From Thraustochytrium sp. TN22 (lineage: Eukaryota > Sar > Bigyra > Thraustochytrida > Thraustochytriidae): DNA of 64,000 bases. Each line of letters begins with the position of its first letter. Position 1 is the first letter of the stretch. The notes under the pieces were generated by a model that had not been told where the DNA came from, ran no database searches, and worked only from the letters and a program-made list of their open reading frames with translations. Of this stretch, positions 1 to 64,000 are shown piece by piece. Both the position numbers and the translations under genes were made by a program. The stretch spans positions 57,729 to 121,728 of the forward strand of contig JABLUY010000098.1 in NCBI GenBank assembly GCA_013306675.1. The letters run 5' to 3'.

Positions 1-508
1 ATAGCTTGTGGAAGACCGTCTCCACCGAGTCCGTCACCTCCTCCGTCTTGTACACCGACTTGCCGCACAGACCGCACTTGGGGGACGCCTTCACCTGGAA
101 CGCCTTCTTCTTCTTCTCCTTCTTCTCCTCCTCCACCACCTCCTTGGGCTCCTCCGCCGTGGGCTCCTCCTCCGCCTTGGGCTCCTCGTCTTCTTCCTCC
201 ACCGCCTCCACCATCGCCTTGATCGACCTGGACGATCGTGACTTGGACGACCGGGACGACTTGGACGACCGGGACGACTTGGACGACCGGGACGACTTGG
301 ACGACCGGGACGACTTGGACGACCGGGACGACTTGGACGCCCGCGAAGACTTGGACGCCCGCTTGACCATCGGCTCCGCCGTCACCTCCTCGCCCTCGCC
401 CTCGCCCTCGTCCTCCTCGTCCTGCTGCTCGGCTTCCTGCTGCTGCTCTTGGACCTCGTCCTCGTGCAGCAGTTCCTCGGCCTCCTCCACCTCGACTTCA
501 ATCTCGAT

Positions 509-544
<36 letters not shown>

Positions 545-682
545 TTGCTCCTGCTCCTCGTCTTCGTGCTGCTCCTCGTCCTCCGTGTTCGCGTCGTCAT
601 CGGAGTAGCTGACGCGGCGCTCGACCTCGCCCTCATCCTCGCTCTTGCGGCGCGCCTCCTTGGCCATGGCCGCGTCGCTCAT
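1..682 (-). CDS. LIM-domain protein, 5' part (runs off the left edge)
   Basis: The frame is open on the minus strand from an ATG at 682 (MSDAAMAKEARRKSEDEGEV) to the window edge, about 227 residues, and the 3' end is missing. The N-terminal third is strongly acidic, with Asp-Gly and Glu-Val runs. It is followed by about six copies of a six-residue unit of the KSSRSS type, encoded by an 18-bp tandem repeat, then a second acidic stretch and a Lys-rich linker. The last visible residues, KCGLCGKSVYKTEEV followed by FHKL, match the start of a LIM zinc finger (C-x2-C and the later His). LIM domains mediate protein-protein contacts, often with actin or nuclear partners. The basic/acidic N-terminal extension is unusual for short CRP-type LIM proteins. 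The LIM call is good; the partner and location are not deducible. Confidence 0.75.
241..352. repeat. 18-bp in-frame tandem repeat (Ser/Arg/Lys tract)
   Basis: The plus-strand unit gacgacttggacgaccgg recurs about six times with few changes. On the minus strand it encodes the KSSRSS repeats of the LIM protein. The unit is a multiple of three, so copy-number change would alter tract length without breaking the frame. Confidence 0.85.
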
Positions 683-1242
683 GGTCTCTTCCAGCGTCGT
701 CGCCGCCGCGCCGCCGCCGCCCTCCTCGCGCATTGCAGACTGCCGCTCGCCGCGCGCGTGCGCCGCGCCACGTCCGAGTCCGAGTCCGGGTCCGAGCAGG
801 GCCTCCAAGAATGGCCACCGGCACAAGCAGGCAGTGGAGAGATGGATTCCGCACACCACGCGCGCGCGCCGCCCGCCGCCGCGCGCCGCCGCCGCGCCAG
901 CCGGTGCCGCGCTGCCGCCGCCGCGCCGCTGCCTGCGCCTGCGCCTGCGCCTGCCCGCCTGGCCTGCGCGGGCCTCGCTGCGCCGTGCTCGGCGCCGGTG
1001 GCGCGGCCGCGCGCGGGGCGCCGCGCGTCGTGGGCGCCGCGGCGCACCTCAGCCGGCAGCCTGGCGCACCGCGGCGCACCCGGGCGCACGTGCTGCGCGT
1101 GCGCAATTTGAAAGGCTGCCGCCGAGGCCGCGCTGCGCGCGCGCGGCAGCAAAGCACGGCGCGCGCGGCGGCCGGTGGGCGGGCGGGCGGGCGGGCCGCG
1201 GGAGGTCGGCGCGGGGCTGGCCGGCGGCGAGCGCGCGCCGGA

Positions 1243-1265
1243 GAGCTAGCGAGCTAGCTGGCTGG
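1243..1265. promoter_or_regulatory. AGCTAGC word cluster upstream of the LIM gene
   Basis: Two AGCTAGC words lie about 560 bases upstream of the minus-strand start at 682, followed by a short CTGG run. Similar clusters occur upstream of several other genes in the window. A promoter or transcript-start role is inferred only. Confidence 0.3.
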
Positions 1266-2082
1266 CTGGCGAGCGGCCGCCTGGGCCAGGCGCCGGGCGC
1301 GGGAGGCTTGGAGAAGGCCGGCCTGTGGAGAAAGGAAGACAGTTCGAACCGGCTGCTCGGCGAGAAACGACCTCGGTGACGGGAGGAGGCCGCGGCTGGC
1401 GGCGCCGTGCCGCGCCGTGTCGCGCCCGAAATCGGCCAGGGCGTATTGCGAGCCCTGGGGCTGAGGCCAGGCCTCGTCGCAAGGCCAGGCGCGCTGCGTT
1501 CACGCTTGGTTGCAAAGACGAGCACGCTGCAAGGATGCGCGAGGCGACGGTGCTGATTGCTGACAAGAGACACCTCAGGGCGGGCGAGAAGACGTCCACC
1601 ACGCGCCGAGGGCACCGATGACGCAGTGGGCTTGGTGGCCCTCAGCGCTCGTCACGACGCAGGCTACTCCGAAATGTCGTCCGAGCGCGTCGGCCAATCT
1701 GATACACTTGGCGCGTATCTTCAGCAGGAAAATGAACAAAAAGGATCGGTGCCGTTCGCGGCTGCAGGCAGACCCACGCCACAGGCGCCGTACCACGATG
1801 CCGCAAGAGCGGCCAAGAGCGGCCACTGGCAAGAGCGCAAGACGAAGCGGTGCAGTGCCAGTGCCACGGCGTACGCGCGTGCCACAGTTCGAGGCGACGC
1901 ACGCGCGACTCACGTGATGGGCGCTGATGGGCCCAAGCGGCGCGAAGCCTCTGGGCGTGGGCTTGCGGTATGGCGGCGCAATACGTCGGGGCTTGCGCAA
2001 GCCTTCTTGCAAGCCTTTTTAGATCTAAAGTCGGGTCTTGATTCAAGTTGGCTCGCCAGACCTTGACGTGCACATCAGGAAT

Positions 2083-2136
2083 CATCTTGCCTGGCGCTCA
2101 CATCTTGCCTGGCGCTCACATCTTGCCTGGCGCTCA
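2083..2136. repeat. Three exact tandem copies of an 18-bp unit
   Basis: The unit catcttgcctggcgctca occurs three times without a mismatch at 2083-2100, 2101-2118 and 2119-2136. It is non-coding, about 600 bases upstream of the FAD oxidoreductase start. Confidence 0.95.
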
Positions 2137-2669
2137 GCATAGTGCTCGGCAATGCGCTTGAGAGGTTGAGAGAGTGATGACGATGTTCCAGAGCCCTTGA
2201 CTTCGCAGCAGCGGATGTCCAGCCACCCACCCCTGCACATTTATTTGGCGCCATTTGGCTTGTAGATTGTAGGCGCTTGCAGTGGCACTGGCAGTGGCTT
2301 ACCGCTGCGCACGTGCCGGCACACCCCCCATCCGTCAGCCGAACCGGCCGGACAAAGGGCAGAGTGAGACGTCCTGCAGTTGCCTCCAGCAGGGGGCGCA
2401 AATTGATGGCGCAAAAGCCTTCTGGGCCTTTCCAAGACCCTGCGGGTTAATGCGGGAGGCGGGCACGCGCCGCGCGCGGGGCTGTGGCGAGTCGTCCGGA
2501 GCAATGAAGGCGATTCTGGTGCTTTGCTTGGAGGTTCTAACGCACCCGCGCATTATGGTGGGAGGGACGCTCGCAAGGGTCCCGAGTAAAGCAATACCAG
2601 AACCTCAGGCTGAAGACGTGCAGTACCTTGACGACGTGCAGCACCTCGCAGAGCACGAGCAGTCGCTTC

Positions 2670-2670
2670 A

Positions 2671-2698
<28 letters not shown>
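2670..2698. repeat. TC dinucleotide run in the 5' flank
   Basis: A run of about 14 TC units lies 45-75 bases upstream of the start at 2745. Pyrimidine runs of this kind also precede the RRM gene and the Cys-rich secreted gene. Confidence 0.9.
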
Positions 2699-2701
<3 letters not shown>

Positions 2702-2744
2702 GCTTTCCTAGCTCTAAGCTACGTCTTAAGGCTCGCATCAGACG

Positions 2745-3875
2745 ATGCGCGTCGTCATTGTCGGTGGCGGCTATGGTGGCATGGCATGTAGTCGTGCGCT
2801 GGAAAAGGCGGGCGCAGACGTGGTGCTGGTGGAGCGCAACGAGAGCTTCTTTCACAAGATTGGCGGCGCCAGGGCGTGCGTACAGGCTGGCTTTGAGGAA
2901 GAGGTCGCCCTGCCGCTGACAAGTCTTCTGCAGCGGCCGGGCTCGCGCCTCTTGCGCGGCGAGGCGAAGCATATCGACCCGGAGGCCAATCAGGTCGAGG
3001 TGATTCTTGCTGACGGTACCACCTCCGAGACCGTGAGCTACGATGCCCTCGTGCTGGCCATGGGCCTTGTGCACGGGTTTGGCCAACTGCCTGACCGCGG
3101 GCTCTCGCGAGAGGAGATGATCCAGTTCATGCGCGACGAACAAGCGCGCGTCGCCGCCGCGAGCGAGATCGTCCTGGTCGGCGGCGGCGCCCTCGGCGTG
3201 GAGGCCTCCGCCCAGATCCGCGAATGCTTCCCTGACAAGCCCGTGCACCTATACCACTCCCGTTCAAAGCTGCTCAGCTCGGCGCGCCCCAACGTCTCAG
3301 ACCAGCTCTCCGACCTGCTCAAGGCCAAGCTTGAGCCCTTTGGCGTCCAGCTGCACCTCGACGAAGGCCGCCTCTCTGACGAGGAGATTCAGGCGCGTCA
3401 CCCGGACGCGCTCATCATCCCAGCCGCCGGTTGCCAGCCCTCCGAGTCCTCACGCCGCCTCGTGCCGGCCGCCTGGATGGACCCGCATACCGGCGAGGTC
3501 CTCGTCGAGTCTACCATGCGCGTGCGCGGCGCGCCGCCCAACGTTTTCGCCGTCGGCGACGTCGCCGCCACCGCTGACTACAAGCAGGCGCGCTGGACGA
3601 GGCACCAGGCCAAGGTCATCGCAAGGAACGCTTTTGGCGCCTCCGTCAACTACCGCCCCATCACTCACCGCCCATGGTGGTCTCACCCGGTCTCCTACCT
3701 TGTTCCCTGTTTCGTGCGCGCTCGCGTCGACTCTGGCGCCATGATTTCGCTTTACCTCGGTCACACCGACGGCGCCGCCGAGTTCGCCGGCATTCTCTGG
3801 AACGACTTTTTCACCTCACGCAAGCTCCACAAGGACAAGCTCGTCGGCCACGCGCGGCGCTGGCTGCGTCTTTGA
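2745..3875 (+). CDS. FAD-dependent NAD(P)H oxidoreductase, FSP1/AIFM2-like
   Basis: This 376-residue protein belongs to the pyridine-nucleotide disulfide oxidoreductase fold. The N-terminal FAD Rossmann motif is VIVGGGYGGMACSRAL (residues 4-19). A second NAD(P)H-binding motif, VLVGGGALGVEASAQI, lies near residue 142, and the second FAD motif, VFAVGDVAATAD, near 267. Length and order match AIFM2/FSP1 and its plant and fungal relatives, which reduce quinones such as ubiquinone at membranes. There is no CxxxxC redox disulfide, so it is not a glutathione- or lipoamide-reductase type. The human FSP1 myristoylation signal (Met-Gly) is absent, and no signal peptide is visible. The start is the only ATG next to the first beta strand. 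The gene converges on the PH-domain gene with only about 100 bases between stops. A type II NADH dehydrogenase is the main alternative. Confidence 0.85.
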   Translation: MRVVIVGGGYGGMACSRALEKAGADVVLVERNESFFHKIGGARACVQAGFEEEVALPLTSLLQRPGSRLLRGEAKHIDPEANQVEVILADGTTSETVSYDALVLAMGLVHGFGQLPDRGLSREEMIQFMRDEQARVAAASEIVLVGGGALGVEASAQIRECFPDKPVHLYHSRSKLLSSARPNVSDQLSDLLKAKLEPFGVQLHLDEGRLSDEEIQARHPDALIIPAAGCQPSESSRRLVPAAWMDPHTGEVLVESTMRVRGAPPNVFAVGDVAATADYKQARWTRHQAKVIARNAFGASVNYRPITHRPWWSHPVSYLVPCFVRARVDSGAMISLYLGHTDGAAEFAGILWNDFFTSRKLHKDKLVGHARRWLRL

Positions 3876-3976
3876 CTTTAGACGAACAGGCAGACAGGCA
3901 GGCAGACAGGCAGGCAGGCAAACGTCCATACCTTGACCACATTGGAAAACATTGTCTTGCTCACTCACTCAATCAC
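3876..3976. other. Short convergent 3' flank with AGGC/AGAC repeats
   Basis: The 101 bases between the two convergent stop codons contain an imperfect CAGGCAGA run at about 3889-3920. Both 3' ends must fit in or overlap this space. Confidence 0.6.
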
Positions 3977-6900
3977 TCAATCATCATCATCCTCTTCATT
4001 GTCACTCTCGTCGTCGTCGAGCACGCCGCTCTCGCTCGCTGCCGACCGCCGCCACGAGCTGCTCTCGCCCTGTTCATCCTCGCTTTCGCTATCGCTCTCC
4101 AGCACGCGACTTGTGTCGCGCAGCGAGCTCGGCTGCGACAAGGAAACCTCCTCGGTGTCGGCGTCACGGTTCTCCATGAGCTCGGACCCCGAGTCGTCCT
4201 CCTCTTCCTCGTCCTCTTCTTCGTCCTCGTCCTCGCCCTCTTCTTCTCCTTCTTCCTCCTCCTCCTCCTCCTCCTCCTCCTCCTCTTCTTCGTCTCCCTC
4301 CTGCTCGTCCTCATCATCAGGCTCCTCGTCGTTAACCTTGCCGACACGCTTCTTCGCACGCGCCAGAACGTCGCGGGCTTCCCCCAAGGACGGCACCTTG
4401 ATACCACCGTACTGACGCTCTAACTGTTGTACAAGGAAGCGGCCGCGGCCGTGATACTTGGCAAGAATGGTGTCCACCGTCTCCAGCTTCTCCGGGTTCT
4501 GCAACGTGTAGAAAGCCTTCACGCGGACGCGCAGCTCCTGCGCGTCAATATCCTCCTCCTCCTCATCATCATCTTCTCCGTCGTCGTCGTCGTCGTCGTC
4601 GTCATCCTCGGCATCCTCGTCGTCTTCGCCCTCCTCATCGTCCTCGTCCGACGCGACGGCGGCCTCAAGCCGCCGTCGCTCCGCCGGCACGGCGTGCGAG
4701 GCGGGCGTCTCCGTGGCAGGCGTCATGGGAAGAGAGTGTGCAGTCTCTTGGTCGTCGCCCTTCGACGTGGGCGTCTCGGGCGGTACGCTGAGCGCCTGGC
4801 TCGGAACGCTGGCCAAGTGCGTGGCTGCCCGAAGGCCAGCGAGCCACCGCAAAAACTGGCGCTCCGAGGCGCGCGAAGGCTGCAGGACAATTTGCTGGTG
4901 CGGCAGCACAATCGTGTAGGCGTGCTTATGCGCCGGGCGTGCCACGAGCTCCACGTCCGTCGCCTCGCTCGTGAGCAAGACGCGCTGCATGCAGGCCTCG
5001 GCATGGTCGTCGCGGAAGACCTCGAGCTCCGTCATGCCTTGGCCGCGCCGCGCGAGCTTGCACCATCGCCTCCGGAAGCGCAGATCGCTGATGCGCAGCT
5101 TGCGTCCGCTCGGCGGCTGCGCCGGCCAGCTCGCCACGCGCAGCCAGTCGCACAGCCCGCTCTCCTCCCCGTCCTCATCTTCGGCCCCTTCGCCGCCCAC
5201 GGAGTCCAGGAGAGCGCGCCACGCTGGGGCGCGTGCAGGCGCGTCCGCCACGTCGCGCCCCGCGCCCAGGGCGCACGCCCAGCGCGCAAAGGCAGAAAAC
5301 GAGACGCGCTCCGCGCCCTGCAGGGCGTCCGCCGCCAGCGCATCCACGATGGGCAACACCGAGAGCATGGCCAGCACGTCTGTCTCGGAAGGCACTGCCT
5401 GGCCCTCGTACTGCTTGGACAGCTTCTTCCACAGGGTCTCCTCGCGGCCCGCATACTTGTCCAGGATGGAGTCGAGCCGTGTGAGGCGTTCCGGCGCATT
5501 CGCCAAGTAAAAGCCCTCCAGCCGGAGCCGCGGAAGGAGGCTCTCGTACGCCTGCAGCACGTGCTGGCCCTGCGGCGTGTCGATCGGGTGCATGGCGCGC
5601 CGCAGCGCCGGCGTGTGCCGCAGCACGCACTGCATGTCTGCCTTGGACGGGCCGTCCGCGTGCCCGCTCAGGTTATGCAGGTGGTACAGAACGGCAAGGC
5701 GATCCACGGGTGCCGGGCTGCGCAGGACCGCCAGCGCGCGATGCAGGTCCTCCGAGTCCTCCCCGACAAGGTCTGCGAGCCTTGCAATCAGGAGAGGGTT
5801 GCGGCCCTCCTCCACGCCGTCTGCTGATTGCGCGTCCGCCTCGTCCTCCGCCGCGCCCAAGAGGTCGGCCAGCGTGTCGTATGTGGTCTCGCCCGTCATG
5901 GCACGCAGCTGGGCGCACTCGCCCTGCGTAAACAGGCCTCTTGGTAGCCGCGCCACGGTCAGGCCCGTGCCCCTGCTCGAGGTCTCCTCGGATCCGTCGT
6001 CTGTTTCAGGCTGCGCCGGCGCCCGCGCTCTCGCGGCCGGCTCGCCGCGACGCGCACTCGTTGAACGACTGCGCATGCGCCGCAGCTTGCCCACGGCCTT
6101 GCCCGCCTTGCGCACCAGCTTCATGGGTGTGCTCTTGCGCATCGCGATTCGCCGGGACGAAGCGGCGCGCGACGCCGCTTCCGACTTGTCCTCGTTTTCG
6201 TTTTCGTTTTCGTTTTCGTCCTCGTCCTCGTCCACGTCCGTGTCTGCGGCCGGGTTGACATTGCCGAGCGTCGGCGCTGCGCCCTCCCCCTCCTCCTCCT
6301 CGTCGTCGTCGTCCTCGTCGTCGTCGAGTGGCCTCGGGGCGTCCTCATCGCCACGCTTTGCTTTCTCCTCGACCTCGTCTTCCTCGTCGCTGGGGGGCAC
6401 CTGGGAGGACCCACTCGTCGCGCGCTTGCGCCTTGCTCTGCGCCACAGCGCACTGCCCGTGCGACGAAGTACACCCGCCCGTGAAGACCGCGACCCTTGG
6501 CTCGCCGCGCCCACCGAGGACGCCGCGTCGCTGGCACGCGACGAAAAGGACAGCGTGCGCCGCAGCCGCCGGAATGGGTTGGACGCAAGGCTTCCACGAG
6601 CCGTGCTCGCACCCAGCGAGCTTGTGCCCGACGCCACGCTCTCCGCGTCGCTACTCTCCAGCAGCGCCTTGTTCGATGGGCGCCGCCGCAGCAAGCGTGA
6701 CAGCTTTGACGACGACTTTTGCGTGGGCGGCTTGCCCGTGGCCGCCACTGGCGTCCCGGTCTTGCTCGCCAACCCGCGCCGCTTGCGGCCCGACGCCGAC
6801 GCCGACGCCGACGACGCGGGCGGCGTCTGCGGCACGGCCGCGCTCGCCGCCTCGCTGTCGAAGTCGTCGTCGTAGTCCTCAGCCCCGCTGCTGCTCACGC

Positions 6901-7027
6901 TTTCGCCGCTCCGCGCCGCGGACTTGGCGCCCGAGCCGCTCGCCTTGGGCTTGGCGGCCTGCGGCGCCGCCGCGCTCGTGCCGCTGCGGCCCGACCCGAA
7001 CGAGAGCGTCCGCAGCCGCGTGAACAT
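3977..7027 (-). CDS. Large acidic PH-domain protein with two KYxGRE-type motifs
   Basis: The protein has 1016 residues and starts at the ATG at 7027. The first 400 residues are low-complexity, alternating Ser/Ala/Arg-rich and Asp/Glu-rich stretches. A pleckstrin-homology-like domain spans about 640-745 (FRRRWCKLARRG early, FLRWLAGLRAAT as the C-terminal helix), suggesting phosphoinositide or membrane contact. A motif occurs twice, near 495-540 (FYLANAPERLTRLDSILDKY then AGREETL) and 835-875 (FYTLQNPEKLETVDTILAKY then HGRGRFL). A related FY..NPEKL..VD.IL.KY.GRE pattern occurs in many protist proteins, and I know of no assigned function. The C-terminus is a long Glu/Asp tract encoded by GAG/GAC triplet runs. 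Function is unknown beyond a membrane-binding adaptor guess. Confidence 0.75.
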   Translation of the reverse strand: MFTRLRTLSFGSGRSGTSAAAPQAAKPKASGSGAKSAARSGESVSSSGAEDYDDDFDSEAASAAVPQTPPASSASASASGRKRRGLASKTGTPVAATGKPPTQKSSSKLSRLLRRRPSNKALLESSDAESVASGTSSLGASTARGSLASNPFRRLRRTLSFSSRASDAASSVGAASQGSRSSRAGVLRRTGSALWRRARRKRATSGSSQVPPSDEEDEVEEKAKRGDEDAPRPLDDDEDDDDEEEEGEGAAPTLGNVNPAADTDVDEDEDENENENENEDKSEAASRAASSRRIAMRKSTPMKLVRKAGKAVGKLRRMRSRSTSARRGEPAARARAPAQPETDDGSEETSSRGTGLTVARLPRGLFTQGECAQLRAMTGETTYDTLADLLGAAEDEADAQSADGVEEGRNPLLIARLADLVGEDSEDLHRALAVLRSPAPVDRLAVLYHLHNLSGHADGPSKADMQCVLRHTPALRRAMHPIDTPQGQHVLQAYESLLPRLRLEGFYLANAPERLTRLDSILDKYAGREETLWKKLSKQYEGQAVPSETDVLAMLSVLPIVDALAADALQGAERVSFSAFARWACALGAGRDVADAPARAPAWRALLDSVGGEGAEDEDGEESGLCDWLRVASWPAQPPSGRKLRISDLRFRRRWCKLARRGQGMTELEVFRDDHAEACMQRVLLTSEATDVELVARPAHKHAYTIVLPHQQIVLQPSRASERQFLRWLAGLRAATHLASVPSQALSVPPETPTSKGDDQETAHSLPMTPATETPASHAVPAERRRLEAAVASDEDDEEGEDDEDAEDDDDDDDDDGEDDDEEEEDIDAQELRVRVKAFYTLQNPEKLETVDTILAKYHGRGRFLVQQLERQYGGIKVPSLGEARDVLARAKKRVGKVNDEEPDDEDEQEGDEEEEEEEEEEEEEEGEEEGEDEDEEEDEEEEDDSGSELMENRDADTEEVSLSQPSSLRDTSRVLESDSESEDEQGESSSWRRSAASESGVLDDDESDNEEDDDD

Positions 7028-8039
7028 CGCGCTTCGCCCCCCGCGGGGCGCTCAAGCCCGCGCGGCGCAGCGCAGCTCTTGGCAGCGAGCGCCAGTGAGT
7101 GAGCTTGGGCTAGCTGGTTCTGCTCGTACACGCCGGCCACGCCCAATAGGCACTGGCACGTCCAGGACCGTTGAGGCGCGTTGGGACGCGGCGGGCCGGG
7201 GCGTGCGCACTGCGGTGACGGCACGTGCGAGGATTCGAGGGAGCGCGAGGGAGCGCGGCGTCTCGCGGCCAACAGCGGCCAACAGCGGCCTACAGGAGGT
7301 GCGAGAGAGCGGGGCTGCTTGACAGGGAAGGAGTCGGAGGCGGAAGCGGATGGCAGCCGGCACGCTGGATGGCGACTCACAATTTGATGGCACAGGCTGG
7401 GCCTGCACATCTCGGGCTAAGCAACGCACATCTGGCTGGCGCAGAGGAATCACTCACAGCGCCGTGTCCCCGCTCGACTGCGAGGTTTGCGCAGAGACGT
7501 CGCGCTCTCTGTTCCGCAAACTGACTGCGCTGCAACGGCCTTGACCATTTCGCACACGACCGGCACGCCCAAAATCACAACTCTCCCCTGCAGCGTGTCC
7601 GCCTCGCCGCATCCTTCGCGCTTCAACAGGCTAGACGCAGACTGACGCGGCGTGACTGTGAGCTCGCCATTCGCGCTCCTTGGACGCCCCTTCAAGTTGG
7701 GCACTCCCTCGCCGTTCCCATCGCAATCCCGCCAGTGCGTCCATGCCCAGCAAACGCACTCGCGGCCTCGCAGCCTCGCTGCGCAGAGGTCCATCGCAAG
7801 CGGAGCGGCGTCTCGATCCCTCTAGTTAGCTAGCTAGCTCGAGCTAGCTCTAGACGAGCTCGACGAGCTTGAAGGCGTGGGCGAGCTTCGAGGCGAGTCT
7901 TCGCAGCGAGGTCTCCGTGGCTGCGGCGGCACGCCAAGGCGGCGAGCAGAACCCGAATCGACGGCGGCGCTCGCCGGCGCTCGCGCGGCGCGGGCGGCGG
8001 CGGCGGGCGGCGGGCGCGGCCTGCGCGCGCAGCGGCAGC
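7028..8039. other. Divergent intergenic region, PH gene and SNF2 gene
   Basis: About 1 kb of non-coding sequence shared by two divergent starts. It contains a CTAG-rich palindromic cluster at 7822-7854 and, closer to 8040, very GC-rich sequence with GGC repeats that is probably 5' leader of the plus-strand gene. No gene was seen. Confidence 0.6.
7822..7854. promoter_or_regulatory. CTAG/AGCTAGC palindromic cluster upstream of the SNF2 gene
   Basis: Several overlapping GCTAGCTAGC and GAGCTAGCTC words lie about 190-220 bases upstream of the ATG at 8040. The same word appears upstream of at least five other genes here, which suggests a core-promoter or leader element, although no assay supports this. 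Confidence 0.35.
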
Positions 8040-11000
8040 ATGGCGGAGGTGGCGCTGAGCGTGCGCGTGTGGCCGGCGGCGGCGGCGGCGGCGGTGGCCG
8101 GCATGGCGGGCGCCGAGGCGCGCGTGGGCTGGGCCGCGTACGAGGCGACGCGCGGGCGGCTGCCGTGGCTGGGCGAGGAGGCCGCGGAGTGCGGCGACGC
8201 GGCGCCGTGGGACGTGGTGGAGGCGCTGGCGAGGCTGTGCAAGGACGAGAGCGCGCAGGTGAGCGTGGAGGCGACGGTGGAGGGCGCCGGCGAGGAGGAG
8301 GGCCGCGTGCGGCTGAGGCTGCACGTGCGCGCGCGAGCGCGGCCGGGGGCGCGGCTGGGGCGGCCGAGCGCGCAGGCGCTGCTGTGCGTGTCGCTGCGCG
8401 CGTCGCCGTGCGTGCGCGAGCTCATGCCGGAGGAGAGTTTCGAGACGCACGCGCGCAAGCTGGCGGGCGCGGGCCACGGGCTGGATGAGGACATCTTCCG
8501 GCTCGCGGCGCTGTACCGCGCGAGCCACTTTCTGACGACGCGCACGGCCGGCGCGGACGCGCGCGGCGGCGTGTCGCTGGACGCGCTGACACGCGAGAAG
8601 CAAGGCGAGCGCGTGGTGCGGCCGCTGCCGCACGCCAGCCAACAGGCCGCCGAGGCGCTCGTGCGCATCGAGAACGACGTGCAGGAGAGTTTCCTGGGAC
8701 GCGGCCGACAGCCGCGGCTGCTGCAGCTGCCGCAGATTCTGCTGGAGAATGTTGCCTCGTACCTGCGATCGAGCGAGGTGCGCGCGGCGCGGCGCACGTG
8801 CAAGTTCCTGCGCTTCGCGTTCTGCACGGTGGTGCCTGGGCTGCGCGTCAAGCTTTACTCGCACCAGAAGCACGCTCTGCGCTGGATGGACCGGCAGGAG
8901 CTGCACGGGCGGCGACGCGGCGAGCTGCGCGCCGCCGGGGTGCGCGCGGCCGCCGTGGCGGCGCTGCCGGAGGATGTGCGGCGCATCTGCGAGTTCCCGG
9001 ACCTCGGTTGGCTGCACCCAGCGCTAGCGGACGGCACGGACGGCGTCGTGGTGCACCGTGAGACAGGCGTTGTGGCGGCTTTTGATGGGCGGGAGCCCAC
9101 CTCGCCGCCGCTTTTGGGCGGCATGCTCTGTGACGAGCCGGGGCTCGGCAAGACCATCACGATGCTGGCGCTCCTGCTGCGGAGCGCCGGCGTGGAGCCG
9201 CCCGTGCGGCGCGCCGTGCAGACGAGCGAGACGGCCGAGCTGGACGCGGCGCTGGCCACCATGGTGCCCGTCTGGGCCGGCCTGGACCGCGCCTCGCGCG
9301 TGGCGCTCCACCGCGAGCTGGTGCAAAGCGTCTTGGCGGCGGCAGACCAGGCCGACCACAACCTGCCGACAACGTGCCGGCGAGGCGCGCTGCTCACGGG
9401 CGGCGTTTTGGCGCGCGAGGGGCTAGCGGCGCTCCCTTTCGCGGACCTCTGGGCCGAGATGGCCGAGATGGTGAACCACATGCACCTCTGGTTCCCGCAC
9501 CCGGACTGGCCGGAGTACATGGAGACATGGGCACGCGCCTCGAAGACGCTGCGCGACGCGCTGACCACGACGCTGGTCGAGGTCGCGGCGCGGTACCGCG
9601 GAGGTGGGCGATCGCGGCGCGCGTGCGCGGCGCGCGAAGAGGAGGAGGCGCGCGCCCGCGCCGCAACGCAGGAGCAGCTCGTGGCGTCGAGCACCACGCT
9701 CGTTGTGGTGCCCAAGACGCTGCTGCAGCACTGGCGCGCTCAGATCAGTCTGCACGTGGACGAGGCGTTCCTGGACGAGGGCAACGGGAACCGTTCGGCG
9801 CCGGCGTTCTTCTTCGACGAGGACCCGACGGCGGACCTGCCGCCCCCGGAGCGCCTGGCGCGGTATGTGGCGGTCTTCACGACGCTGCCGCGGCTGTCGC
9901 GCGAGTCGGCGCAGACGGCGAGCCCGCTGTGCGGACTTCACTGGCTGCGCATCGTCGTGGACGAGGGCCACGCACTGGGTAGTTGCACGGAGACCCTGTA
10001 CGGCATGTTCCTGCAGCGTATCCAGGCGCAGCGGCGGTGGGTGATGACCGGAACGCCGGCCAAGGAGACCTCGCTGGCGCACGGGCTGCGCACGCTGCTG
10101 GGCCTGCTGCGATTCCTGCAGGTGCGGCCGTTCGGGCGCGCGGGCGGCAGCAAGGCGTGGGCCAGCACGGTGGCACGCGCGCTGGAGCGGCGGTCCGGCG
10201 TGGGTGCCGCGCAGCTCGTGGCGCTCCTGGCGGACCTCATGGTGCGGCACACCAAGGTGGATGTGGCGGAGCTGCCGCCGTTAGTGCTGCGCAGCGTGGC
10301 GGTGGACCTGACGGCCGAGGAGCGCGGCAGCTACAACGCCATCGTGGCGTTCGGGCGCACCAACATCGCGCTGGCCTCGGCCGGCCGCGAGGGCTACGAC
10401 ATTTCGCTGCTGAACCCTGCGAACCAGCGCATGGCGCGCCTGCTCGTGGAGAACCTGCGTCTGAGCTGCTCGGGCGGCGGCCGCATGGGCGCCAGCCTCA
10501 CGCGCAAGTCCTGGATGGAGACGCGCGAGCTGCTCGAGAACCGGCACGGCGCGTCGCCCGCGCAGATCCGGCGCGCCAACGACTTCACCATGCGCGTGGC
10601 GCGCGGCCAGTCCACAGCGTGCGAGGCGCCCGGGTGCGCGCACGACCACTGCATCGTGCTCATGACGCCTTGCGTGCACTTTGTCTGCGTCGAGTGCTTC
10701 GAGCGCAAGTGCGTGGCGCCTGAGCGCTACAACTGTCTGCACTGCGGCTCGCCCTTTAGCGTGAACCAGTTTGCGGCGCTGCAGCCGGGTTTCGAGCTGG
10801 CCTGGCTCAAGGACTCGGCCAGCGTGCTGGCGCGCGCCTCCAGCAAGGCGCACTACCTCCTGTCGCACATTGTCGACCTGCGCGCGCGCCTGGGCCGCGG
10901 CTTCAAGTGCATCCTGTACAGCCAGTTCCAGCAAGTGCGCAACCTCTTGGGCCACGAGCTCATCCTCGCGCTCGGCCCCAATGCCGTCTGCGAGTACGCC

Positions 11001-11957
11001 GACGCCGGCCGCTACCGCGACATGGAGCTGCGCAAGTTCACACACGACGAGGCGCGGCTCTGGGAGTGCCCACTCTGCGGCCACGAGAACGACGCCATCT
11101 GGCCCAGGTGCCAGCAGCACTTCCTCACGCTCGTCAATGAGGCCGACGAGGCCGACGTGGAGACCCGCGTGCCGCAGACCTCGCTCAGCGAGTTCTTCAT
11201 CGGCAAGGAGTGGACCCTGCTGGAGCGTGTGCGCGACATGCACCGCCCGCCCAACGCCCCTCTCGCGCCCGCGCGTCTGCGCACGCGCATGGTCATCAGG
11301 GACGAGCGCTGCAAGGGCCGCGCGCGCCAGGCGCGCTGGCGCTCTCTCTCGGACCTGTTTTGCTCGGTGCTTTTGCTCTCACGCGACGGCAGCGTCGGTC
11401 TTGACCTCAGCATGGCCACGCACATCTTTGTCGTGGACAAGATTTGGGACAACGCCGTCATGGACCAGGTCGTCTCTCGCGCCTGGCGCCTTGGCACGCG
11501 CGCGCCCGAGATCGTAGTTGAGGAGCTCTTCTCCAAGGGCACGGTGGAGGAGCTCATGTTTGACTGGCGTCCCGGGCCTCGCGGCGAAGAGGACGGCGCC
11601 GAGGAGGAGGAGGGCACGGACGAGGACGGCTCTGCTGCCTTGGCCGATGAGAACGTGCCGCCGCCGCCGGCCAAGCGCAAGGCCAAGGCCAAGGCCAAGG
11701 CCGACGCCAAGGCCAAGCCTTCCGCGGCCAAGGTCAAGGACCAGAGCAAGCTACGCTTTCTCCTACAGAATATGCGCGTTCTTGATGCGCCTAATGATGC
11801 TGGTCCTGCGGGTGCTGCTGGTGCTGCTGAGGGCCCGGGCAAGGCTGATGAAGGAGCCATGGCGACGAGCAGTCGTAGCCAGGGAGAAGCCCGAGCTGGT
11901 CAGACCGAAGAGGCACCACTGAAACGCCGTAAAGTGCGCTTCGCAGATGATCAGTGA
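8040..11957 (+). CDS. F-box / SNF2-family ATPase / RING finger protein (RAD5-like group)
   Basis: The protein has 1305 residues. The start at 8040 (MAEVALSVRVWP) is the first ATG of the frame. An F-box-like segment lies near 225-260 (LPQILLENVASYLRSSEVRA). The SNF2 ATPase follows: Walker A in DEPGLGKTITM at about 364-374, motif II DEGH near 640, and motif III WVMTGTPAKE near 670. A C3HC4-type RING at about 860-905 contains HFVCVECF and CLHCGSPF. A small Cys/His cluster (WECPLCGHEN) lies near 1008, then the helicase C lobe with SVGLDLSMATHIFVVDK and QVVSRAWRLG near 1117-1155. The tail is acidic, with Lys/Ala-rich and KRRK stretches that look like nuclear signals. SNF2 proteins with an internal RING act in post-replication repair or chromatin remodelling as DNA translocases and ubiquitin ligases. 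The F-box combination resembles a plant SNF2/F-box family and hints at an SCF link. Confidence 0.88.
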   Translation: MAEVALSVRVWPAAAAAAVAGMAGAEARVGWAAYEATRGRLPWLGEEAAECGDAAPWDVVEALARLCKDESAQVSVEATVEGAGEEEGRVRLRLHVRARARPGARLGRPSAQALLCVSLRASPCVRELMPEESFETHARKLAGAGHGLDEDIFRLAALYRASHFLTTRTAGADARGGVSLDALTREKQGERVVRPLPHASQQAAEALVRIENDVQESFLGRGRQPRLLQLPQILLENVASYLRSSEVRAARRTCKFLRFAFCTVVPGLRVKLYSHQKHALRWMDRQELHGRRRGELRAAGVRAAAVAALPEDVRRICEFPDLGWLHPALADGTDGVVVHRETGVVAAFDGREPTSPPLLGGMLCDEPGLGKTITMLALLLRSAGVEPPVRRAVQTSETAELDAALATMVPVWAGLDRASRVALHRELVQSVLAAADQADHNLPTTCRRGALLTGGVLAREGLAALPFADLWAEMAEMVNHMHLWFPHPDWPEYMETWARASKTLRDALTTTLVEVAARYRGGGRSRRACAAREEEEARARAATQEQLVASSTTLVVVPKTLLQHWRAQISLHVDEAFLDEGNGNRSAPAFFFDEDPTADLPPPERLARYVAVFTTLPRLSRESAQTASPLCGLHWLRIVVDEGHALGSCTETLYGMFLQRIQAQRRWVMTGTPAKETSLAHGLRTLLGLLRFLQVRPFGRAGGSKAWASTVARALERRSGVGAAQLVALLADLMVRHTKVDVAELPPLVLRSVAVDLTAEERGSYNAIVAFGRTNIALASAGREGYDISLLNPANQRMARLLVENLRLSCSGGGRMGASLTRKSWMETRELLENRHGASPAQIRRANDFTMRVARGQSTACEAPGCAHDHCIVLMTPCVHFVCVECFERKCVAPERYNCLHCGSPFSVNQFAALQPGFELAWLKDSASVLARASSKAHYLLSHIVDLRARLGRGFKCILYSQFQQVRNLLGHELILALGPNAVCEYADAGRYRDMELRKFTHDEARLWECPLCGHENDAIWPRCQQHFLTLVNEADEADVETRVPQTSLSEFFIGKEWTLLERVRDMHRPPNAPLAPARLRTRMVIRDERCKGRARQARWRSLSDLFCSVLLLSRDGSVGLDLSMATHIFVVDKIWDNAVMDQVVSRAWRLGTRAPEIVVEELFSKGTVEELMFDWRPGPRGEEDGAEEEEGTDEDGSAALADENVPPPPAKRKAKAKAKADAKAKPSAAKVKDQSKLRFLLQNMRVLDAPNDAGPAGAAGAAEGPGKADEGAMATSSRSQGEARAGQTEEAPLKRRKVRFADDQ

Positions 11958-12391
11958 TGCGGGCAGTGATGTATGTACATTATTATAAAGTGCCAATCTA
12001 TGACCCTGGCGGTGATTGGTGCGCGATCATGCTCAAGTTGATGACGACCTTGCGCAGGCGCGCGGGCGCGCGCGCGCGCGCGCACGGCGCTAACCGCCCT
12101 TTTTAGGGACTCGGACTTTTCTGGCAAGGGACTACGTCGAGTTGAATTGGTAAAGTAATTCGGCCGCGTAAGTCTGGTTGGAACCGCACGGTACCATGGT
12201 AGCTGGAGCATCTTCATCTTCATTGTCACCATCGCCGTCGGCAAACCGGTCTCGCGCGTGCGCGCGCGGAGCGCGGACGCAGACGGGGCGCGGAGAGCAG
12301 AGGATAGCCCCCGCCCCCCCCCGCCCCCCGCTTCCTGCCCCTCTTCTCGCCGCGTGGCGGTGGCGGCGGCTTCGGTAGCGGTAGCGCCACC
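11958..12391. other. Spacer between the SNF2 and GT61-like genes
   Basis: An A/T-rich 3' flank (tacattattataaag near 11976) directly follows the SNF2 stop. Next come a CG dinucleotide run at about 12058-12083 and a C-rich stretch near 12307-12332 in front of the next start. No gene was seen. Confidence 0.5.
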
Positions 12392-14296
12392 ATGCACGAG
12401 GACGACGACTCGCGCGGCCTGCACAAGCCGTGGCAGAAGCGGCGCGTCCAGGTAACGATCTCGCTGGGCGTGGCGCTCATCGTCCTGTTCATCGTGCTGC
12501 ATCCATTCCGCAGGATCCCGCTGAAGGAAGCGGACGGCGACCGCAGCGACCACCGCGTGGGCCACGAGTGGCCGCTGCAGGAGCTCACGGCGCTGCAGGG
12601 ACTGGACGTGGAGGCGCACTTCGGCGATCTAGTGCACGTGGAGGATCCCGGGTCAGCGGTGGCGCAGCAGGGCGACAAGGCGAAGCTGGCCAAGACGCGC
12701 ACCAAGGTGTCGGGCAAGCGACTGAGCAACGCGGGCGGGTGTTCGAGCCACGGCCCGCAGGCGGTGGGCGGCGGCGCGACGCCAAGCGAGGCAGACAAGC
12801 TGCGGGCGCTGGAGCTGTCAACGCAGCAGGATGTGGCTGAGCACCTGGCCATTACGGCAGGGGCGAGTCTCATGAGCACGAAGCACGAGACGCTGTGCTC
12901 GTGGGACCCGAAGGTCTTTCTCCCCAGTACGCCGGTGTTCTCGCGCGTGCTGGACGCTAGCGGCAACCTGCTGAGCGAGTTTGCCGGCCCTCCGAGGCAC
13001 GGAATCCGCGACCCGACGCACTTTGAGCACAGCGCATACCTGTTCCACGACGTGTGCATCGCAATGAACCTGGACTCGCACAAGCAGGCGCAGCGCGCGC
13101 TGGTGTACGTGGACCCGAGCAACGGAAACGAGCAGCGGTGCGTGCCGTGCACGAACCCGGTGCAGCACACCAAGTGGGGCGCGTCCTCGTGCGGGCTCAT
13201 GTGGATGCACCAGCTGAACGTCAAGTCGCTGGCGGACTACCAGCCGTGCTACGACGCGAACAAGGCGGCGTTGGTGGAGAACGGGCAGCGTCAGGCGCCG
13301 GGCGACCGTGGGGAGGATGAGGCGCTGCGCGCGGCGCTGTACTACGAGCGGCCGACGCTGGTGCTGCAGTACGTTCGCAACAACCCGGGCCACCAGCTGT
13401 GGGACACGCTCTTCTCGCTGGTGCCGATGCTCCAGTCGGAGGAGGCGCACGGCGTGCGGTACTTTGACCACGTGCTTGTGCCACAATCTCCCCTGTGCGA
13501 GCGAAATGTGTGGATCTGCGAGATTTTGCGGCGTCTCGGCGTGGTGACGGGCGACGGTACGGCGCACAACCCGGGGAACTTGCTGCCACGCTTCGCGGGC
13601 GTGCTGCCGTGCCTCAAGCACGCCATCGTGCCCAAGGCGTCGTGGAATCGGTTTAATCACTACACGACGCCCGAGCTGCTGGGGTGGCTGCAGCGCAAGA
13701 TGCGCGAGGTCTTCGGTCTGCGCGGGCGCGCTCTGGCGGCCGCCGAGGTGTCTGCGATGCTCGCGGACCTGCTGCCGGCCGTCACGAGCCTGACAGAGCC
13801 CGGCGCGAACGGTGCCTACCGGTTTGCCATATACGCTCACAACACCGTGGGCGAGGTGGGCAAGCGGCGTGAGTGGTTGCGCGTGCAAGACTTTTTGATG
13901 GAGCTGCAGGCGCGTGCGCCCGCGGCCGCCATCAACTACGTGACGGACTTTAGCAAGCTCACTGTCGAAGAGCAGGCGCGCACCTTTCACGAGGCCGACC
14001 TCATCCTTATGCCGCACGGCGGCCAGTTTGGCAACTCCATCTTCATCCGCCCCGGCACGATCGTCGTCGAGATCACCTGCGGCGGCTACAGCCACCTCGC
14101 GCTGAGCGACAACTTCGCGCGCGTTGCCGGGTTTTACCACCTCGTGCTGCGCCCTTGCCGGTGCTCGAGCCATCGCGACGAGGGCAACTTCGAGCTCACC
14201 GTGGAGGACGACCTGCGCGCTGCCCTTGAGTTTCTCCGCGATGCCCAGCGCGCTGGACCTCGTACTGTGCGTCACAACGTGGTCTGTGACGCTTGA
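12392..14296 (+). CDS. GT61-like glycosyltransferase, type II membrane protein
   Basis: This 634-residue protein starts in a good context (gccaccATGc). A short basic cytosolic tail is followed by one membrane span at about 20-38 (VTISLGVALIVLFIVL), the classic Golgi type II layout, then a stem of about 120 residues. The catalytic part resembles GT61/DUF563. The C-terminal signature near residue 543 reads MPHGGQFGNSIFIRPGTIVV, corresponding to the family HGAG..N..F..P...VIEI motif, and upstream the segment PGHQLWDTLFSLVPML resembles the family's N-x-x-H-x-x-xD region. GT61 enzymes add xylose, arabinose or GlcNAc to glycans in the plant and animal secretory pathway; the sugar here cannot be told. 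Nothing in the neighbouring genes indicates a shared pathway. Confidence 0.72.
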   Translation: MHEDDDSRGLHKPWQKRRVQVTISLGVALIVLFIVLHPFRRIPLKEADGDRSDHRVGHEWPLQELTALQGLDVEAHFGDLVHVEDPGSAVAQQGDKAKLAKTRTKVSGKRLSNAGGCSSHGPQAVGGGATPSEADKLRALELSTQQDVAEHLAITAGASLMSTKHETLCSWDPKVFLPSTPVFSRVLDASGNLLSEFAGPPRHGIRDPTHFEHSAYLFHDVCIAMNLDSHKQAQRALVYVDPSNGNEQRCVPCTNPVQHTKWGASSCGLMWMHQLNVKSLADYQPCYDANKAALVENGQRQAPGDRGEDEALRAALYYERPTLVLQYVRNNPGHQLWDTLFSLVPMLQSEEAHGVRYFDHVLVPQSPLCERNVWICEILRRLGVVTGDGTAHNPGNLLPRFAGVLPCLKHAIVPKASWNRFNHYTTPELLGWLQRKMREVFGLRGRALAAAEVSAMLADLLPAVTSLTEPGANGAYRFAIYAHNTVGEVGKRREWLRVQDFLMELQARAPAAAINYVTDFSKLTVEEQARTFHEADLILMPHGGQFGNSIFIRPGTIVVEITCGGYSHLALSDNFARVAGFYHLVLRPCRCSSHRDEGNFELTVEDDLRAALEFLRDAQRAGPRTVRHNVVCDA

Positions 14297-14615
14297 GCTG
14301 TACCAGTCTTAGGTAGTAAGAATTGGCAATCTTGAGCTGGCTGTGAGCTGCTGCTCAGCTGCACGACAATGATTTTCATGAGCGGTGGGTGGGGCGCAAG
14401 CCTGTGCCATGGCCAGTGCACTGCAGTGCTGTGGCCGGCTGCGCCGAGCTGCGCCAAGCTGCGGCGCTGTGCTGTGACAGAGGCAGAGCCTGGCTGACGG
14501 AGAGTCCGACTCTGTCCGAGTCCTCCTTGCCTCGGGCCTGCTTGCTGGCTAGCTACAGCCTGAGGGAGGTCTCGCCCGCCACACCCGCGGCCATCCGAGT
14601 CGTCCGCCAGCTTCA

Positions 14616-14677
14616 GCTCGGCTCGGCTCGGCTCGGCTCGGCTCGGCTCGGCTCGGCTCCGCTCGGCTCGGCTCGGC
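14616..14677. repeat. CGGCT pentanucleotide tandem repeat
   Basis: About twelve copies of gctcg with one substitution lie in non-coding DNA downstream of the GT61-like gene. Shorter relatives of this repeat recur upstream of several starts in the window. Confidence 0.95.
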
Positions 14678-15195
14678 GGCGCTCGGCAGCGCTCGACGCC
14701 CCCGACGCCCCAGAGGCGCCCGGCCGGGGGCGTGACGTCTGCACGATCGCGCGCCCGTGAGGCGAAGGAGACGGGAAGCAAGCAGGCGCCCGTTTGCTCG
14801 CGCGCGCCTCGCATTCATTCACAGGCGAAGCTACCGCCACGGCCACGCGCCTGGCTGCTCCAAGCAGCCTGCCCAGGGCCCTGCACGCTTCTAATAGTTT
14901 TTAACTTACTGCACGGCCCTGCGAACTTGTGCGAAGCGCTGCAAAGGCCTGCGAAGCCCTCGTCCTCGGAAGCACGTGCAGCACGTGCCGCTCCGAGGTC
15001 GTCTCGCGCCGACCGACCTGCAGTGGCTGCCTGCAGTGCAGCGGCTGTGGCCGTGGCCAGCGACTCGGACTCCGAGTCGGAGCGAGCTTGCAGGAGCGAG
15101 CCGCAGCGCGAACGTAAGCGCGCTTGTCGCCGGGCCTGGCGCACCGGCGCAGGCCTGTCCTGTCAGCCAGGAAGGCTGGCGGTGGTCGCGATCAC

Positions 15196-15219
15196 GAGCT
15201 CGCTCGCTCGCTCGCTCGC
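15196..15219. repeat. GCTC tetranucleotide run
   Basis: About six tandem copies of gctc lie in the 4-kb non-coding interval. Confidence 0.9.
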
Positions 15220-17514
15220 CCGCCTGCCATCACCAGTGGCCATGATGGCTGCAGCGCCGCGCACTCCGAGGCGCTGGGCGTGGGCTGCGCCGCCGCTGTC
15301 ACGCCCGTCGCCGTGCCCGTCGCAGTGTCCGGGCGAGCGAGCGACGACGAACACCGGCATCACGCCCGCGAGCCCGGTCAGCGCGGCCGAGCCGCCGGCC
15401 GTGCCGAGCCGAGCCGCGCCGCGCCGCGCCGCGCCGAGCCGAGCCGCGCTGCCCGAGCCGCGGCGGCTGCTCGCTGTGGCGCCGACGCGCGGCACGTGCC
15501 ACGAGTTGAACGAGGAGATCGTGACGAACATTAGAAGTTATCGATCGAGAGCCGCGCGCTGAGCCACGAGCTGCCAGAACGACGATCGAGAGCCTGGGAC
15601 GCCTGGCCGTCCACGCCGTCACGACATTCGCGAGCAACGAACCGCCGCCAGGCTGCGCGCATCTCAGGCTCTCTCTCTCTGTGCGTGTGCGTGTGCGACT
15701 GTGCGTGTGCGCCGTGACCACGGCCTTGCCATTGATGATTGATGATGAGCAATGGTGCGCACGTGAATGATACCACGGATCGAGCCGCGGCTGCGCGCTT
15801 GCCTTGCGTGCGTGCGTGCGTCGAGAGCTCGCCCAGGAAGGAAGAGAGGGACGAGGCCTGCTCGCCAGCGCCCGGAGTGGAGTCTTCTTCCTGGCGCTCG
15901 ATCGTGCGGCGTATCCATCCGATCGCGCCGCCGCGCGGCGGCGCGTTTGGCTTTGGGTCTCGCGCAGCTCGCAGCTCCAGCAAGCTAGCTGCCAGAAGAC
16001 GATCATGATGATCGATCGCCCGGCCTTGTATGTCATCTGATGTCATCATGATCATGCACACTCGTCCCGTCCCAGGCCTGAGAGACTAGCCTATGCTGGG
16101 AACTTGAACAACTAGAAGAGGCCAATCAAGGCTAATCAAGGCTAAACTCGGCAAGTGACGGCAACTTGAAGCAAGCTTGGGAAGCACCCGGGTGCAACTC
16201 TCGGCGCGGCGCGGGCCCGTGCACACCCGCAGCGCGGCGCAGACGCGGCGGGCGCCCCCGGGCGCGCCGCGCCCGCACCGCCTCATGGGCGAGGGAGCAG
16301 GGCGCGCGCGCCTGAACACGCGCGCGGGGGCAGCGGGCGAGTCGGCGCGGCACCGCAGCTGCAGCGCGGCGCCTCCGACGCAGGCTCGGCGTCCCCCCCG
16401 GCGGCTCTGCGTGCGTGGCGCGGCTGCGGGCGTTCTCTGGGGGCGCGCGGCTGCGGCCGCCTTGTGCGCGACCACACAGCGCGCAGTGGGGCCGCGGACG
16501 CGCGCGCGCCGTCCCCCCCGCGCGCGGGGGAGAGTTTCCCCCAGCGCGGCCCGCAGCTGGCCCGGTCGCGCGGGACCCCAGCGGCCCCGGCGCGCGCCCG
16601 CCAGGCAACGAGAGAGAGCGAGAGAGAGAGGCACGAGTCCGAGTCGGCTCGGCGGCGCGCGAGCCCGAATGCAGAGCCGCAGCCGCAGCGCTCGAGAGCG
16701 GCGCGCGCGGCAGCACCCGCACGCGGCGCGCGCTCCGGCCAAAGCAGGCAGGCAGCGGCGCCTCGCTCCCCTCGCGGGCGCGTCGCTGACCGGCGCCAGG
16801 CCGCGGAGAGCGGGCAGTGCTGCGCTGTGCAGTGCTGCGCGTGTCGCCGGTCTCCTATCAACAAACCAGCATCTCGCATCCATCGTCCGGCGCGCGCCCA
16901 GGCGGCCGCCGACCGCTCTCGGAGCAGAGCAGCACGCGAGCAGCAGCGGAGCGAGCTCGGCGCGCGCGCTCGCGCTCGCCCCGGTGTGAGTGAGTGAGCC
17001 GCCACCGCTGCGCACCTCGCGCCTCGTGCCTGTGCCTGCGCCGCCCCCGCTCGCGCTGCGCTCGCCGTGGATCGAGGGAGTCCAGTCCATTCCAGTCCCG
17101 CGAGCCGCTGCGCGCGCTGTGCGAGGGCTACGCTCATCCAGCCGGCCAGAGAACCAGCGCCGGGCAGACCGCGCTCCCTTCCCGCCGCCCCGCCGCCGCC
17201 TGCCTGCCTGCCTGCCTGCCGGCTGGGAGCGGCCGGCCGCGCGGCGCAGCGCGCTTCGTCTCTCTCTCTCGCTCTCTCTCTCTCGCCGCGAGGCTTGGCT
17301 GGATTCGGTTGATTCGATTCGCCTGCTCCAACTCGATTCAATTCCCCATCGCGCGCCCCCGCTCGGCGAGCGGCGCAGGCGCACGCGCGGCAGCGGCCGG
17401 CGGCGCGCGCGAGCCGCAGCGACGCGCGGCGCGGCGCGGCGCGGGGCGGCGCGGCACGAGGCGGCGAGCGGCCGGCGGCGAGCGGCGGGCTGCGCCACGA
17501 ACGAGCGGTGAGCG

Positions 17515-17543
17515 GGCGAGCGAGCGAGCGAGCGAGCGAGCGC
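17515..17543. repeat. GAGC tetranucleotide run
   Basis: About seven tandem copies of gagc lie in the 4-kb non-coding interval, close to further GC-rich simple sequence. Confidence 0.9.
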
Positions 17544-18220
17544 GCCGGAGCGAAAGCACCGCGGCGAGCGGCACTACTCCGGCGCCCGCGCTCCGGGCGG
17601 CCTCGCGCGGAGCACGCCGGACGAGCTAGCTCGGCGCCCCCGCCTCGGCGCGGAGCGCGAGCGCGAGCGCGGCAGGCTTTCTCTCTCTCTCTCTTCCTGC
17701 TCCGGATCGCGCACGTCAGGGCGCACATTCACCGTCCATCGTGGGCGCGCACATTCACGCCTCCATCCCCGTCGGCGGCCAAACACAGCGCCAAGCGCGT
17801 CCACGACCCGCGCCAGCGCCAGCAGCAGGCGGGGACGCTCGCTCGGCTCGGCTCGGCTCGGCTCGACCCGACTCGACTCGCGCGCAGCGGTCGCCGCAGG
17901 CAGGCGCCGCAGAGCTTGCTCGCCCTCGCTGCGCGCGCCGGTCGGTGTCAAGGAGTGAAGGAAGCCCGGCGAAGGCGGGTCTCCGCCGCCTCAAGCCGTC
18001 GACCCGACGCGCCACGACCGGTAGCGGGTCGCGCAGTCGAGCGGGGTCGTCGCGCGCGCGCGCGGCAGACTGCCGGCAGAGGAAGGAGCGGCAGCAAAGT
18101 CGTCGTCGTCGTCGTAGTCGTCAGTAGCAGCAGCGCGTGCAGGCGGAGCGAGCAGCGGCGCGTGCCGTACAGATACGTACTCGTTGTGGCGCAGAGCGCC
18201 GTCACCACCGTTGCGCACAA

Positions 18221-18263
18221 GGCTAGGCTAGAGTAGACTAGAGTAGACTAGTCCAGGCTAGCA
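18221..18263. promoter_or_regulatory. GCTAG/GACTAGAGTA repeats just upstream of the start at 18287
   Basis: A duplicated 10-base unit gagtagacta (18231-18250) is flanked by ggctag words, 25-65 bases before the ATG. The spacing suits a transcript-start or leader element, but the role is inferred. Confidence 0.35.
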
Positions 18264-18286
18264 GGCGGCGGCAGCAGCAAAGAAGA

Positions 18287-19225
18287 ATGCGGCGCATTAT
18301 TCGCGAGAGCAAGGCGCGGCGTGAGCAGCGGCGGCAGTCGCGCGCTCCGTCAACCATCGCCGAGGAGGTCGAGGAGGAACCGGACGGCGAGGAGCCCGAG
18401 CCGCGGCCCATCCTGCCACCCGGCGTGGCGCAATCGTCGCTGCCGCGCGACTGGGCCACTACGAGGCCGGGGTCGCGCCGCAGCCTGGGCCACAAGTCGC
18501 AGGCCTCGGAGACGACCCGTCGCTCGGACGTGAGCCCGACGCGCAGCGTCGCCAGCATTGTGAGCAAGGCCAGCCGCACCGACATGGACGCCGTGTACCA
18601 GCAGGACATGCTTGACGCCGATGAGGCCATGCTCAATCCGGACGCCGACCACGTGGCCGAGGCCGACGAGGCCGACTTTGAGATATACGACCTGCCACGG
18701 CCTGGCGATGGCGCCGGCGCGTCGGCCAAGGGCCGCTCTCGAAAGGGGGGGAAGATGTTCGCGCCCATGGTCTCGCGTCGGCTTAGCGTCGGCATTAACA
18801 AGCTCGTTGGCGTGCGCGCCTCGGCCGCCCACGCACGAGGCGGCGCGCTGCGCGACGCGCCGCCCGCCGCCGCCTCGCCGTCCTCTCCCACGCCCTCGCT
18901 GCAGGAGCGCCCGCGCGGCGGCTCCATGCAGCGCCGCATTTCGGCCACCAGCAAGCGCCTCTCGCTGCGCCGCTCCGTGGACCCCGAGCGCCAGGCTGAG
19001 CGCGAGGCCGCCAAAGCCGAGCGCGTCCAGTCCAAGGCGCGCGACAAGGCGCAGCGCAGCTACGAGCGCCGCCGTCGCCGCGATATCAAGAACAACCCCT
19101 GGTACCCGGCCGGCGTGGACTTTCGCTACCTGAGTCCCAAGAGCAAGTGGATCCCCAACCTTGGCCACTTCGACGACCAGGCTGACTTTGGCGACGAGAC
19201 GCGCCTCGTCGGTGTTGTGCTCTAA
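18287..19225 (+). CDS. Basic low-complexity protein of unknown function
   Basis: This 312-residue protein matches no family I recognise. It begins MRRIIRESKARREQRRQSRA, then has an acidic Glu/Pro stretch (about 23-45) and Ser/Arg-rich segments with possible phosphorylation sites (SPTRSVAS). An Asp/Glu-rich patch spans about 100-140 (DADEAMLNPDADH). Residues 225-275 form a highly charged, probably helical Arg/Lys/Glu stretch. The C-terminus turns ordered and aromatic (NPWYPAGVDFRYLSPKSKWI, then LGHFDDQADFGDE), which may be a short conserved tail motif. Codon use and frame length support a real gene, and the start has a favourable context (agaATGc). It converges with the holocytochrome-c synthase gene. 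A cytoskeletal or scaffold role is only a guess. Confidence 0.7.
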   Translation: MRRIIRESKARREQRRQSRAPSTIAEEVEEEPDGEEPEPRPILPPGVAQSSLPRDWATTRPGSRRSLGHKSQASETTRRSDVSPTRSVASIVSKASRTDMDAVYQQDMLDADEAMLNPDADHVAEADEADFEIYDLPRPGDGAGASAKGRSRKGGKMFAPMVSRRLSVGINKLVGVRASAAHARGGALRDAPPAAASPSSPTPSLQERPRGGSMQRRISATSKRLSLRRSVDPERQAEREAAKAERVQSKARDKAQRSYERRRRRDIKNNPWYPAGVDFRYLSPKSKWIPNLGHFDDQADFGDETRLVGVVL

Positions 19226-19957
19226 TGGACGGAGTTCTGGCTCGCGCGCTCGCGTTCGTGCTCGGTGCTCGGTGCTCGGTGCTCGTGCTCAGCTCCGTCT
19301 ATGTACGTACGTCGAACGGGAACTGTCTTCGGCGCGTGTGCGACTCCCGCCCGCGCGCGACCCGCCACCGACACTTCCGTACATACACGGGCAACAAATA
19401 CACCCACTTACACACACACACAAATCCTTCTCGAGCGTCTTCTCGCGCCCTGCCGCGCCGGAGAAGGAACGCGGAGTACGGGTCGTGTGTCGCTTCCTCG
19501 CCTCCCGCTGTTGTCTCGGAGGTGATCCCCGTCTCCGCTGCGGCCTGCTCGTCTCTCTCGCCGCTCTCTATTGACCGTCTCGCCTGTGATGTGGGAGAAT
19601 GCATGCGTGCACGCCAAGAAGATGCCACGTGCCTTTTCGGCTCACGAGGAGCCGTCTTGGCGCTGACTCTACCCTACCATACCACAAGTGAGGCCATTTG
19701 ACAAGCGCGTGAGAGCCCCAAAAAGAGACGCTTTGGTGCCTTTCCCCCCTTGCGGATTGAACAAACTCACAAGCATTTTGATCGGATAACTAACCGCCTT
19801 GCCCATGAATCCCTCAACAAACTCACATCAGGCACAATCTTTGGAATGGGATGCTGGCAGGATGACATACACTTTCACGTTCACCATGCCGCGCGCTGGC
19901 CCGCTTTCCCTCTGGGGCCCGCTTCAGAGCCGGCCTCTCTGGCAAGCCGCAATGCGC
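19226..19957. other. Convergent 3' flanks, no gene seen
   Basis: The 732 bases between two convergent stops have a lower GC content than the coding DNA around them. A short CA run lies near 19413-19424. Overlapping open frames on both strands lack convincing composition. Confidence 0.5.
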
Positions 19958-21229
19958 CTACTGCTGCTGAGCCTGCGCGCGGAGCTCCTGCGCGCGGTCC
20001 TCAAAGCGAGACATGCACGAGAGCATGTCATCCAGCTTCTGCTCCGAGCTCATGTCGGCCTTGAAGCTGCGCGCCTCCTTGGAGCACACAATCTCCGCCA
20101 TGCAATACGTGAGTGCGACGCTCGCCTGCTGGCACTCCGCCTCCGTCGAGCACGTGTCCACCTTCTTGAAGCACGCCTGGCACGCCGGCCCGATGCGCTC
20201 CGAGAAGCTGCGCAACTGCGCAGCGTCCATGGTGGAGAAATCAGACGACGCAGCCTCCGTCTCAGGCGCGGCCGCCGCAGGGGTGGCAGAGGAGGCCGCG
20301 GCCGCCGGCGCCTCCTTCTTGGGCATGACCGACGCCGGCAGCTGCTCCATGGCCTCCAGCGCCGAGAACCGCACGCGATCCCACAGGCTCGCGGGCGAGT
20401 CCAGAGCCGGCCGCGTGTCCATGGTGATGCTCTTGATCGACTTGATGTCGTGCAGCTCCGGCTTCTCGTCCTGCTTCGACTTGGCCTCGTCGTAGTAGTA
20501 GTCGATCACGTACCGCACCTCGCGCCCGTTGCGGTCCACGTACCAGTCGTGGCGGTCGAACGGCTTCGGGTACCCCATAAAGGTCGACTTGAACCACGCC
20601 TTGGGCGACAGGTCGTGCGGCCGGCCCATGAAGCGCGACAGCCGCACGCCGTTCGCCGCCGCGAAGTCCTCCGGGTGCAGCGCCTGCTCCCACTGCACCA
20701 CCTGCTGCCACGTGCGCTCGTTCATGTTGTTGTGCACCGCCACGATCGTCGCCACCTCGTCCTCCTCCACGTCGTCCTCCAGTTTGCCCTTGCGCCGCAT
20801 CGCGTTGTAGAACATCTGCGCCGACGGGTACTCCCACGTGTCGCCCTCCGTGCCGCCCTTGGGGATGAACGACCGCACGCGCTCCGTCGACAGCACCTTC
20901 TTCTGCCCCGGCGCCGGCAGCTGGTTCGGGTTCAGCGGCATCTGGTTCGTCGGGTCGATCGGCTGCGCGTACACGTTGTACGTCACCTGGCCGTCGTGCT
21001 TGACCGGGCAGCCGCCCGCCGCTGCCGGGGCCTCGTGCTTGACCGGGCAGCCGCCCGCAGCGGCGGCTGCCGGAGCCTCGTGCTTGACGGGGCAGCCGCC
21101 CGCGGCGGCCGCCGCCGGGGCCGCGTCGGGGTCGGTCGCCGCGCCGTCATGCTTGACAGGGCAGCCGCCCTGCTGCGCCTTGTGCTGGTCCTGCGCCGCC
21201 GCCGCGGGCGAGCTGGTCTGGCCGCCCAT
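19958..21229 (-). CDS. HCCS: Holocytochrome-c synthase (cytochrome c haem lyase) with Cys-rich C-terminal extension
   Basis: The protein has 423 residues, starting at MGGQTSSPAA (ATG at 21229). Four CPVKH haem-binding motifs lie at residues 23, 46, 61 and 74, separated by Ala-rich linkers. The HCCS core follows: IVAVHNNMNERTWQQVVQWE, with His166 at the position of the haem-ligating histidine, then FMGYPKPFDRHDWYVDRNGR and EVRYVIDYYYDE. The enzyme attaches haem covalently to cytochromes c in the mitochondrial intermembrane space (system III). Most homologues end shortly after the core. Here an Ala-rich linker leads to a domain at about 345-423 with Cys at 350, 353, 360, 366, 376, 382 and 405 (GPACQACFKKVDTC, then YCMAEIVC), resembling a GCK- or CHCH-like module. 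An upstream in-frame extension exists but is GC-repeat leader sequence. Confidence 0.93.
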   Translation of the reverse strand: MGGQTSSPAAAAQDQHKAQQGGCPVKHDGAATDPDAAPAAAAAGGCPVKHEAPAAAAAGGCPVKHEAPAAAGGCPVKHDGQVTYNVYAQPIDPTNQMPLNPNQLPAPGQKKVLSTERVRSFIPKGGTEGDTWEYPSAQMFYNAMRRKGKLEDDVEEDEVATIVAVHNNMNERTWQQVVQWEQALHPEDFAAANGVRLSRFMGRPHDLSPKAWFKSTFMGYPKPFDRHDWYVDRNGREVRYVIDYYYDEAKSKQDEKPELHDIKSIKSITMDTRPALDSPASLWDRVRFSALEAMEQLPASVMPKKEAPAAAASSATPAAAAPETEAASSDFSTMDAAQLRSFSERIGPACQACFKKVDTCSTEAECQQASVALTYCMAEIVCSKEARSFKADMSSEQKLDDMLSCMSRFEDRAQELRAQAQQQ

Positions 21230-21846
21230 GGTGCCGAGGCGCCGCGCCTGGGTCCGTCTGCGCTCCGATGTCTTGCGCTCCGCTCCGGTCCGCGCCGGTC
21301 CGCGCCGGTCCGCGCCGCGCCGCGCCGCGCCTCGCCGCGCCGAGCCGAGCCGCGCCGCGCCTCCGCGGGAGGGTTCTCGGACTGCGCGAGGCCGCCGACT
21401 CGCCGAGGCCGAGGAGCGCTCCGCGGCCGCGGCCAGCCAGTCACTTGTCCGCGGTCCCGGGCCGCCCCGGCGGCCGCCCGGATACACGCGCGCACCGCCG
21501 GCGATCAGAGGCCCGGGCCGGCCACGGGTGGCTGCAAGCAAGCAAGCGCAAGCAAGCAAGCACTGCAAGCAAAGCCGCGAAAGCAGAACTGCGCGAGCGT
21601 GCGAGCGAGCGAGCAGGCCGCTCGAGCAAGCTAGCTAGCTAGCTAGAAGCAGAACCACAGGTCACAGTCGGCGATGTGGCGTGGCGATGACGATGACGCT
21701 CGCTGTCGTGGCACTGGGTCGTGATCTCGGTTTAGGAAAGGCGAGCTGCGCGAGCAAGCTGCGCGAGCAAGCCGGATCACGGGTTCACAGTCGGTGTGGT
21801 GCGGCGATGACATGGCACTCGAAGGTGGCGCGGGACGAGTTCGGTT
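21230..21846. other. Spacer between the HCCS start and the P4-ATPase stop
   Basis: It contains CCGCGCCGGT/CCGCGC repeats (21287-21356) just upstream of the HCCS start, a CAAG-rich run (21532-21575) and a CTAG run (21628-21647). Further along is a near-duplicate pair beginning cacagtcgg (about 21664 and 21786). No gene was seen. Confidence 0.5.
21628..21647. promoter_or_regulatory. AGCTAGCTAGCT run upstream of HCCS
   Basis: Four overlapping AGCT/CTAG units lie about 400 bases upstream of the minus-strand start at 21229. The same word recurs in other 5' flanks; its function is unknown. Confidence 0.3.
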
Positions 21847-24800
21847 TTATGTTACAGAGGTGAGCTGCGAGAGCTCGCCGCCCTGCGCCGCCGCGGCGTC
21901 CGGGTGCACGGCGCGGTCAGCGTCGGCGACCGCAGCGGGGGCGCTAGGGGCGCTAGGGGAGGGTGTGGCCGGTGCAGGAGAAGACCCGAAGGAAACGAGG
22001 AGGCGAGCGAAGATGGGAGCGAGGACGTCGAGAGCAACGATGAGGAAGAGTGCCGCAGCGATGATGTTCCAAAGCACGCGCGCGTTCTGATTGAAGAGGA
22101 GGCTGAGCTGCAGGGCGCGGTAGTCGACGAGCGTGGCGATGACGATCACCATCACGAGGTTGAAAAGGACGCCGAGCGCGAAGGGAAGCGTATAGCAGGA
22201 TGCCGAGAGCACCTGGCGCAGCGTGAGGATGAAAACTAGGCAGACGTATAAGCGAGTGGCGAGGAAGTCCATGCTGTTCGCCGGCGTGGCGTAGACCACC
22301 AGCGTAAAGGCGACGAGCGAGTGCGCAATGCCGCGCAGCAGGTGCAAGTCGGCCGTGGCGCGGCGCAGGAGCAAGTTGCTCTGCCCGAGCGCGAACTTTT
22401 CCGGCTCGTTCAGCAGCTTGGACGGCGGCACGGTGTCCGTGTCGAAGAAGGCGAGCATGAAGACCGGGACTGCCACGAAGACGTTCACCAGCGTGGACAT
22501 GGCGTCATTGAAGATGGTCGTGCCGCTGAGCATGGAAAAGCAGTTGAAGAAGAACGAGGTCCAGGTGAACATAAGGTTCCCGTAAAAGACGAGCAGCGTC
22601 GCCTTGCCGAGTCGCAGGTAGCCGAGGCGGCCATGCACGAGGAGGAGCGGGGCCAGGTCACGGAAGCGCGGCAGGCTAAAGTCCGCCGCGGACGCCGCGT
22701 GGGTGCCCTCGCGGCCCGCGAGGCCGACGCCGACGCTGGCCGCCTGGATCATCGGTACGTCGTTGGTTCCGTCGCCCACGGCCAGCGTCGTGGGCCGCGG
22801 CCGCACGCGCTCGCTCACGAGCCGAACGAGCTGTGCTTTTTGCGCTGGTGACGTTCGGCACGCGAGCACTGCGCCACAGCGGCGCGCCAGCTCCACAAAG
22901 GCGTGCTGCACCTCGCCGCAACTCGAGTCGCTCAGAAAGTGCCGTAGCACTTCGCCGTCCACAACCAGCGCATCATCTGGGAACTCGGCGCGCGCACGCA
23001 TCTCCGCGCGGGGCTCCAAGAGCGCGCCCAGGCCGAGAAAGGGACGCAAGGCGCGCCGCAGGCGCGCGAGCGCGCTTTGCGCCACGCTCCCTCTGCGGCT
23101 CGCCTCGAGCCTGGACTTCTCGCGCCCTTCCTCCTCTGCGTCTTCATGGTCCTCGCCCACTTGCAGGTCGCAAGTCTCCTCACTGCCCGTCGCCTGTGCC
23201 GCCATCTTCGCCTTCAGTCGGCCCTGCCGGCGCTGCGCAACTCGAGCGTCCTCGATGCACGCCAAGATGCTCGCGGTCGTCGCGTTGTCCTCGAGCGTGC
23301 CGTCCGAGGTGTGCGACTCGGCGCTGCTGCGCAGGCGCAGGATCGCCTGCTCCTGGGCCGCCACCTCGGACGCGGTGAGGCGCCACACCGTAGAGTGTTT
23401 GTTGACGAGCCCCACCGAGTAACCAATGTCGACAGCCGTCTCGACCTTGTCGCCGGTGATGACCCAGATGTTGATGCCGGCGTTACGGAGCGTGGCGATC
23501 GTCTCCGGTACCTCGGCCTGCACGCGATCCTCCACCGAGGTGGTCCCAAGGTACTCGAGGTCGCGCTCTAGCAGACAGGCCGCCTCGTGCGTGAGTTCGT
23601 CGCGCTCCTCGCCCGTCGCGGCGAGCGCAGGCCGGTAGGCGTCCTCCACCCAGGCGCGGAAGTCGTCGGGGTCAAGCTCGCGTTGCGCCACGACCAGCGT
23701 GCGGAAGCCAGCCGAGGCGGCGTTGGCCAGCTGCGCCTCGACATCCTCGCGCGAGGCGCCGCCGCAGTAGCTCGAGGTCACGCCGAGCACCTCATTGTCG
23801 GCGCCCTTGCAAAAGAGCATGAGCCGGCGCTCGCCGTCCGGCTCGCGCACGACCACCGACATACGCTTGCGCCGGCTCGTAAAGCTGTTCACCGCGAGCA
23901 CCTGCCACTTCTCAAAGGATCGCGCCGCCAGCCCCAGGTGCTTGCACATGAGGCAAATCACATTGGCACCCTGCGTCGCCACAAACTCCACGCCGAGCGC
24001 CGCGGCGCCCGCCACAAGCGCCTCCTCGTCCGGGCTTTCCGCATTGTACGTGACGCGGTCCGAGATGCGCGCCGGCTCCGTGCCGTCCACCAACAGGAGC
24101 TGCGAAGAGTCCGACCGGTCCATGTCGAGACCGAGGTCCACGGTGTCCTGGCCGTCGCGGCGCTGCCGGGGAAGCGGCGCGTAGGCCCGACGGATGCGGA
24201 CCGTAGAGTCGGCACGGGAGCCAGTCGCGCCCTCGTAGCTGTACGTGGCGCGTGCGATGCCCTCCACCGAATGCACCGCCCGAATGTCCACCTCAAGCGA
24301 GTTCTCGCGGTCGATGAGGACCGTGTGGCAAACCGCGAGCGCGCGCAGGAGGCGCTCCACGAGCTCGAGGCGCGCAGGCGCCTGCTCGCGCAACACGCCG
24401 GTAGCCCGCAGCAGGTTGGAGAACATGTGCCGCGTCTGTGCGCCTGAAGCCTTGCCTGGCAGTCGTTGGTCCACCTGCGCCACGTCCTCGCGCGAGGTCG
24501 CTCCGTACGAAGTAGTGCCCACAGAAAAGCCCACGAGCCGGAGCTCGTTGCGCGTCAACGTCCCGGTCTTATCGGAGAAGAGCCAGTCCACCTGGCCAAT
24601 CTCCTGCGCTAGGGACGTCGTGTTGCACCGCGCGGCGCGGTCCGCCTCGGGACAGTACATGTTCAGGTCGTGCCGGATGTACACGTTCGCCTGTACCTGC
24701 GCGATACCCTCTTGAACGGCGTACAGCAAAATGGGCAACAGGTTCTTGTACAGGATAATGTAGTGGCACAGCTGCCCGAGCCACGGCGGAAAGACGGCAT

Positions 24801-25941
24801 CCTTCTTTGCCGTGAGCCGGAGGTACCAGAGCTTGGACTCGTCCACCCACGGATGAAGGAAAAAAAGCATTTCGGAGAGCAGCACGAGCGTGAGCCAGAG
24901 CACCAGAACGATGAGGACAATTTCGTTTGTCGAACGCTCCGCCTTGGACTGCTTCTCCGTGCTGCCGCCGTCCGCCATGAGCACCTTCGTCTCGCGCCCC
25001 GTGTACAGGACGACCCCGAGCACCCACTTGACGTTGCGCACGATGGCGCCACGGTATAACATATTGTTGGCGGCGAACTTGATGCGGCTCTCCCCGGCAA
25101 TAGCACTGTTCAAGGCCAGTTCGCCCTTGAGCGAGGACACCGAGGCGTTGGGCGCGTCGTAGGTGGCGTGGGCGCCCTCGAGCGCGCTCACGAGGCGCGG
25201 CACGTCCACGGTGACCTCCTCGAGCAGATCAGCCTCGGCGCTTTCGGGCGCCTTGTTCGTGCATAGCGTGACTAGCTCTGGGATGGTCAGCACACGCTTC
25301 AGGTAGGACTCGCCGTCGATCTTGGAGGTCTCGGCGTAGACACAGGGGTCCGCGAAGACGTGGCTTGACACGAGGACCAGGACGTCGGCCGGTACCTCCT
25401 GGTCCTTGCGTAGCTTGATGATTTGGCCGCGCCGGAGCGAAGCCCAGCTGCGTACGGCAAACTTCCGCGCGCTCGTGTCCAGCACGCGGCACCGTCGACC
25501 GTTGGTCCGCTGGTCCTCCTGCAGGCGGCGCAGGTCGTCCACGGCCTCCGAAGTCATGTTGAAGACAAAGATGGCCAGCAGCGTCACAAGCTGGCCCCAC
25601 GGCGTGATGGACGCATCGAAGGCGCGCGTGTAGGTGCCGACGAGCATAATGAGGCTAACCACGGCAAAGTACACGTTGCCCACGCGGCGGAACTGCAACA
25701 AAAACGCACGAGGCAGGAACGTCCATCGCGAGTACTTGGTCGTCGACACCGCGTTGGTCCCGCCGCGATGGTGCAGCGCGCTAAAAAGGTGCGCGCCATC
25801 TGTCTCGGGCAGCAAAGCGCACTCTGTGGAAGAGCCCGTGCGCCCGCGCAAAAAGGTGGGCGCCGCTAGCCGCGGCGTCACCTCGGCCAGGCGTCGCCGC
25901 GACACCGCGCGCAAACCCGCCGCGGTCGCTCTTGCGGGCAT
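21847..25941 (-). CDS. P4-type ATPase (phospholipid flippase)
   Basis: The protein has 1364 residues from MPARATAAGL; the upstream frame has no other ATG. The catalytic aspartate is Asp457 in DKTGTLTRNE. The M4 segment reads LLPILLYAVQEG where P4-ATPases usually have PISLYV. The actuator loop is SKIDGES rather than the usual DGET. The hinge reads VGDGTNDVPMIQAASVGVGL and the nucleotide domain includes YNAESPDEEALV. N-terminal spans lie at about 88-104 and 112-130, and several C-terminal spans follow the P domain (FYGNLMFTWTSFFFNCFSML). Flippases move phosphatidylserine or phosphatidylethanolamine to the cytosolic leaflet, usually with a CDC50 subunit, which is not encoded here. The long charged insert after the nucleotide domain (AEEEGREKSRLEASRRGS) is probably regulatory. 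Confidence 0.93.
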   Translation of the reverse strand: MPARATAAGLRAVSRRRLAEVTPRLAAPTFLRGRTGSSTECALLPETDGAHLFSALHHRGGTNAVSTTKYSRWTFLPRAFLLQFRRVGNVYFAVVSLIMLVGTYTRAFDASITPWGQLVTLLAIFVFNMTSEAVDDLRRLQEDQRTNGRRCRVLDTSARKFAVRSWASLRRGQIIKLRKDQEVPADVLVLVSSHVFADPCVYAETSKIDGESYLKRVLTIPELVTLCTNKAPESAEADLLEEVTVDVPRLVSALEGAHATYDAPNASVSSLKGELALNSAIAGESRIKFAANNMLYRGAIVRNVKWVLGVVLYTGRETKVLMADGGSTEKQSKAERSTNEIVLIVLVLWLTLVLLSEMLFFLHPWVDESKLWYLRLTAKKDAVFPPWLGQLCHYIILYKNLLPILLYAVQEGIAQVQANVYIRHDLNMYCPEADRAARCNTTSLAQEIGQVDWLFSDKTGTLTRNELRLVGFSVGTTSYGATSREDVAQVDQRLPGKASGAQTRHMFSNLLRATGVLREQAPARLELVERLLRALAVCHTVLIDRENSLEVDIRAVHSVEGIARATYSYEGATGSRADSTVRIRRAYAPLPRQRRDGQDTVDLGLDMDRSDSSQLLLVDGTEPARISDRVTYNAESPDEEALVAGAAALGVEFVATQGANVICLMCKHLGLAARSFEKWQVLAVNSFTSRRKRMSVVVREPDGERRLMLFCKGADNEVLGVTSSYCGGASREDVEAQLANAASAGFRTLVVAQRELDPDDFRAWVEDAYRPALAATGEERDELTHEAACLLERDLEYLGTTSVEDRVQAEVPETIATLRNAGINIWVITGDKVETAVDIGYSVGLVNKHSTVWRLTASEVAAQEQAILRLRSSAESHTSDGTLEDNATTASILACIEDARVAQRRQGRLKAKMAAQATGSEETCDLQVGEDHEDAEEEGREKSRLEASRRGSVAQSALARLRRALRPFLGLGALLEPRAEMRARAEFPDDALVVDGEVLRHFLSDSSCGEVQHAFVELARRCGAVLACRTSPAQKAQLVRLVSERVRPRPTTLAVGDGTNDVPMIQAASVGVGLAGREGTHAASAADFSLPRFRDLAPLLLVHGRLGYLRLGKATLLVFYGNLMFTWTSFFFNCFSMLSGTTIFNDAMSTLVNVFVAVPVFMLAFFDTDTVPPSKLLNEPEKFALGQSNLLLRRATADLHLLRGIAHSLVAFTLVVYATPANSMDFLATRLYVCLVFILTLRQVLSASCYTLPFALGVLFNLVMVIVIATLVDYRALQLSLLFNQNARVLWNIIAAALFLIVALDVLAPIFARLLVSFGSSPAPATPSPSAPSAPAAVADADRAVHPDAAAAQGGELSQLTSVT

Positions 25942-26421
25942 GACGCTGCCCTGCGCAGCGCCGTGTCGCGCCGCGCCGCGCCGCGCCACTCCGCGCCGCG
26001 CTACGAGTCTGCCACGCTCTGCCCGTCTGTGTGCCTTGCGCAGCCTGCAGTGCGTCCCACTCCAGACCTCGCTGCATACTGGGCAAAGACTCTCAGGAAA
26101 CCGAGCCCGCCATAGATGGCCGTTTTGCGGAGGAGGCCTGGCGGGGGAGCTTGCCACTAGTAGGCCTAGCTAGTCTCTGGGGACGATCTGCTTTTCACAG
26201 TGTACTGGCCATGGTGGATGGTACCGGGGTACTGCCCGGTGCACCAAGGTGTCACACCAGACCTCATCGCATCGCCGATACAGTGCAGTCGGGGCGGGAC
26301 GATCGACGATAAAATAGGCGTTGGTTGTGGTTTCCTGTGCTACTTACGTTACGTTATGAGTCTGGCACAGTCTGCCTGCCTGCGAGTGTCATTCTCGGGT
26401 TCAAGTTGCGAGTCTACTACT
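25942..26421. other. Spacer between the P4-ATPase start and the C2-like gene stop
   Basis: GC pentanucleotide repeats (CGCGC, about 25960-26005) directly abut the ATPase start. A CTAG cluster (actagtaggcctagctagt, 26156-26174) lies about 215 bases upstream. The rest is less GC-rich, with no gene seen. Confidence 0.5.
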
Positions 26422-27741
26422 CTACACCGCTTCGTCTCCGAGCGGAGCTGCGTCGGCGTCCAAAGCCGAGGCAGCGCGCCGGGGAAGAGTAGGCCGCATG
26501 TAGCGGCGGAAGAAGGCGGGCGATTTGGTCGACGAATCCTCAAAGCGTTCATCAAAGATTGGAGGCACGCACTTGCCCTCGTGCGCGCTGGTGTCGTTCA
26601 GCTGCTTGTGCAGGTAAACGAGACGGTCGACGCGGGAGTGCGCGTCAATCTTGGCGTATTGGGCGCGCATGGTGTCGAGACGCTTCATGCGCGCATGGGC
26701 GAGCGGGAAGCGCTTCTCGTGCTCGCGCGGCGAGAGGATCTCGTTGTAGGCCTGGGAACTCGGCACGGCAAGCGTCTGACTCCATGTGTCGCGCATGACC
26801 TCTGGAATGGAGCGCGGAAGCATGGAGTACTCGAGGATCGTCTGCGTAGACTCGTCAGCCTTGAGCTGGTCCGAGTAGCCAAAGCCCAGGCTGCCATAGG
26901 CGAAGTAGAACTCGACCCCGAGTGAACCAACGTTGCGGTGATTGTGCAGCACGGTAAAGGAGCCGGAGCACGGCGAGCCGCGCACCAGGTCATGCACGTG
27001 GAAAGGAATGGAGCCGATGATATTGCTCGAATCCTTGATGGCCGTGGCGAAAGACTGCTGCGGAGAGACTTGGAACACATCGAGCTGAAAGAGGTTGAAT
27101 GGGTGCCGCGGGTTGTGGAGCAGGCGCAGCGGGAAGAAGTGGACGGCGCCCCAGGTGAGCTTGGAACCCCAATACTTGGCCCTGTCTGTGTACTTGGTCG
27201 TGTTGCGCAAACGCATGCGCACAAATATGAGGTTGGTAGGCTCGTAAACATCTTGCTCGAGCTCACCATGCACGATCTTGACGGCGAGCACACCGGAGAT
27301 GAGCGGGTAGAAGTTCTCTCCGTCTAATAGGCGCGCGTATCCGCCCTCCAACACACGGTGGCGCGCCGCCTCATCTCGCAGGTGGTGCTCAGCGTCTGCA
27401 TCGCGTTCCGCTTGGTACTCGTCGTTGATCTGCTGCTGCAGCTGCGAGTTCAGCTGTTGCTGCTGTTGCAGCTGTTGTTGCTGATGCTGCGACTGCACGA
27501 GCACCGGCGAGCTCACACCGCCACCTTCGCCGTCTGCGTCATGTCCTCCTTTAGTCCATCTTGCGAAGGCGGCGCTCGGTCTGCGTGAGGTGCTTTGCCT
27601 TCGCACCGCGGGTCGCAGCTTGGTCGTGCTGATGCTCCTGGTAAGGGCCGCGCCGAGGCCGGCCAGGGGCGACCCCGGCGGCGACCCATGCAGCGATCCG
27701 GATGAGCCCTTGGTGTCGAGTTGTTCCTCGGGCGTCGGCAT
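26422..27741 (-). CDS. C2-like domain protein with a Gln-rich segment
   Basis: The protein has 439 residues, starting at MPTPEEQLDTKGSSG. The first 80 residues are Ser/Arg/Gly-rich and probably disordered. A Gln-rich, likely coiled segment spans 85-120. From about 146 the sequence resembles a C2 beta-sandwich: LISGVLAVKIVHGELEQD, NLIFVRMRLRNTTKYTDRAK, FNLFQLDVFQ and IIGSIPFHVHDLV, then VEFYFAYG near 276. C2 domains bind membranes or proteins, often with calcium. The acidic loop residues needed for calcium are not clearly arranged, so a calcium-independent domain is possible. The C-terminal third is charged and helical without a recognised domain. It is divergent from SPAG6. A membrane-trafficking or signalling role is inferred only from the fold. 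Confidence 0.6.
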   Translation of the reverse strand: MPTPEEQLDTKGSSGSLHGSPPGSPLAGLGAALTRSISTTKLRPAVRRQSTSRRPSAAFARWTKGGHDADGEGGGVSSPVLVQSQHQQQQLQQQQQLNSQLQQQINDEYQAERDADAEHHLRDEAARHRVLEGGYARLLDGENFYPLISGVLAVKIVHGELEQDVYEPTNLIFVRMRLRNTTKYTDRAKYWGSKLTWGAVHFFPLRLLHNPRHPFNLFQLDVFQVSPQQSFATAIKDSSNIIGSIPFHVHDLVRGSPCSGSFTVLHNHRNVGSLGVEFYFAYGSLGFGYSDQLKADESTQTILEYSMLPRSIPEVMRDTWSQTLAVPSSQAYNEILSPREHEKRFPLAHARMKRLDTMRAQYAKIDAHSRVDRLVYLHKQLNDTSAHEGKCVPPIFDERFEDSSTKSPAFFRRYMRPTLPRRAASALDADAAPLGDEAV

Positions 27742-28178
27742 CGTGGGCGGGCGCCCTGCGCGGCGCCTCGCCGCTTTCGCTCGGCAGCGCTCGGAGTGCT
27801 CGGAGAGCTCAGGCTCTGCTGCTGCTGCTGTGCTACCGTTGACTGATCGACGCTCGCTGGCCGAGGCAACGCGCGTGCGTACACACTCGCAGATTCTCGC
27901 GGTGGCGGTGAGGGAAAAAAAAGCCAAGCGCACCACCACGAGCTCGGAACGCAGTCAGGCATGCAGACCGCTGCAGACCTCGTTCAGAACAGAGCCTTTG
28001 CCCCAGAGATGCGTTGCAGGCCTGGTTTGGTACTCGATGCACGCGTCGCACCACCTCGTACCTTGGAGGAGGTAGCTTGCACGGGGTCCGTTGCGTGCGC
28101 AGAGTCGTTAGCAGCCGAGACAAAAAAAGCGAACCACACGACAAGCGCACACCTTGTAAAACGAAGGAGAAAAAGAGC

Positions 28179-28180
<2 letters not shown>

Positions 28181-28209
<29 letters not shown>
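28181..28209. repeat. GA dinucleotide run
   Basis: About fifteen GA units lie in the shared 5' flank of the C2-like and SPAG6 genes. Confidence 0.95.
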
Positions 28210-28405
28210 TGTCGCGCGCGCGCGCGCACGCGCGCAGCACGTGCGGTGGAGACAAACGACGAGGACGAGAGTAGAGGAGGAAGAGAGACAGAGAGAGAGG
28301 CGCTGCGGCCGCAAGAAGCAAACTCCGCAAGTGCGAGCGAGCGAGCGAGAGCCTGCGAGCTGGCGCGGGCAGGCGAGCAGCGTGGCGCTTGCGTGAGTGA
28401 GAGCG

Positions 28406-28435
<30 letters not shown>
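28406..28435. repeat. GGCA tetranucleotide run before SPAG6
   Basis: About seven ggca units end some 45 bases before the SPAG6 ATG, probably within the 5' leader. Confidence 0.95.
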
Positions 28436-28436
<1 letters not shown>

Positions 28437-28480
28437 CGCGTGGCGCGGAGTGGCGCAGCGCAGCGTGCGAGGTAGAGAGG

Positions 28481-29992
28481 ATGCAGACGATGCAGGTGTT
28501 CGAGGAGTACCAGAAGTCGCGGCAGCAGTTCGCGCAGTCGGTGGCCGACATGGCGACGCGGCCGCAAAACATCGAACTGCTGCAGAACGCGGGCGCGATG
28601 CAGCTGCTGCGACCGCTGCTGCTGGATAACGTGCCGAGCATTCAGCAGACGGCAGCGCTGGCGCTGGGGCGCCTGGCGAACTACTCGGACGACCTGGCCG
28701 AGGCGGTGGTCTCGAACGAGATCCTGCCGCAGCTGGTGTACTCGCTGTCAGAGCAGAACCGGTTTTACAAGAAGGCGGCGGCCTTCGTGCTGCGGTCGGT
28801 GGCGAAGCACTCGCCGGAGCTGGCGCATGCCGTCGTGGACGCCGGCGCGCTGGAGTCGCTGTGCAACTGCCTGGAGGAGTTCGACGCGAGCGTGAAGGAG
28901 TCGGCGGCGTGGGCGATCGGGTACATCGCGGGCCACACGGCGGAGCTGGCCGACCTGGTGGTGGACTCTGGCGCTGTGCCGCTGCTGATTCTGTGCATTC
29001 AGGAGCCGGAGATCTCGCTCAAGCGCATCTGCGCGTCCGCGCTCTCGGACATTTGCAAGCACTCGCCGGAGCTGGCGCAGAAGGTGGTGGACTGCGGCGC
29101 CGTCCCGTACCTGGCGCCGCTCATCGCGCACAATGACGCGAAGCTCAAGCGGCAGGCGTGCGGCTGCCTGGCGCAGATCTCCAAGCACCTTGTGGACCTC
29201 GCTGAGAATGTCGTGGAGGCCGAGATCTTCCCCAACATTCTCACCTGCCTGCAGGACGACGACCAGTACGTCCAGAAGAACGCGGCCACCTGCATCCGCG
29301 AGATCGCCAAGCACACGCCGGAGCTGGCCAAGCTCATTGTCAGTGCCGGCGGCGCCGCCGCGCTTGTCGACTACGTGGCCAACTCCAAGGGCAACATCCG
29401 CCTGCCGGGCATCATGGCGCTTGGCTACATCTCTGCGTTTTCTGAGACGCTCGCCATGGGCGTCATCCAGGCGCAAGGCATCGAGCCGCTCAAGGACGCC
29501 CTCATTCACGAGCCGGAGGACCACATCAAGGCTGCCGCCGCCTGGTCGCTCGGCCAGGTCGGGCGCCACACCCCGGACCACGCGCAGGCCATCGCCCAGG
29601 CCGACGTCCTGCGCCGCCTGCTCGCCGTCTACATGTCGCCCGAGTCCTCCGAGGACCTCAAGGTCAAGGGCAAGCGTGCGCTCAAGGCCGTCATTAAGAA
29701 GTGCACCGCTCTCGACGCCCTCGAGCCGCTCATGCGCGAGGCCCCCACCAACATCGTCAAGTACATCCTCGGCCAGTTCGCCAAGGTTCTCCCCAACGAC
29801 CGCATGGCCAAGCGCTCCTTTGTCCAGTCCGGCGGCCTCCAGCTCGTCCAGGAGCTCCGCGAGACCGTCGGCGGCGAGCTCACCGAGATCATCGACTCCA
29901 TCTCCGCCTGCTACCCGCCCGCCGTTGTCGAGTACTATTCCTCCGCCTACGCTGAAAAGCTTCTCCAGATGCTCGATGGCCCTGCCGAGTAG
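28481..29992 (+). CDS. SPAG6: SPAG6/PF16 armadillo-repeat axonemal central-pair protein
   Basis: This 503-residue protein is close to the usual 505-510 for the family and begins MQTMQVFEEYQKSRQQFAQ, a typical SPAG6 N-terminus. Successive armadillo repeats fill the chain, with recurring helices such as AWAIGYIAGHTAELADLVVD, GCLAQISKHLVDLAENVVEA and AATCIREIAKHTPELAKLIV. The conserved C-terminal part (CYPPAVVEYYSSAYAEKLL) is present. In Chlamydomonas PF16 and mammalian SPAG6 this protein stabilises the C1 microtubule of the central pair and is needed for motility. Its presence implies that the organism builds a motile 9+2 flagellum at some stage. It is intronless here. The ATG at 28481 is chosen because upstream sequence is a GGCA repeat. 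Confidence 0.97.
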   Translation: MQTMQVFEEYQKSRQQFAQSVADMATRPQNIELLQNAGAMQLLRPLLLDNVPSIQQTAALALGRLANYSDDLAEAVVSNEILPQLVYSLSEQNRFYKKAAAFVLRSVAKHSPELAHAVVDAGALESLCNCLEEFDASVKESAAWAIGYIAGHTAELADLVVDSGAVPLLILCIQEPEISLKRICASALSDICKHSPELAQKVVDCGAVPYLAPLIAHNDAKLKRQACGCLAQISKHLVDLAENVVEAEIFPNILTCLQDDDQYVQKNAATCIREIAKHTPELAKLIVSAGGAAALVDYVANSKGNIRLPGIMALGYISAFSETLAMGVIQAQGIEPLKDALIHEPEDHIKAAAAWSLGQVGRHTPDHAQAIAQADVLRRLLAVYMSPESSEDLKVKGKRALKAVIKKCTALDALEPLMREAPTNIVKYILGQFAKVLPNDRMAKRSFVQSGGLQLVQELRETVGGELTEIIDSISACYPPAVVEYYSSAYAEKLLQMLDGPAE

Positions 29993-30189
29993 GAGCCCTG
30001 TTTGGCCTTTTGTGAATCAGAACACCACAAGGAAGATTACATACATGCATGCGTGTGCTTGCCTTCGTGCTTGCCTTTGGACGAGACATGCCTTCGCCCC
30101 AACGCGTCAGCGTGAATCCCATCACATCAAGCTGTGCCTTGGCAACGAGCGAGTCAACAACCACACGTCCTCTGCTCTCGTCAGTCAAG

Positions 30190-30754
30190 TCAGACATCCT
30201 CTTCCATGTCTGCGAGCTGTGTCTCGAGCTCACGGAGACGATCTCGAAGGGCTTTTGCTTCTTGCTTGCGTTGAAGCTGCAGCTCGAGATTATCGACCTT
30301 TTGGCGGAGAGCCTGAACGGCCTCGTCCTCCTCAGCGACAGAAGCTCGCACGTGCGACTGAGCGCGCTCGATGCCCTCCTGGTGGCGCGTCTGGCGGCGG
30401 GCTTCGCGTGGCGCCTCCTCGGCACAGGCGGCCTCGCCCAGGTCCGCTGCCTGGCGCGCCAAGGCCGTCACGGCGGCCACGTTGTCGATCGAGTGCGTCC
30501 AGCTCGTCCGCCTGGCCAGCGCCGCCGCGCGCTGCAGCCGCGCGCCGGCCGCCGCACCGCGCTGCACGTCGTTCGAGTCCGGGTCAGCTTGCTCGTTCAT
30601 CCACGGTGCTCCACGTCGCGCGCCGCCGCCGGCCTGCGCGCCCACCTACCTCGGCGGACGCCGCCGCCTGCGCCTGCAGCCGCTCCAGCCGCTGCGCGAG
30701 CTCCGGCGGCCCGCGCACGGCGGCCGCCGCCGTCTGCAGCAGGCGCTCCTCCAT
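30190..30754 (-). CDS. Small coiled-coil protein, two exons
   Basis: Exon 1 is 30650-30754 (MEERLLQTAAAAVRGPPELA, ends AASAE). Exon 2 is 30190-30591 (starts QADPDSNDVQRGAAAG, ends LADMEEDV). The 58-base intron has GTAGGT at its 5' end and AACGAG at its 3' end. The exons lie in different frames and join in phase 0, giving 168 residues. The product is almost wholly helical. A C-terminal coiled coil spans about 110-165 with a clear leucine heptad (VQALRQKVDNLELQLQ). I do not recognise the family; small dynein-, tubulin- or kinetochore-associated coiled coils have this look. An unspliced start at 30600 (MNEQADPDSN) is the alternative model and would give 136 residues. Confidence 0.6.
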
Positions 30755-33443
30755 GGCGCCCTTCAAGTTCACGCGTTCACGCTCTGCCAGCCTTGTCTTC
30801 ACGTTCATGTTCAAGTTCAAGGTGGTCACGGTGGGGCGGCTTCACTGTCAGTGCAGCAACGCGGGCACGGGCTGTGTCTCTGGCCACATAGTCGCCAGGC
30901 AGGCAGGCCTCGGCAACTGGCAAGACTCTGCGCCTGCTTGTGCGGCTGCTCCCAGCAGCAGGCGAAGCATGGTCCGCCAGCGTGTTGGCCTTGTTCAAGT
31001 ACTCGCGCAAGTTCACGCAGTCAGAAAATTAACGTTAGGGGGCAGCGAGGCAGGCCTCGGCAACGACCATGACTCAATGAGTGCAAGGAAGATGCCCGCA
31101 CCCCTGCTGACCTCTCGGCGGCGATCATGATCGTGTCGTCAACTTGAAGCCTTGCGAGTCAAGGTGAATTTGCAACCAAGCGCTTCGCGGTCAATGCGCC
31201 GGCGGACACCATCATGCATGTCGCGGAGAGTCGGAGACGTCGCGGACGACCATGTGTGGCCGCGGGGCGAGGCTCCATTTTGCCCATTTCAGGGTGCACA
31301 ACTCGCAATTTCGAGGCGGAGTGCGCAGCGCTGCGCGAGCACGGCTTGGGACGCTCGACTCGAAGCCGCGCTCGAGCCGCCGCGAGCCGCGCTCGAGCCG
31401 CGCTCGAGTCGCGCGTGCGGTGCTCTCCCGCGCGGCGCGCGCGGCGGCGGGCGTGGATATCGCCGGCCCCGTGTGCGCAGAGCAACAACTAGTCCTACGA
31501 GTCGGAGGGTTGTTTCCTGCTGCCGCTTGCTGCCTTCCTCGCCAGCCCGAGCCCGAGCCCGAGACCTGCCCGGCCACAGGCAGAGCTTGCAGCTGCCTCG
31601 TGACTGTCGCTCCCTGATCGGCAGCAGGAGGAGGTTGGGCGCACGCTTGGTCTGCGGCGATGACGATGACCACAGCATGTGCTTTCGTTGGCTCCTCTGG
31701 CAACACCCTCGAGCGTCGACGAGCTGAGGATCATCGGATCATCCTCCGACGGCCGCTTGCAGAAAACAGCAACCGACGCGGGCCGGACGAGTGATGACGC
31801 AGCAGCGAATCCGCGCAGCGCCGTTGCCGCTGCTTTGTCTTGCTTGCCTTGCGACGCTCGGCCCGAGAGCCCGGCTCGACACGAGCCGGACACGACACGA
31901 CACGAGACCGTCGAGACGTCTCGTTCAACTCGTGCAGTCACGGTGTAGTGGCGACGCCCTTCTAAGAAAGTTAGTGGTTTCTCGTTAGCTGGCTGGCCAG
32001 TGATGATGATGACGGACACTTTGGGCAGGCTGCAGGCTGCTGCCTGGCTGCTGTGGTTTTCGCATCGCCCCCGCAATCAGGCGCGGAGGCTCTATCGAGT
32101 CGGCGATCGAGTGCTGATGACGCTGCGATGCGCCAGCCGCCCGCGGACAGACAGCCTGCCCAGCATCGCGCAGCTCGCAGCTCGCGCCGCTCTGCAGTGC
32201 AGTGCAGCGCAGCGCCTCGGCCGCGCGCGGCGCCTGTCAAGCATTCAAGACCGCGGCGCGGTGGAAAGCAGCGAGTCTTGGTCGTTGGGAAGTCAGGCTG
32301 CGCCGCGCGTGCCGGCCGCGCTTCCACGAGACACTGTGCGGTGCGGTTCACGCAGCCGGCCGGCCGGGGCCCTGGCACTGCAGCGGCGCCGGACGGCGTC
32401 TCGTCGCCTCAGGCTCCCGCTCGCGCGCGGCCGAGAAGGCAAGGCAAGGCAGGCCGCCGCGGCGGCGACGCGCGCGCGGGCGCGGCCTGCCTCTCCGCCC
32501 TCGTCTTCTCCTCTCCACGGCCTCGCTGAGGCTGCAGCCCGGCAGGGGCCGCGCGGGGGCGTCCCCTCTGCGCGGGGCGCCCCCCCGGGCGGCGCCGCGC
32601 GGCAGGGGGGCGGCGCTCAAGAGTCCGGCCTGCGCGGCGCGGCGCCCCCCGCGCCCACTGGGCGGGCGCCCCCCGGCGCGCGGCAGAGGCGGCGGGGGAG
32701 CGCGCGCGGCACGCGCCGCCAGTGCGACGCGGCGCGTGCGTCCCGCGCGGCTGGCGGCGGCGGCGCAAGTGGAGAATGCGCGGCGCAAAGGGCCGCGCGG
32801 CAGTGCGGCGCGCGCGCGCAAGGGCCGGTACGGCGGTACCGTCCTGCGGCCAGCAGGCAAGCCGGGCAAGGTAGCGGGCAAGCGCGGAGGAAGGAAGGAG
32901 GCGCGGCTGGAAGCAGAGAGGCAGGGAGGGAGGGAGGGAGGGAGGCAGCACGGCCGAGGCGAAGCAGCCAGGCGGCGCGCGCAGCAGAGCGTTCAACGTT
33001 GAACAAGTACTGACTGTGAGCTCCGCTCTGGCCTACTGGTCTGTCTGTCTGTGAGAGTGCGTCAAAGTCAGGAGTCTCAGGCAGACGCCGCCGCGCAGCA
33101 GTCTCGAAACTCGCGCGGAGGCGAGGAAAAGCAAACGCTGCGCGTCGGGCGCGAGGTGGACGCGCGGAAGCACTAGCTTGGGCTGGCCGGCCGGGAGCAG
33201 AGGAGCGGAGCAGAGCGAGCGTGGCGGCTGCACCCGCCAAGCTCAAGCTCAGGCTTGTTTAACAGGCCCGGCCCGGGCCTGCTTGCCTGCCTGGCCTGCA
33301 GCGCCGAAGTGAGGAGGCCCCGAAAAGGACCGGATCCGTCTGGCTGCCAGCGCCAAGCGAGGCGTGGCGGGGCGAGCAGTTGCGAATCGCCTCGTAGCAG
33401 CAGTAGCAGCAGTAGCAGCTGAAGCAGCTGAAGCAAGAGCAGC
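30755..33443. other. Long non-coding interval upstream of the ABHD-type gene
   Basis: 2.7 kb with no credible gene. The part near 31000-32000 has mixed composition, with short cgcgctcgagc repeats near 31360-31415. 32400-33000 is extremely GC-rich, with C and G runs and a GGGA run (32922-32944). Just before the ABHD start, CAG/AGC triplets form a run (33397-33437). Confidence 0.5.
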
Positions 33444-34769
33444 ATGTCGGGCATCATGACCATGTCGAACCTGGAGGAGGTGGGCTCGCTGCTCATGGAG
33501 CAGCAGGGCAAGGTGGTGTGGATGGTAGTGCTGGTGCTCTTCTCGCGGTGGTACCGGAACCTGCACGAGCAGGTGCGCGTGGCGCACGGCGAGAAGGCAC
33601 ACCCGGTGGCGGAGCGGTGGATGCGCAAGTCCCGCGCGCTGCGCGACGGCTACCGGCCGCCGGCGTGGTGGTCGGTGGGCTCGCACTTTTTGATCGGGTC
33701 CCTGCACACGCTGTACCACAACATTGTGCGCGAGCTGCGGCCGGTGGCCGAGGTCACGTACGACCGCGAGCTCTTCAAGCTCAAGTGCGGCGGCACGGTG
33801 GGTCTGGACTGGGCGAAGCGCTCGGATGAGCTGGAGGCGCCGTGCAAGCACGACTCCAGCAAGCCCATCGTCTTTATCCACCACGGCCTCACGGGCTGCA
33901 GCAAGTCGCAGTACATCAAGTCCATGGTGCATCACCTGGTGCGGCAGAACCGCTTCCGCGTCGTGGTCATGGTGGCGCGCGGCTGCGGTGGCGTGCCGCT
34001 CACCACGCCCTACGGCTTCACGGCGGCCGGCTACGACGACATGGCCCAGGTGGCCACGCACCTGCGCAAGGAGAACCCGAACGCCAAGATGTTCGGCGTC
34101 GGCTACAGCCTGGGCGCCGGCCTCATGGCCAACTACCTGGGCCGTGCCGGCCGCAACAGCGTCTTCTCGGGCGCTTGCATCGTCAGCCCTTGCTGGGACT
34201 TCACCAAGACCACGCCGTGGTTTGACATCTGGTCGCGCCACTTCTTGGCCGCCTCCCTGCAGGGCTACACGGACCAGAACCGCACGGTCGTCGCGCAGCA
34301 CGAGAAGTGCAATCTGGAGAAGGCCATGGCCGCCAAGTGCGTGCGCGAGTTCGACCGCCACGCTGTGGTCCCGGTGCATGGCTTCGGCTCCGTCGATGAC
34401 TACTACTCCAAGTCCTCCCCCATCACCTACGCGCACCAGATCACCACCCCGACGCTGGCCTTCTCCGCCGACGACGACCCGGTTTGCTCCGTTGAGGGCG
34501 CCGAAGACATGGAGCGCCAGGGCATCTTTGGCCCGGGCCTCGTCATCGCGCGCACTGTGCGCGGCGGCCACGTCTCCTGGGGCGAGGGCGTGCTGGGCCA
34601 CTCTAGCTTCATGGACCGCATCGTGCTCGAGTGGCTTGACGCCTGTTACGAGCACGAGTTCTCGCCGTCTCACGCCTCCCAGACGGCCGCCGAGGTTGCC
34701 CACGACGTCGCGGAGCGCGTCCATACCCAGGAGCCCTCGATGCGCTTCGTCAAGGCTTCCAAGGCCTAA
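33444..34769 (+). CDS. Alpha/beta hydrolase, ABHD1/ABHD3 (YheT) type
   Basis: This 441-residue protein has a short N-terminal membrane-spanning or monotopic helix (VVWMVVLVLFSRWY, about 24-37). The oxyanion region is FIHHGLTGCSKSQY (144-157) and the nucleophile elbow GVGYSLGAGLMANY puts Ser222 at the centre. The acid lies in FSADDDPVC (about 344-345), and His376 in RGGHVSWGEG completes the triad. This order and spacing match the ABHD1/2/3 group and bacterial YheT. Characterised members hydrolyse medium-chain or oxidised phospholipids, or monoacylglycerols, at the ER membrane. Cys-rich insertions are absent. The start is the first ATG after an AGC/CAG-rich leader. The exact substrate cannot be inferred. 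Confidence 0.92.
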   Translation: MSGIMTMSNLEEVGSLLMEQQGKVVWMVVLVLFSRWYRNLHEQVRVAHGEKAHPVAERWMRKSRALRDGYRPPAWWSVGSHFLIGSLHTLYHNIVRELRPVAEVTYDRELFKLKCGGTVGLDWAKRSDELEAPCKHDSSKPIVFIHHGLTGCSKSQYIKSMVHHLVRQNRFRVVVMVARGCGGVPLTTPYGFTAAGYDDMAQVATHLRKENPNAKMFGVGYSLGAGLMANYLGRAGRNSVFSGACIVSPCWDFTKTTPWFDIWSRHFLAASLQGYTDQNRTVVAQHEKCNLEKAMAAKCVREFDRHAVVPVHGFGSVDDYYSKSSPITYAHQITTPTLAFSADDDPVCSVEGAEDMERQGIFGPGLVIARTVRGGHVSWGEGVLGHSSFMDRIVLEWLDACYEHEFSPSHASQTAAEVAHDVAERVHTQEPSMRFVKASKA

Positions 34770-35314
34770 CGTAGGGGAGAATGACGGCGAGCACGTCCTC
34801 TGTGCGCCGCCTGTGCAAAAACTTTCGAACTACGCAGCGAGCCAACATCAACAAGAGGCATGCAGGCAGACGACGGGCGACAGGCCAGTGCCGTCGCTAC
34901 AATCTGACAATGCATCACCGCCGCTGCCGCCGCTCCTGCTGCTGTTGCTGCGTATGTTTGTGTGTGTGTGAACATCTATGACCATTTTGGAATGATTTTG
35001 ACTCCGAGTTGGTCTGCTGCCGGTGTGCGTGCAGTGGAGGTGGTCCCGCAGGCTGTGGATGAGCGCCAGACAGGACCGCCTCAGATGTGGGCGTCGCGCT
35101 CGGCCCAGTGACGAGCTCCGTACACCTGGAGACGGGCGATATATCACCGACGCCACACAGGTGGCGGGCGGCCTGGATCGAGTCCATAGCGTCTCTGCCG
35201 TGGCCTCGGCGGCACATACGGAGGCCTCCTTCCAAGGATGGGAAAGGGAAGAACTTCAAGTTGAACCCCCCCCCAAAAAGAAAAACATCAGCTGTCGCTA
35301 TCTCTTCCTCTCTA
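34770..35314. other. Convergent 3' flanks of the ABHD and RRM genes
   Basis: 545 bases with normal base composition, a CTG/GCT-rich stretch near 34920-34950 and a short TG run (34956-34970). No gene was seen. Confidence 0.5.
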
Positions 35315-36556
35315 TCAAATCGGCTGCTTGAGAAAAGCAAGAAATGCGGCATTCTTGTCCGGCATACCATCCACATCAAGCTTGTAAAAGGCGTTGAGGC
35401 GGCGCTTGAGCTCGACCATGGGCAGCTTCTTCATCGCCTCGCGCGAAGTCTCGCTAAAATCCTTCCAGGAGGAACGCTGCACGGGCTCCGCAACGCCATT
35501 GCCGCCGCGCTTCTTGGCACGACGCGGCTGCGTGGCACGCTCGATGAGGGTGTCGAGCTGCGTGGCGTCGGGCGCCTTGGCGCCGTCGCGGATGAGCAGC
35601 GACGAGCTAAAGGCCAGTTCGTTCACGCTGCGGCTGTTGGCCGCGGCGCGATGCGCCTCCGTCTTGGCCAGGCCCTTGGCGGTGCGGGTGGCCTGCGCCT
35701 GCTGCTGGCGGGCCTCGGCGCGGCGGGCCGCGCGAGAGGTGGCGACCTGGTCCTTGGTCTCCGCAGCGCGCACGTTAATCTGCCGGCCCCACATGGTGAC
35801 CTTGTCCAGCTGCAGCGCAGCCTGTGCGGCCTCGGGCGTGTCCATCTCCACGAACGCCATGCCCTTGAAGCCTTTGTCGCCGGGGCCCGGCGCGGCCCCC
35901 GCGGCGCCCTTGCCGCCCCGCACCATCTGCACCGACACGATGTTGGCCCATCGCACGCCGTTCGCGCTGCACACCAGCTTGCGCAGCTGCTGCTCGTCCA
36001 CGTTGTACGGCAGCTGGTTCACGAACACCGTGCACGTCAGCTTGTCCTTCCACCGCCGCTTCTTGGCCGGCCGCGCCCCGTCCTCCTGCTGCTTCTTCTT
36101 GGTCGGCGCGGCCGCCGAGGACGCCTCGGCCGCTTCGGCCGCTTCGCCGCCTTCCGCCGCCACGGAGGCCGCCGCGGCGGCGCCTGGCGCCTTGATCAGC
36201 TCCTCGTCCTCCGAGTCGCTGTCCCCGTCGTCGCGCTCGCGCTTGCGCGTCTGCCGCCGCTGGAACCGCGGCGTCGCCTCCTCGGGCGCCTCCGCCTGCG
36301 CCTCCTGCCGCCTCGGCGCGCTGCGCGGGGCCTGCGCGCCGCGCACGCCGCCTCCGCCGCGCGCTCCCGCGCCGCGGCCGCGCCCCGCGCCGCGCCCCGC
36401 GCCGCGCCCCGCGCCGCGGCCCCTGCCGCGGCCTGCGCCCGAGTTCCTGGCCGCGAGCGCGCCGCCGCCGCGCATCCCGCCGCCGCCGCGCATCCCGCCG
36501 CCGCGCGCTGCGCCGCCGCCGCCGCGCGCTGCGCCGCCGCGCCCTCCGCCGCGCAT
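35315..36556 (-). CDS. RGG/RRM RNA-binding protein
   Basis: 413 residues from the ATG at 36556 (MRGGGRGGAARGGGGAARGG). Residues 1-75 are an RGG/RG-rich low-complexity domain. A charged region (about 100-120) and an Ala-rich linker follow. A single RRM spans about 175-265, with RNP2 TVFVNQLPYNV and RNP1 KGMAFVEM and a Gly/Ala-rich loop inserted between them (GGKGAAGAAPGPGDKG). The C-terminal 140 residues are Ala/Arg-rich and end in a helical segment (PMVELKRRLNAFYKL). RGG plus RRM architecture is common in nucleolar and mRNP proteins that bind structured RNA. An upstream in-frame ATG at 36682 would add MARERERERG, encoded by a CT microsatellite; I regard it as leader. It is divergent from GlyRS with about 350 bases between starts. 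Confidence 0.85.
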   Translation of the reverse strand: MRGGGRGGAARGGGGAARGGGMRGGGGMRGGGALAARNSGAGRGRGRGAGRGAGRGAGRGRGAGARGGGGVRGAQAPRSAPRRQEAQAEAPEEATPRFQRRQTRKRERDDGDSDSEDEELIKAPGAAAAASVAAEGGEAAEAAEASSAAAPTKKKQQEDGARPAKKRRWKDKLTCTVFVNQLPYNVDEQQLRKLVCSANGVRWANIVSVQMVRGGKGAAGAAPGPGDKGFKGMAFVEMDTPEAAQAALQLDKVTMWGRQINVRAAETKDQVATSRAARRAEARQQQAQATRTAKGLAKTEAHRAAANSRSVNELAFSSSLLIRDGAKAPDATQLDTLIERATQPRRAKKRGGNGVAEPVQRSSWKDFSETSREAMKKLPMVELKRRLNAFYKLDVDGMPDKNAAFLAFLKQPI

Positions 36557-36910
36557 CGTCCGGCCCTGCCTGGGTCTGCGCGCGCGCTGCGGCGGGCGGG
36601 CCCTGCCCTGCGGCGCGGCTGGCGCTGCTTGGGTGGCTGCGCGCGTGCGGCGCCCTCTCTCTCTCTCTCTCTCTCTTGCCATGCGCCCTGGCAGGGCAGG
36701 GCAGGATGGCCTCCGGGGCGCCGCGCTCTGCGTAGCCGTGGTCGCGGCAGGCCGGGCGGCGCGGGCGGCGGCGCGCGGCGGCGCGGCGCGGCAGACCCGC
36801 GCTGGCGGCGGGGCGCGGCGGGCGGCGGCGGCGGCCTCGGCCGGGCGTGGCGCTGCGGTGGGCGGCGCTGCGAGGCGGGCGCAGGTCGCGGCGGCTTCGC
36901 GGGCAGGGCG
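36557..36910. promoter_or_regulatory. Short shared 5' region of the RRM and GlyRS genes
   Basis: 354 bases between two divergent starts serve as a compact bidirectional promoter. It contains a CT run (about 36655-36676) and very GC-rich GGCGGC-type repeats toward the GlyRS start. Confidence 0.5.
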
Positions 36911-38323
36911 ATGGCGGCCGCGCGGCGCGGCGTCGCGGACCTGCAGGAGCTCGTGCGGCTGTGCAAGCGGCGCGGGTTCGCGTTTGCGAGCAACGAGGTG
37001 CATGGAGGGTTCGCGAACAGCTTCGACTTTGGCCCGCTGGGCGCGCAGCTGAAGCGGAACGTGGAGCAGAGCTGGTGGCGGCGGTTCGTGACGCAGGAGG
37101 ACGCCTGCTTCGGGCTGGACTCCTCGGTGATGCTGCCGCCCGTGGTCTGGGAGAAGTCGGGCCACCTGGCGAACTTCTCGGACCCGCTCGTGGACTGCCG
37201 GACGTGCGGCAAGCGCTTCCGCGCCGACCACCTGAGCGAGGCCGCGGGCGCCGAGGCGCTGCGCGCCGACCTGCAGGCGCAGCGCTGCCCGTGCAGCAAG
37301 CTGGCGCCATGGGGCGACCAGGTCTCGGAGGTGCGCGACTTCAACCTCATGTTCGAGACGACCGTGGGGCCGATCGCGGACGCCGGCTCCAAGGCCTTCT
37401 TCCGGCCCGAGACCGCGCAGGGCACCTACCTGAACTTCTCGCACTACACCAAGACGGCGCGCCCGCGCCTGCCGCTCGGCATCGCGCAGGTCGGCAAGGC
37501 CTTCCGCAACGAGGTCACGCCGAGCAACTTCCTCTTCCGCACGCGTGAGTTTGAGCAGATGGAGCTGCAGTGGTTCTGCCACGCCGAGGAGGCGCCGCGA
37601 TGGTTTGACCACTGGCTCCGCGAGGGCGAGGCCTGGCTGCACGAGGAGATCGGCCTCCGGCCCGAGAGCCTGCGGCGCTGCGAGCACGACCAGGACAGCC
37701 TCGCGCACTACGCGCTGCGCACCGTGGACATCGAGTTCAACTACCCCTTCGGCTGGGGCGAGCTGTGGGGCTTCGCGAACCGCGGCACCTACGACCTGAC
37801 GTGCCACGGCATCACGCACCGCGAGCCTGGCGGCGGCGAGCCCTTCGTGCCGACGGTCGTCGAGCCCGCGCTCGGCCTCGGCCGCCTCGTGCTGGCTGTG
37901 CTCTGCGACGCCTACACAGTCGAAGAGCCGGCCGCCACGGAGGATGCCAAGGCCGGTCCGCGCCTCGTGCTCAAGCTTGCGCCCTCCATTGCTCCGTACT
38001 CCGTGGCGGTCCTCCCGCTCGTCAAGAACAGTGCCGAGCAGTGTGCGCTCAGCGAGAACCTGGTGCGCGACCTGCGCCGCGCGCAGCCGCACCTCAGCGT
38101 CGCGCTCGAGGCCACCAGCGCTACGGTCGGCAAGCGCTACCGTCGCCACGACGAGATCGGCACGCCCTACTGCGTCACCGTTGACAACGACTCCCTTGCT
38201 GATGGTACCGTCACGGTGCGGGACCGCGACAGCATGGCTCAGGTTCGCCTTGCGGCCTCTGACTTGCCTTCCATGTCGCTCCCGCAGCTCGCTGCTCTCT
38301 TTGATGGCCTGTCACCAAAATGA
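36911..38323 (+). CDS. GARS: Glycyl-tRNA synthetase, class II homodimeric type
   Basis: The protein has 470 residues and starts MAAARRGVADLQELVRLCKR. The early signature FANSFDFGPLGAQLKRNVEQ is typical of alpha2 GlyRS. The Cys-pair region CRTCGKRFRADH followed by CPCSK matches the zinc-like insertion of bacterial homodimeric enzymes. Motif 2 is FRNEVTPSNFLFRTREFEQM (about 199-218) and motif 3 is ALGLGRLVLAVL (about 316-327). An anticodon-binding domain (SIAPYSVAVLPLVKNSAEQC onward) ends the chain. It charges tRNA-Gly with glycine. The chain is much shorter than cytosolic eukaryotic GlyRS, which have a WHEP domain and inserts, and resembles the bacterial Mycoplasma/Bacteroidetes length. It may be organellar or a dual-use enzyme. 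No clear targeting peptide is seen. Confidence 0.93.
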   Translation: MAAARRGVADLQELVRLCKRRGFAFASNEVHGGFANSFDFGPLGAQLKRNVEQSWWRRFVTQEDACFGLDSSVMLPPVVWEKSGHLANFSDPLVDCRTCGKRFRADHLSEAAGAEALRADLQAQRCPCSKLAPWGDQVSEVRDFNLMFETTVGPIADAGSKAFFRPETAQGTYLNFSHYTKTARPRLPLGIAQVGKAFRNEVTPSNFLFRTREFEQMELQWFCHAEEAPRWFDHWLREGEAWLHEEIGLRPESLRRCEHDQDSLAHYALRTVDIEFNYPFGWGELWGFANRGTYDLTCHGITHREPGGGEPFVPTVVEPALGLGRLVLAVLCDAYTVEEPAATEDAKAGPRLVLKLAPSIAPYSVAVLPLVKNSAEQCALSENLVRDLRRAQPHLSVALEATSATVGKRYRRHDEIGTPYCVTVDNDSLADGTVTVRDRDSMAQVRLAASDLPSMSLPQLAALFDGLSPK

Positions 38324-38345
38324 ACGAATGAATGAATGAATAAAT
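38322..38345. repeat. GAAT tetranucleotide run after the GlyRS stop
   Basis: About five GAAT/AAAT units start at the stop codon of GlyRS and lie in its 3' flank. Confidence 0.85.
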
Positions 38346-38511
38346 GGAAACAGGCAACTTGAAGCGAAGAAAGGCCAAGGCCCGGGGAATTCAGATGAGG
38401 AAATCAGTTTTGTACTTCTTTTGAGGTGAGCGAAAAGAGAAGAAAAGAAAGTAATGCGGGCTCAAGATCATGCATGGCCTCGGAAGGTCTCTCTGCGGGC
38501 CAAAGGCACAT

Positions 38512-39942
38512 CTAGTCGTCCTCGTCCGTGTCGCTCTCGCTGTCCGTGTCGTCCGCATCCATGTTGACGGCACCAAAGACGCTCGAGGGCTCCTCGGCGT
38601 CGTCACCGGGGGCAGACGGGGCGGCGGCGCCGTTGGCGACCGGCTTGCCGTCGTCGTCCTCGTCGTCCTCGTCGTCGTCCTCGTCGTCCTCATCGTCGTC
38701 GTCATCATCCTCCTCGACGGTGTCGAGCCAGGCCACGATGGGCACAGCGTTCTTCTTGATCTCGCTGACGGTGGCGTCGTCCACGACGACGCGCACGTGC
38801 TGGGGCACGAGCGCACCCGTGTGCCACTTGCGAATGACTTCCTCCTCGATAACGTCCTCGTCGTAGAGCGACTTGAGCACGAGCGGGACGAGCTTGAGCG
38901 AAAGGGCACGCTTCTCGTCGTCCTCAGCGCGCGCCACGGACTCCTCGAGGCAGGAGAGCACCTCGAGCTGGTGCTGCTCAGTCTGCGCGAGGAGCGCCAG
39001 GCCGTCCATGTACTTGGTGACGTTGGCAGGCGGGTAGTCGGCAATGGCCGCGAAATAGTAAATGGCGATGGCATCAATCTTGCGCAGCGCACAGTTGGTC
39101 TGGTAGGTGAGCACCTGCTTGACGATGTCGTCCGAGGTGAGCGCCGGGTTCTCGGCGATGGCCGCGCGGATCTTGTCCACGGAATCCTCGAGCGCCGCGG
39201 CGTCGGCAATGGAGAGCACGTCCATGGCGGCGGCAACCTCGGCAACGCCGTTGCCGGCGTCGTCGTCACTGTCGCTGGAGTCGTCCTTCTTGGCCTTCTT
39301 GGCCTTCTTCTCCTTCTTGGCCTTCTTCTCCTTCTTCTCCTTCTTTTCCTTCTTCTCCTTCTTTTCCTTCTTCTCCTTCTTCTTGGCGCGCTTGTCGGCC
39401 GAGGAGATGGACTCCTCGTCGCCCTCCTCACCCTCCTCGCCCTCCTTCTTGCCCTTCTTGCCGCGGGTCTTCTTCTTGGTGGTGTCCGGGTTGGAGGCGG
39501 CGTCCTTGATGATGGCCGTGCACAGCTTGTGCTGGTTGTCGGCCTCGGTGTCTGCACCGCATGCAATGCAGTGCAGCCAAATGACGGCGGACTTCTTCTT
39601 GCCCTTGATGACGATCTGCGTCTCCGGGTTGTGGCAGCTGCCGCAGAGCACGAACTTCTGAATGTACTTGTAGAGGTGCTCCTGCAGGTCCGCCGTCTCG
39701 AAGGCGCCGTTCACGATAGCGCGGTCGGCCTTCTCCTCGTAGCGGCTCATGGCGCCGAGCTCGCAGCCGAAGAACTTGGTCACCTGCGAGGTGGGCCGGT
39801 GCAGCGCCTGCGCGATGTCCGCGCAGTTCACGATGACGGTCTTGATGCCGTTGCCGCGGCCCTCGATCTTGCCGACCAGCTTCGGCATCTTGTACCGGTA
39901 CGAGGGGTCATCAGACCCGTTGATGTTGAGCATGTTCGCCAT
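38512..39942 (-). CDS. EIF5: Eukaryotic translation initiation factor 5
   Basis: The protein has 476 residues; its start is in an ideal context (gccaccATGg). The N-terminal domain reads YRYKMPKLVGKIEGRGNGIK, with Arg16 matching the catalytic arginine finger of human eIF5 (Arg15), then TKFFGCELGA. A C2-C2 zinc finger follows (VLCGSCHNPET and LHCIACGAD). The linker is long and highly charged, with a KKEKKEKK tract (about 185-240) after a Glu/Gly-rich patch. The C-terminal W2/HEAT domain spans about 255-415 (SEIKKNAVPIVAWLDTVEED near its end), and the tail is Asp/Glu-rich. eIF5 stimulates GTP hydrolysis by eIF2 and is essential in start-site selection. It converges with GlyRS and is divergent from the MDR gene. 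Confidence 0.96.
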   Translation of the reverse strand: MANMLNINGSDDPSYRYKMPKLVGKIEGRGNGIKTVIVNCADIAQALHRPTSQVTKFFGCELGAMSRYEEKADRAIVNGAFETADLQEHLYKYIQKFVLCGSCHNPETQIVIKGKKKSAVIWLHCIACGADTEADNQHKLCTAIIKDAASNPDTTKKKTRGKKGKKEGEEGEEGDEESISSADKRAKKKEKKEKKEKKEKKEKKEKKAKKEKKAKKAKKDDSSDSDDDAGNGVAEVAAAMDVLSIADAAALEDSVDKIRAAIAENPALTSDDIVKQVLTYQTNCALRKIDAIAIYYFAAIADYPPANVTKYMDGLALLAQTEQHQLEVLSCLEESVARAEDDEKRALSLKLVPLVLKSLYDEDVIEEEVIRKWHTGALVPQHVRVVVDDATVSEIKKNAVPIVAWLDTVEEDDDDDDEDDEDDDEDDEDDDGKPVANGAAAPSAPGDDAEEPSSVFGAVNMDADDTDSESDTDEDD

Positions 39943-40813
39943 GGTGGCTGCCCTCGGAGAGTTGCTCGCCCTGCTCGCCTTGCGCTCACTCGCCCTGCGT
40001 CGCTCCGCCTAGCCTAGCTCTGCGCGCGCTCTAGCACTGCACCAGGAGCTCCCTCCCGCGAACGTATCCTCTCCTGGCCGTCTCGCCCATCCACCGCCAT
40101 GCAGCAGCCCTCGCGCGCGGGCAGCGTCCTGGCCGGCGGCCTGCCTGCGCCGGCGAGGCGCTTCGCGCGACAGTTGTCAAGTCCACGCCCCGCGCGCCGC
40201 TGATGCGCCGCCCGCCGCCTCTGCCTGCCTGCCTGCCTGCCTGCCTGCCCGCCCGCCGTGCCGCCGTGCCGCCGCGCCCGCGCCGCGCTTCTCTGGACTG
40301 CCTGCCGCCCGCGCGCGCCGCCGCCGCGCCGCGCCGCGCGCGCGAGCCCGCGCCGCCGGCCGCATCGCGAAGCTTTCGAGCAGAGGAGCCAACCGCGGGA
40401 CGCCACTCATTTCGCGCCGCCAGAGGCCCGCGGGCGGCGCCGCCTCTGGGCCGCGCCGCGCCGCCGCCCCCCGGCGCCGCGCGGCGGGCGCCCGCTGCGG
40501 GGCCGCGCGGGGGGCAAGGCCGCCAGTGGGGCGGGGGCGGCCGGCGCCGCGCTGCGGGGGAGGGCGCCGCGGCGCGGGCGCCAGAGGGCGGCGGGAATTG
40601 GGGTTGCGCAGATTTGCGTTGCGCAGGCGGGCTGCGGTGCTCGCTTGCCAAGCCAAAGCGCGGCGCGGCGCGGCGAGGCGAGGAGCGCAGGGCAGCGCAG
40701 CGCGGCAGCGCGCGCGGGACCGCGCGCGGCGACCAAGGGAGGGAGGGAGGCAGGCAGGCAGGCAGGCGGGCAGGCGCGCAGCGCGCAGGGCAGGGCGCGG
40801 CGCGCAGGGCGGG
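39943..40813. other. Divergent 5' region of eIF5 and the MDR gene
   Basis: 871 bases of very GC-rich flank with a GCCT run (40221-40250), CGCGC-type repeats (about 40655-40690) and a GGGA/GGCA run (40737-40775). A CCTAGCCTAGCTC word lies about 70 bases upstream of eIF5. No gene was seen. Confidence 0.55.
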
Positions 40814-41926
40814 ATGCAGAGCGCGATGCGCGGCGTGGCCCTGCGGCACGGGCGCGGCGCCGTCGTGGAGGACCGCCTGCCGCTGCCCGAGGTGCGGCCA
40901 GGCTGGGCGCTCGTGCGCGTGCGGCGAGCGGGCATCTGCGGCACGGACCTGGAGATGCTCGAAGGGTACAAGGATGGCTTCGAGGGCGTGTTCGGGCACG
41001 AGTTTGTGGGCGAGGTGGTGCGCGTGGACGGGGAGGACTGCAAGGACGCCGAGGGCGGCGCGCTGGAGGCCGGCGCGCGCGTCGTGGGCGAGATCAACCT
41101 GCCGTGCGGCGAGTGCGAGGTGTGCGCGGGCGCGCCCAGCGTGGCGGCGCGCAACCACTGCCCGCGGCGCAAGTGCCTGGGCATCGTGGGCCACGGCGGC
41201 GCCTTCGCAGAGTACCTGAGCCTGCCGACGGCCAACCTCTGGCGCGTGGACGCCAGCGTGCCGGACGAGCTGGCGTGCTTCGCGGAGCCCTTGGCAGCGG
41301 CATGCCGCGTCTGGGAACAGGTGGGCGCTGACCTGGCGGCGCTGCCTGCCGCCCGCGTCTGCGTCGTGGGCGACGGCCGTCTTGGGCTGCTCGTGGCCGC
41401 CGCGCTGCTGGAGCAGCTGCCGCCCACGGCCTCGCTCACGCTCCTAGGCCGTCATCCGGACAAGATGGGCATGCTCGCGGCGCAGACCTGGTCCGGGGCG
41501 CGCCTCGAGACGGCGCTCACCTCGGACGAGGACGCCATGGCCGCGCGCCACGGCACCTTTGACCTCTGCGTGGAGGCCACGGCCTCGCCCGCGGGCTTCG
41601 CCTTGGCCACCGAGCTCGTGCGCCCGCTCGGCACCATCGTGCTCAAGTCCACCTGTACCGCGACCAAGCTGGGCCCTGGCGGCGTCGACGCCACGCTGGT
41701 GGCCTCCAATGACGCGCGCACGCGGGTCGTGGTCAAGGAGCTGTGCGTGCTTGGCAGCCGTTGCGGGCCCTTTGCGCCGGCGCTTCAGCTGCTACGTTCC
41801 AGCGCGCCGCTTCGCGCCGTCGCCTCGCGCATGCTGCAGCACGTCCTGCCGCTCCAAGATTTCCATGCCGCCCTCGAGCTCGCCTCCGCCCGCGGCGCGC
41901 TCAAGGTCCAGCTGCGAACCGACTGA
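40814..41926 (+). CDS. Zinc-dependent medium-chain dehydrogenase/reductase
   Basis: This 370-residue protein has the layout of the MDR alcohol-dehydrogenase family. Catalytic-zinc ligands are Cys42 in GICGTDLEM and His62-Glu63 in FGHEFVGEVV. Structural-zinc cysteines are Cys98, Cys101, Cys104 and Cys116 (PCGECEVCAG and NHCPRRKC). The conserved CFAEPLAAA follows near 155-163. The Rossmann motif near 180-190 reads VVGDGRLGLLVA, a variant of GxGxxG. The segment GEINLPCGECEVC strongly resembles the MDR_like subgroup found in bacteria and plants (cd08242, from memory), whose substrate is not well defined. A sorbitol/threonine dehydrogenase-like oxidation of a small alcohol or polyol is likely. An alternative start at 40826 (MRGVALRHG) is possible. 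Confidence 0.9.
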   Translation: MQSAMRGVALRHGRGAVVEDRLPLPEVRPGWALVRVRRAGICGTDLEMLEGYKDGFEGVFGHEFVGEVVRVDGEDCKDAEGGALEAGARVVGEINLPCGECEVCAGAPSVAARNHCPRRKCLGIVGHGGAFAEYLSLPTANLWRVDASVPDELACFAEPLAAACRVWEQVGADLAALPAARVCVVGDGRLGLLVAAALLEQLPPTASLTLLGRHPDKMGMLAAQTWSGARLETALTSDEDAMAARHGTFDLCVEATASPAGFALATELVRPLGTIVLKSTCTATKLGPGGVDATLVASNDARTRVVVKELCVLGSRCGPFAPALQLLRSSAPLRAVASRMLQHVLPLQDFHAALELASARGALKVQLRTD

Positions 41927-43122
41927 CCGTGAGACATCTCTCTGGCTCCAAGCCCAGCAAGACCGATCCGATCCGAGTCGCGAGGTCTGTGGCTGCGTGG
42001 CCAAACGCTGGCCGCTGTCGCGCTGCCGAGCCCCGACGCGGAGAGGCCAGGGTGGTGGCCATGGCCGATGCACGTTCGTGCATCACTGTCGCTCGCTGCC
42101 AGGCGCGGGCTGGCCGGCCGGCCGTCTGATTGGCACTGACTGCCTGGCTGGCCGCCGGTGTCGCGCTCGTGCTCGCCCGCTCGCTGGCTGCCTGGCTGCA
42201 CGAAGAAGCTCCGAGCCGAGGCGCGCATGCTGCCAGCCGCCGGCCGCTGCCGCTGCCGCCGCTCTCTGGTGACAGCGGCGGGCCGGGTGCGGCACGCTGG
42301 CCTCGCCGGCGAGTCGCCGCCTCGCAGCTCGGGCAAAGCAGTCAGCCTGGCGGGCGCCCCTTCCAGCAGGCAGGCGGCCAGCGCATCGCGGAGCCGCGGA
42401 GCCGCGGAGGCACGCCCGTGCCCAGACTGCAGCCCAGTGCCACAGGGCTCCCAGCCGCCCAGCTGTGGGAGAGGACAGCGTCCATCCAAATGGCCAGCTC
42501 GGCGCATGACTCGGAGGGGCTGAGAGTCGGCTTTCCTTTGCGGCTACGCTGGCTGCGAGCCAGAAGACAGCGTGAGGCAAGAATGATACCGCCTGTGGCC
42601 GCATCGACACGTCGCGGCGTGTTGCAGGGCAGCCGGGGCTGCTTGCGGGCCAGAGCTGCCAGGCGTGCAGACTTTCAGCAGACTGCGGCTGGGGAGTCTG
42701 AGACCGCTGCTTGCGGCTGCCTGCCTGCTGAGTGGAAGAGAGCCTGACTGTGAGCGAGAGCCTGCTGAGCTTGCCATGGTTGCTTGGTTGATGAGAGTGT
42801 AAAAGTAATACGGTGACCAATGCATCCTCGCCCTTTTTTTTTATTTTTAGGCAGCTTCGACCCCACACGTGCATCCGCGGCCGCGCGGCTTCCAAGCCCG
42901 CTCTCTTTCTCTGCCTCTCTCTCTCTCTCTCTCTCTCTCCCTCTCTCGTCTCCAGCAAGAATGCAAATGCATCGCGAAGCTCTCACACTCTCGTGACGAG
43001 GGGGGTGGTTGCGTCGCGGGGGTCGCGAGAGATGGCACAGCAGACCCGCAACTCGTCGTCGATCCAAGCAAGCAAGCAGCAAGCAAGCGAGCAAGCGAGC
43101 AAGCAGCAAGCAGCAATACAAG
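41927..43122. other. Spacer upstream of the Cys-rich secreted protein
   Basis: 1.2 kb without a credible gene. It has mixed GC with CGGAGC repeats near 42395, a T-rich stretch (42834-42850), a CT run (about 42909-42940) and a CAAG/CAGC-rich run (43060-43118) directly before the start. The last two are probably leader sequence. Confidence 0.5.
42909..42940. repeat. CT dinucleotide run
   Basis: About 15 CT units, slightly interrupted, lie some 190 bases upstream of the secreted protein start. Confidence 0.9.
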
Positions 43123-44127
43123 ATGATGCAAGGCGTGATGAAGCTGATCATCATGGCGGCCGTCCTCCTGGCCGTCTCGGACCCGGTCGCCGGCGAGGGC
43201 GTGCGTGAGCTGCAGACGACGACGTGCATCACGTCGTGCCCGGAGAACTCGGTGCTGCGGCCCGAGGCCAAGGGCAAGGCTTGCCTGGTGCAATACACGG
43301 ACTGCAAGTGCGAACTGCCGACGCTGGGCAACGGCTACTGCAGCGGCAGCGTCAAGACCGTGCAGACGGGCGTCAACACGAGCCGCTGCGAGCAGCAGAA
43401 GGTGCCGTGTGCCAATGACGTGGGGACGGCGCCAGGGACCAGCGCGCCGGTGTCCTCGGGCACCACGCCCGCCTCCTCGGCGACGTGCATCACGAGCTGC
43501 CCGGCTAACTCGGTGCGCATCGCGAGCGCCAGCAAGCAGTGCCTGAACCAGTTCACGGACTGCAAGTGCCAGCTGCCCGCCCTGGGCAATGGCTACTGCA
43601 GCGGCAGCGTCTCCACCGTGGCGACGGGCGTCAACACGACGCGCTGCGAGCAGCACAAGGAGGCGTGCACGGGTACTTCTCCGGCGCCCGGCACCAGCGC
43701 GCCGGCGACTTCGGAGCCCACGCAGTGCATCACGTCGTGCCCTGCCGGTTCGACTCGCATTGCGAGCGCTAGCAAGCAGTGCCTGAACCAGGTCACGGAC
43801 TGCAAGTGCACCCTGCCGGCCTTGACGGCCGGCGTTTGCAGCGTCAGTGTCAGCACGACGCAGACTAGCGCCACCACGATCCAGTGCAACCCGTACGTGC
43901 AGCTGTGCGCGACCGCCACGCCTGCGCCCACCACCAAGTGCATCAAGAGCTGCCCGAAGAACTCGGTGCGCATCGCGAGCGCTGACAAGACCTGCCTCAA
44001 CCAGCAGACCGACTGCCGCTGCACGCTTGCACCCAAGCAGAAGCCGGGCTGCACCTATGGCGTCGTGAGCAAGCCGCTCGCGTCCGATAACAAGATGCAG
44101 TGCTTGCGCACCAAGTCGTGCAAGTAA
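43123..44127 (+). CDS. Secreted protein with four 8-cysteine repeats
   Basis: This 334-residue protein begins with a signal peptide (hydrophobic core MKLIIMAAVLLAV, likely cleavage around AGEG). Four tandem modules follow at about 35-96, 122-182, 202-262 and 273-333. Each has eight cysteines with the spacing C-x3-C-x13/14-C-x6-C-x-C-x9-C-x15/16-C-x5/6-C and a core such as CITSCPANSVRIASASKQC then TDCKCQLP. Linkers are Ser/Thr/Pro/Ala-rich (GTSAPATSEPT) and look like sites for O-glycosylation. There is no membrane anchor. I do not recognise the module. By analogy with other disulfide-rich tandem modules it could be an adhesin, wall protein, inhibitor or lectin, but that is a guess. Modules 2 and 3 are most alike, pointing to recent internal duplication. 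Confidence 0.8.
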   Translation: MMQGVMKLIIMAAVLLAVSDPVAGEGVRELQTTTCITSCPENSVLRPEAKGKACLVQYTDCKCELPTLGNGYCSGSVKTVQTGVNTSRCEQQKVPCANDVGTAPGTSAPVSSGTTPASSATCITSCPANSVRIASASKQCLNQFTDCKCQLPALGNGYCSGSVSTVATGVNTTRCEQHKEACTGTSPAPGTSAPATSEPTQCITSCPAGSTRIASASKQCLNQVTDCKCTLPALTAGVCSVSVSTTQTSATTIQCNPYVQLCATATPAPTTKCIKSCPKNSVRIASADKTCLNQQTDCRCTLAPKQKPGCTYGVVSKPLASDNKMQCLRTKSCK

Positions 44128-44449
44128 GCAACGATTGTGCACGGGAGCGCCTGCGGCAGGAGAAGAGAGCACTTTCCGTTTGCTGATTCTCGAGCTGGCT
44201 AGCGCTTGCTCTTAGAGCTCTTGCGCTAGCTAAGATAGCTAGCTAGCAAGAGACACCTGACCATGCGATAGTAATCTTAGTAGTAGTTGATTCTTTGACT
44301 TACTCAAGGGTTGCGCGCGCATCGTTGGACTCGCTCTCGCTTTTGCTCTTTTGCGCTCAAGTAGTCGTTGGCCTGTAGTTGTTTCTTTGACTTACTCAAG
44401 GGCTGCGCGCGCATCGTTGGACTCGCTCTCGCTTTTGCTTGTGTTGCGC
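44128..44449. other. Convergent 3' flanks with inverted and direct repeats
   Basis: It contains an inverted repeat (44198-44230) and most of a 78-bp direct duplication whose second copy reaches the P450 stop codon. No gene was seen. Confidence 0.6.
44198..44230. repeat. Inverted repeat, 8-bp arms, between convergent genes
   Basis: The arms gctagcgc (44198-44205) and gcgctagc (44223-44230) are exact inverses around a 17-base loop that itself contains gagctc. It may form a hairpin near the 3' ends of both transcripts. Confidence 0.6.
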
Positions 44450-44453
44450 TCAA
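44284..44453. repeat. 78-bp direct duplication at the 3' end of the P450 gene
   Basis: Copies at 44284-44361 and 44376-44453 share tagttg, then ttctttgacttactcaaggg, gcgcgcgcatcgttggactc and gctctcgcttttgct, with only a few differences. The second copy includes the P450 stop codon (44450-44452). Confidence 0.9.
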
Positions 44454-46204
44454 GGGCGCGGCACGACCTTCATGGTGAGGCCCGTGGGCGCACGGCGCGG
44501 CAGAGCAAAACCTGGGTAGCCCTCCACAAAGGCTGGCTTGGTCAGGTCGCGCGGCGCCAAGGTGCCGTAGTTGACACCCGTGAAGGTAGCCGGGTCGAAC
44601 TTGGCGACGAACTCTGGCGTGAGCTGGAAGGAGAAGCGGCGCAGCAGGTTGGCAAGAATGAGGCGCGCCTCCATCTGCGCAAAATTCTTGCCAATGCAGT
44701 CGCGCGGCGGGTGGGTAAAGGGCGAGAAGCGGCCCGAGGCCGGGTTGTAGGCTCGCAGCGCGTGGCCGTGCCAGAGCTCCTCGTCCGTAAAGTCGCGGTC
44801 CGGATTGAAGGTGTCAACGTCCGGCCCCCAGAGGTCCGGGTTGCGGTGGCGCGACCAGTTGATGATGCGCACGTAGGTGCCTTTGGGTAAGAGCACCTGC
44901 TTACCGGCCGGGCCGACCACGTACTCGTCGCGGATGAGCTCGCGGAAGGTGCCGTTCGCCACGGCAGGGTACATGCGCAGCGTCTCAGTGATGCAGCGAG
45001 TCATGAAGGGCAGTTGTTGCAGGTCCTCGTACAACGGCTCGCGGCCGTCGAGGCCGGCGAACCAGGCATCCACCTCGGCCTGCAGGCGGCGCTGCAGGTC
45101 CGGGTTGCGCGCGAGCTCCAGCAAAAGCCAAGTGATGCTGTGGCCTGTGGTGTCATGACCGGCAAACTCGAGGATGAAGGCATTGCCCTCGAGCGCCAGC
45201 GCGTCCACACCGCCCGGCGCGCCCTCCTGCTGCTTGAGATCGCGCAGCATGGCGCTCAGCGGGCCGTGCGCCACCGGGCACTTGCCGGCTTGCACGTCTT
45301 GCGGCACGGCCGGGCAGCGCACCTCGGGCCGATCCACGCGACCCAGCACCTCCCGGCAAAATGGCCGCACGAAGGAGAAGGGCGCGTCGCCGGACATGGC
45401 CCGCCGGAAGCGCTCGTTGGTCGCCTCCATGAACTCCTGCGTCTCGCCAAAGAGCGCCAACTGCAGCTGCGCCTGCGTCTCGTACAGGCAAAAGTCGTTC
45501 ATGTCCACCTCCTTGGCGCCGTTCTCCGAGACCGCGGCCAGGCGGTCCGCGCAGACGCGCGCACGCGCCGCGCTCACGCTGAAGATCTGCGCGAGCGAGG
45601 CCTGCGGCAGAAATGCCGGCGAGAGCTCCTCGCGCTGCTTGCGCCACAGCTCGTTGTCCACCGTCGAGATGATGGACCCGTAAAAGAACGGGTTGAAGTT
45701 CGGTTGCTTCTTGATGTGCACGCGCGCGATGCGCCGCGCGTCATCCGGGTTCCCGATGATGACCTCCTGCGTCACGATGGGCGGCGCGCGCCGCCCGTTG
45801 TCCCCCTCCGTGCGCGTCAGGATCACGTACGGCACCACGATGTTGGAAGCCAGCCCGGCGTCGCCGTACTCACGCTGCCACTGCGCCAGCTGCACGTGCG
45901 ATGACCCGTCCGCGAAGGACTTGCTCAGGTCCTTGTACGCGTCTTGCCACCCGTTCGGGTACCGCTTTGGGTCTCGCAGCGGGCCTGCCAGGTGCTCGCT
46001 CACGTTGTACTCGCCTGGCCCTGGCAGCCGCTTCGGCAGTCTCGCCAGCACATCCTCCTCCCGCTTCACAGAGCTTGCCGCCGCCACCTCTTCGACGCAC
46101 AGGCCCCTCGCGCGCGCCTCTTTCTGCTGCTCCTGCTCCTCCTGCTGCTGCTGCTCCTCCTGGTCGGCCGCCAGGTGCTCGCACAGCTTGCGTACACGAC
46201 GCAT
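44450..46204 (-). CDS. Cytochrome P450
   Basis: The protein has 584 residues. The I helix has AGHDTTGHSITWLL near 347-360 and the K helix ExxR is ETLRMYPAV. The aromatic region FNPDRDF precedes the haem loop FSPFTHPPRDCIGKNFAQME, with Cys503 as the axial ligand. The loop lacks the canonical FxxGxRxC glycine (THPPRDC), a variation seen in some families. The N-terminus is Gln/Glu-rich, with no membrane anchor in the first 60 residues, followed by the proline-rich LPKRLPGPGEYN. A CPVAH motif lies near 307 in a disordered-looking insert (AGKCPVAHGPLS) and resembles a haem-regulatory CP motif. P450s mono-oxygenate lipids or xenobiotics. The family (CYP4/CYP97-like clan) is uncertain. Confidence 0.93.
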   Translation of the reverse strand: MRRVRKLCEHLAADQEEQQQQEEQEQQKEARARGLCVEEVAAASSVKREEDVLARLPKRLPGPGEYNVSEHLAGPLRDPKRYPNGWQDAYKDLSKSFADGSSHVQLAQWQREYGDAGLASNIVVPYVILTRTEGDNGRRAPPIVTQEVIIGNPDDARRIARVHIKKQPNFNPFFYGSIISTVDNELWRKQREELSPAFLPQASLAQIFSVSAARARVCADRLAAVSENGAKEVDMNDFCLYETQAQLQLALFGETQEFMEATNERFRRAMSGDAPFSFVRPFCREVLGRVDRPEVRCPAVPQDVQAGKCPVAHGPLSAMLRDLKQQEGAPGGVDALALEGNAFILEFAGHDTTGHSITWLLLELARNPDLQRRLQAEVDAWFAGLDGREPLYEDLQQLPFMTRCITETLRMYPAVANGTFRELIRDEYVVGPAGKQVLLPKGTYVRIINWSRHRNPDLWGPDVDTFNPDRDFTDEELWHGHALRAYNPASGRFSPFTHPPRDCIGKNFAQMEARLILANLLRRFSFQLTPEFVAKFDPATFTGVNYGTLAPRDLTKPAFVEGYPGFALPRRAPTGLTMKVVPRP

Positions 46205-46997
46205 TCTCGCTACGGTAGAGCAAGCTAGTAGCTAGCGCGCAGCGCGGCGAGGCGAGCGTGAATGCGAGGAAGCAAGATTTGCCGCCCTTGCCCTTGCCCC
46301 TGCCCCTGCCCCTGCCTGCGCCCGCGTTGGTGACGGCCTGGCTGGCGGCGCAGCGCGATAAGGAATTGCTGGCCGTCACCGGCCGCGCGGCCAGGGCCGC
46401 GTAGTGCACCGCGCAGCACTTGCAGTGGTACTGCTTCTTCGTATGGTAGCAACGGCGCGGATAGACGGGGGACGAGAGGGGACATTGGGGGTGCTCACTG
46501 GGCGCTCGCTGCGCCCTTTTCTGGCGCTTTCGCCGCCTTTCGCCCCCCTCGGGCGAGCAGGGACAGCCAGCAGAGCAGGGGAGGGGTGCTCGCTTGCGGT
46601 CAACTCGCGGCGCGGCGCGGCGCGGCGCGGCGCGGCAGCTCGGCGCTCGACGCAGCTTCTCCTTGCGCTCGATCGCAAGGTTGCGTTTACTGTTGGTTAC
46701 CAGAGCCTGTCCCAGCGCATGCAGTGCAGCAGTGGTGACTCATCAGGGCTCTTCACGAGGAAAGCGGCCACACGCACTGCACGGCCGAGCACAAACAAAG
46801 ACTCGCCCATGCACGGGCTTGCAAGCGACCTGCGTCGCAAGGTCGACCACGCCAAGCGCTGGCAGGGCTTCACGCGAGCCGTGTCCAAGCCCGTCACGCT
46901 CACCATACCATGAGAGCAGGCTCAACCTGGTTGAAGCTTCGCCCGCCCCAGAGCACCAAGGCTGGCGGCGGCGAGGGCCGCAGCGGCAGCGGCGGCG
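46205..46997. other. Divergent 5' region of the P450 and GH31 genes
   Basis: About 790 bases with an AGCTAGTAGCTAGC word at 46223-46236 just upstream of the P450 start. A CCCTTGCCCCTG run lies near 46288-46318, and a CGGCG pentanucleotide run at about 46606-46637. No gene was seen. Confidence 0.55.
46606..46637. repeat. CGGCG pentanucleotide run
   Basis: About six copies of gcggc in tandem lie in the shared flank of the P450 and GH31 genes. Confidence 0.9.
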
Positions 46998-49937
46998 ATG
47001 GGCGCGGCGGCGCGGCGCGCGGCGCTGCTGGCCGCGGCCGGCGTGAGCGGGGCGGCGTGCGGGCTGCTGGACTTCGCGTGGGCGAGCCCAGCCTTTCCGC
47101 GCAGCGGCGACCCGGACGAGGCGCTGCAGGAGTTCTCCGCGGAGGACCGCGTCTGGAGGTACCTGGTGCTGGCGCTGTGCGGCGCGCAGGTGGCATCGGC
47201 AGGCGCGGCGCTGGCGGCGGTCGCGGCGGGCCACGGCCTTCGGGACGGCCTCGCCGAGGTGCACGCGCTGCTCGCCGGGTTCCTGGTCGCAGCCGTGCTC
47301 ATGTCGAATCGCGCGGTGGGCACGCGCTTCAACCGCTCGCTCGACTGGCAAGGACCCAACTGGTGCGTCACGCAGACGGCCTGTATCGCGAACCTGGTGC
47401 TCGCGCTGCTGGCGGCGCGCGAGCGCGAAGCCTCGCTGTCGGCCTCGCCGTCGCCCACGCCCAGGACCTTGCGCGCGCCGCTGCTTGTCCACGCCAACTT
47501 GAAAGAGCCGAGGGCGACGCCAGCGGCAGCAAGCCGCGCGGCCGTGGGCGCGGCGCTCTGCGGCGGCCTTAGCTTCATAGCCGCGGCCGTGGCACTGCTC
47601 GCGCTGGGCGTCTTCTTCTACATCGCGGAGCCCGCCACCGAGACCCTCGGCACGCTCGGCGCGCACGCCTCCTTTTTGGAATTCCAGTGCGCCAGCGGCT
47701 CCTTCGCCCTCTCCCCAGAGCTGCATGTGCAATGGGGGGCGGAGACGGGCTTTCGCATCGGGGCGCCGCTCCGCAACAGCGAGGACGAGGACGAGAACAA
47801 GGACGACCTTCAGGAGCAGGACCGTGCGCCGCTCTTCGCCTCGGCGACGGCCAGAACGAGCTTTTTGGTTGCGGCGCTGCGCGCGAACGAGACCTTGGAG
47901 GCAGCCAATCCGGGCGATGCCGGCACCTTCCTCGTCACGGACGTGCCAGGGCGGTTCTCGACGGAGCAAATCATCGAGCGCGTCGAGATCGAGACGGAGA
48001 CGCGCAGCATCACCTTTTACGGCACGCTGGTGTTTGGGCCAGCGCCGGCCGCGCGCGGGGGCGCGCTGCTTGAAGAAAGCGGCGACTCGCCGCTGGAGCG
48101 CGCCAACTTCTCCTTTCACATCGACGGCAGCGCAGCCGCGCGCGAGGGCGCTGCGGTCGTGCGCGTGCACGCGCGCGTGAGCGAGGGTGCCGCTACGGGC
48201 CGGCTGTACCTAGTGGCTGCCTCGGACGCCAAGGAGCAGATCTTTGGGCTCGGGGAGTCCTTCACCTTTATGGACCTCAAAGGCGGCGTCATCCCGGTGC
48301 TGGCGCGAGAGCAGGGCGTGGGCCGCGGGCTGGAGCCGCTGAGCTTCTTGCTCGGGCTCGCCGAAAGGCTGGGTCTCGCCGGCGCCGCCAACCAGGGCGG
48401 GTCCGCCGCGCGGACCACCTACACGGCCATCCCGCACGTGACAACCTCGGCGCTGCGCAGCCTGTGGCTGGACAATCGGGAGCTGGCGGTCATGGACTTT
48501 TCAGCGGACCAGCGCTTGAGCATTGAGGTGAACGCCAGCGAGCTGCGCGCCGGCTTCATCCAGGGCGACGACCCACTCACGCTCGTGGACGCCTACACGG
48601 AGGAGGTCTCGGGGCGCATGCGGGCGCTGCCGGCGTGGACCGGCCAGGGCGCCATCGTCGGCATGCAGGGCGGCCGCACCGCCGTCATGGACAAGCTGCG
48701 CACGCTGCTGGACGCCGGCGTGCCGGTGGCCGCCGTCTGGCTCCAGGACTGGGCCGGCCAGCGCGAGACGGCCACGGGCTCGCGCCTGCACTGGAATTGG
48801 GAAGTGGACCAGACGCGCTACCCGGACTGGTTTCACTGGACACGCCAGCTGCGCGACAACCTTGGCGTGCGCGTGCTCACCTACGTGAACCCCCACCTGA
48901 GCGAGGGCAGCCCACTGTTCGAGGAAGCGGCACGCCTCGACTGCCTCGTGCGGCGCGCCGGCGCGGTGCTTGTGCAGTGGAGCGCGACGCCGGACTTTCG
49001 CTTTGCCACCCTGGACCTCTTCAAGGACCAGTGCGCCGCCTGGTTCGTGGACCGCATGCGTGCCAACGTGCTGGGGCCCGAGCCGGACACGGCGCCGGCC
49101 GTGGCGGGCTGGATGGCCGATTTCGGCGAGGGCCTCCCGTTCGACGTTGGGCCCAACGCAAGCGCGCACAACGCCTTTCCCGAGCTCTGGGCCGCCGTCA
49201 ACGAGCGCATCGCGGCCGGGGAGGCGGTCTTCTTCACGCGATCCGCCTCCTTGCGCTCACCGGCGCACTCGCCGCTGCAGTGGATGGGCGACCAGCTGCC
49301 CACGTGGGACAGCCGCGATGGCCTCCACAGCGTCGTGGTGGCGCAGCTCGCGGCCGGCCTCTCGGGCCTCAGCCAGACGCACTCGGACCTCGGTGGCTTC
49401 ACCGTCCTGCGGCGCGGCCTACTCGCCTTTCGTCGCGGCGAGGAGCTCTATAAACGCTGGATGGAACACAGCGCGCTGGCAGACGACGTCTTTCGCTCGC
49501 ACGAGGGGCTGCAGCCGGAGTCCACCCTGCAGCCGTGGAATGCTTCGGTCGTGGCCCACTTTGGCCGCTTCGCACGCGTCCACGCTGCCCTGGCGCCGCG
49601 TCGCCTCGCCTTTCACGCGCGCTGGCCCGGTCGCCCGTGGGTGCAGAGCTTCTGGATGCGCCATCCGGCGGACGAGCGCGCGTCAAACCTCAAGACACAG
49701 TACTATCTCGGGGACGGCGATCTCCTCGTGTGTCCGGTTCTTGAACCTGGCGTGGACGTCGTCTCCTGCTATCTCCCAGCGGGCAACCGCACCTTTCACC
49801 ACGCCTTTGCCGACGCCCGCTTCGCACCGAGCCCATCTGGCCGCTTCGAGTCCTGCCCGGCCCGTCTTGGCTATCCGTGCGTGCTTGCAGCCGACGAGAT
49901 GGTCGCCGCCGCACTCCGGCGCGACTTCTTGGTATAA
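46998..49937 (+). CDS. Membrane-anchored GH31 glycosidase, sulfoquinovosidase-like
   Basis: This 979-residue protein has about five hydrophobic spans in its first 210 residues (about 8-28, 53-78, 88-104, 124-140, 180-210), then a GH31 catalytic region. Candidate catalytic residues are Asp708 in GWMADFGEG (nucleophile) and Asp765 in WMGDQLPTWD (acid/base). Residues matching the sulfonate-binding set of E. coli YihQ occur at the same spacing: Gln557 (GMQGG), Gln583 (LQDWAGQRE), Arg596 and Trp599 (GSRLHWNW), equivalent to Q262, Q288, R301 and W304. The fifth position, Tyr508 in YihQ, is Phe801 (HSDLGGFT). This points to hydrolysis of sulfoquinovosyl glycerol from plant or algal sulfolipid, or of a related acidic glycoside. 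The catalytic domain would lie on the lumenal or outer side of a membrane. Other GH31 alpha-glucosidases are the alternative. Confidence 0.85.
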   Translation: MGAAARRAALLAAAGVSGAACGLLDFAWASPAFPRSGDPDEALQEFSAEDRVWRYLVLALCGAQVASAGAALAAVAAGHGLRDGLAEVHALLAGFLVAAVLMSNRAVGTRFNRSLDWQGPNWCVTQTACIANLVLALLAAREREASLSASPSPTPRTLRAPLLVHANLKEPRATPAAASRAAVGAALCGGLSFIAAAVALLALGVFFYIAEPATETLGTLGAHASFLEFQCASGSFALSPELHVQWGAETGFRIGAPLRNSEDEDENKDDLQEQDRAPLFASATARTSFLVAALRANETLEAANPGDAGTFLVTDVPGRFSTEQIIERVEIETETRSITFYGTLVFGPAPAARGGALLEESGDSPLERANFSFHIDGSAAAREGAAVVRVHARVSEGAATGRLYLVAASDAKEQIFGLGESFTFMDLKGGVIPVLAREQGVGRGLEPLSFLLGLAERLGLAGAANQGGSAARTTYTAIPHVTTSALRSLWLDNRELAVMDFSADQRLSIEVNASELRAGFIQGDDPLTLVDAYTEEVSGRMRALPAWTGQGAIVGMQGGRTAVMDKLRTLLDAGVPVAAVWLQDWAGQRETATGSRLHWNWEVDQTRYPDWFHWTRQLRDNLGVRVLTYVNPHLSEGSPLFEEAARLDCLVRRAGAVLVQWSATPDFRFATLDLFKDQCAAWFVDRMRANVLGPEPDTAPAVAGWMADFGEGLPFDVGPNASAHNAFPELWAAVNERIAAGEAVFFTRSASLRSPAHSPLQWMGDQLPTWDSRDGLHSVVVAQLAAGLSGLSQTHSDLGGFTVLRRGLLAFRRGEELYKRWMEHSALADDVFRSHEGLQPESTLQPWNASVVAHFGRFARVHAALAPRRLAFHARWPGRPWVQSFWMRHPADERASNLKTQYYLGDGDLLVCPVLEPGVDVVSCYLPAGNRTFHHAFADARFAPSPSGRFESCPARLGYPCVLAADEMVAAALRRDFLV

Positions 49938-50248
49938 CCCTCTCTCAGGCTCTGATCTCATGATCACTCTCCCTGGCCCAGTGAGTCAGAGTCAATGAGC
50001 CAGATGAGTCAGTAAATGAACGAACGTGTGATGTTGGCCGAGTCTGATAATAGCGTGCGCCAGCTTTGCGCGCGGGAGGCGCACGCCCAAACCTGGCGGG
50101 CACGCGCGTTGCAAGGCGCAAGGCGCACGCCCACCATCCCCCCTCGTGGCCGGCGGCCCGGCGCCAGCGCCCTGGGCCGCCAGCGGCCAGCGTTTCCCTC
50201 GTGGGACATGCAAGCCACGGTGGCAAGCAAAATCTAATCTCGCCAATC
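49938..50248. other. Spacer between the GH31 and G8-domain genes
   Basis: 311 bases between same-strand genes. gagtcag-type words recur near 49980-50010, and the sequence turns GC-rich toward the next start. No gene was seen. Confidence 0.5.
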
Positions 50249-53200
50249 ATGGTGGGCAAGATACTGGTCATACGTGGCCTCGTGGCCACAAGCAGTATGA
50301 TTGTCGCCGCGTACGCGGCAGCCTGCACGGGCAGCACGGGCAGCATGCCGGCATATGCGGAGGACGACTTGGCGATGGAGACAAGCGGGCTGGTGGCCCT
50401 CGGCGAAGGCACAGAGGTGGCGACGCTGCGATATACGCCAAATGAGCCGCCCGTAAATTGGGACGCGAGCGAGGCGTGCCCACACGAGGCGAGCGGGCTA
50501 GTGGCGTGGGAGGACAGCAACACGTGGGCAAACTCGCCCACAGGCGTGCCGATGGACGGCGCCAATGTGACATTGCCCGAGGACACGCGTGTACTCGTTG
50601 GAGGGTGTTCCGTGGTGGACGGCACTGTATTCGGGTACATCACGGTGCCGGCGTCGTCGGAGCTCATCTTCGCGGACGAGGATATTGCCTTCGCGACGAC
50701 CGGCATCATGGTCCACGGCAAGCTGGTGATGGGCTCCGAGACTTGCCGCATCAAGAGCCAGATTGTGCTGACGCTGCACGGCGACCGGCCTGCCTCGCTG
50801 CCCGCGGAAGCGCTGTACAAGGGCATCGTGGCCGAGGGCGAGGGCCTGCTGGACCTGCACGGCGCCCTGTACCACCCCACATGGACGCGGCTCGCCGCGA
50901 CGGCCGCGCCCGGCGACACCGAGATCTTCTTGCAGCACCGCGTCAACTGGCAGCCCGGCCAGCGTATCGTGGTGGTGGCGACGGAGGTCAAGGATTCGCG
51001 CGACTGGCATCGCAACGAGGAGCGCACCGTGGCGGCCGTGGCGCTGCGCGGCGGCTTCTCGCGCGTGACGCTGACTGAGGCCCTCAACTACACGCACTAC
51101 GGCGGACGCGAATACCAGGGCGAGGTGGGCCTCCTCTCGCGCAACATCGTCATCCAGGGCGACGAGGCGTCCGAGCCCACGGACACGAGCGATGACGTGT
51201 GCTCGAGCGGATACTTTGGCACATACCCTTGCGAGGGCAGGCATCTGACCGGCTTTGGTGGGCACACGATGGCGGCCGGGCCGGAAGCCACGGCGCGTTT
51301 TGAGGGAGTCGAACTCTACCGCATGGGTCAGACCAACGTGTTGGCGCGGTACCCGTACCACCTGCACCTGGTGGACCAGGGCGGCGCGCGCTCGTACCTG
51401 AAGCACTCGAGCATGCACCACACCTTTTACCGGTGCGCCACGATCCACGGCACGGACAACACGCTCATGCGGGACAACGTTGCGTACGATGCAATCGGGC
51501 ATTGCTTCTACTCGGGCGAGGACGGCGTCGAGGAGAACAACACGCTCGCTTTCAACCTGGCCGCGCACGTGCACTTTATGGAGTACCCGCGGACCAGCTC
51601 GAATCAGTATATGGACGACGTTTCAAGCAGCGGCCAGCTGACGCAGCCGGCTGACACAACAGCGAGCGGCTTTTACATCACCAATGCGTACAACCGGTAC
51701 TATGGCAACGCGGCCTCGGGCGGGTACTCTGGGTTTGCAGTGGTGCGACTGCCGGCGCCCATTATGAACTTCCAGGGCGTGTCGGTGGAGGATGGCTACG
51801 CCCCGCACCAGCGGCCCTTCCTCGAGTTCGACGGCAACTCGTGCCACTCGTCCGGCTCTTGGTGGACGCGCGCATCTTGCGTCTACATTGGCGGCAACCT
51901 GGAGCACCCGAGCGCCAGCTCGAAGACGCTCGTGTACAACCCGGGCAGGTACACGACGCGCAAGACGTACTGCCCAGAGCTGGGCTCCAGCAGCGAACGC
52001 GACTGCCCACTGGTGCTCAACAACACCAAGGTGTTTTTGAGCAACTGGGGCTTAACGCATTGGGGCGCACGGTCCACGATCGACCGCTTTGAGGCACACA
52101 ATACGGTCCGCGCCATCGCCATCCTCGGCGAACACTCGGTGACAAACATGCTCACTGTGTGCCGTGTACCGTCACACGTACCGGAGCGCCTCGGCACGTC
52201 TTACATGCAGCGCCACTGGTTCGACAAATCCGTCGGGATCGAGTGGTACGACACGGGCCAGTACCATATCTTCGACGAAATCACGCTGCGCAACTGCGGC
52301 AACGCCTCCATGAACTGGCCCGTGTGGCGCACGCTCACGCACAGCGACCAGTACGTGCCGGGCCTGCTGCAGTGGACGCGAAACGTGCGCTACGAAAACG
52401 TGGACCGCAGTATCCTGATCCGGCCGTCCGTCAGCAACTACCTGTCCGAGTCCGGCTGGCTCAGCAGCTGGATGGATGCCGACGGCTCCGTCTGGGGCGC
52501 CGAGGACGGGTCAGCAGGGCCCCAAATCATCGGGTCGGCGCGCGGGGGCATTCGGTGGTGGCGCCTCGACGACGACTGCTCCTCGGACGACGACGGCTTG
52601 TGGTATGTCTGCTCCATGGATTCGCCGGGCAGCAGCCAGCCGCGTGGCGTGGCGAGCATCCGGCTCGCCTTTGACGAAGTTGCGCAGGACGGCGTGGGCG
52701 ACACGGTGTGCAGCTCTGGCAACGTGGAATGCCCGCGCCTGGGCTCCGTTGTGCACCTTGGCGTGGACGGCGATCCGGACGAGGTCGGCCTCCCGCTGAC
52801 GCCGAACACCTTCGTGTCGGGCCCGACCGGCGGACTCGGCTGGCTCATGCTCTTCGACCAGGGCAGCCCGGTTGATCTCACATTTCGGCGCATGCAGATC
52901 GACGAAGACCACCTCGTCCTCGTCGCGCTGCCGTATCCAGCGGATGCGACCTTTTCCATCAGCTACGAGGCCGCCTACTGGTGCAAGCCAGCCACGTACG
53001 AGTGCAGGCACAACTTCACCTCGGTGAGCTCGGTGGACCAGGTTGTTGCGGGCAACGGCGACGTCTTCTTCTTTGACGTCGAGCGGCGCTTGCTGTTTTT
53101 GCGTCTTGTACCGCAGCTTCAGGACCGCCTCGACTTCTCCCAGGCCCCGGCCTACGGCGCCATTGCCGACATGCCCTATTATGAGGCGAGTGGCATGCGC

Positions 53201-53551
53201 ATCGCCAAGATCAACTACCAAGCCACCGTGCAGATTTCCGTCTCGGGCTGTACGCCGAACGCGAACAACTCGCTCTACTGCACGCCGACCGAGTATGACA
53301 CGACAGGCATTTGCGAGGACTTTGGCTACGCCGCTGGCTCCGAGGTTGTGGCCTACGACTCGTGCAGCGAGCCGGTCGCACCAGAAGACGCGCCGACGAC
53401 GGCCGACGAAATCGCCTTGGAATTGCCCTTGGCTCTGGCTGGTGTCGCCCTGGCGGTCGTCTCCATCGCAGCGCTGGCCATTTACGTGATTCGTAGGCGT
53501 CGCCGTGAGGCGGCTCTCATTACGCTTGGCTCGCGCCGGCCCTCGCTCTGA
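50249..53551 (+). CDS. G8-domain, CEMIP/TMEM2-like type I membrane protein
   Basis: The protein has 1100 residues from MVGKILVIRG; a signal peptide covers about the first 26 (LVATSSMIVAAYAAAC). A G8 domain lies at about 91-215 (NTWANSPTGVPMDGANVTLP, then ILFADEDIAFATTGI-like strands). The following stretch, TWTRLAATAAPGDTEIFLQH then RVNWQPGQRIVVVATEV, is typical of CEMIP, TMEM2 and fibrocystin-like proteins. A long His/Asn-rich parallel beta-helix region follows (YPYHLHLVDQGGARSYLKHS, NNTLAFNLAAHVHFMEYP), with many cysteines suggesting disulfides. A single span at about 1055-1081 and a short Arg-rich tail (IRRRRREAAL) end the chain. CEMIP and TMEM2 cleave or bind hyaluronan in animals. In a protist the ligand is more likely another cell-surface polysaccharide. 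The ectodomain is extracellular. Confidence 0.8.
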   Translation: MVGKILVIRGLVATSSMIVAAYAAACTGSTGSMPAYAEDDLAMETSGLVALGEGTEVATLRYTPNEPPVNWDASEACPHEASGLVAWEDSNTWANSPTGVPMDGANVTLPEDTRVLVGGCSVVDGTVFGYITVPASSELIFADEDIAFATTGIMVHGKLVMGSETCRIKSQIVLTLHGDRPASLPAEALYKGIVAEGEGLLDLHGALYHPTWTRLAATAAPGDTEIFLQHRVNWQPGQRIVVVATEVKDSRDWHRNEERTVAAVALRGGFSRVTLTEALNYTHYGGREYQGEVGLLSRNIVIQGDEASEPTDTSDDVCSSGYFGTYPCEGRHLTGFGGHTMAAGPEATARFEGVELYRMGQTNVLARYPYHLHLVDQGGARSYLKHSSMHHTFYRCATIHGTDNTLMRDNVAYDAIGHCFYSGEDGVEENNTLAFNLAAHVHFMEYPRTSSNQYMDDVSSSGQLTQPADTTASGFYITNAYNRYYGNAASGGYSGFAVVRLPAPIMNFQGVSVEDGYAPHQRPFLEFDGNSCHSSGSWWTRASCVYIGGNLEHPSASSKTLVYNPGRYTTRKTYCPELGSSSERDCPLVLNNTKVFLSNWGLTHWGARSTIDRFEAHNTVRAIAILGEHSVTNMLTVCRVPSHVPERLGTSYMQRHWFDKSVGIEWYDTGQYHIFDEITLRNCGNASMNWPVWRTLTHSDQYVPGLLQWTRNVRYENVDRSILIRPSVSNYLSESGWLSSWMDADGSVWGAEDGSAGPQIIGSARGGIRWWRLDDDCSSDDDGLWYVCSMDSPGSSQPRGVASIRLAFDEVAQDGVGDTVCSSGNVECPRLGSVVHLGVDGDPDEVGLPLTPNTFVSGPTGGLGWLMLFDQGSPVDLTFRRMQIDEDHLVLVALPYPADATFSISYEAAYWCKPATYECRHNFTSVSSVDQVVAGNGDVFFFDVERRLLFLRLVPQLQDRLDFSQAPAYGAIADMPYYEASGMRIAKINYQATVQISVSGCTPNANNSLYCTPTEYDTTGICEDFGYAAGSEVVAYDSCSEPVAPEDAPTTADEIALELPLALAGVALAVVSIAALAIYVIRRRRREAALITLGSRRPSL

Positions 53552-53972
53552 TCTCATGCGAGTCAACAAAACAAGGTCTGATGAGTTGGTGGTACTAACA
53601 TAAAAATTGGAGAAAAAGATCTTCGATGCAGGGGCAGTCGTCTGCGCCGCAGCGCTGGCCATCGTCTGCACTGCAGCGCTGGCCATCGGCCCGAAACCTG
53701 GGCGCATCGCCGCCAAGCTCGCAGAGAGCGTGAGCGTAGCACTTCGTTTAGACCACAAAGGCGGCTCAAGGAACCGGGCACTTTCCAGCGTTGCAAGCGT
53801 TACTTCAAGTTGCTGCGATCATGTTTCGTCCGAGTCTGTCCGAGTCCGAGTCCGAGTCCGAGTCCTCCGACCAGAGTGTCCCCAGGCCGCGGCCACTGGC
53901 AGCCAGGCGTGGGCAGCGCGCCAATCGCCAATCATCGCGCGGACGGACGCGGCGCGCGCGCGCGCGAACAGC
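53552..53972. other. Spacer upstream of the OGFOD1-type gene
   Basis: It contains two copies of gcagcgctggccatcg (about 53648 and 53672) and a GAGTCC hexanucleotide run at 53830-53866. The GC-rich leader extends into the start at 53973. An open frame crosses the whole region but begins with a non-ATG codon. Confidence 0.55.
53830..53866. repeat. GAGTCC hexanucleotide run
   Basis: About five copies of gagtcc/gagtct in tandem lie roughly 110-140 bases upstream of the OGFOD1-type start. Confidence 0.85.
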
Positions 53973-55568
53973 ATGGCGGAGGCAAAGCGGCGGCGCGTGG
54001 AGGAGGAGGCCGTGGAGGGCGGGGCGGCCGGCGGCGAGCGGGCCGAGGCGGCCGCCGGCGCGAGCGACGTCCTGAACCTGGAGTGGGCGGACGAGGCGGG
54101 CGTGCAGGCGCTCAAGCAGGCCTTCGAGGCGGCGCAGCCGTTCCCGCACGCGAGCGTGGACAACCTGGTCAAGGACAGCGCACTGCTGGAAAAGATTCAG
54201 GAGGAGGTGCTGCAGCATGAGCGGTTCTTCCCCAAGGAGAATGACCTGTTCTCGTTCATGCAGAGCACGGACCTGGCGGCCGGCGAGCCGGAGCCGGCGC
54301 GCGCCCAGGGCGCACTGCGCCAGTTCGTGGAGGCGCTGTACAGCCAGCGTGTGCGCGACGTGCTGACCGCTCTCACGGGCGTTGAGGGCATCACGGACCA
54401 GTTCGACCTGACGAGCTCCGTGTACACGGAGGCCAACACGCTGCTGTGCCACGACGACGAGCTGTCGAGCCGCCGCATCGCCTTCATCCTCTACCTCGTG
54501 CCGGAGGACTGGACCGCCGAAGACGGAGGCACGCTCGACCTCTTCACCGTGGACGAGGACAAGCAGCCCAACGGCATCTATGAGCGCATCGTGCCCAAGC
54601 GCAACAGCCTGGTGTTTTTCGAGGTCAGCGACCGCTCCTACCACCAGGTCGCCGAGGTGCTCGGCGACAAGATGCGCCACTCTATCGGAGGCTGGTTCCA
54701 CGGCCCGCCTGCGCGCGCCGCGCCCGGATGGAAGCCCTGTGCGCCGCGCCTTGGCGCCGTGGACGTCTCGCCGCTCCCGGCGCCGGCGCCGCTCGTCGAC
54801 GCCGGCGACAGCCTTTCCGTGGCTGCCTGGGTGGCGCCAACCTACTTGGACGCCGCCACACAGGCCAGCGTACGCGAGCAGTTCACCGCCGAGTCCTGCA
54901 TCGAGCTGCCGGACTTTTTGCTCCCGGCCAAGTACAAGGAGCTGCGTGCCGCGCTCGACGCGGCGCCCGCTGCCGCATGGCAGGCGCGCGGCCCGTACCA
55001 AAAGCAGCGATTCGACCTCTTCATCGGCGAGGACGATGTGCTGGACGCCTGGCGCCGGCTGCTTCACTCCACGGCCTTTGCGGCGCTCGTTGGCAGCCTC
55101 ACCTCGCTCAGCCCGGCCGCCGTTGCCGCCAACCTGCGCCGCTTCGCGCAGGGAGGCTACACGCTCGTGCACGACCGCACCCCTGAGGAGAAGGCCGCCT
55201 CTGCCGACGAGCTCGACGTCTTTTGGACCGCCGTCGATGGTAATGAAGCGGCCTGGGAGGATGACGAGAGCCCCACCGGCGGCCAGGTCGTCTACGCTGT
55301 GGAGGGCGAAGAGGAGCCCCTGGTCACGGTCGTGCCCCGCGCCAACACGCTTGCCATGGTCTATCGCAGCGACGCCGACTCACAGGCTTTTGTCAAGTAT
55401 GTCAACAAGCGCGCCCCGTCCTCACGCTATGATGCCTGGCTTACCTACCGGCTCAATACCGATGAGGAAGATGAAGATGATGCCAATGATCATGACGAGG
55501 AGCCCGCTGCCGAGGACAACGCCGAGGAGACCGACAAGTCCGCAGTCGCTGAGAAGGAGCAGGCCTGA
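53973..55568 (+). CDS. OGFOD1: 2-oxoglutarate/Fe(II) prolyl hydroxylase, OGFOD1/Tpa1 type
   Basis: The protein has 531 residues. The N-terminus is basic then acidic (AEAKRRRVEEEA), a possible nuclear signal. The catalytic domain carries the HxD...H triad: His160 and Asp162 in LLCHDDELSSRRIAF and His224 in SDRSYHQVAEVL. Arg235 in KMRHSIGGWFHG binds 2-oxoglutarate. These positions track human OGFOD1 (155, 157, 218, 230). A second, catalytically dead double-stranded beta-helix domain follows (about 270-490: LPDFLLPAKYKELRAAL, LRRFAQGGYTLVHDRTPEE), as in yeast Tpa1. The C-terminus is acidic. OGFOD1 hydroxylates a proline in ribosomal protein uS12 and affects translation fidelity and termination. 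The length and two-domain layout support orthology. Confidence 0.95.
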   Translation: MAEAKRRRVEEEAVEGGAAGGERAEAAAGASDVLNLEWADEAGVQALKQAFEAAQPFPHASVDNLVKDSALLEKIQEEVLQHERFFPKENDLFSFMQSTDLAAGEPEPARAQGALRQFVEALYSQRVRDVLTALTGVEGITDQFDLTSSVYTEANTLLCHDDELSSRRIAFILYLVPEDWTAEDGGTLDLFTVDEDKQPNGIYERIVPKRNSLVFFEVSDRSYHQVAEVLGDKMRHSIGGWFHGPPARAAPGWKPCAPRLGAVDVSPLPAPAPLVDAGDSLSVAAWVAPTYLDAATQASVREQFTAESCIELPDFLLPAKYKELRAALDAAPAAAWQARGPYQKQRFDLFIGEDDVLDAWRRLLHSTAFAALVGSLTSLSPAAVAANLRRFAQGGYTLVHDRTPEEKAASADELDVFWTAVDGNEAAWEDDESPTGGQVVYAVEGEEEPLVTVVPRANTLAMVYRSDADSQAFVKYVNKRAPSSRYDAWLTYRLNTDEEDEDDANDHDEEPAAEDNAEETDKSAVAEKEQA

Positions 55569-55829
55569 CCAACCACTGCAAGGGCGAAACGAGAAGAAGC
55601 AATTTGGAAAGAGGCCAGCAAGCCCAAGGCCGCCAAGGCCAATCGTAACATTTTTTCTTTTTGAAGAAGAAGAGAAAAAAGCTTGCTTCTTGTGATGCCC
55701 TTCCGCTCATTGGTGCCCGTGCACCCGACATTTTTTTGCGAACGTGATGGGGTCTCCGTTGGCGAGGAGGAGGACACCGAGAGGTCCGTGGCCGCCAAGA
55801 TGGGGCAGGCCGGCCCTTGTTCGAAGAGC

Positions 55830-57967
55830 TCAGGTTCTCTCGTCGACCAAGAAGGGCGCGAGCATGCGGAGGCTGGCGCGAAGCGAGAGGTTGCGCGCGC
55901 CGAGGGTTGCCGCCTGCGACGAGCGCATCGCGATGAGGTCCTCCTTGGAGAATCGAGTCGCCGCAGGCGGCGAACGCCCCTCCGCAGAAGTGTCCACGTT
56001 GTCCAAGGGCAGCCCGTGCTGGCGCGAGAGCTGCACACAGCTGCGGAGGACGCTATTCTCCTGCGCCAGCGCCTTGACGCTATCAAAGAGAGGCGCGTAT
56101 GTCTGGTTAAGGGCCAGCTCATGCAAGACCGCGCTCCCCACCGGCTCGATGGAGCCACCGTGCCTGCATGATTGACGCGCGCGACATTCGTCAGCTGTGA
56201 TTCGGTCTCGCCACCCGGGCCGAGCAACGTACCTCAGATCCGTGAGCGTGATGTTGCGCAGCAGCGCACGCGAGAAGGCCGGGAGGCTGGCCAACTCATG
56301 TTCGAGGCTTTGACGACAGCGCATCCATCAGCCCACACGTGCATATGAAAATGACATCCGCGAGAACAACTCACCTCAGAGTGGTCAGCGGGCACCTTCC
56401 GCTCTCCAGGGCTCTCGCCAGGGCCTCGGCACCGCCCGATTCGATCTCATTGTGGCAGAGGCTGTAGCGAATTTGGGGTGTCAGCTCAGCTCCAGAGCCC
56501 GCCATGGTCTTGCTTTGCACGGTGTCTATCCGCTCAACTCACAATAAAGTCTTCAGCGAGCACTTGCCCGCCACCAGCGCATGCGCCAGCGATTTGGCGC
56601 CATCGTCACCAACTTTGTTGAACGTGAGACTGATGGCCCCGGATCGTCAGCTCCTTGTTTTCCGCGCAAACGAGCGAGGGTAGAAACTCACAGGAGCGCC
56701 TCCAAAGAAGACTTGCCGCTCTCCAGAGCGCCGGCCAGCGAGTCTACACCCGCAGAGCCAACCTCGTTTGAGGTGAGTCTGTTTATTAAAAAAAACGATT
56801 GCCATGCCGTCAGCTCCCAGCGAACCAAGCGGTGCGCGCAAGAAGAGAAGCGACACTACTCACGTCAGCGTCCGGAGCTTGCTCTCGCCGCTCTCCAGGG
56901 CCATCCCCAGGGCTCCAGCACCTTTGTCGCCGATCTGGTTGGTCGCAAGGCTTTGTTTCGAAATGTGAGTGTAGGTGTGTGGGTGTGGGTGTCTCGTCAG
57001 CTCGTGCGCCACGGTGCTCCGAAGGAAACGCGCGGAACCTACTGCAGCGTCGTGAGATGGCACGCGCCGCTCGCCAAGGCCTCAGCCAGGGCCAGGGCAC
57101 CGCCATCGTCCACCTGGTTGACCGACAGCCTGCCTCGTTGTTGTCATGTTAGTGCGCGTGCGAACGAATTTTGCCAGCCAGCCAGGAACGGTGCAAATCA
57201 ACGTACTCTAGGGCCTCGAGTGAGGAACCGCCGCTCGCGAGGGCGTCCGCCAACGCAACGACGCCCACCGACCCGACGGCGCAGCGGGTCATGTCGAGAC
57301 TCTTGAGAGCGCACACGCCGCTCTCGAGCGCCCCCGCCAGCGAAGTTGCGCCTTCAGGACCGAGTTCGTTGGAGTCGAGCACCAGCGAGGTCAGCTTGCA
57401 GTGGCTGCTCTCGAGGGCTCGCGCCAGCTCCTCCGCGCCGTCCTTGCGAATGTCGTTCGCCGAAAGGACGAGCTTCGTCAGCGCGCACTGCCCGCTGCCA
57501 AGGGCGCGTCCCAGCGAGGCAGCGCCCTCGCAGCCGATCTCGCCAAACATCAGATCTAGGGATGTGAGCGAGCACTGACCGCTCTCCAGTGCCTGCGCCA
57601 GCGCCTCGGCGCCTTCAGGCCCGATTGCGGAACCCTCAAGGTTCAAAGCCGTAAGCATGCAGTGGCCACTCGCCAGGGCTCGGGCAAGCGAGACGGCGCC
57701 CTCCGGACCGATGTCATTCGACTCGAGGTTGAGCTCGGTGAGCATGCAACGCCCACTCTCGAGGACCCGCGCCAGTGCTTCGGCTCCTTGGGACGTGATT
57801 CTGTTGCCACGGAGATTAAGCGCCTTCAGCTCGCACCGGTCGCTTTGGAGCTCCTCGGCCAGGAGCTCGACACCTGCGTCGCCTAGGGCTTTGACGTGGA
57901 GCTCCGTGGCGCCCTCTCGGATCACCCGGACTGCGTCCTCTACGACACCGCGCACACGATCATCCAT
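55830..57967 (-). CDS. Leucine-rich-repeat (RNI/NLRC3-like) protein, eight exons
   Basis: The model begins at the ATG at 57967 (MDDRVRGVVEDAVRVIREGA). Exons are 57207-57967, 57043-57129, 56864-56950, 56692-56778, 56543-56629, 56375-56461, 56233-56307 and 55830-56163. All seven introns (62-92 bases) are GT-AG and interrupt codons after the second base. Five exons are exactly 87 nt and encode one 29-residue repeat each, for example LTSNEVGSAGVDSLAGALES. Exon 1 carries about eight more repeats of the same type (LNLRGNRITSQGAEALARVL). The joined product is 534 residues, ending in a non-repeat helical tail (FSKEDLIAMRSS, then LRMLAPFLVDERT). Ribonuclease-inhibitor-like repeats form a curved ligand-binding surface. 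No NACHT or signalling domain is present in this chain. A sensor role is inferred, since the family is shared with NLRC3-like receptors and RanGAP. Confidence 0.85.
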
Positions 57968-58566
57968 GGTAACACCTCGGGCTGGCTGGCGCGGGCCGCG
58001 CCGCTCCCACGCGAGCTGCGCCGGGTCGCCACGCGGAAGCGCAGGCTGCGCCGGAGCTGCACTGCGTCTGCGAGCGCGGTTTGGTCGCGTGGCGTGCACT
58101 GTCGTGCAGCGCTTGTCGTTGCAGGGGGGCGGGGGTACCACGGGCGGTACCCAACTCCGGTACCATAAGTACTATTCCTATTCCCTTGCATGCATTGTCT
58201 GACGGTTGTCTGCCACGGTCGCGATCGGTGTGAAGATCCCAACGCGTGCCACCAAGCTGAGAGAGGCGAAATAGAGTTCTGCGTTGTGGTGGTCCTCGTC
58301 CTTGTGCCAATTACTGTCGCCGCAGCCGCCGCCGCCGCCGCCGCCGCCACCGAGGCAGCGGCGCACGGCCAAGCGCGCGCGGCCAGCTCTGGCTTGACAG
58401 AGGTGAGTCGCGCAAGGCAAAGCCTGACCATCAGGCGCGGCAAGTGCGTGTCAGACTTGAGACTCGGAAGTCTTGCCTAGCCTGAGTTGCTCTCGATCCT
58501 GGTCCTCTTCACCATCGAAGGCCGCCACAAGCTTCGCTAAGTCTGAAATCGATTTGCGATTGGAAA
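57968..58566. other. Spacer between the LRR and TIR-NACHT-WD40 genes
   Basis: 599 bases holding three GGTACC words (58135-58163) upstream of the LRR start and a GCC run (58322-58348). A short frame on the plus strand here (58190-58480) is alanine- and valine-rich and not convincing. Confidence 0.5.
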
Positions 58567-61500
58567 CTATTCGCCTGCGCCCTTAATCTTGAGGATGTGT
58601 ACGACGCCGGAATGATCACCGACGACGATCGTTGTGCCCCGACGGACGCAACATGAAACTGTAGAATCCGTCATAAATCCCGCACGATCATCGCCGGACA
58701 TGATCTCGCGTGTCATCTTCGCCACATGAACTGGAATTGCGCGACGCGGACGGCCCATACTCGACCGCGCCTCCGCAACTTGCGCATCCACCTGCATGAA
58801 GTTCTCCAGGTCCCAGCCCACGACCTCGCCTCTCGAATCCCAGCTGGTGATGATGCCGTCGCCCACAGTCACGACCTCAACAGGCCGCCAGTGCCCCTCG
58901 AGCACGTGCAGCAGGCTGCCGGTGTGAGCGTCCCACACGCGCACCGTCTTGTCATACGACCCAGACACGATCCGGTCGCCGTCCAAAGCCACGCTCTTGA
59001 CGGCAGATGTGTGCCCCTCGAGCACGTGCAGCAGTTCGCCGGTGTGAGCGTCCCACACGCGCACCGTCTTGTCTGAAGACCCAGACACGATCCGGTCGCC
59101 GTCCAAAGCCACGCTGTTGACGTAATCAGTGTGCCCCTCGAGCACGTGCAGCATTTGGCCGGTGTGAGCGTCCCACACGCGCACCGTGTTGTCTGAAGAC
59201 CCAGACACGATCCGGTCGCCGTCCAAAGCCACGCTGTTGACGAATTCAGTGTGCCCCTCGAGCACGTGCAGCATTCGGCCGGTGTGAGCGTCCCACACGC
59301 GCACCGTGTGGTTAGTGCGCGTGTGGTTGGAAGAAAACAGACCGCCAATTGACACATGCACAATTCCGCCAGACCCAGACACGATTCGGTTGTCGTCCAG
59401 AGCCAGGCATTGAACACTTGAATTGTGCGCCTCGAGAACGCACTGCTGGTCGCCGGTGTGAGCGTCCCACACGCGCGCGGTCTTATCTTTGGACCCAGAA
59501 ACGATCCTGTCGCCGCCCAGAGCCAGGCCACTGGCCGGAGACGCGTGCCCCGCGAGAACGTGCTTCTCTCTCCTAACACGGGCGTCCCACACGCGCACCG
59601 TGCGGTCGTCAGATCCAGAAACGATCCGGCTGCCGTCGAACGCCACACTGCGAACGATGAACGTGTGCCCCTCGAAAGCGTGGAGCTGGACACCGGTTCG
59701 AGCGTCCCATATACGCATTGTCTTGTCCTGGGACCCCGACACGATTCGGTCGCCGTTCAAGGCCACACTGAAGACCACGTCGGTGTGTCCCTTGAGCAGG
59801 TACAGCTCTTCGCCGGTGGGAGCGTCCCAGACGCGCACTGTCTTGTCAAAAGACCCAGACACGACCCGGTCGCCGTCCAGAGCGACGCTTGTGACGGCGC
59901 CAGCGTGCCCCTCGAGTACGAGCAGCTGCTCGCCGGTCTGAGCATCCCACACGCGCGCCGTCCTGTCGTCGGAGGCAGAGACAATCCGGTCGCCCTCCAA
60001 AGTCACGTTGTTGACTTTGTCTACGTGGCCCTCGAGCACGTGCAGCTGATGGCCGGTACGGGCGTTCCACACGCGCACCGTGTTATCGTTCGAGCCTGAC
60101 GCGATCCGGTCGCCGTCCAGAGCCACGCCATTGACAGAGTGCGCGTGTCCCTCGAGAACGTGCAGTGGGTCGCCTGTGTGAGCGTCCCACACGCGCACCG
60201 TCCCGTCGACGGACCCAGACACGATCCGGTCGCCGACCAAGTCGACGCTGTTAACTTCTCTTGTGTGACCCCTGAGGACGTGGAGCAGGTCACTGGTGAA
60301 AGCGTCCCACACGAGCACCGTCAGGTCATCAGATCCGGACACGATGCGATCCATGTCCAGGGCAATGCCTCGGACACCGCCTGTGTGGAATCTGAGCATG
60401 TGCAGGAGCGAATCGCGAGGCGAGGCGAGGGAGAGCTTGACGGGGCAGAGCCACAGCTTTTGTGGCGGTCGGAGCGTGCGCCGCAGGGGGTGGTTGGGGT
60501 CATCGATGCGCGCGAGGACCTGGCTGGCGAGCTGATCCGGGTCCGCGGTGACGGCGAGGATCGCCATGCGAAGGAGTCGGGGCGTGTCGCTCCGCGCGTC
60601 GAGCTTGGCCCGGTGAGCGTCGCGGAGGACGCCGCGGACGAAGGCGTGGCGGTCGGCCGGCGCCGACTTGGTTGAGAGGACCTCGTACACCCAGTCGAAG
60701 TCGCCGAGCAGCCCGAGTGCCTTGTCCGTCTGGCCGCTCTCCGCGAGGTGGTATAGCACGTGCTGGAGAGCAAAGGTGCTGCAGTCGTCGAGGAGGACTT
60801 TGGCGATCGTGGCGTGGCCTCGGTCGCGGTCGACCAGGAGCTTTGGACCGGCCCGCGCTCCGTCAGTGAGAAAGTCGGCCATGGACTCGTGGATGAAACG
60901 CACGGTGGCGGCGTTCACGTCGAGGAGGTGCGCTGCGCCGACGGCAAGCAGAGATTCTGCGGCAAGGGGGTCGCGTTCGAGGATCCTGGCCGCGACACGG
61001 ATGGGCAAGGAGTCGCGCGCTGCGCACATGGCGCCGAGGAGGTCGGCGTAGATCTTCACGTTGCCTTGCAGCGGCCCGTCAAGCAGCCTCCCAAAGCACT
61101 TCCCGTACATGTCGTCGAGGCCCGTGGGAAGGATAGCGACCAGCTCGGCGGCTGTCAGGTTGCTCTTGCCGTTCTCCTTGAGCTGCCTGTGCAGCATGCC
61201 GGCGGACAAAAAGAGGCCCTGCGCGCTTTCCTCGAGCTGGGGGAGGGCCTCGTCAAGTTCTGCGTCGCTGGCCATGGAACCTTTTAGCTTGGCGCGAAGC
61301 GACTTGACGACGTCGGACCTGCCGCGTTCGTCGTCAAGCTCGAGGATGAGCGGGTCGTAGTGGGGCAGGCGCTCACGAATCTTGCCCCTGGGCCTGGAGG
61401 TGACGAGGAGGCCTAGCCAGCTGGGTGTGCTGCGGGTCCACTCCTGGCGAATGATGCGGAGAAGTGCGTCGTGCTGCTCGGGATCGGCCTCGTTCAGCGC

Positions 61501-62559
61501 ATCGAGCACCACGAGGATGCGCGTCGCGGGCTTGTCTACCTCTGAGCAAGGCCTGGCGATGATGCGCCTAAACAGCGTGAGCGGGTCCCTGAGGCTAGAT
61601 GTGACCTTGGCAAGCTCCCGTGTGAACTTTTTGTACAGGCCTGGGACGAACCCGGTGAGCTGGTTCGCGATGCTGTGAAGGCAGACGATCACGTTCATCG
61701 CCTGTACATCGTGGTGGCGGAAGAAGTGGACCGCGCCGATAACCCAAGGCGTTGAGGTACGGCCTTGGACAGGCGGCATGGTCTTTGCTGCGAAGCCAAG
61801 AATGCCGGCGTCGGCGCATAACTTGGCAACACCGACGGACTTGCCGACGCCAGCCGGCCCGAGAACGGCCATGATGCGCGAGCGCCAGTCAAACTCGTGG
61901 ACCCAGTCGTTGACCTCGGCGAGGAACCAGAGGCGGGTCCCGGCCTCGTACTGGAGCGCCTTCTTGCGGCCCTCCGCGGCAGCATCGTAGCCAAGTCGGA
62001 ATGGAGGCGGACCCATGGGGCAAATTGGGCGGACGTCCACGAAAGGGCGTGCGAAGACTTTTCCTGAGATGAGGCCCGCGAGCGCACGCATGGAAGTGTC
62101 GAAGGCTGCATCCGTCTCATGGTGATGGTAGACTTGGCGTTGGAAGATCATGAGAACGACATTGTCCCGCGCGCTCTCGCGCGGCACGTCCTCCTCCATC
62201 ACCATGGCAAGCATCTTGTTGGGCTTTTCAAGACCTGCGTACGCGAACTCCCTCTGGCAGCTCTCCGTCGAGTCCCCGCAATTGACGGCCTCATAGTAGC
62301 CTTTGGTCAGGCATACCAGAAAGACGTTGCACGCGTCGATTTTCTTGTTCGTACGGCTGCAGTTCGCCTGCTGCGGGTCACGGTCGAGCACCATGACGAT
62401 GCCGAGCTTTGGATTTTGGGAAAACCAAGTCGCAATCCGTTCCAGGCGTCGCACCACGCTGCGCCCCTGCTCGTCCGGGGCCCGCCTGTACGACATGAAG
62501 ACGTTCACCAGCTCGCGATCGCCGCGGGCGTCCGGCGGCTCGCCGCGCTCGGTGATCAT
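58567..62559 (-). CDS. TIR-NACHT-WD40 STAND receptor-like protein
   Basis: The protein has 1330 residues, starting at MITERGEPPDARGD, the first ATG of the frame. A TIR-like domain spans about 16-140 (VNVFMSYRRAPDE, then VFLVCLTKGYYEA). Glu104 in SCQREFAYAG sits where NAD-cleaving TIR domains have their catalytic glutamate. A NACHT domain follows, with Walker A GPAGVGKS (234-241), Walker B ILVVLDALNEAD (348-359) and the sensor-1-like LLVTSRPRGK (384-393). Helical sequence follows, including FIHESMADFL. From about 720 to 1290 there are 13-14 WD40 repeats of 40 residues (core VALDGDRIVSGSSDKTVRVW), enough for two seven-bladed propellers. STAND proteins oligomerise after ligand binding. With TIR at the front, the likely output is NAD cleavage or signalling; the ligand is unknown. 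Repeat 9 carries an extra insert of about 13 residues. Confidence 0.9.
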   Translation of the reverse strand: MITERGEPPDARGDRELVNVFMSYRRAPDEQGRSVVRRLERIATWFSQNPKLGIVMVLDRDPQQANCSRTNKKIDACNVFLVCLTKGYYEAVNCGDSTESCQREFAYAGLEKPNKMLAMVMEEDVPRESARDNVVLMIFQRQVYHHHETDAAFDTSMRALAGLISGKVFARPFVDVRPICPMGPPPFRLGYDAAAEGRKKALQYEAGTRLWFLAEVNDWVHEFDWRSRIMAVLGPAGVGKSVGVAKLCADAGILGFAAKTMPPVQGRTSTPWVIGAVHFFRHHDVQAMNVIVCLHSIANQLTGFVPGLYKKFTRELAKVTSSLRDPLTLFRRIIARPCSEVDKPATRILVVLDALNEADPEQHDALLRIIRQEWTRSTPSWLGLLVTSRPRGKIRERLPHYDPLILELDDERGRSDVVKSLRAKLKGSMASDAELDEALPQLEESAQGLFLSAGMLHRQLKENGKSNLTAAELVAILPTGLDDMYGKCFGRLLDGPLQGNVKIYADLLGAMCAARDSLPIRVAARILERDPLAAESLLAVGAAHLLDVNAATVRFIHESMADFLTDGARAGPKLLVDRDRGHATIAKVLLDDCSTFALQHVLYHLAESGQTDKALGLLGDFDWVYEVLSTKSAPADRHAFVRGVLRDAHRAKLDARSDTPRLLRMAILAVTADPDQLASQVLARIDDPNHPLRRTLRPPQKLWLCPVKLSLASPRDSLLHMLRFHTGGVRGIALDMDRIVSGSDDLTVLVWDAFTSDLLHVLRGHTREVNSVDLVGDRIVSGSVDGTVRVWDAHTGDPLHVLEGHAHSVNGVALDGDRIASGSNDNTVRVWNARTGHQLHVLEGHVDKVNNVTLEGDRIVSASDDRTARVWDAQTGEQLLVLEGHAGAVTSVALDGDRVVSGSFDKTVRVWDAPTGEELYLLKGHTDVVFSVALNGDRIVSGSQDKTMRIWDARTGVQLHAFEGHTFIVRSVAFDGSRIVSGSDDRTVRVWDARVRREKHVLAGHASPASGLALGGDRIVSGSKDKTARVWDAHTGDQQCVLEAHNSSVQCLALDDNRIVSGSGGIVHVSIGGLFSSNHTRTNHTVRVWDAHTGRMLHVLEGHTEFVNSVALDGDRIVSGSSDNTVRVWDAHTGQMLHVLEGHTDYVNSVALDGDRIVSGSSDKTVRVWDAHTGELLHVLEGHTSAVKSVALDGDRIVSGSYDKTVRVWDAHTGSLLHVLEGHWRPVEVVTVGDGIITSWDSRGEVVGWDLENFMQVDAQVAEARSSMGRPRRAIPVHVAKMTREIMSGDDRAGFMTDSTVSCCVRRGTTIVVGDHSGVVHILKIKGAGE
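58880..60380. repeat. 120-bp tandem repeats encoding WD40 units
   Basis: Units of 120 bp (40 codons) repeat through the 3' half of the NACHT gene. The phrase ggtgtgagcgtcccacacgc recurs at exactly 120-bp spacing at 58921, 59041, 59161 and 59281. The first four plus-strand units (C-terminal repeats) are nearly identical in DNA; later ones diverge. Confidence 0.95.
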
Positions 62560-63202
62560 GACTGCGGCGTCGGCGAAGCTGCGTGCGCTGCCAGTGAGGC
62601 GCTCTGCTCCGCAAGCGGCAGCCAGCAGTGCCAGCGGCGGTGCAGTGGGGACACGCAGGAGCACGTGGAGGCGGCAGGGAAGAGGCCACACGACCTGCGT
62701 CGGGCGACTGACGCCCGCACTCGCGCTCCTCTCAGCGCCGCCGCCGCCGCGGCCGCGCCGCGTGTTGCCGGTGTGCTGCGCGAGTCGCGCGAGTCGAGTT
62801 GAAGTGGGCGCGCGCCCGGGCCGCGGCCGCCGAGAGGTTGCTCCGGGCCACCCGGGTACGTACCACGGTGGCACGGCTACCAAAAAATAGTGGTAGCCAG
62901 CGCGTCGCGAAGAGTGTGCAGAGGCTACGCGTGCGAGGCGGTAAAGGTATACTGGACAATCACAGGCGTAATTGGTACCAGTAAAGTTATTTCAAAGTTC
63001 CGAATTGACAAGTTCCAGCACCGCAGTTGGACCAGCACTGCCCGCACAACCAGCCTGAGCTTTTTTAAAAACTTTTTTAGCGAACCTGAGCTGCTTGTCG
63101 GCACAAGGCGGTGGAGCCAATTCCGTAAAAGGGCCTGAGCTGCAAATTCGCAAGTTGAACCTCGTCGCTGGCGTGAGCGAAGGACGAGAGGAGCGCGACG
63201 GG
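62560..63202. promoter_or_regulatory. Divergent 5' region of the TIR-NACHT and FAAL-like genes
   Basis: 643 bases. The minus-strand frame stays open to 62883 without an ATG. An inverted repeat (62875-62898: ggctacc, 10-base loop, ggtagcc) and a palindromic ggtacgtacc (62855-62864) lie mid-region. The plus-strand side is A/T-richer, with an A/T tract near 63060-63079. No gene was seen. Confidence 0.5.
62875..62898. repeat. Inverted repeat with an A-rich loop in the shared promoter
   Basis: Seven-base arms ggctacc and ggtagcc flank a 10-base A-rich loop. It lies about 320 bases upstream of the TIR-NACHT start and 305 upstream of the FAAL-like start. Confidence 0.6.
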
Positions 63203-64000
63203 ATGAGCATCGGCCAAGAGGTAGTGCGCCTCGGCGAGGAACAACCTGATCGCAGGCTCATCGTGTGGCTCGATGACAAGGGCAAGGAGGCCGCCACACT
63301 CTCACGCGGCGAGCTGGTCACCAAGGCGCTCGGCCTCGCGCACGTGATGGACTTCACCTGGGGAGTGCATCGCGGCGATATGGTGCTGCTGGTTTTCTTC
63401 CCCGGCACGGACTTTATCGTCGTCATGATGGCCTGCCTGCTCGGCGGCTTCGTCGCCGTGCCTGTGTACCCGCCAGACCCGAACAACCCCAAGGCGGGCC
63501 TCCTCAAGATGGCCAAGGCGGTCGAGGCGACCACGCTCAAGCACGTGCTCTCGCATACTAGTTTCTTGCGCGCCCGTCGCCTCATCATCGGCGCAAGCAA
63601 GTTCCCACAGGGCCTCAAGTGGCACGACATGCGCAAGGCCAGGGCCGCGCCCCACATCGTGATGCCGCCGCCGTCGCCGCCCGAGTCCGTCGCCTTCGTG
63701 CAGTTCTCCAGCGGTAGCACAGGCGACCCCAAGGGTGTGTGCGTCACGCACGGGAATCTCAACGCCAACCTTGCCAGCATCAAGGCCGCCATGCATGTCA
63801 GCGAAGAGACCGACGGCGTGACCTGGGTGCCCTTCTACCACGACATGGGCTTGGTGGGCGCCATCCTCACGACCATTAACGCCGGCGCCCTCATGGTCGC
63901 CATGTCGCCCACGTCATATTTGCGCAGCCCGTTCGTGTGGCTGCGAGCCATCTCCGACTACGGCGGCACCATGACGTGCGCGCCGAACTTCGCGTACGAG
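63203..64000 (+). CDS. Fatty-acyl-AMP ligase / AMP-binding enzyme, 5' part
   Basis: 266 residues are visible and the frame is open at the right edge. The start MSIGQEVVRLGEEQPDRRLI is in register with the usual N-terminus of adenylate-forming enzymes, and ATLSRGELVTKALGLAHVM is the usual first conserved block. The hydrophobic MVLLVFFPGTDFIVVMMACL and the turn GGFVAVPVYPPDPNNPK follow. The phosphate-binding A3 loop is FVQFSSGSTGDPKGVCVTHG (165-184). The motif WVPFYHDMGLVGAI (208-221) is typical of fatty-acyl-AMP ligases and related long-chain acyl synthetases rather than acetyl-CoA synthetases. Such enzymes activate fatty acids as adenylates for transfer to CoA or to an acyl carrier protein, often next to polyketide modules. 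Whether carrier or PKS domains follow lies outside the window. It is divergent from the TIR-NACHT gene. Confidence 0.9.
   Translation, partial: MSIGQEVVRLGEEQPDRRLIVWLDDKGKEAATLSRGELVTKALGLAHVMDFTWGVHRGDMVLLVFFPGTDFIVVMMACLLGGFVAVPVYPPDPNNPKAGLLKMAKAVEATTLKHVLSHTSFLRARRLIIGASKFPQGLKWHDMRKARAAPHIVMPPPSPPESVAFVQFSSGSTGDPKGVCVTHGNLNANLASIKAAMHVSEETDGVTWVPFYHDMGLVGAILTTINAGALMVAMSPTSYLRSPFVWLRAISDYGGTMTCAPNFAYE

Follow-up and report, generated by a model that had tools for sequence, protein, structure and literature searches.

Repeat sensors of NLR proteins that are built from highly identical units and diversify are best described in filamentous fungi, in which the fusion of hyphae makes self/non-self recognition necessary, according to the accessible parts of two studies (PMC4986451; PMC12222747). 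In the HNWD proteins het-e, het-d and het-r of Podospora anserina, a HET domain precedes a NACHT domain and WD40 units of 42 amino acids, of which codons 10, 11, 12, 14, 30, 32 and 39 vary as far as the available text specifies (PMC12222747). NACHT domains with C-terminal WD40 repeats are also described for Chlamydomonas and cyanobacteria, for which the accessible portions of the source report neither a TIR domain nor a family diversifying on its contact face (PMC4773052).

The gene analyzed here, P0001, lies away from the contig end in a window of 64,000 nucleotides (the whole stretch of DNA under study, to which the positions in Table 1 refer) and shares with HNWD the combination of NACHT and a WD40 array, of which part consists of highly identical units. 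Its frame, 62559 to 58567, is open over 1330 codons before the stop and remains open upstream as far as 62883, with the first ATG at 62559. From the N- to the C-terminus it encodes a TIR domain, an NPHP3-type NACHT, 12 canonical 40-residue WD40 units and a divergent cap. The TIR-NACHT-WD40 layout proposed in the first-pass annotation is borne out by Pfam matches and the open frame; the strand, on which that annotation was silent, is the minus strand. This is the tripartite arrangement of effector, STAND ATPase and repeat sensor that characterizes NLR/STAND immune receptors in the wide sense. Plant TNL proteins likewise unite a TIR effector carrying a catalytic Glu, a STAND ATPase and a diversifying repeat sensor, but use NB-ARC and LRR where P0001 has NACHT/NPHP3_N and WD40. 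At least 21 TIR-NACHT-WD40 frames, P0001 included, are present in its own 37.9 Mb genome. P0001 is not a member of HNWD, since its N-terminal domain is TIR_2 rather than HET; a HET domain was found neither in 20 members of the family (E 0.001) nor at the N-terminus of P0001 (E up to 5). P0001 is best read as working like fungal HNWD without being HNWD, and we consider it fairly probable that it is a cytosolic NLR-type (STAND) non-self receptor with a putative TIR NADase output and one of a large diversifying family.

Table 1. Features of P0001 and isolated repeat pieces elsewhere in the genome
Feature	Position	Strand	Basis
P0001, whole ORF (1330 aa + stop; intron-free reading suffices)	58567..62559	minus	
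TIR domain, residues 19-165 approx.	62065..62505	minus	TIR_2 match and paralogue matches
Glu104 codon, putative NADase catalytic residue	62248..62250	minus	invariant among aligned TIRs
NPHP3_N/NACHT nucleotide-binding core, residues 207-389	61393..61941	minus	NPHP3_N E=9.4e-15
Walker A GPAGVGKS, residues 234-241	61837..61860	minus	sequence
Walker B LVVLDALNEADPE with N356	61477..61515	minus	paralogue alignment
Helical/winged-helix-like linker, residues 390-723	60391..61392	minus	weak TANC1 and APAF-1 matches
WD40 units 1-8, divergent and older, expected to form the first propeller	59431..60390	minus	
WD40 unit 9; SGS is followed by a loop insert of ~18 aa (approx. 59311-59370)	59257..59430	minus	
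WD40 units 10-12, near-identical	58897..59256	minus	codon comparison, matches to other loci
C-terminal cap, residues 1222-1330	58570..58896	minus	paralogue matches
Isolated pieces, gene 3' ends cut by contig ends	C406, C32, C362, C34, C448, C96, C42		
Isolated internal pieces, truncated- or frameshifted-looking (6/14)	C36, C379, C205, C18, C163, C28		
Isolated piece downstream of the C422 gene and past an unread base, end of another array (1/14)	C422:80129-80387		

The TIR domain of P0001 matches Pfam TIR_2 over residues 20-126 with E=5e-4 and 21 bits, below the cut-off of 28 bits, and is absent from the list of a genome-wide TIR_2 scan. Its assignment therefore leans on the paralogues, 18 of 20 of which match TIR_2 in their TIRs (threshold E 0.001, best 2e-13). 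A profile of the family TIRs gives weak matches to the SEFIR, RPS4 and Cat1 TIR structures. Glu104, situated in SCQREFAYAG, is the same residue in 21 of 21 aligned paralogous TIRs, P0001 counted, and in 20 of 20 in alignment A1. Judged by spacing, we take it to be the putative equivalent of the catalytic Glu of RPS4 and SARM1, which is expected to follow betaC, where alphaC begins. The first-pass annotation had placed a Glu at the NADase position and had named its falling off the catalytic site as a ground for refutation; at the level of sequence, invariance and spacing both agree with the proposed placement. A single-sequence AlphaFold2 model of TIR-NACHT was unusable (pLDDT 37.5).

Similar layouts occur in proteins with other tasks. 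APAF-1 resembles P0001 in its STAND ATPase and, as the apoptosome subunit, in two WD40 propellers, but carries a CARD instead of a TIR domain and is a single conserved gene with fixed propellers. TEP1 contains NACHT and WD40 domains. It also possesses a TIR-like NADase domain, as given in the accessible part of its source (PMC13174449). Next to the STAND-WD40 layout of APAF-1, TEP1 offers a TIR-like-NACHT-WD40 layout, so that a non-immune sensor of either type, active in developmental cell death, vault or stress signalling, comes into consideration. We regard such a role as quite unlikely because TIR_2 is found in 18 members and DUF4062 in only 2 of 20 (E 0.001; the 2 may be among the 18), because six DUF4062 matches sit at other places in the genome, three of them adjoining NPHP3_N, and because at least 21 diversifying copies with exchanged repeats would be unexpected for a housekeeping sensor. 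TEP1 and the Swarozyc DUF4062 proteins thus differ from P0001, whose TIR_2 score exceeds that for DUF4062 and which belongs to a diversifying family; a DUF4062 domain of the TEP1 type was not recognized in P0001 (E=0.12, 13 bits, cut-off 24.7), TIR_2 being the better match though likewise under its cut-off.

A nucleotide-binding domain of the NACHT type, as in HNWD, is present in the putative receptor (NPHP3_N, 9e-15; Pfam NACHT, E=7e-4, under that family's cut-off). Of the two Walker motifs initially described as intact, Walker A is so, whereas Walker B reads LDALNE, with N356 in place of the D found in all 18 other aligned members with letters there. ATP hydrolysis may be impaired by this residue. 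The occurrence of N356 in 1 of 19 aligned members, the altered SYRR at the TIR start (FMSYRR, against SHKW in 10 of 21 aligned TIRs and varied motifs in the remainder) and the in-frame stops in the relatives C77 and C149 would suit a P0001 that is itself a decaying or regulatory member of a family still working as receptors. This appears rather doubtful, as the frame is intact across all 1330 codons, Glu104, Walker A, D353 and E357 are retained, and dN/dS of the NACHT against eight paralogues amounts to 0.38-0.49, similar to other members, which indicates that the NACHT is under constraint. Matches of the adjoining linker are weak (TANC1 winged-helix, E=0.15 for P0001; APAF-1, E=0.005 for the family profile), and SLLHMLR at its end, called a strand by eye, is presumed to be the closing strand. 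A search of prokaryote genomes with NACHT alignment A2 returned two weak relatives (28-30%), both on MAG contigs; among viral contigs none were found.

The cap adds to the 12 canonical units a single clear but divergent blade and possibly another one or two that are cryptic, so that the earlier count of 13-14 repeats is about right. Residues ~1085-1330, comprising the last WD40 units and the cap, are kept in many paralogues with 41-72% amino acid identity. The description of the array as near-identical applies to units 10-12 (top pair 95.8% nucleotide and 87.5% amino acid identity) but not to the remaining nine; the mean between units is 67.6% for nucleotides and 60% for amino acids, values depressed because the insert puts unit 9 out of register. 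Units 10-12 do differ at few positions, as previously noted: codon-level comparison reveals amino acid differences in only 7 of 40 columns (4, 5, 7, 21, 23, 34, 35). All five columns that are hypervariable in the family are among these seven (hypergeometric P ~3e-5, slightly circular since P0001 belonged to the pool defining the five-position set), and comparison with the set from the HNWD literature gives P = 6e-4. An intron as source of the 54-nt excess in unit 9 was rejected: the excess is in frame, no GT...AG borders are apparent by eye, and other arrays hold 5-9 extra residues at this place, too short for introns (the listing includes some search-pattern artefacts). An AlphaFold2 model of the WD40 part (pLDDT 66, pTM 0.52) matches eight-bladed propellers with units 1-8 and is poor for the remainder. 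Probably, the array forms two propellers, and the predicted split may be 8+6/7 or 7+7 blades. Near-identical WD40 repeats also occur in the repetitive propeller 2ymu, presumably a bacterial protein.

The variation within the units is strongly focused. In 112 close unit pairs from 10 arrays, positions 4, 5, 7, 21 and 23 hold ~70% of the amino acid changes, and dN/dS is 2.15 at these positions and 0.28 elsewhere in the unit (a pooled count over non-independent pairs, made by counting rather than with codon-model software or a recombination-aware model). Bootstrapping over arrays yields 1.36-3.46 for the hypervariable positions, with values ≤1 in 0.05% of 2000 resamples. With the positions picked in one half of the arrays and evaluated in the remaining half, the median was 2.2 (rest 0.28), and the 27 adjacent close pairs gave 2.04 versus 0.28. 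The HNWD-derived set (3, 4, 5, 7, 21, 23, 30), for which the register between 42- and 40-residue units was deduced from spacing with positions from the accessible text of PMC12222747, shows 1.63 versus 0.29 in close pairs. Diversifying selection on ligand-face codons, a feature of HNWD, is therefore seen in close pairs, given this register. The 40-residue units of FBXW7 (Cdc4), an E3 ligase adaptor encoded by a single gene without TIR or NACHT, align gap-free to units 11-12 of P0001 and use the same contact positions: all seven phosphodegron contacts named in the available part of PMC10486803 land on positions 4, 5, 7, 21 and 23, so that, judged by this alignment, the residues that vary sit on a face known to contact a ligand. 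The differences are thus not spread uniformly, an outcome that would have spoken against the original reading, and the HNWD-like restriction to the binding surface claimed there is found, with a much stronger signal in the family than in the single gene.

The five positions could, on the other hand, simply be the least constrained WD40 residues, drifting neutrally in units homogenized without adaptive meaning. Ordinary propellers, FBXW7 among them, also vary from blade to blade at these positions, the unit pairs are non-independent, and over all pairs of 28 arrays the hypervariable dN/dS exceeds 1 in 16 and falls below 1 in 7 (for example P0001, 0.76, and C77, 0.49), cannot be computed for 4, and in one further array synonymous change is absent; C331 stays at 0.89 even among close pairs. 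Close pairs are trusted more since synonymous change is near saturation over all pairs. There, the value of 2.15 (1.36-3.46) is matched by the split-half and adjacent-pair versions, and hypervariable dN is ~5.9 times framework dS (4.6-8.8), where neutral drift predicts ~1. We therefore consider drift unlikely and selection for new contact residues the better account. Adenine-directed mutagenesis of the kind known from diversity-generating retroelements was rejected, because at 14 of the 15 codon places in the five variable codons each of the four bases is in use.

Units 10-12 resemble units of C422, C283 and C243 more than the rest of the genes would suggest: their four-fold framework sites agree at a mean of 96-98%, as against 63-67% in the NACHTs of the same genes. 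This difference implies that repeats moved between loci, and units 10-12, by this sequence comparison, are recently derived from, or overwritten by, units like those at other loci. In fact, the nearest framework match of 230 units lies in another array for 139, in the own array for 44 and is tied for 47. The arrays had been portrayed as internally shuffling; exchange is supported, its confinement to one array is not. HNWD-style unit identity of 80-100% is reached in units 10-12 and in C243, C428 and C283, whose mean amino acid identities between units are 0.934, 0.923 and 0.905, and not in the whole P0001 array. TIR domains also look swapped, judging by near-sister NACHTs with unlike TIRs (for example C12/C77: 0.84 for NACHT, 0.37 for TIR). 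The assembler evidently struggled with such arrays, as at least 10 of 906 contig ends fall inside them where ~1 is expected, and short-read assemblies of such arrays are found unreliable in the accessible text of PMC12222747. Repeat numbers are accordingly uncertain. That near-identical units as such result from collapse or mis-joining is highly unlikely, because units 10-12 differ among themselves, P0001 lies away from a contig end, and an artefact would not put differences on five contact positions.

The family and HNWD are alike in unit exchange within and between paralogues and in divergent C-terminal blades. They differ in that HNWD has HET and 42-residue units in fungi, whereas P0001 has TIR_2 and 40-residue units in a non-fungal host; the variable set here is 4, 5, 7, 21, 23 and weakly 3, the equivalent of HNWD position 39 (30) not being variable. 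Unlike in HNWD, old and new units are mixed in the array, and no incompatibility reaction is known here.

The domain layout, the invariant Glu, the size of the family, the focusing of variation with dN/dS above 1 in close pairs, the repeat identity between loci and the TIR/NACHT mismatch are directly supported; beyond these, we infer a ligand, oligomerization, NADase activity, cell death and an immune rather than another role. At rest, the NACHT would keep P0001 inactive. The WD40 array would contact a non-self or modified-self protein via unit positions 4, 5, 7, 21 and 23, upon which the NACHT would oligomerize and bring TIR domains together; the assembled TIRs could then cleave NAD+ through Glu104, leading to signalling or to the killing of a cell that is infected or incompatible. 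Unit duplication within arrays and exchange between loci would maintain a uniform scaffold and give rise to new specificities, with selection promoting change in the five contact residues.

A single-celled, non-photosynthetic protist, probably a thraustochytrid, appears to possess a large immune-receptor-like gene family with repeats copied between genes. As to the identity of the host, a 5.8S search gave no match, comparing the flippase of the window with PDB entries was uninformative, and Pfam matches next to PfaD were confined to a sub-domain within the PfaD match. Two types of virus are named for thraustochytrids (PMC4512727). The HNWD-like pattern with a TIR effector in a heterotrophic-looking protist points to a strategy bound neither to fungi nor to hyphal fusion, and the purpose of such receptors in a protist cell becomes a directly testable question. 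Among the literature matches listed, the top 15-25 of each search in a collection with few subscription papers, none concerned a TIR-NACHT-WD40 family of a protist in which the repeats are near-identical. Tentatively, we suggest gene-conversion-driven receptor diversification in a probably single-celled stramenopile, in which dozens of dispersed loci might exchange TIR domains as well as WD40 units, including those with loop inserts, with mainly five contact residues per unit free, serving to sense viruses or to let cells tell self from non-self, the HNWD strategy having possibly evolved independently of fungi. The isolated repeat pieces are not supported as dispersed donor cassettes: 7 of the 14 pieces examined are the 3' parts of additional genes interrupted by the end of a contig, and the others are internal pieces or an array end (Table 1). 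P0001 itself shows exchange in progress, with old divergent units beside three units common to other loci.

The striking and real feature of this locus is more a family-level finding than a single-gene one. P0001 itself, a protein of 1330 aa, is read from the minus strand of the window (62559→58567) without requiring an intron; its frame is open upstream as far as 62883, and the first ATG lies at 62559. Its TIR-NACHT-WD40 layout, put forward in the first-pass annotation, was recovered in that order by Pfam, with TIR_2 remaining under its cut-off. Walker A is intact as had been stated; Walker B, for which the same had been stated, reads LDALNE and carries N356 versus D in 18 of the 18 other members with a residue there. 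N356 notwithstanding, P0001 is no free-drifting pseudogene, because dN/dS of its NACHT is 0.38-0.49 against eight paralogues, and pairs among other members give 0.28-0.56.

Features of P0001, its neighbourhood in the window and selected loci of the same genome (G000; C plus number denotes a contig)
Feature	Position	Strand	Remarks
TIR_2	P0001 N-terminus		E=5e-4, 21 bits, under 28-bit cut-off (Pfam)
NPHP3_N	after TIR in P0001		E=9e-15 (Pfam)
NACHT	after TIR in P0001		E=7e-4, under its cut-off (Pfam)
WD40 units	P0001, from residue 724		12 canonical, 40 aa each
WD40 unit 9	P0001		additional ~18-aa loop
Divergent C-terminal cap	P0001, directly after unit 12		109 aa
Leucine-rich repeat gene (LRR_6)	window 57149-58141	-	neighbour of P0001
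G8/CEMIP beta-helix protein	window 50066-53551	+	adjoins GH31 glycosidase
GH31 glycosidase	window 46998-49937
DUF4062 beside NPHP3_N	C332:16370-17785		G000
DUF4062 beside NPHP3_N	C142:5431-6930		G000
DUF4062 beside NPHP3_N	C111:271639-273009		G000
Open frame, ~2000 aa	C242:26720-32698		G000; apparently two tandem TIR/NACHT sets ahead of WD40 array

The genome (37.9 Mb, 453 contigs) holds at least 129 matches to P0001; with just 35 of 278 candidates scored, all family counts are lower bounds. The fetched loci contain 34 frame pieces that carry at least three such WD40 units, and their unit matches, partial ones counted, add up to 367. A TIR match, a NACHT match and WD40 units are combined in 21 frames, including P0001; of these, the array of C77 is interrupted by an in-frame stop and C428 is cut by a contig end. 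In-frame stops in C77 and C149 suggest gene birth and death in the family. Across the whole genome there are 46 matches to NPHP3_N and 123 to TIR_2, 114 of the latter above the Pfam cut-off; the TIR of P0001 is absent from this TIR_2 list and is therefore a weak member by that model. The TIR_2 matches far outnumber the TIR-NACHT-WD40 family, and many lie within open frames of several hundred to more than 1000 aa. The assembly has 906 contig ends, of which at least 10 fall inside near-identical WD40 arrays (C406, C32, C362, C34, C448, C96, C42, C331, C216 and C428) where about one is expected, so that the true number of members exceeds the count and repeat numbers are unreliable. These breaks agree with a warning on short-read assemblies of such arrays in a section of PMC12222747. 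Except for C428, all of these contigs end in 3' parts of further receptor genes.

Amino acid entropy, calculated over 121 distinct units of 15 arrays with the out-of-register P0001 unit 9 kept in, is highest at unit positions 5 (3.7 bits), 21 (3.6), 7 (3.4), 23 (3.0) and 4 (2.8), followed by 35, 34, 31 and 12 with about 2 bits each. Among unit pairs of the same array with nucleotide identity of 85% or more (112 close pairs, 10 arrays), the first five positions take 556 of 793 amino acid changes, and Nei-Gojobori counts give a dN/dS of 2.15 there versus 0.28 elsewhere; differences are thus spread unevenly along the repeat, and the claim that the repeats differ mainly at a few positions was borne out. 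Resampling of arrays gave 1.36-3.46 for the five positions. When, as a guard against circularity, one half of the arrays served to pick the position set and the other half to test it, the median was 2.2 (5-95% 1.25-3.5; 200 rounds) and the rest stayed at 0.28. The variable positions of the fungal HET-NACHT-WD40 (HNWD) receptors given in part of PMC12222747 (10, 11, 12, 14, 30, 32, 39), mapped by unit spacing to 3, 4, 5, 7, 21, 23 and 30, yielded 1.63 versus 0.29 at the rest. By array, close pairs gave 6.4 in C283, 2.7 in C277, 2.3 in C242, 2.0 in P0001, about 1.3 each in C243, C422 and C398, and 0.89 in C331; those of C428 lacked synonymous change and the C216 fragment gave no value. The signal is weaker for all pairs regardless of closeness, in which synonymous change at variable codons is near saturation: among 28 arrays the ratio exceeds 1 in 16 and is below 1 in 7 (P0001 0.76), four being not computable and one without synonymous change, and at other positions it is 0.14-0.67 in all 28.

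Mean nucleotide identity among the units of an array, leaving aside those that carry insertions or have two or more gaps, is 0.96 in C243, 0.95 in C428 and C283, 0.88 in C422 and, with unit 9 taken in out of register, 0.68 in P0001; C243 and C283 contain several identical units. The near-identity ascribed to the P0001 repeats therefore extends over units 10-12 and, as judged by eye from the codons, the end of unit 9, and not over the whole array. At four-fold sites outside the variable positions, units 10-12 are on average (not best pair) 0.98 identical to the array units of C243 and C283, 0.96 to C422, 0.90 to C398, 0.86 to C242 and 0.77 to C216. Units 10-12 are younger than the gene carrying them, because the 0.96-0.98 just mentioned compares with 0.63-0.67 for the NACHT against C422, C283 and C243 and with 0.59-0.69 for units 1-8 (seven of eight used) against all six loci. 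The best units of C242 reach 0.88-0.92 nucleotide identity with those of five members, although its NACHT reaches just 0.55-0.58 with theirs. Outside the variable positions, 139 of 230 units have their nearest match in another array, 44 in their own and 47 are ties; homogenisation is thus not mainly intragenic, and shuffling is not solely internal as had been proposed. TIR domains also look exchanged among loci, to judge from identities for NACHT and TIR of 0.84 and 0.37 (C12/C77) and of 0.83 and 0.43 (C243/C422), as against 0.82 and 0.71 for C12/C283. Some units of C243, C283, C398, C422, C331, C242, C445 and the C216 fragment contain 5-9 extra residues, and P0001 has its 18-aa loop near 59311-59370. 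The insert directly follows SGS, adjoining variable position 21; each of these arrays has it in one or two units, whose place along the array differs, as if a variant unit were moving about.

Glu104, proposed to occupy the NADase position, is invariant in 21 of 21 TIRs aligned with MAFFT, P0001 among them, and by sequence and spacing is the putative counterpart of the known catalytic Glu. In the alignment of 20 of these (C332 excluded) the only invariant columns are I74, Y88 and E104; 18 of the 20 match TIR_2 and two DUF4062. SEFIR, RPS4 and Cat1 TIR structures were weak matches of this alignment's profile, at E 0.003-0.011; the same list contains, presumably by chance, a designed helical repeat (E 0.005) and centrins (~0.4).

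With fungal HNWD receptors, as far as these are described in portions of PMC12222747 and PMC4986451, the P0001 family shares a NACHT, WD40 units that are nearly identical, repeat exchange among paralogues and variation on the contact face. P0001 would act like the HNWD receptors to which it had been likened, yet is no member of them: a HET domain was searched for in the P0001 family and is absent. Since HET is possibly related to TIR according to a passage in PMC4986451, the TIR effector may be a distant cousin of HET. P0001 is not TEP1 either, because DUF4062 scores below TIR_2 on it and matches elsewhere in the genome. The three places with DUF4062 beside NPHP3_N form a TEP1-like set apart from the family. 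NACHT-WD40 proteins are known from Chlamydomonas and Nostoc (PMC4773052, in part), and no protist family of the present kind was among the matches listed in literature searches. Two weak NACHT relatives (L055, L056) come from MAG contigs that bear the labels Burkholderiales and Acetobacteraceae; they may represent bacterial STANDs or else eukaryote contigs that were mis-binned.

A search for light-harvesting proteins gave no match in the genome. Two near-complete PfaD domains lie within open frames, one of 2083 and one of 1719 aa, much as in thraustochytrid PUFA synthase subunits, and the host is likely heterotrophic and thraustochytrid-like.
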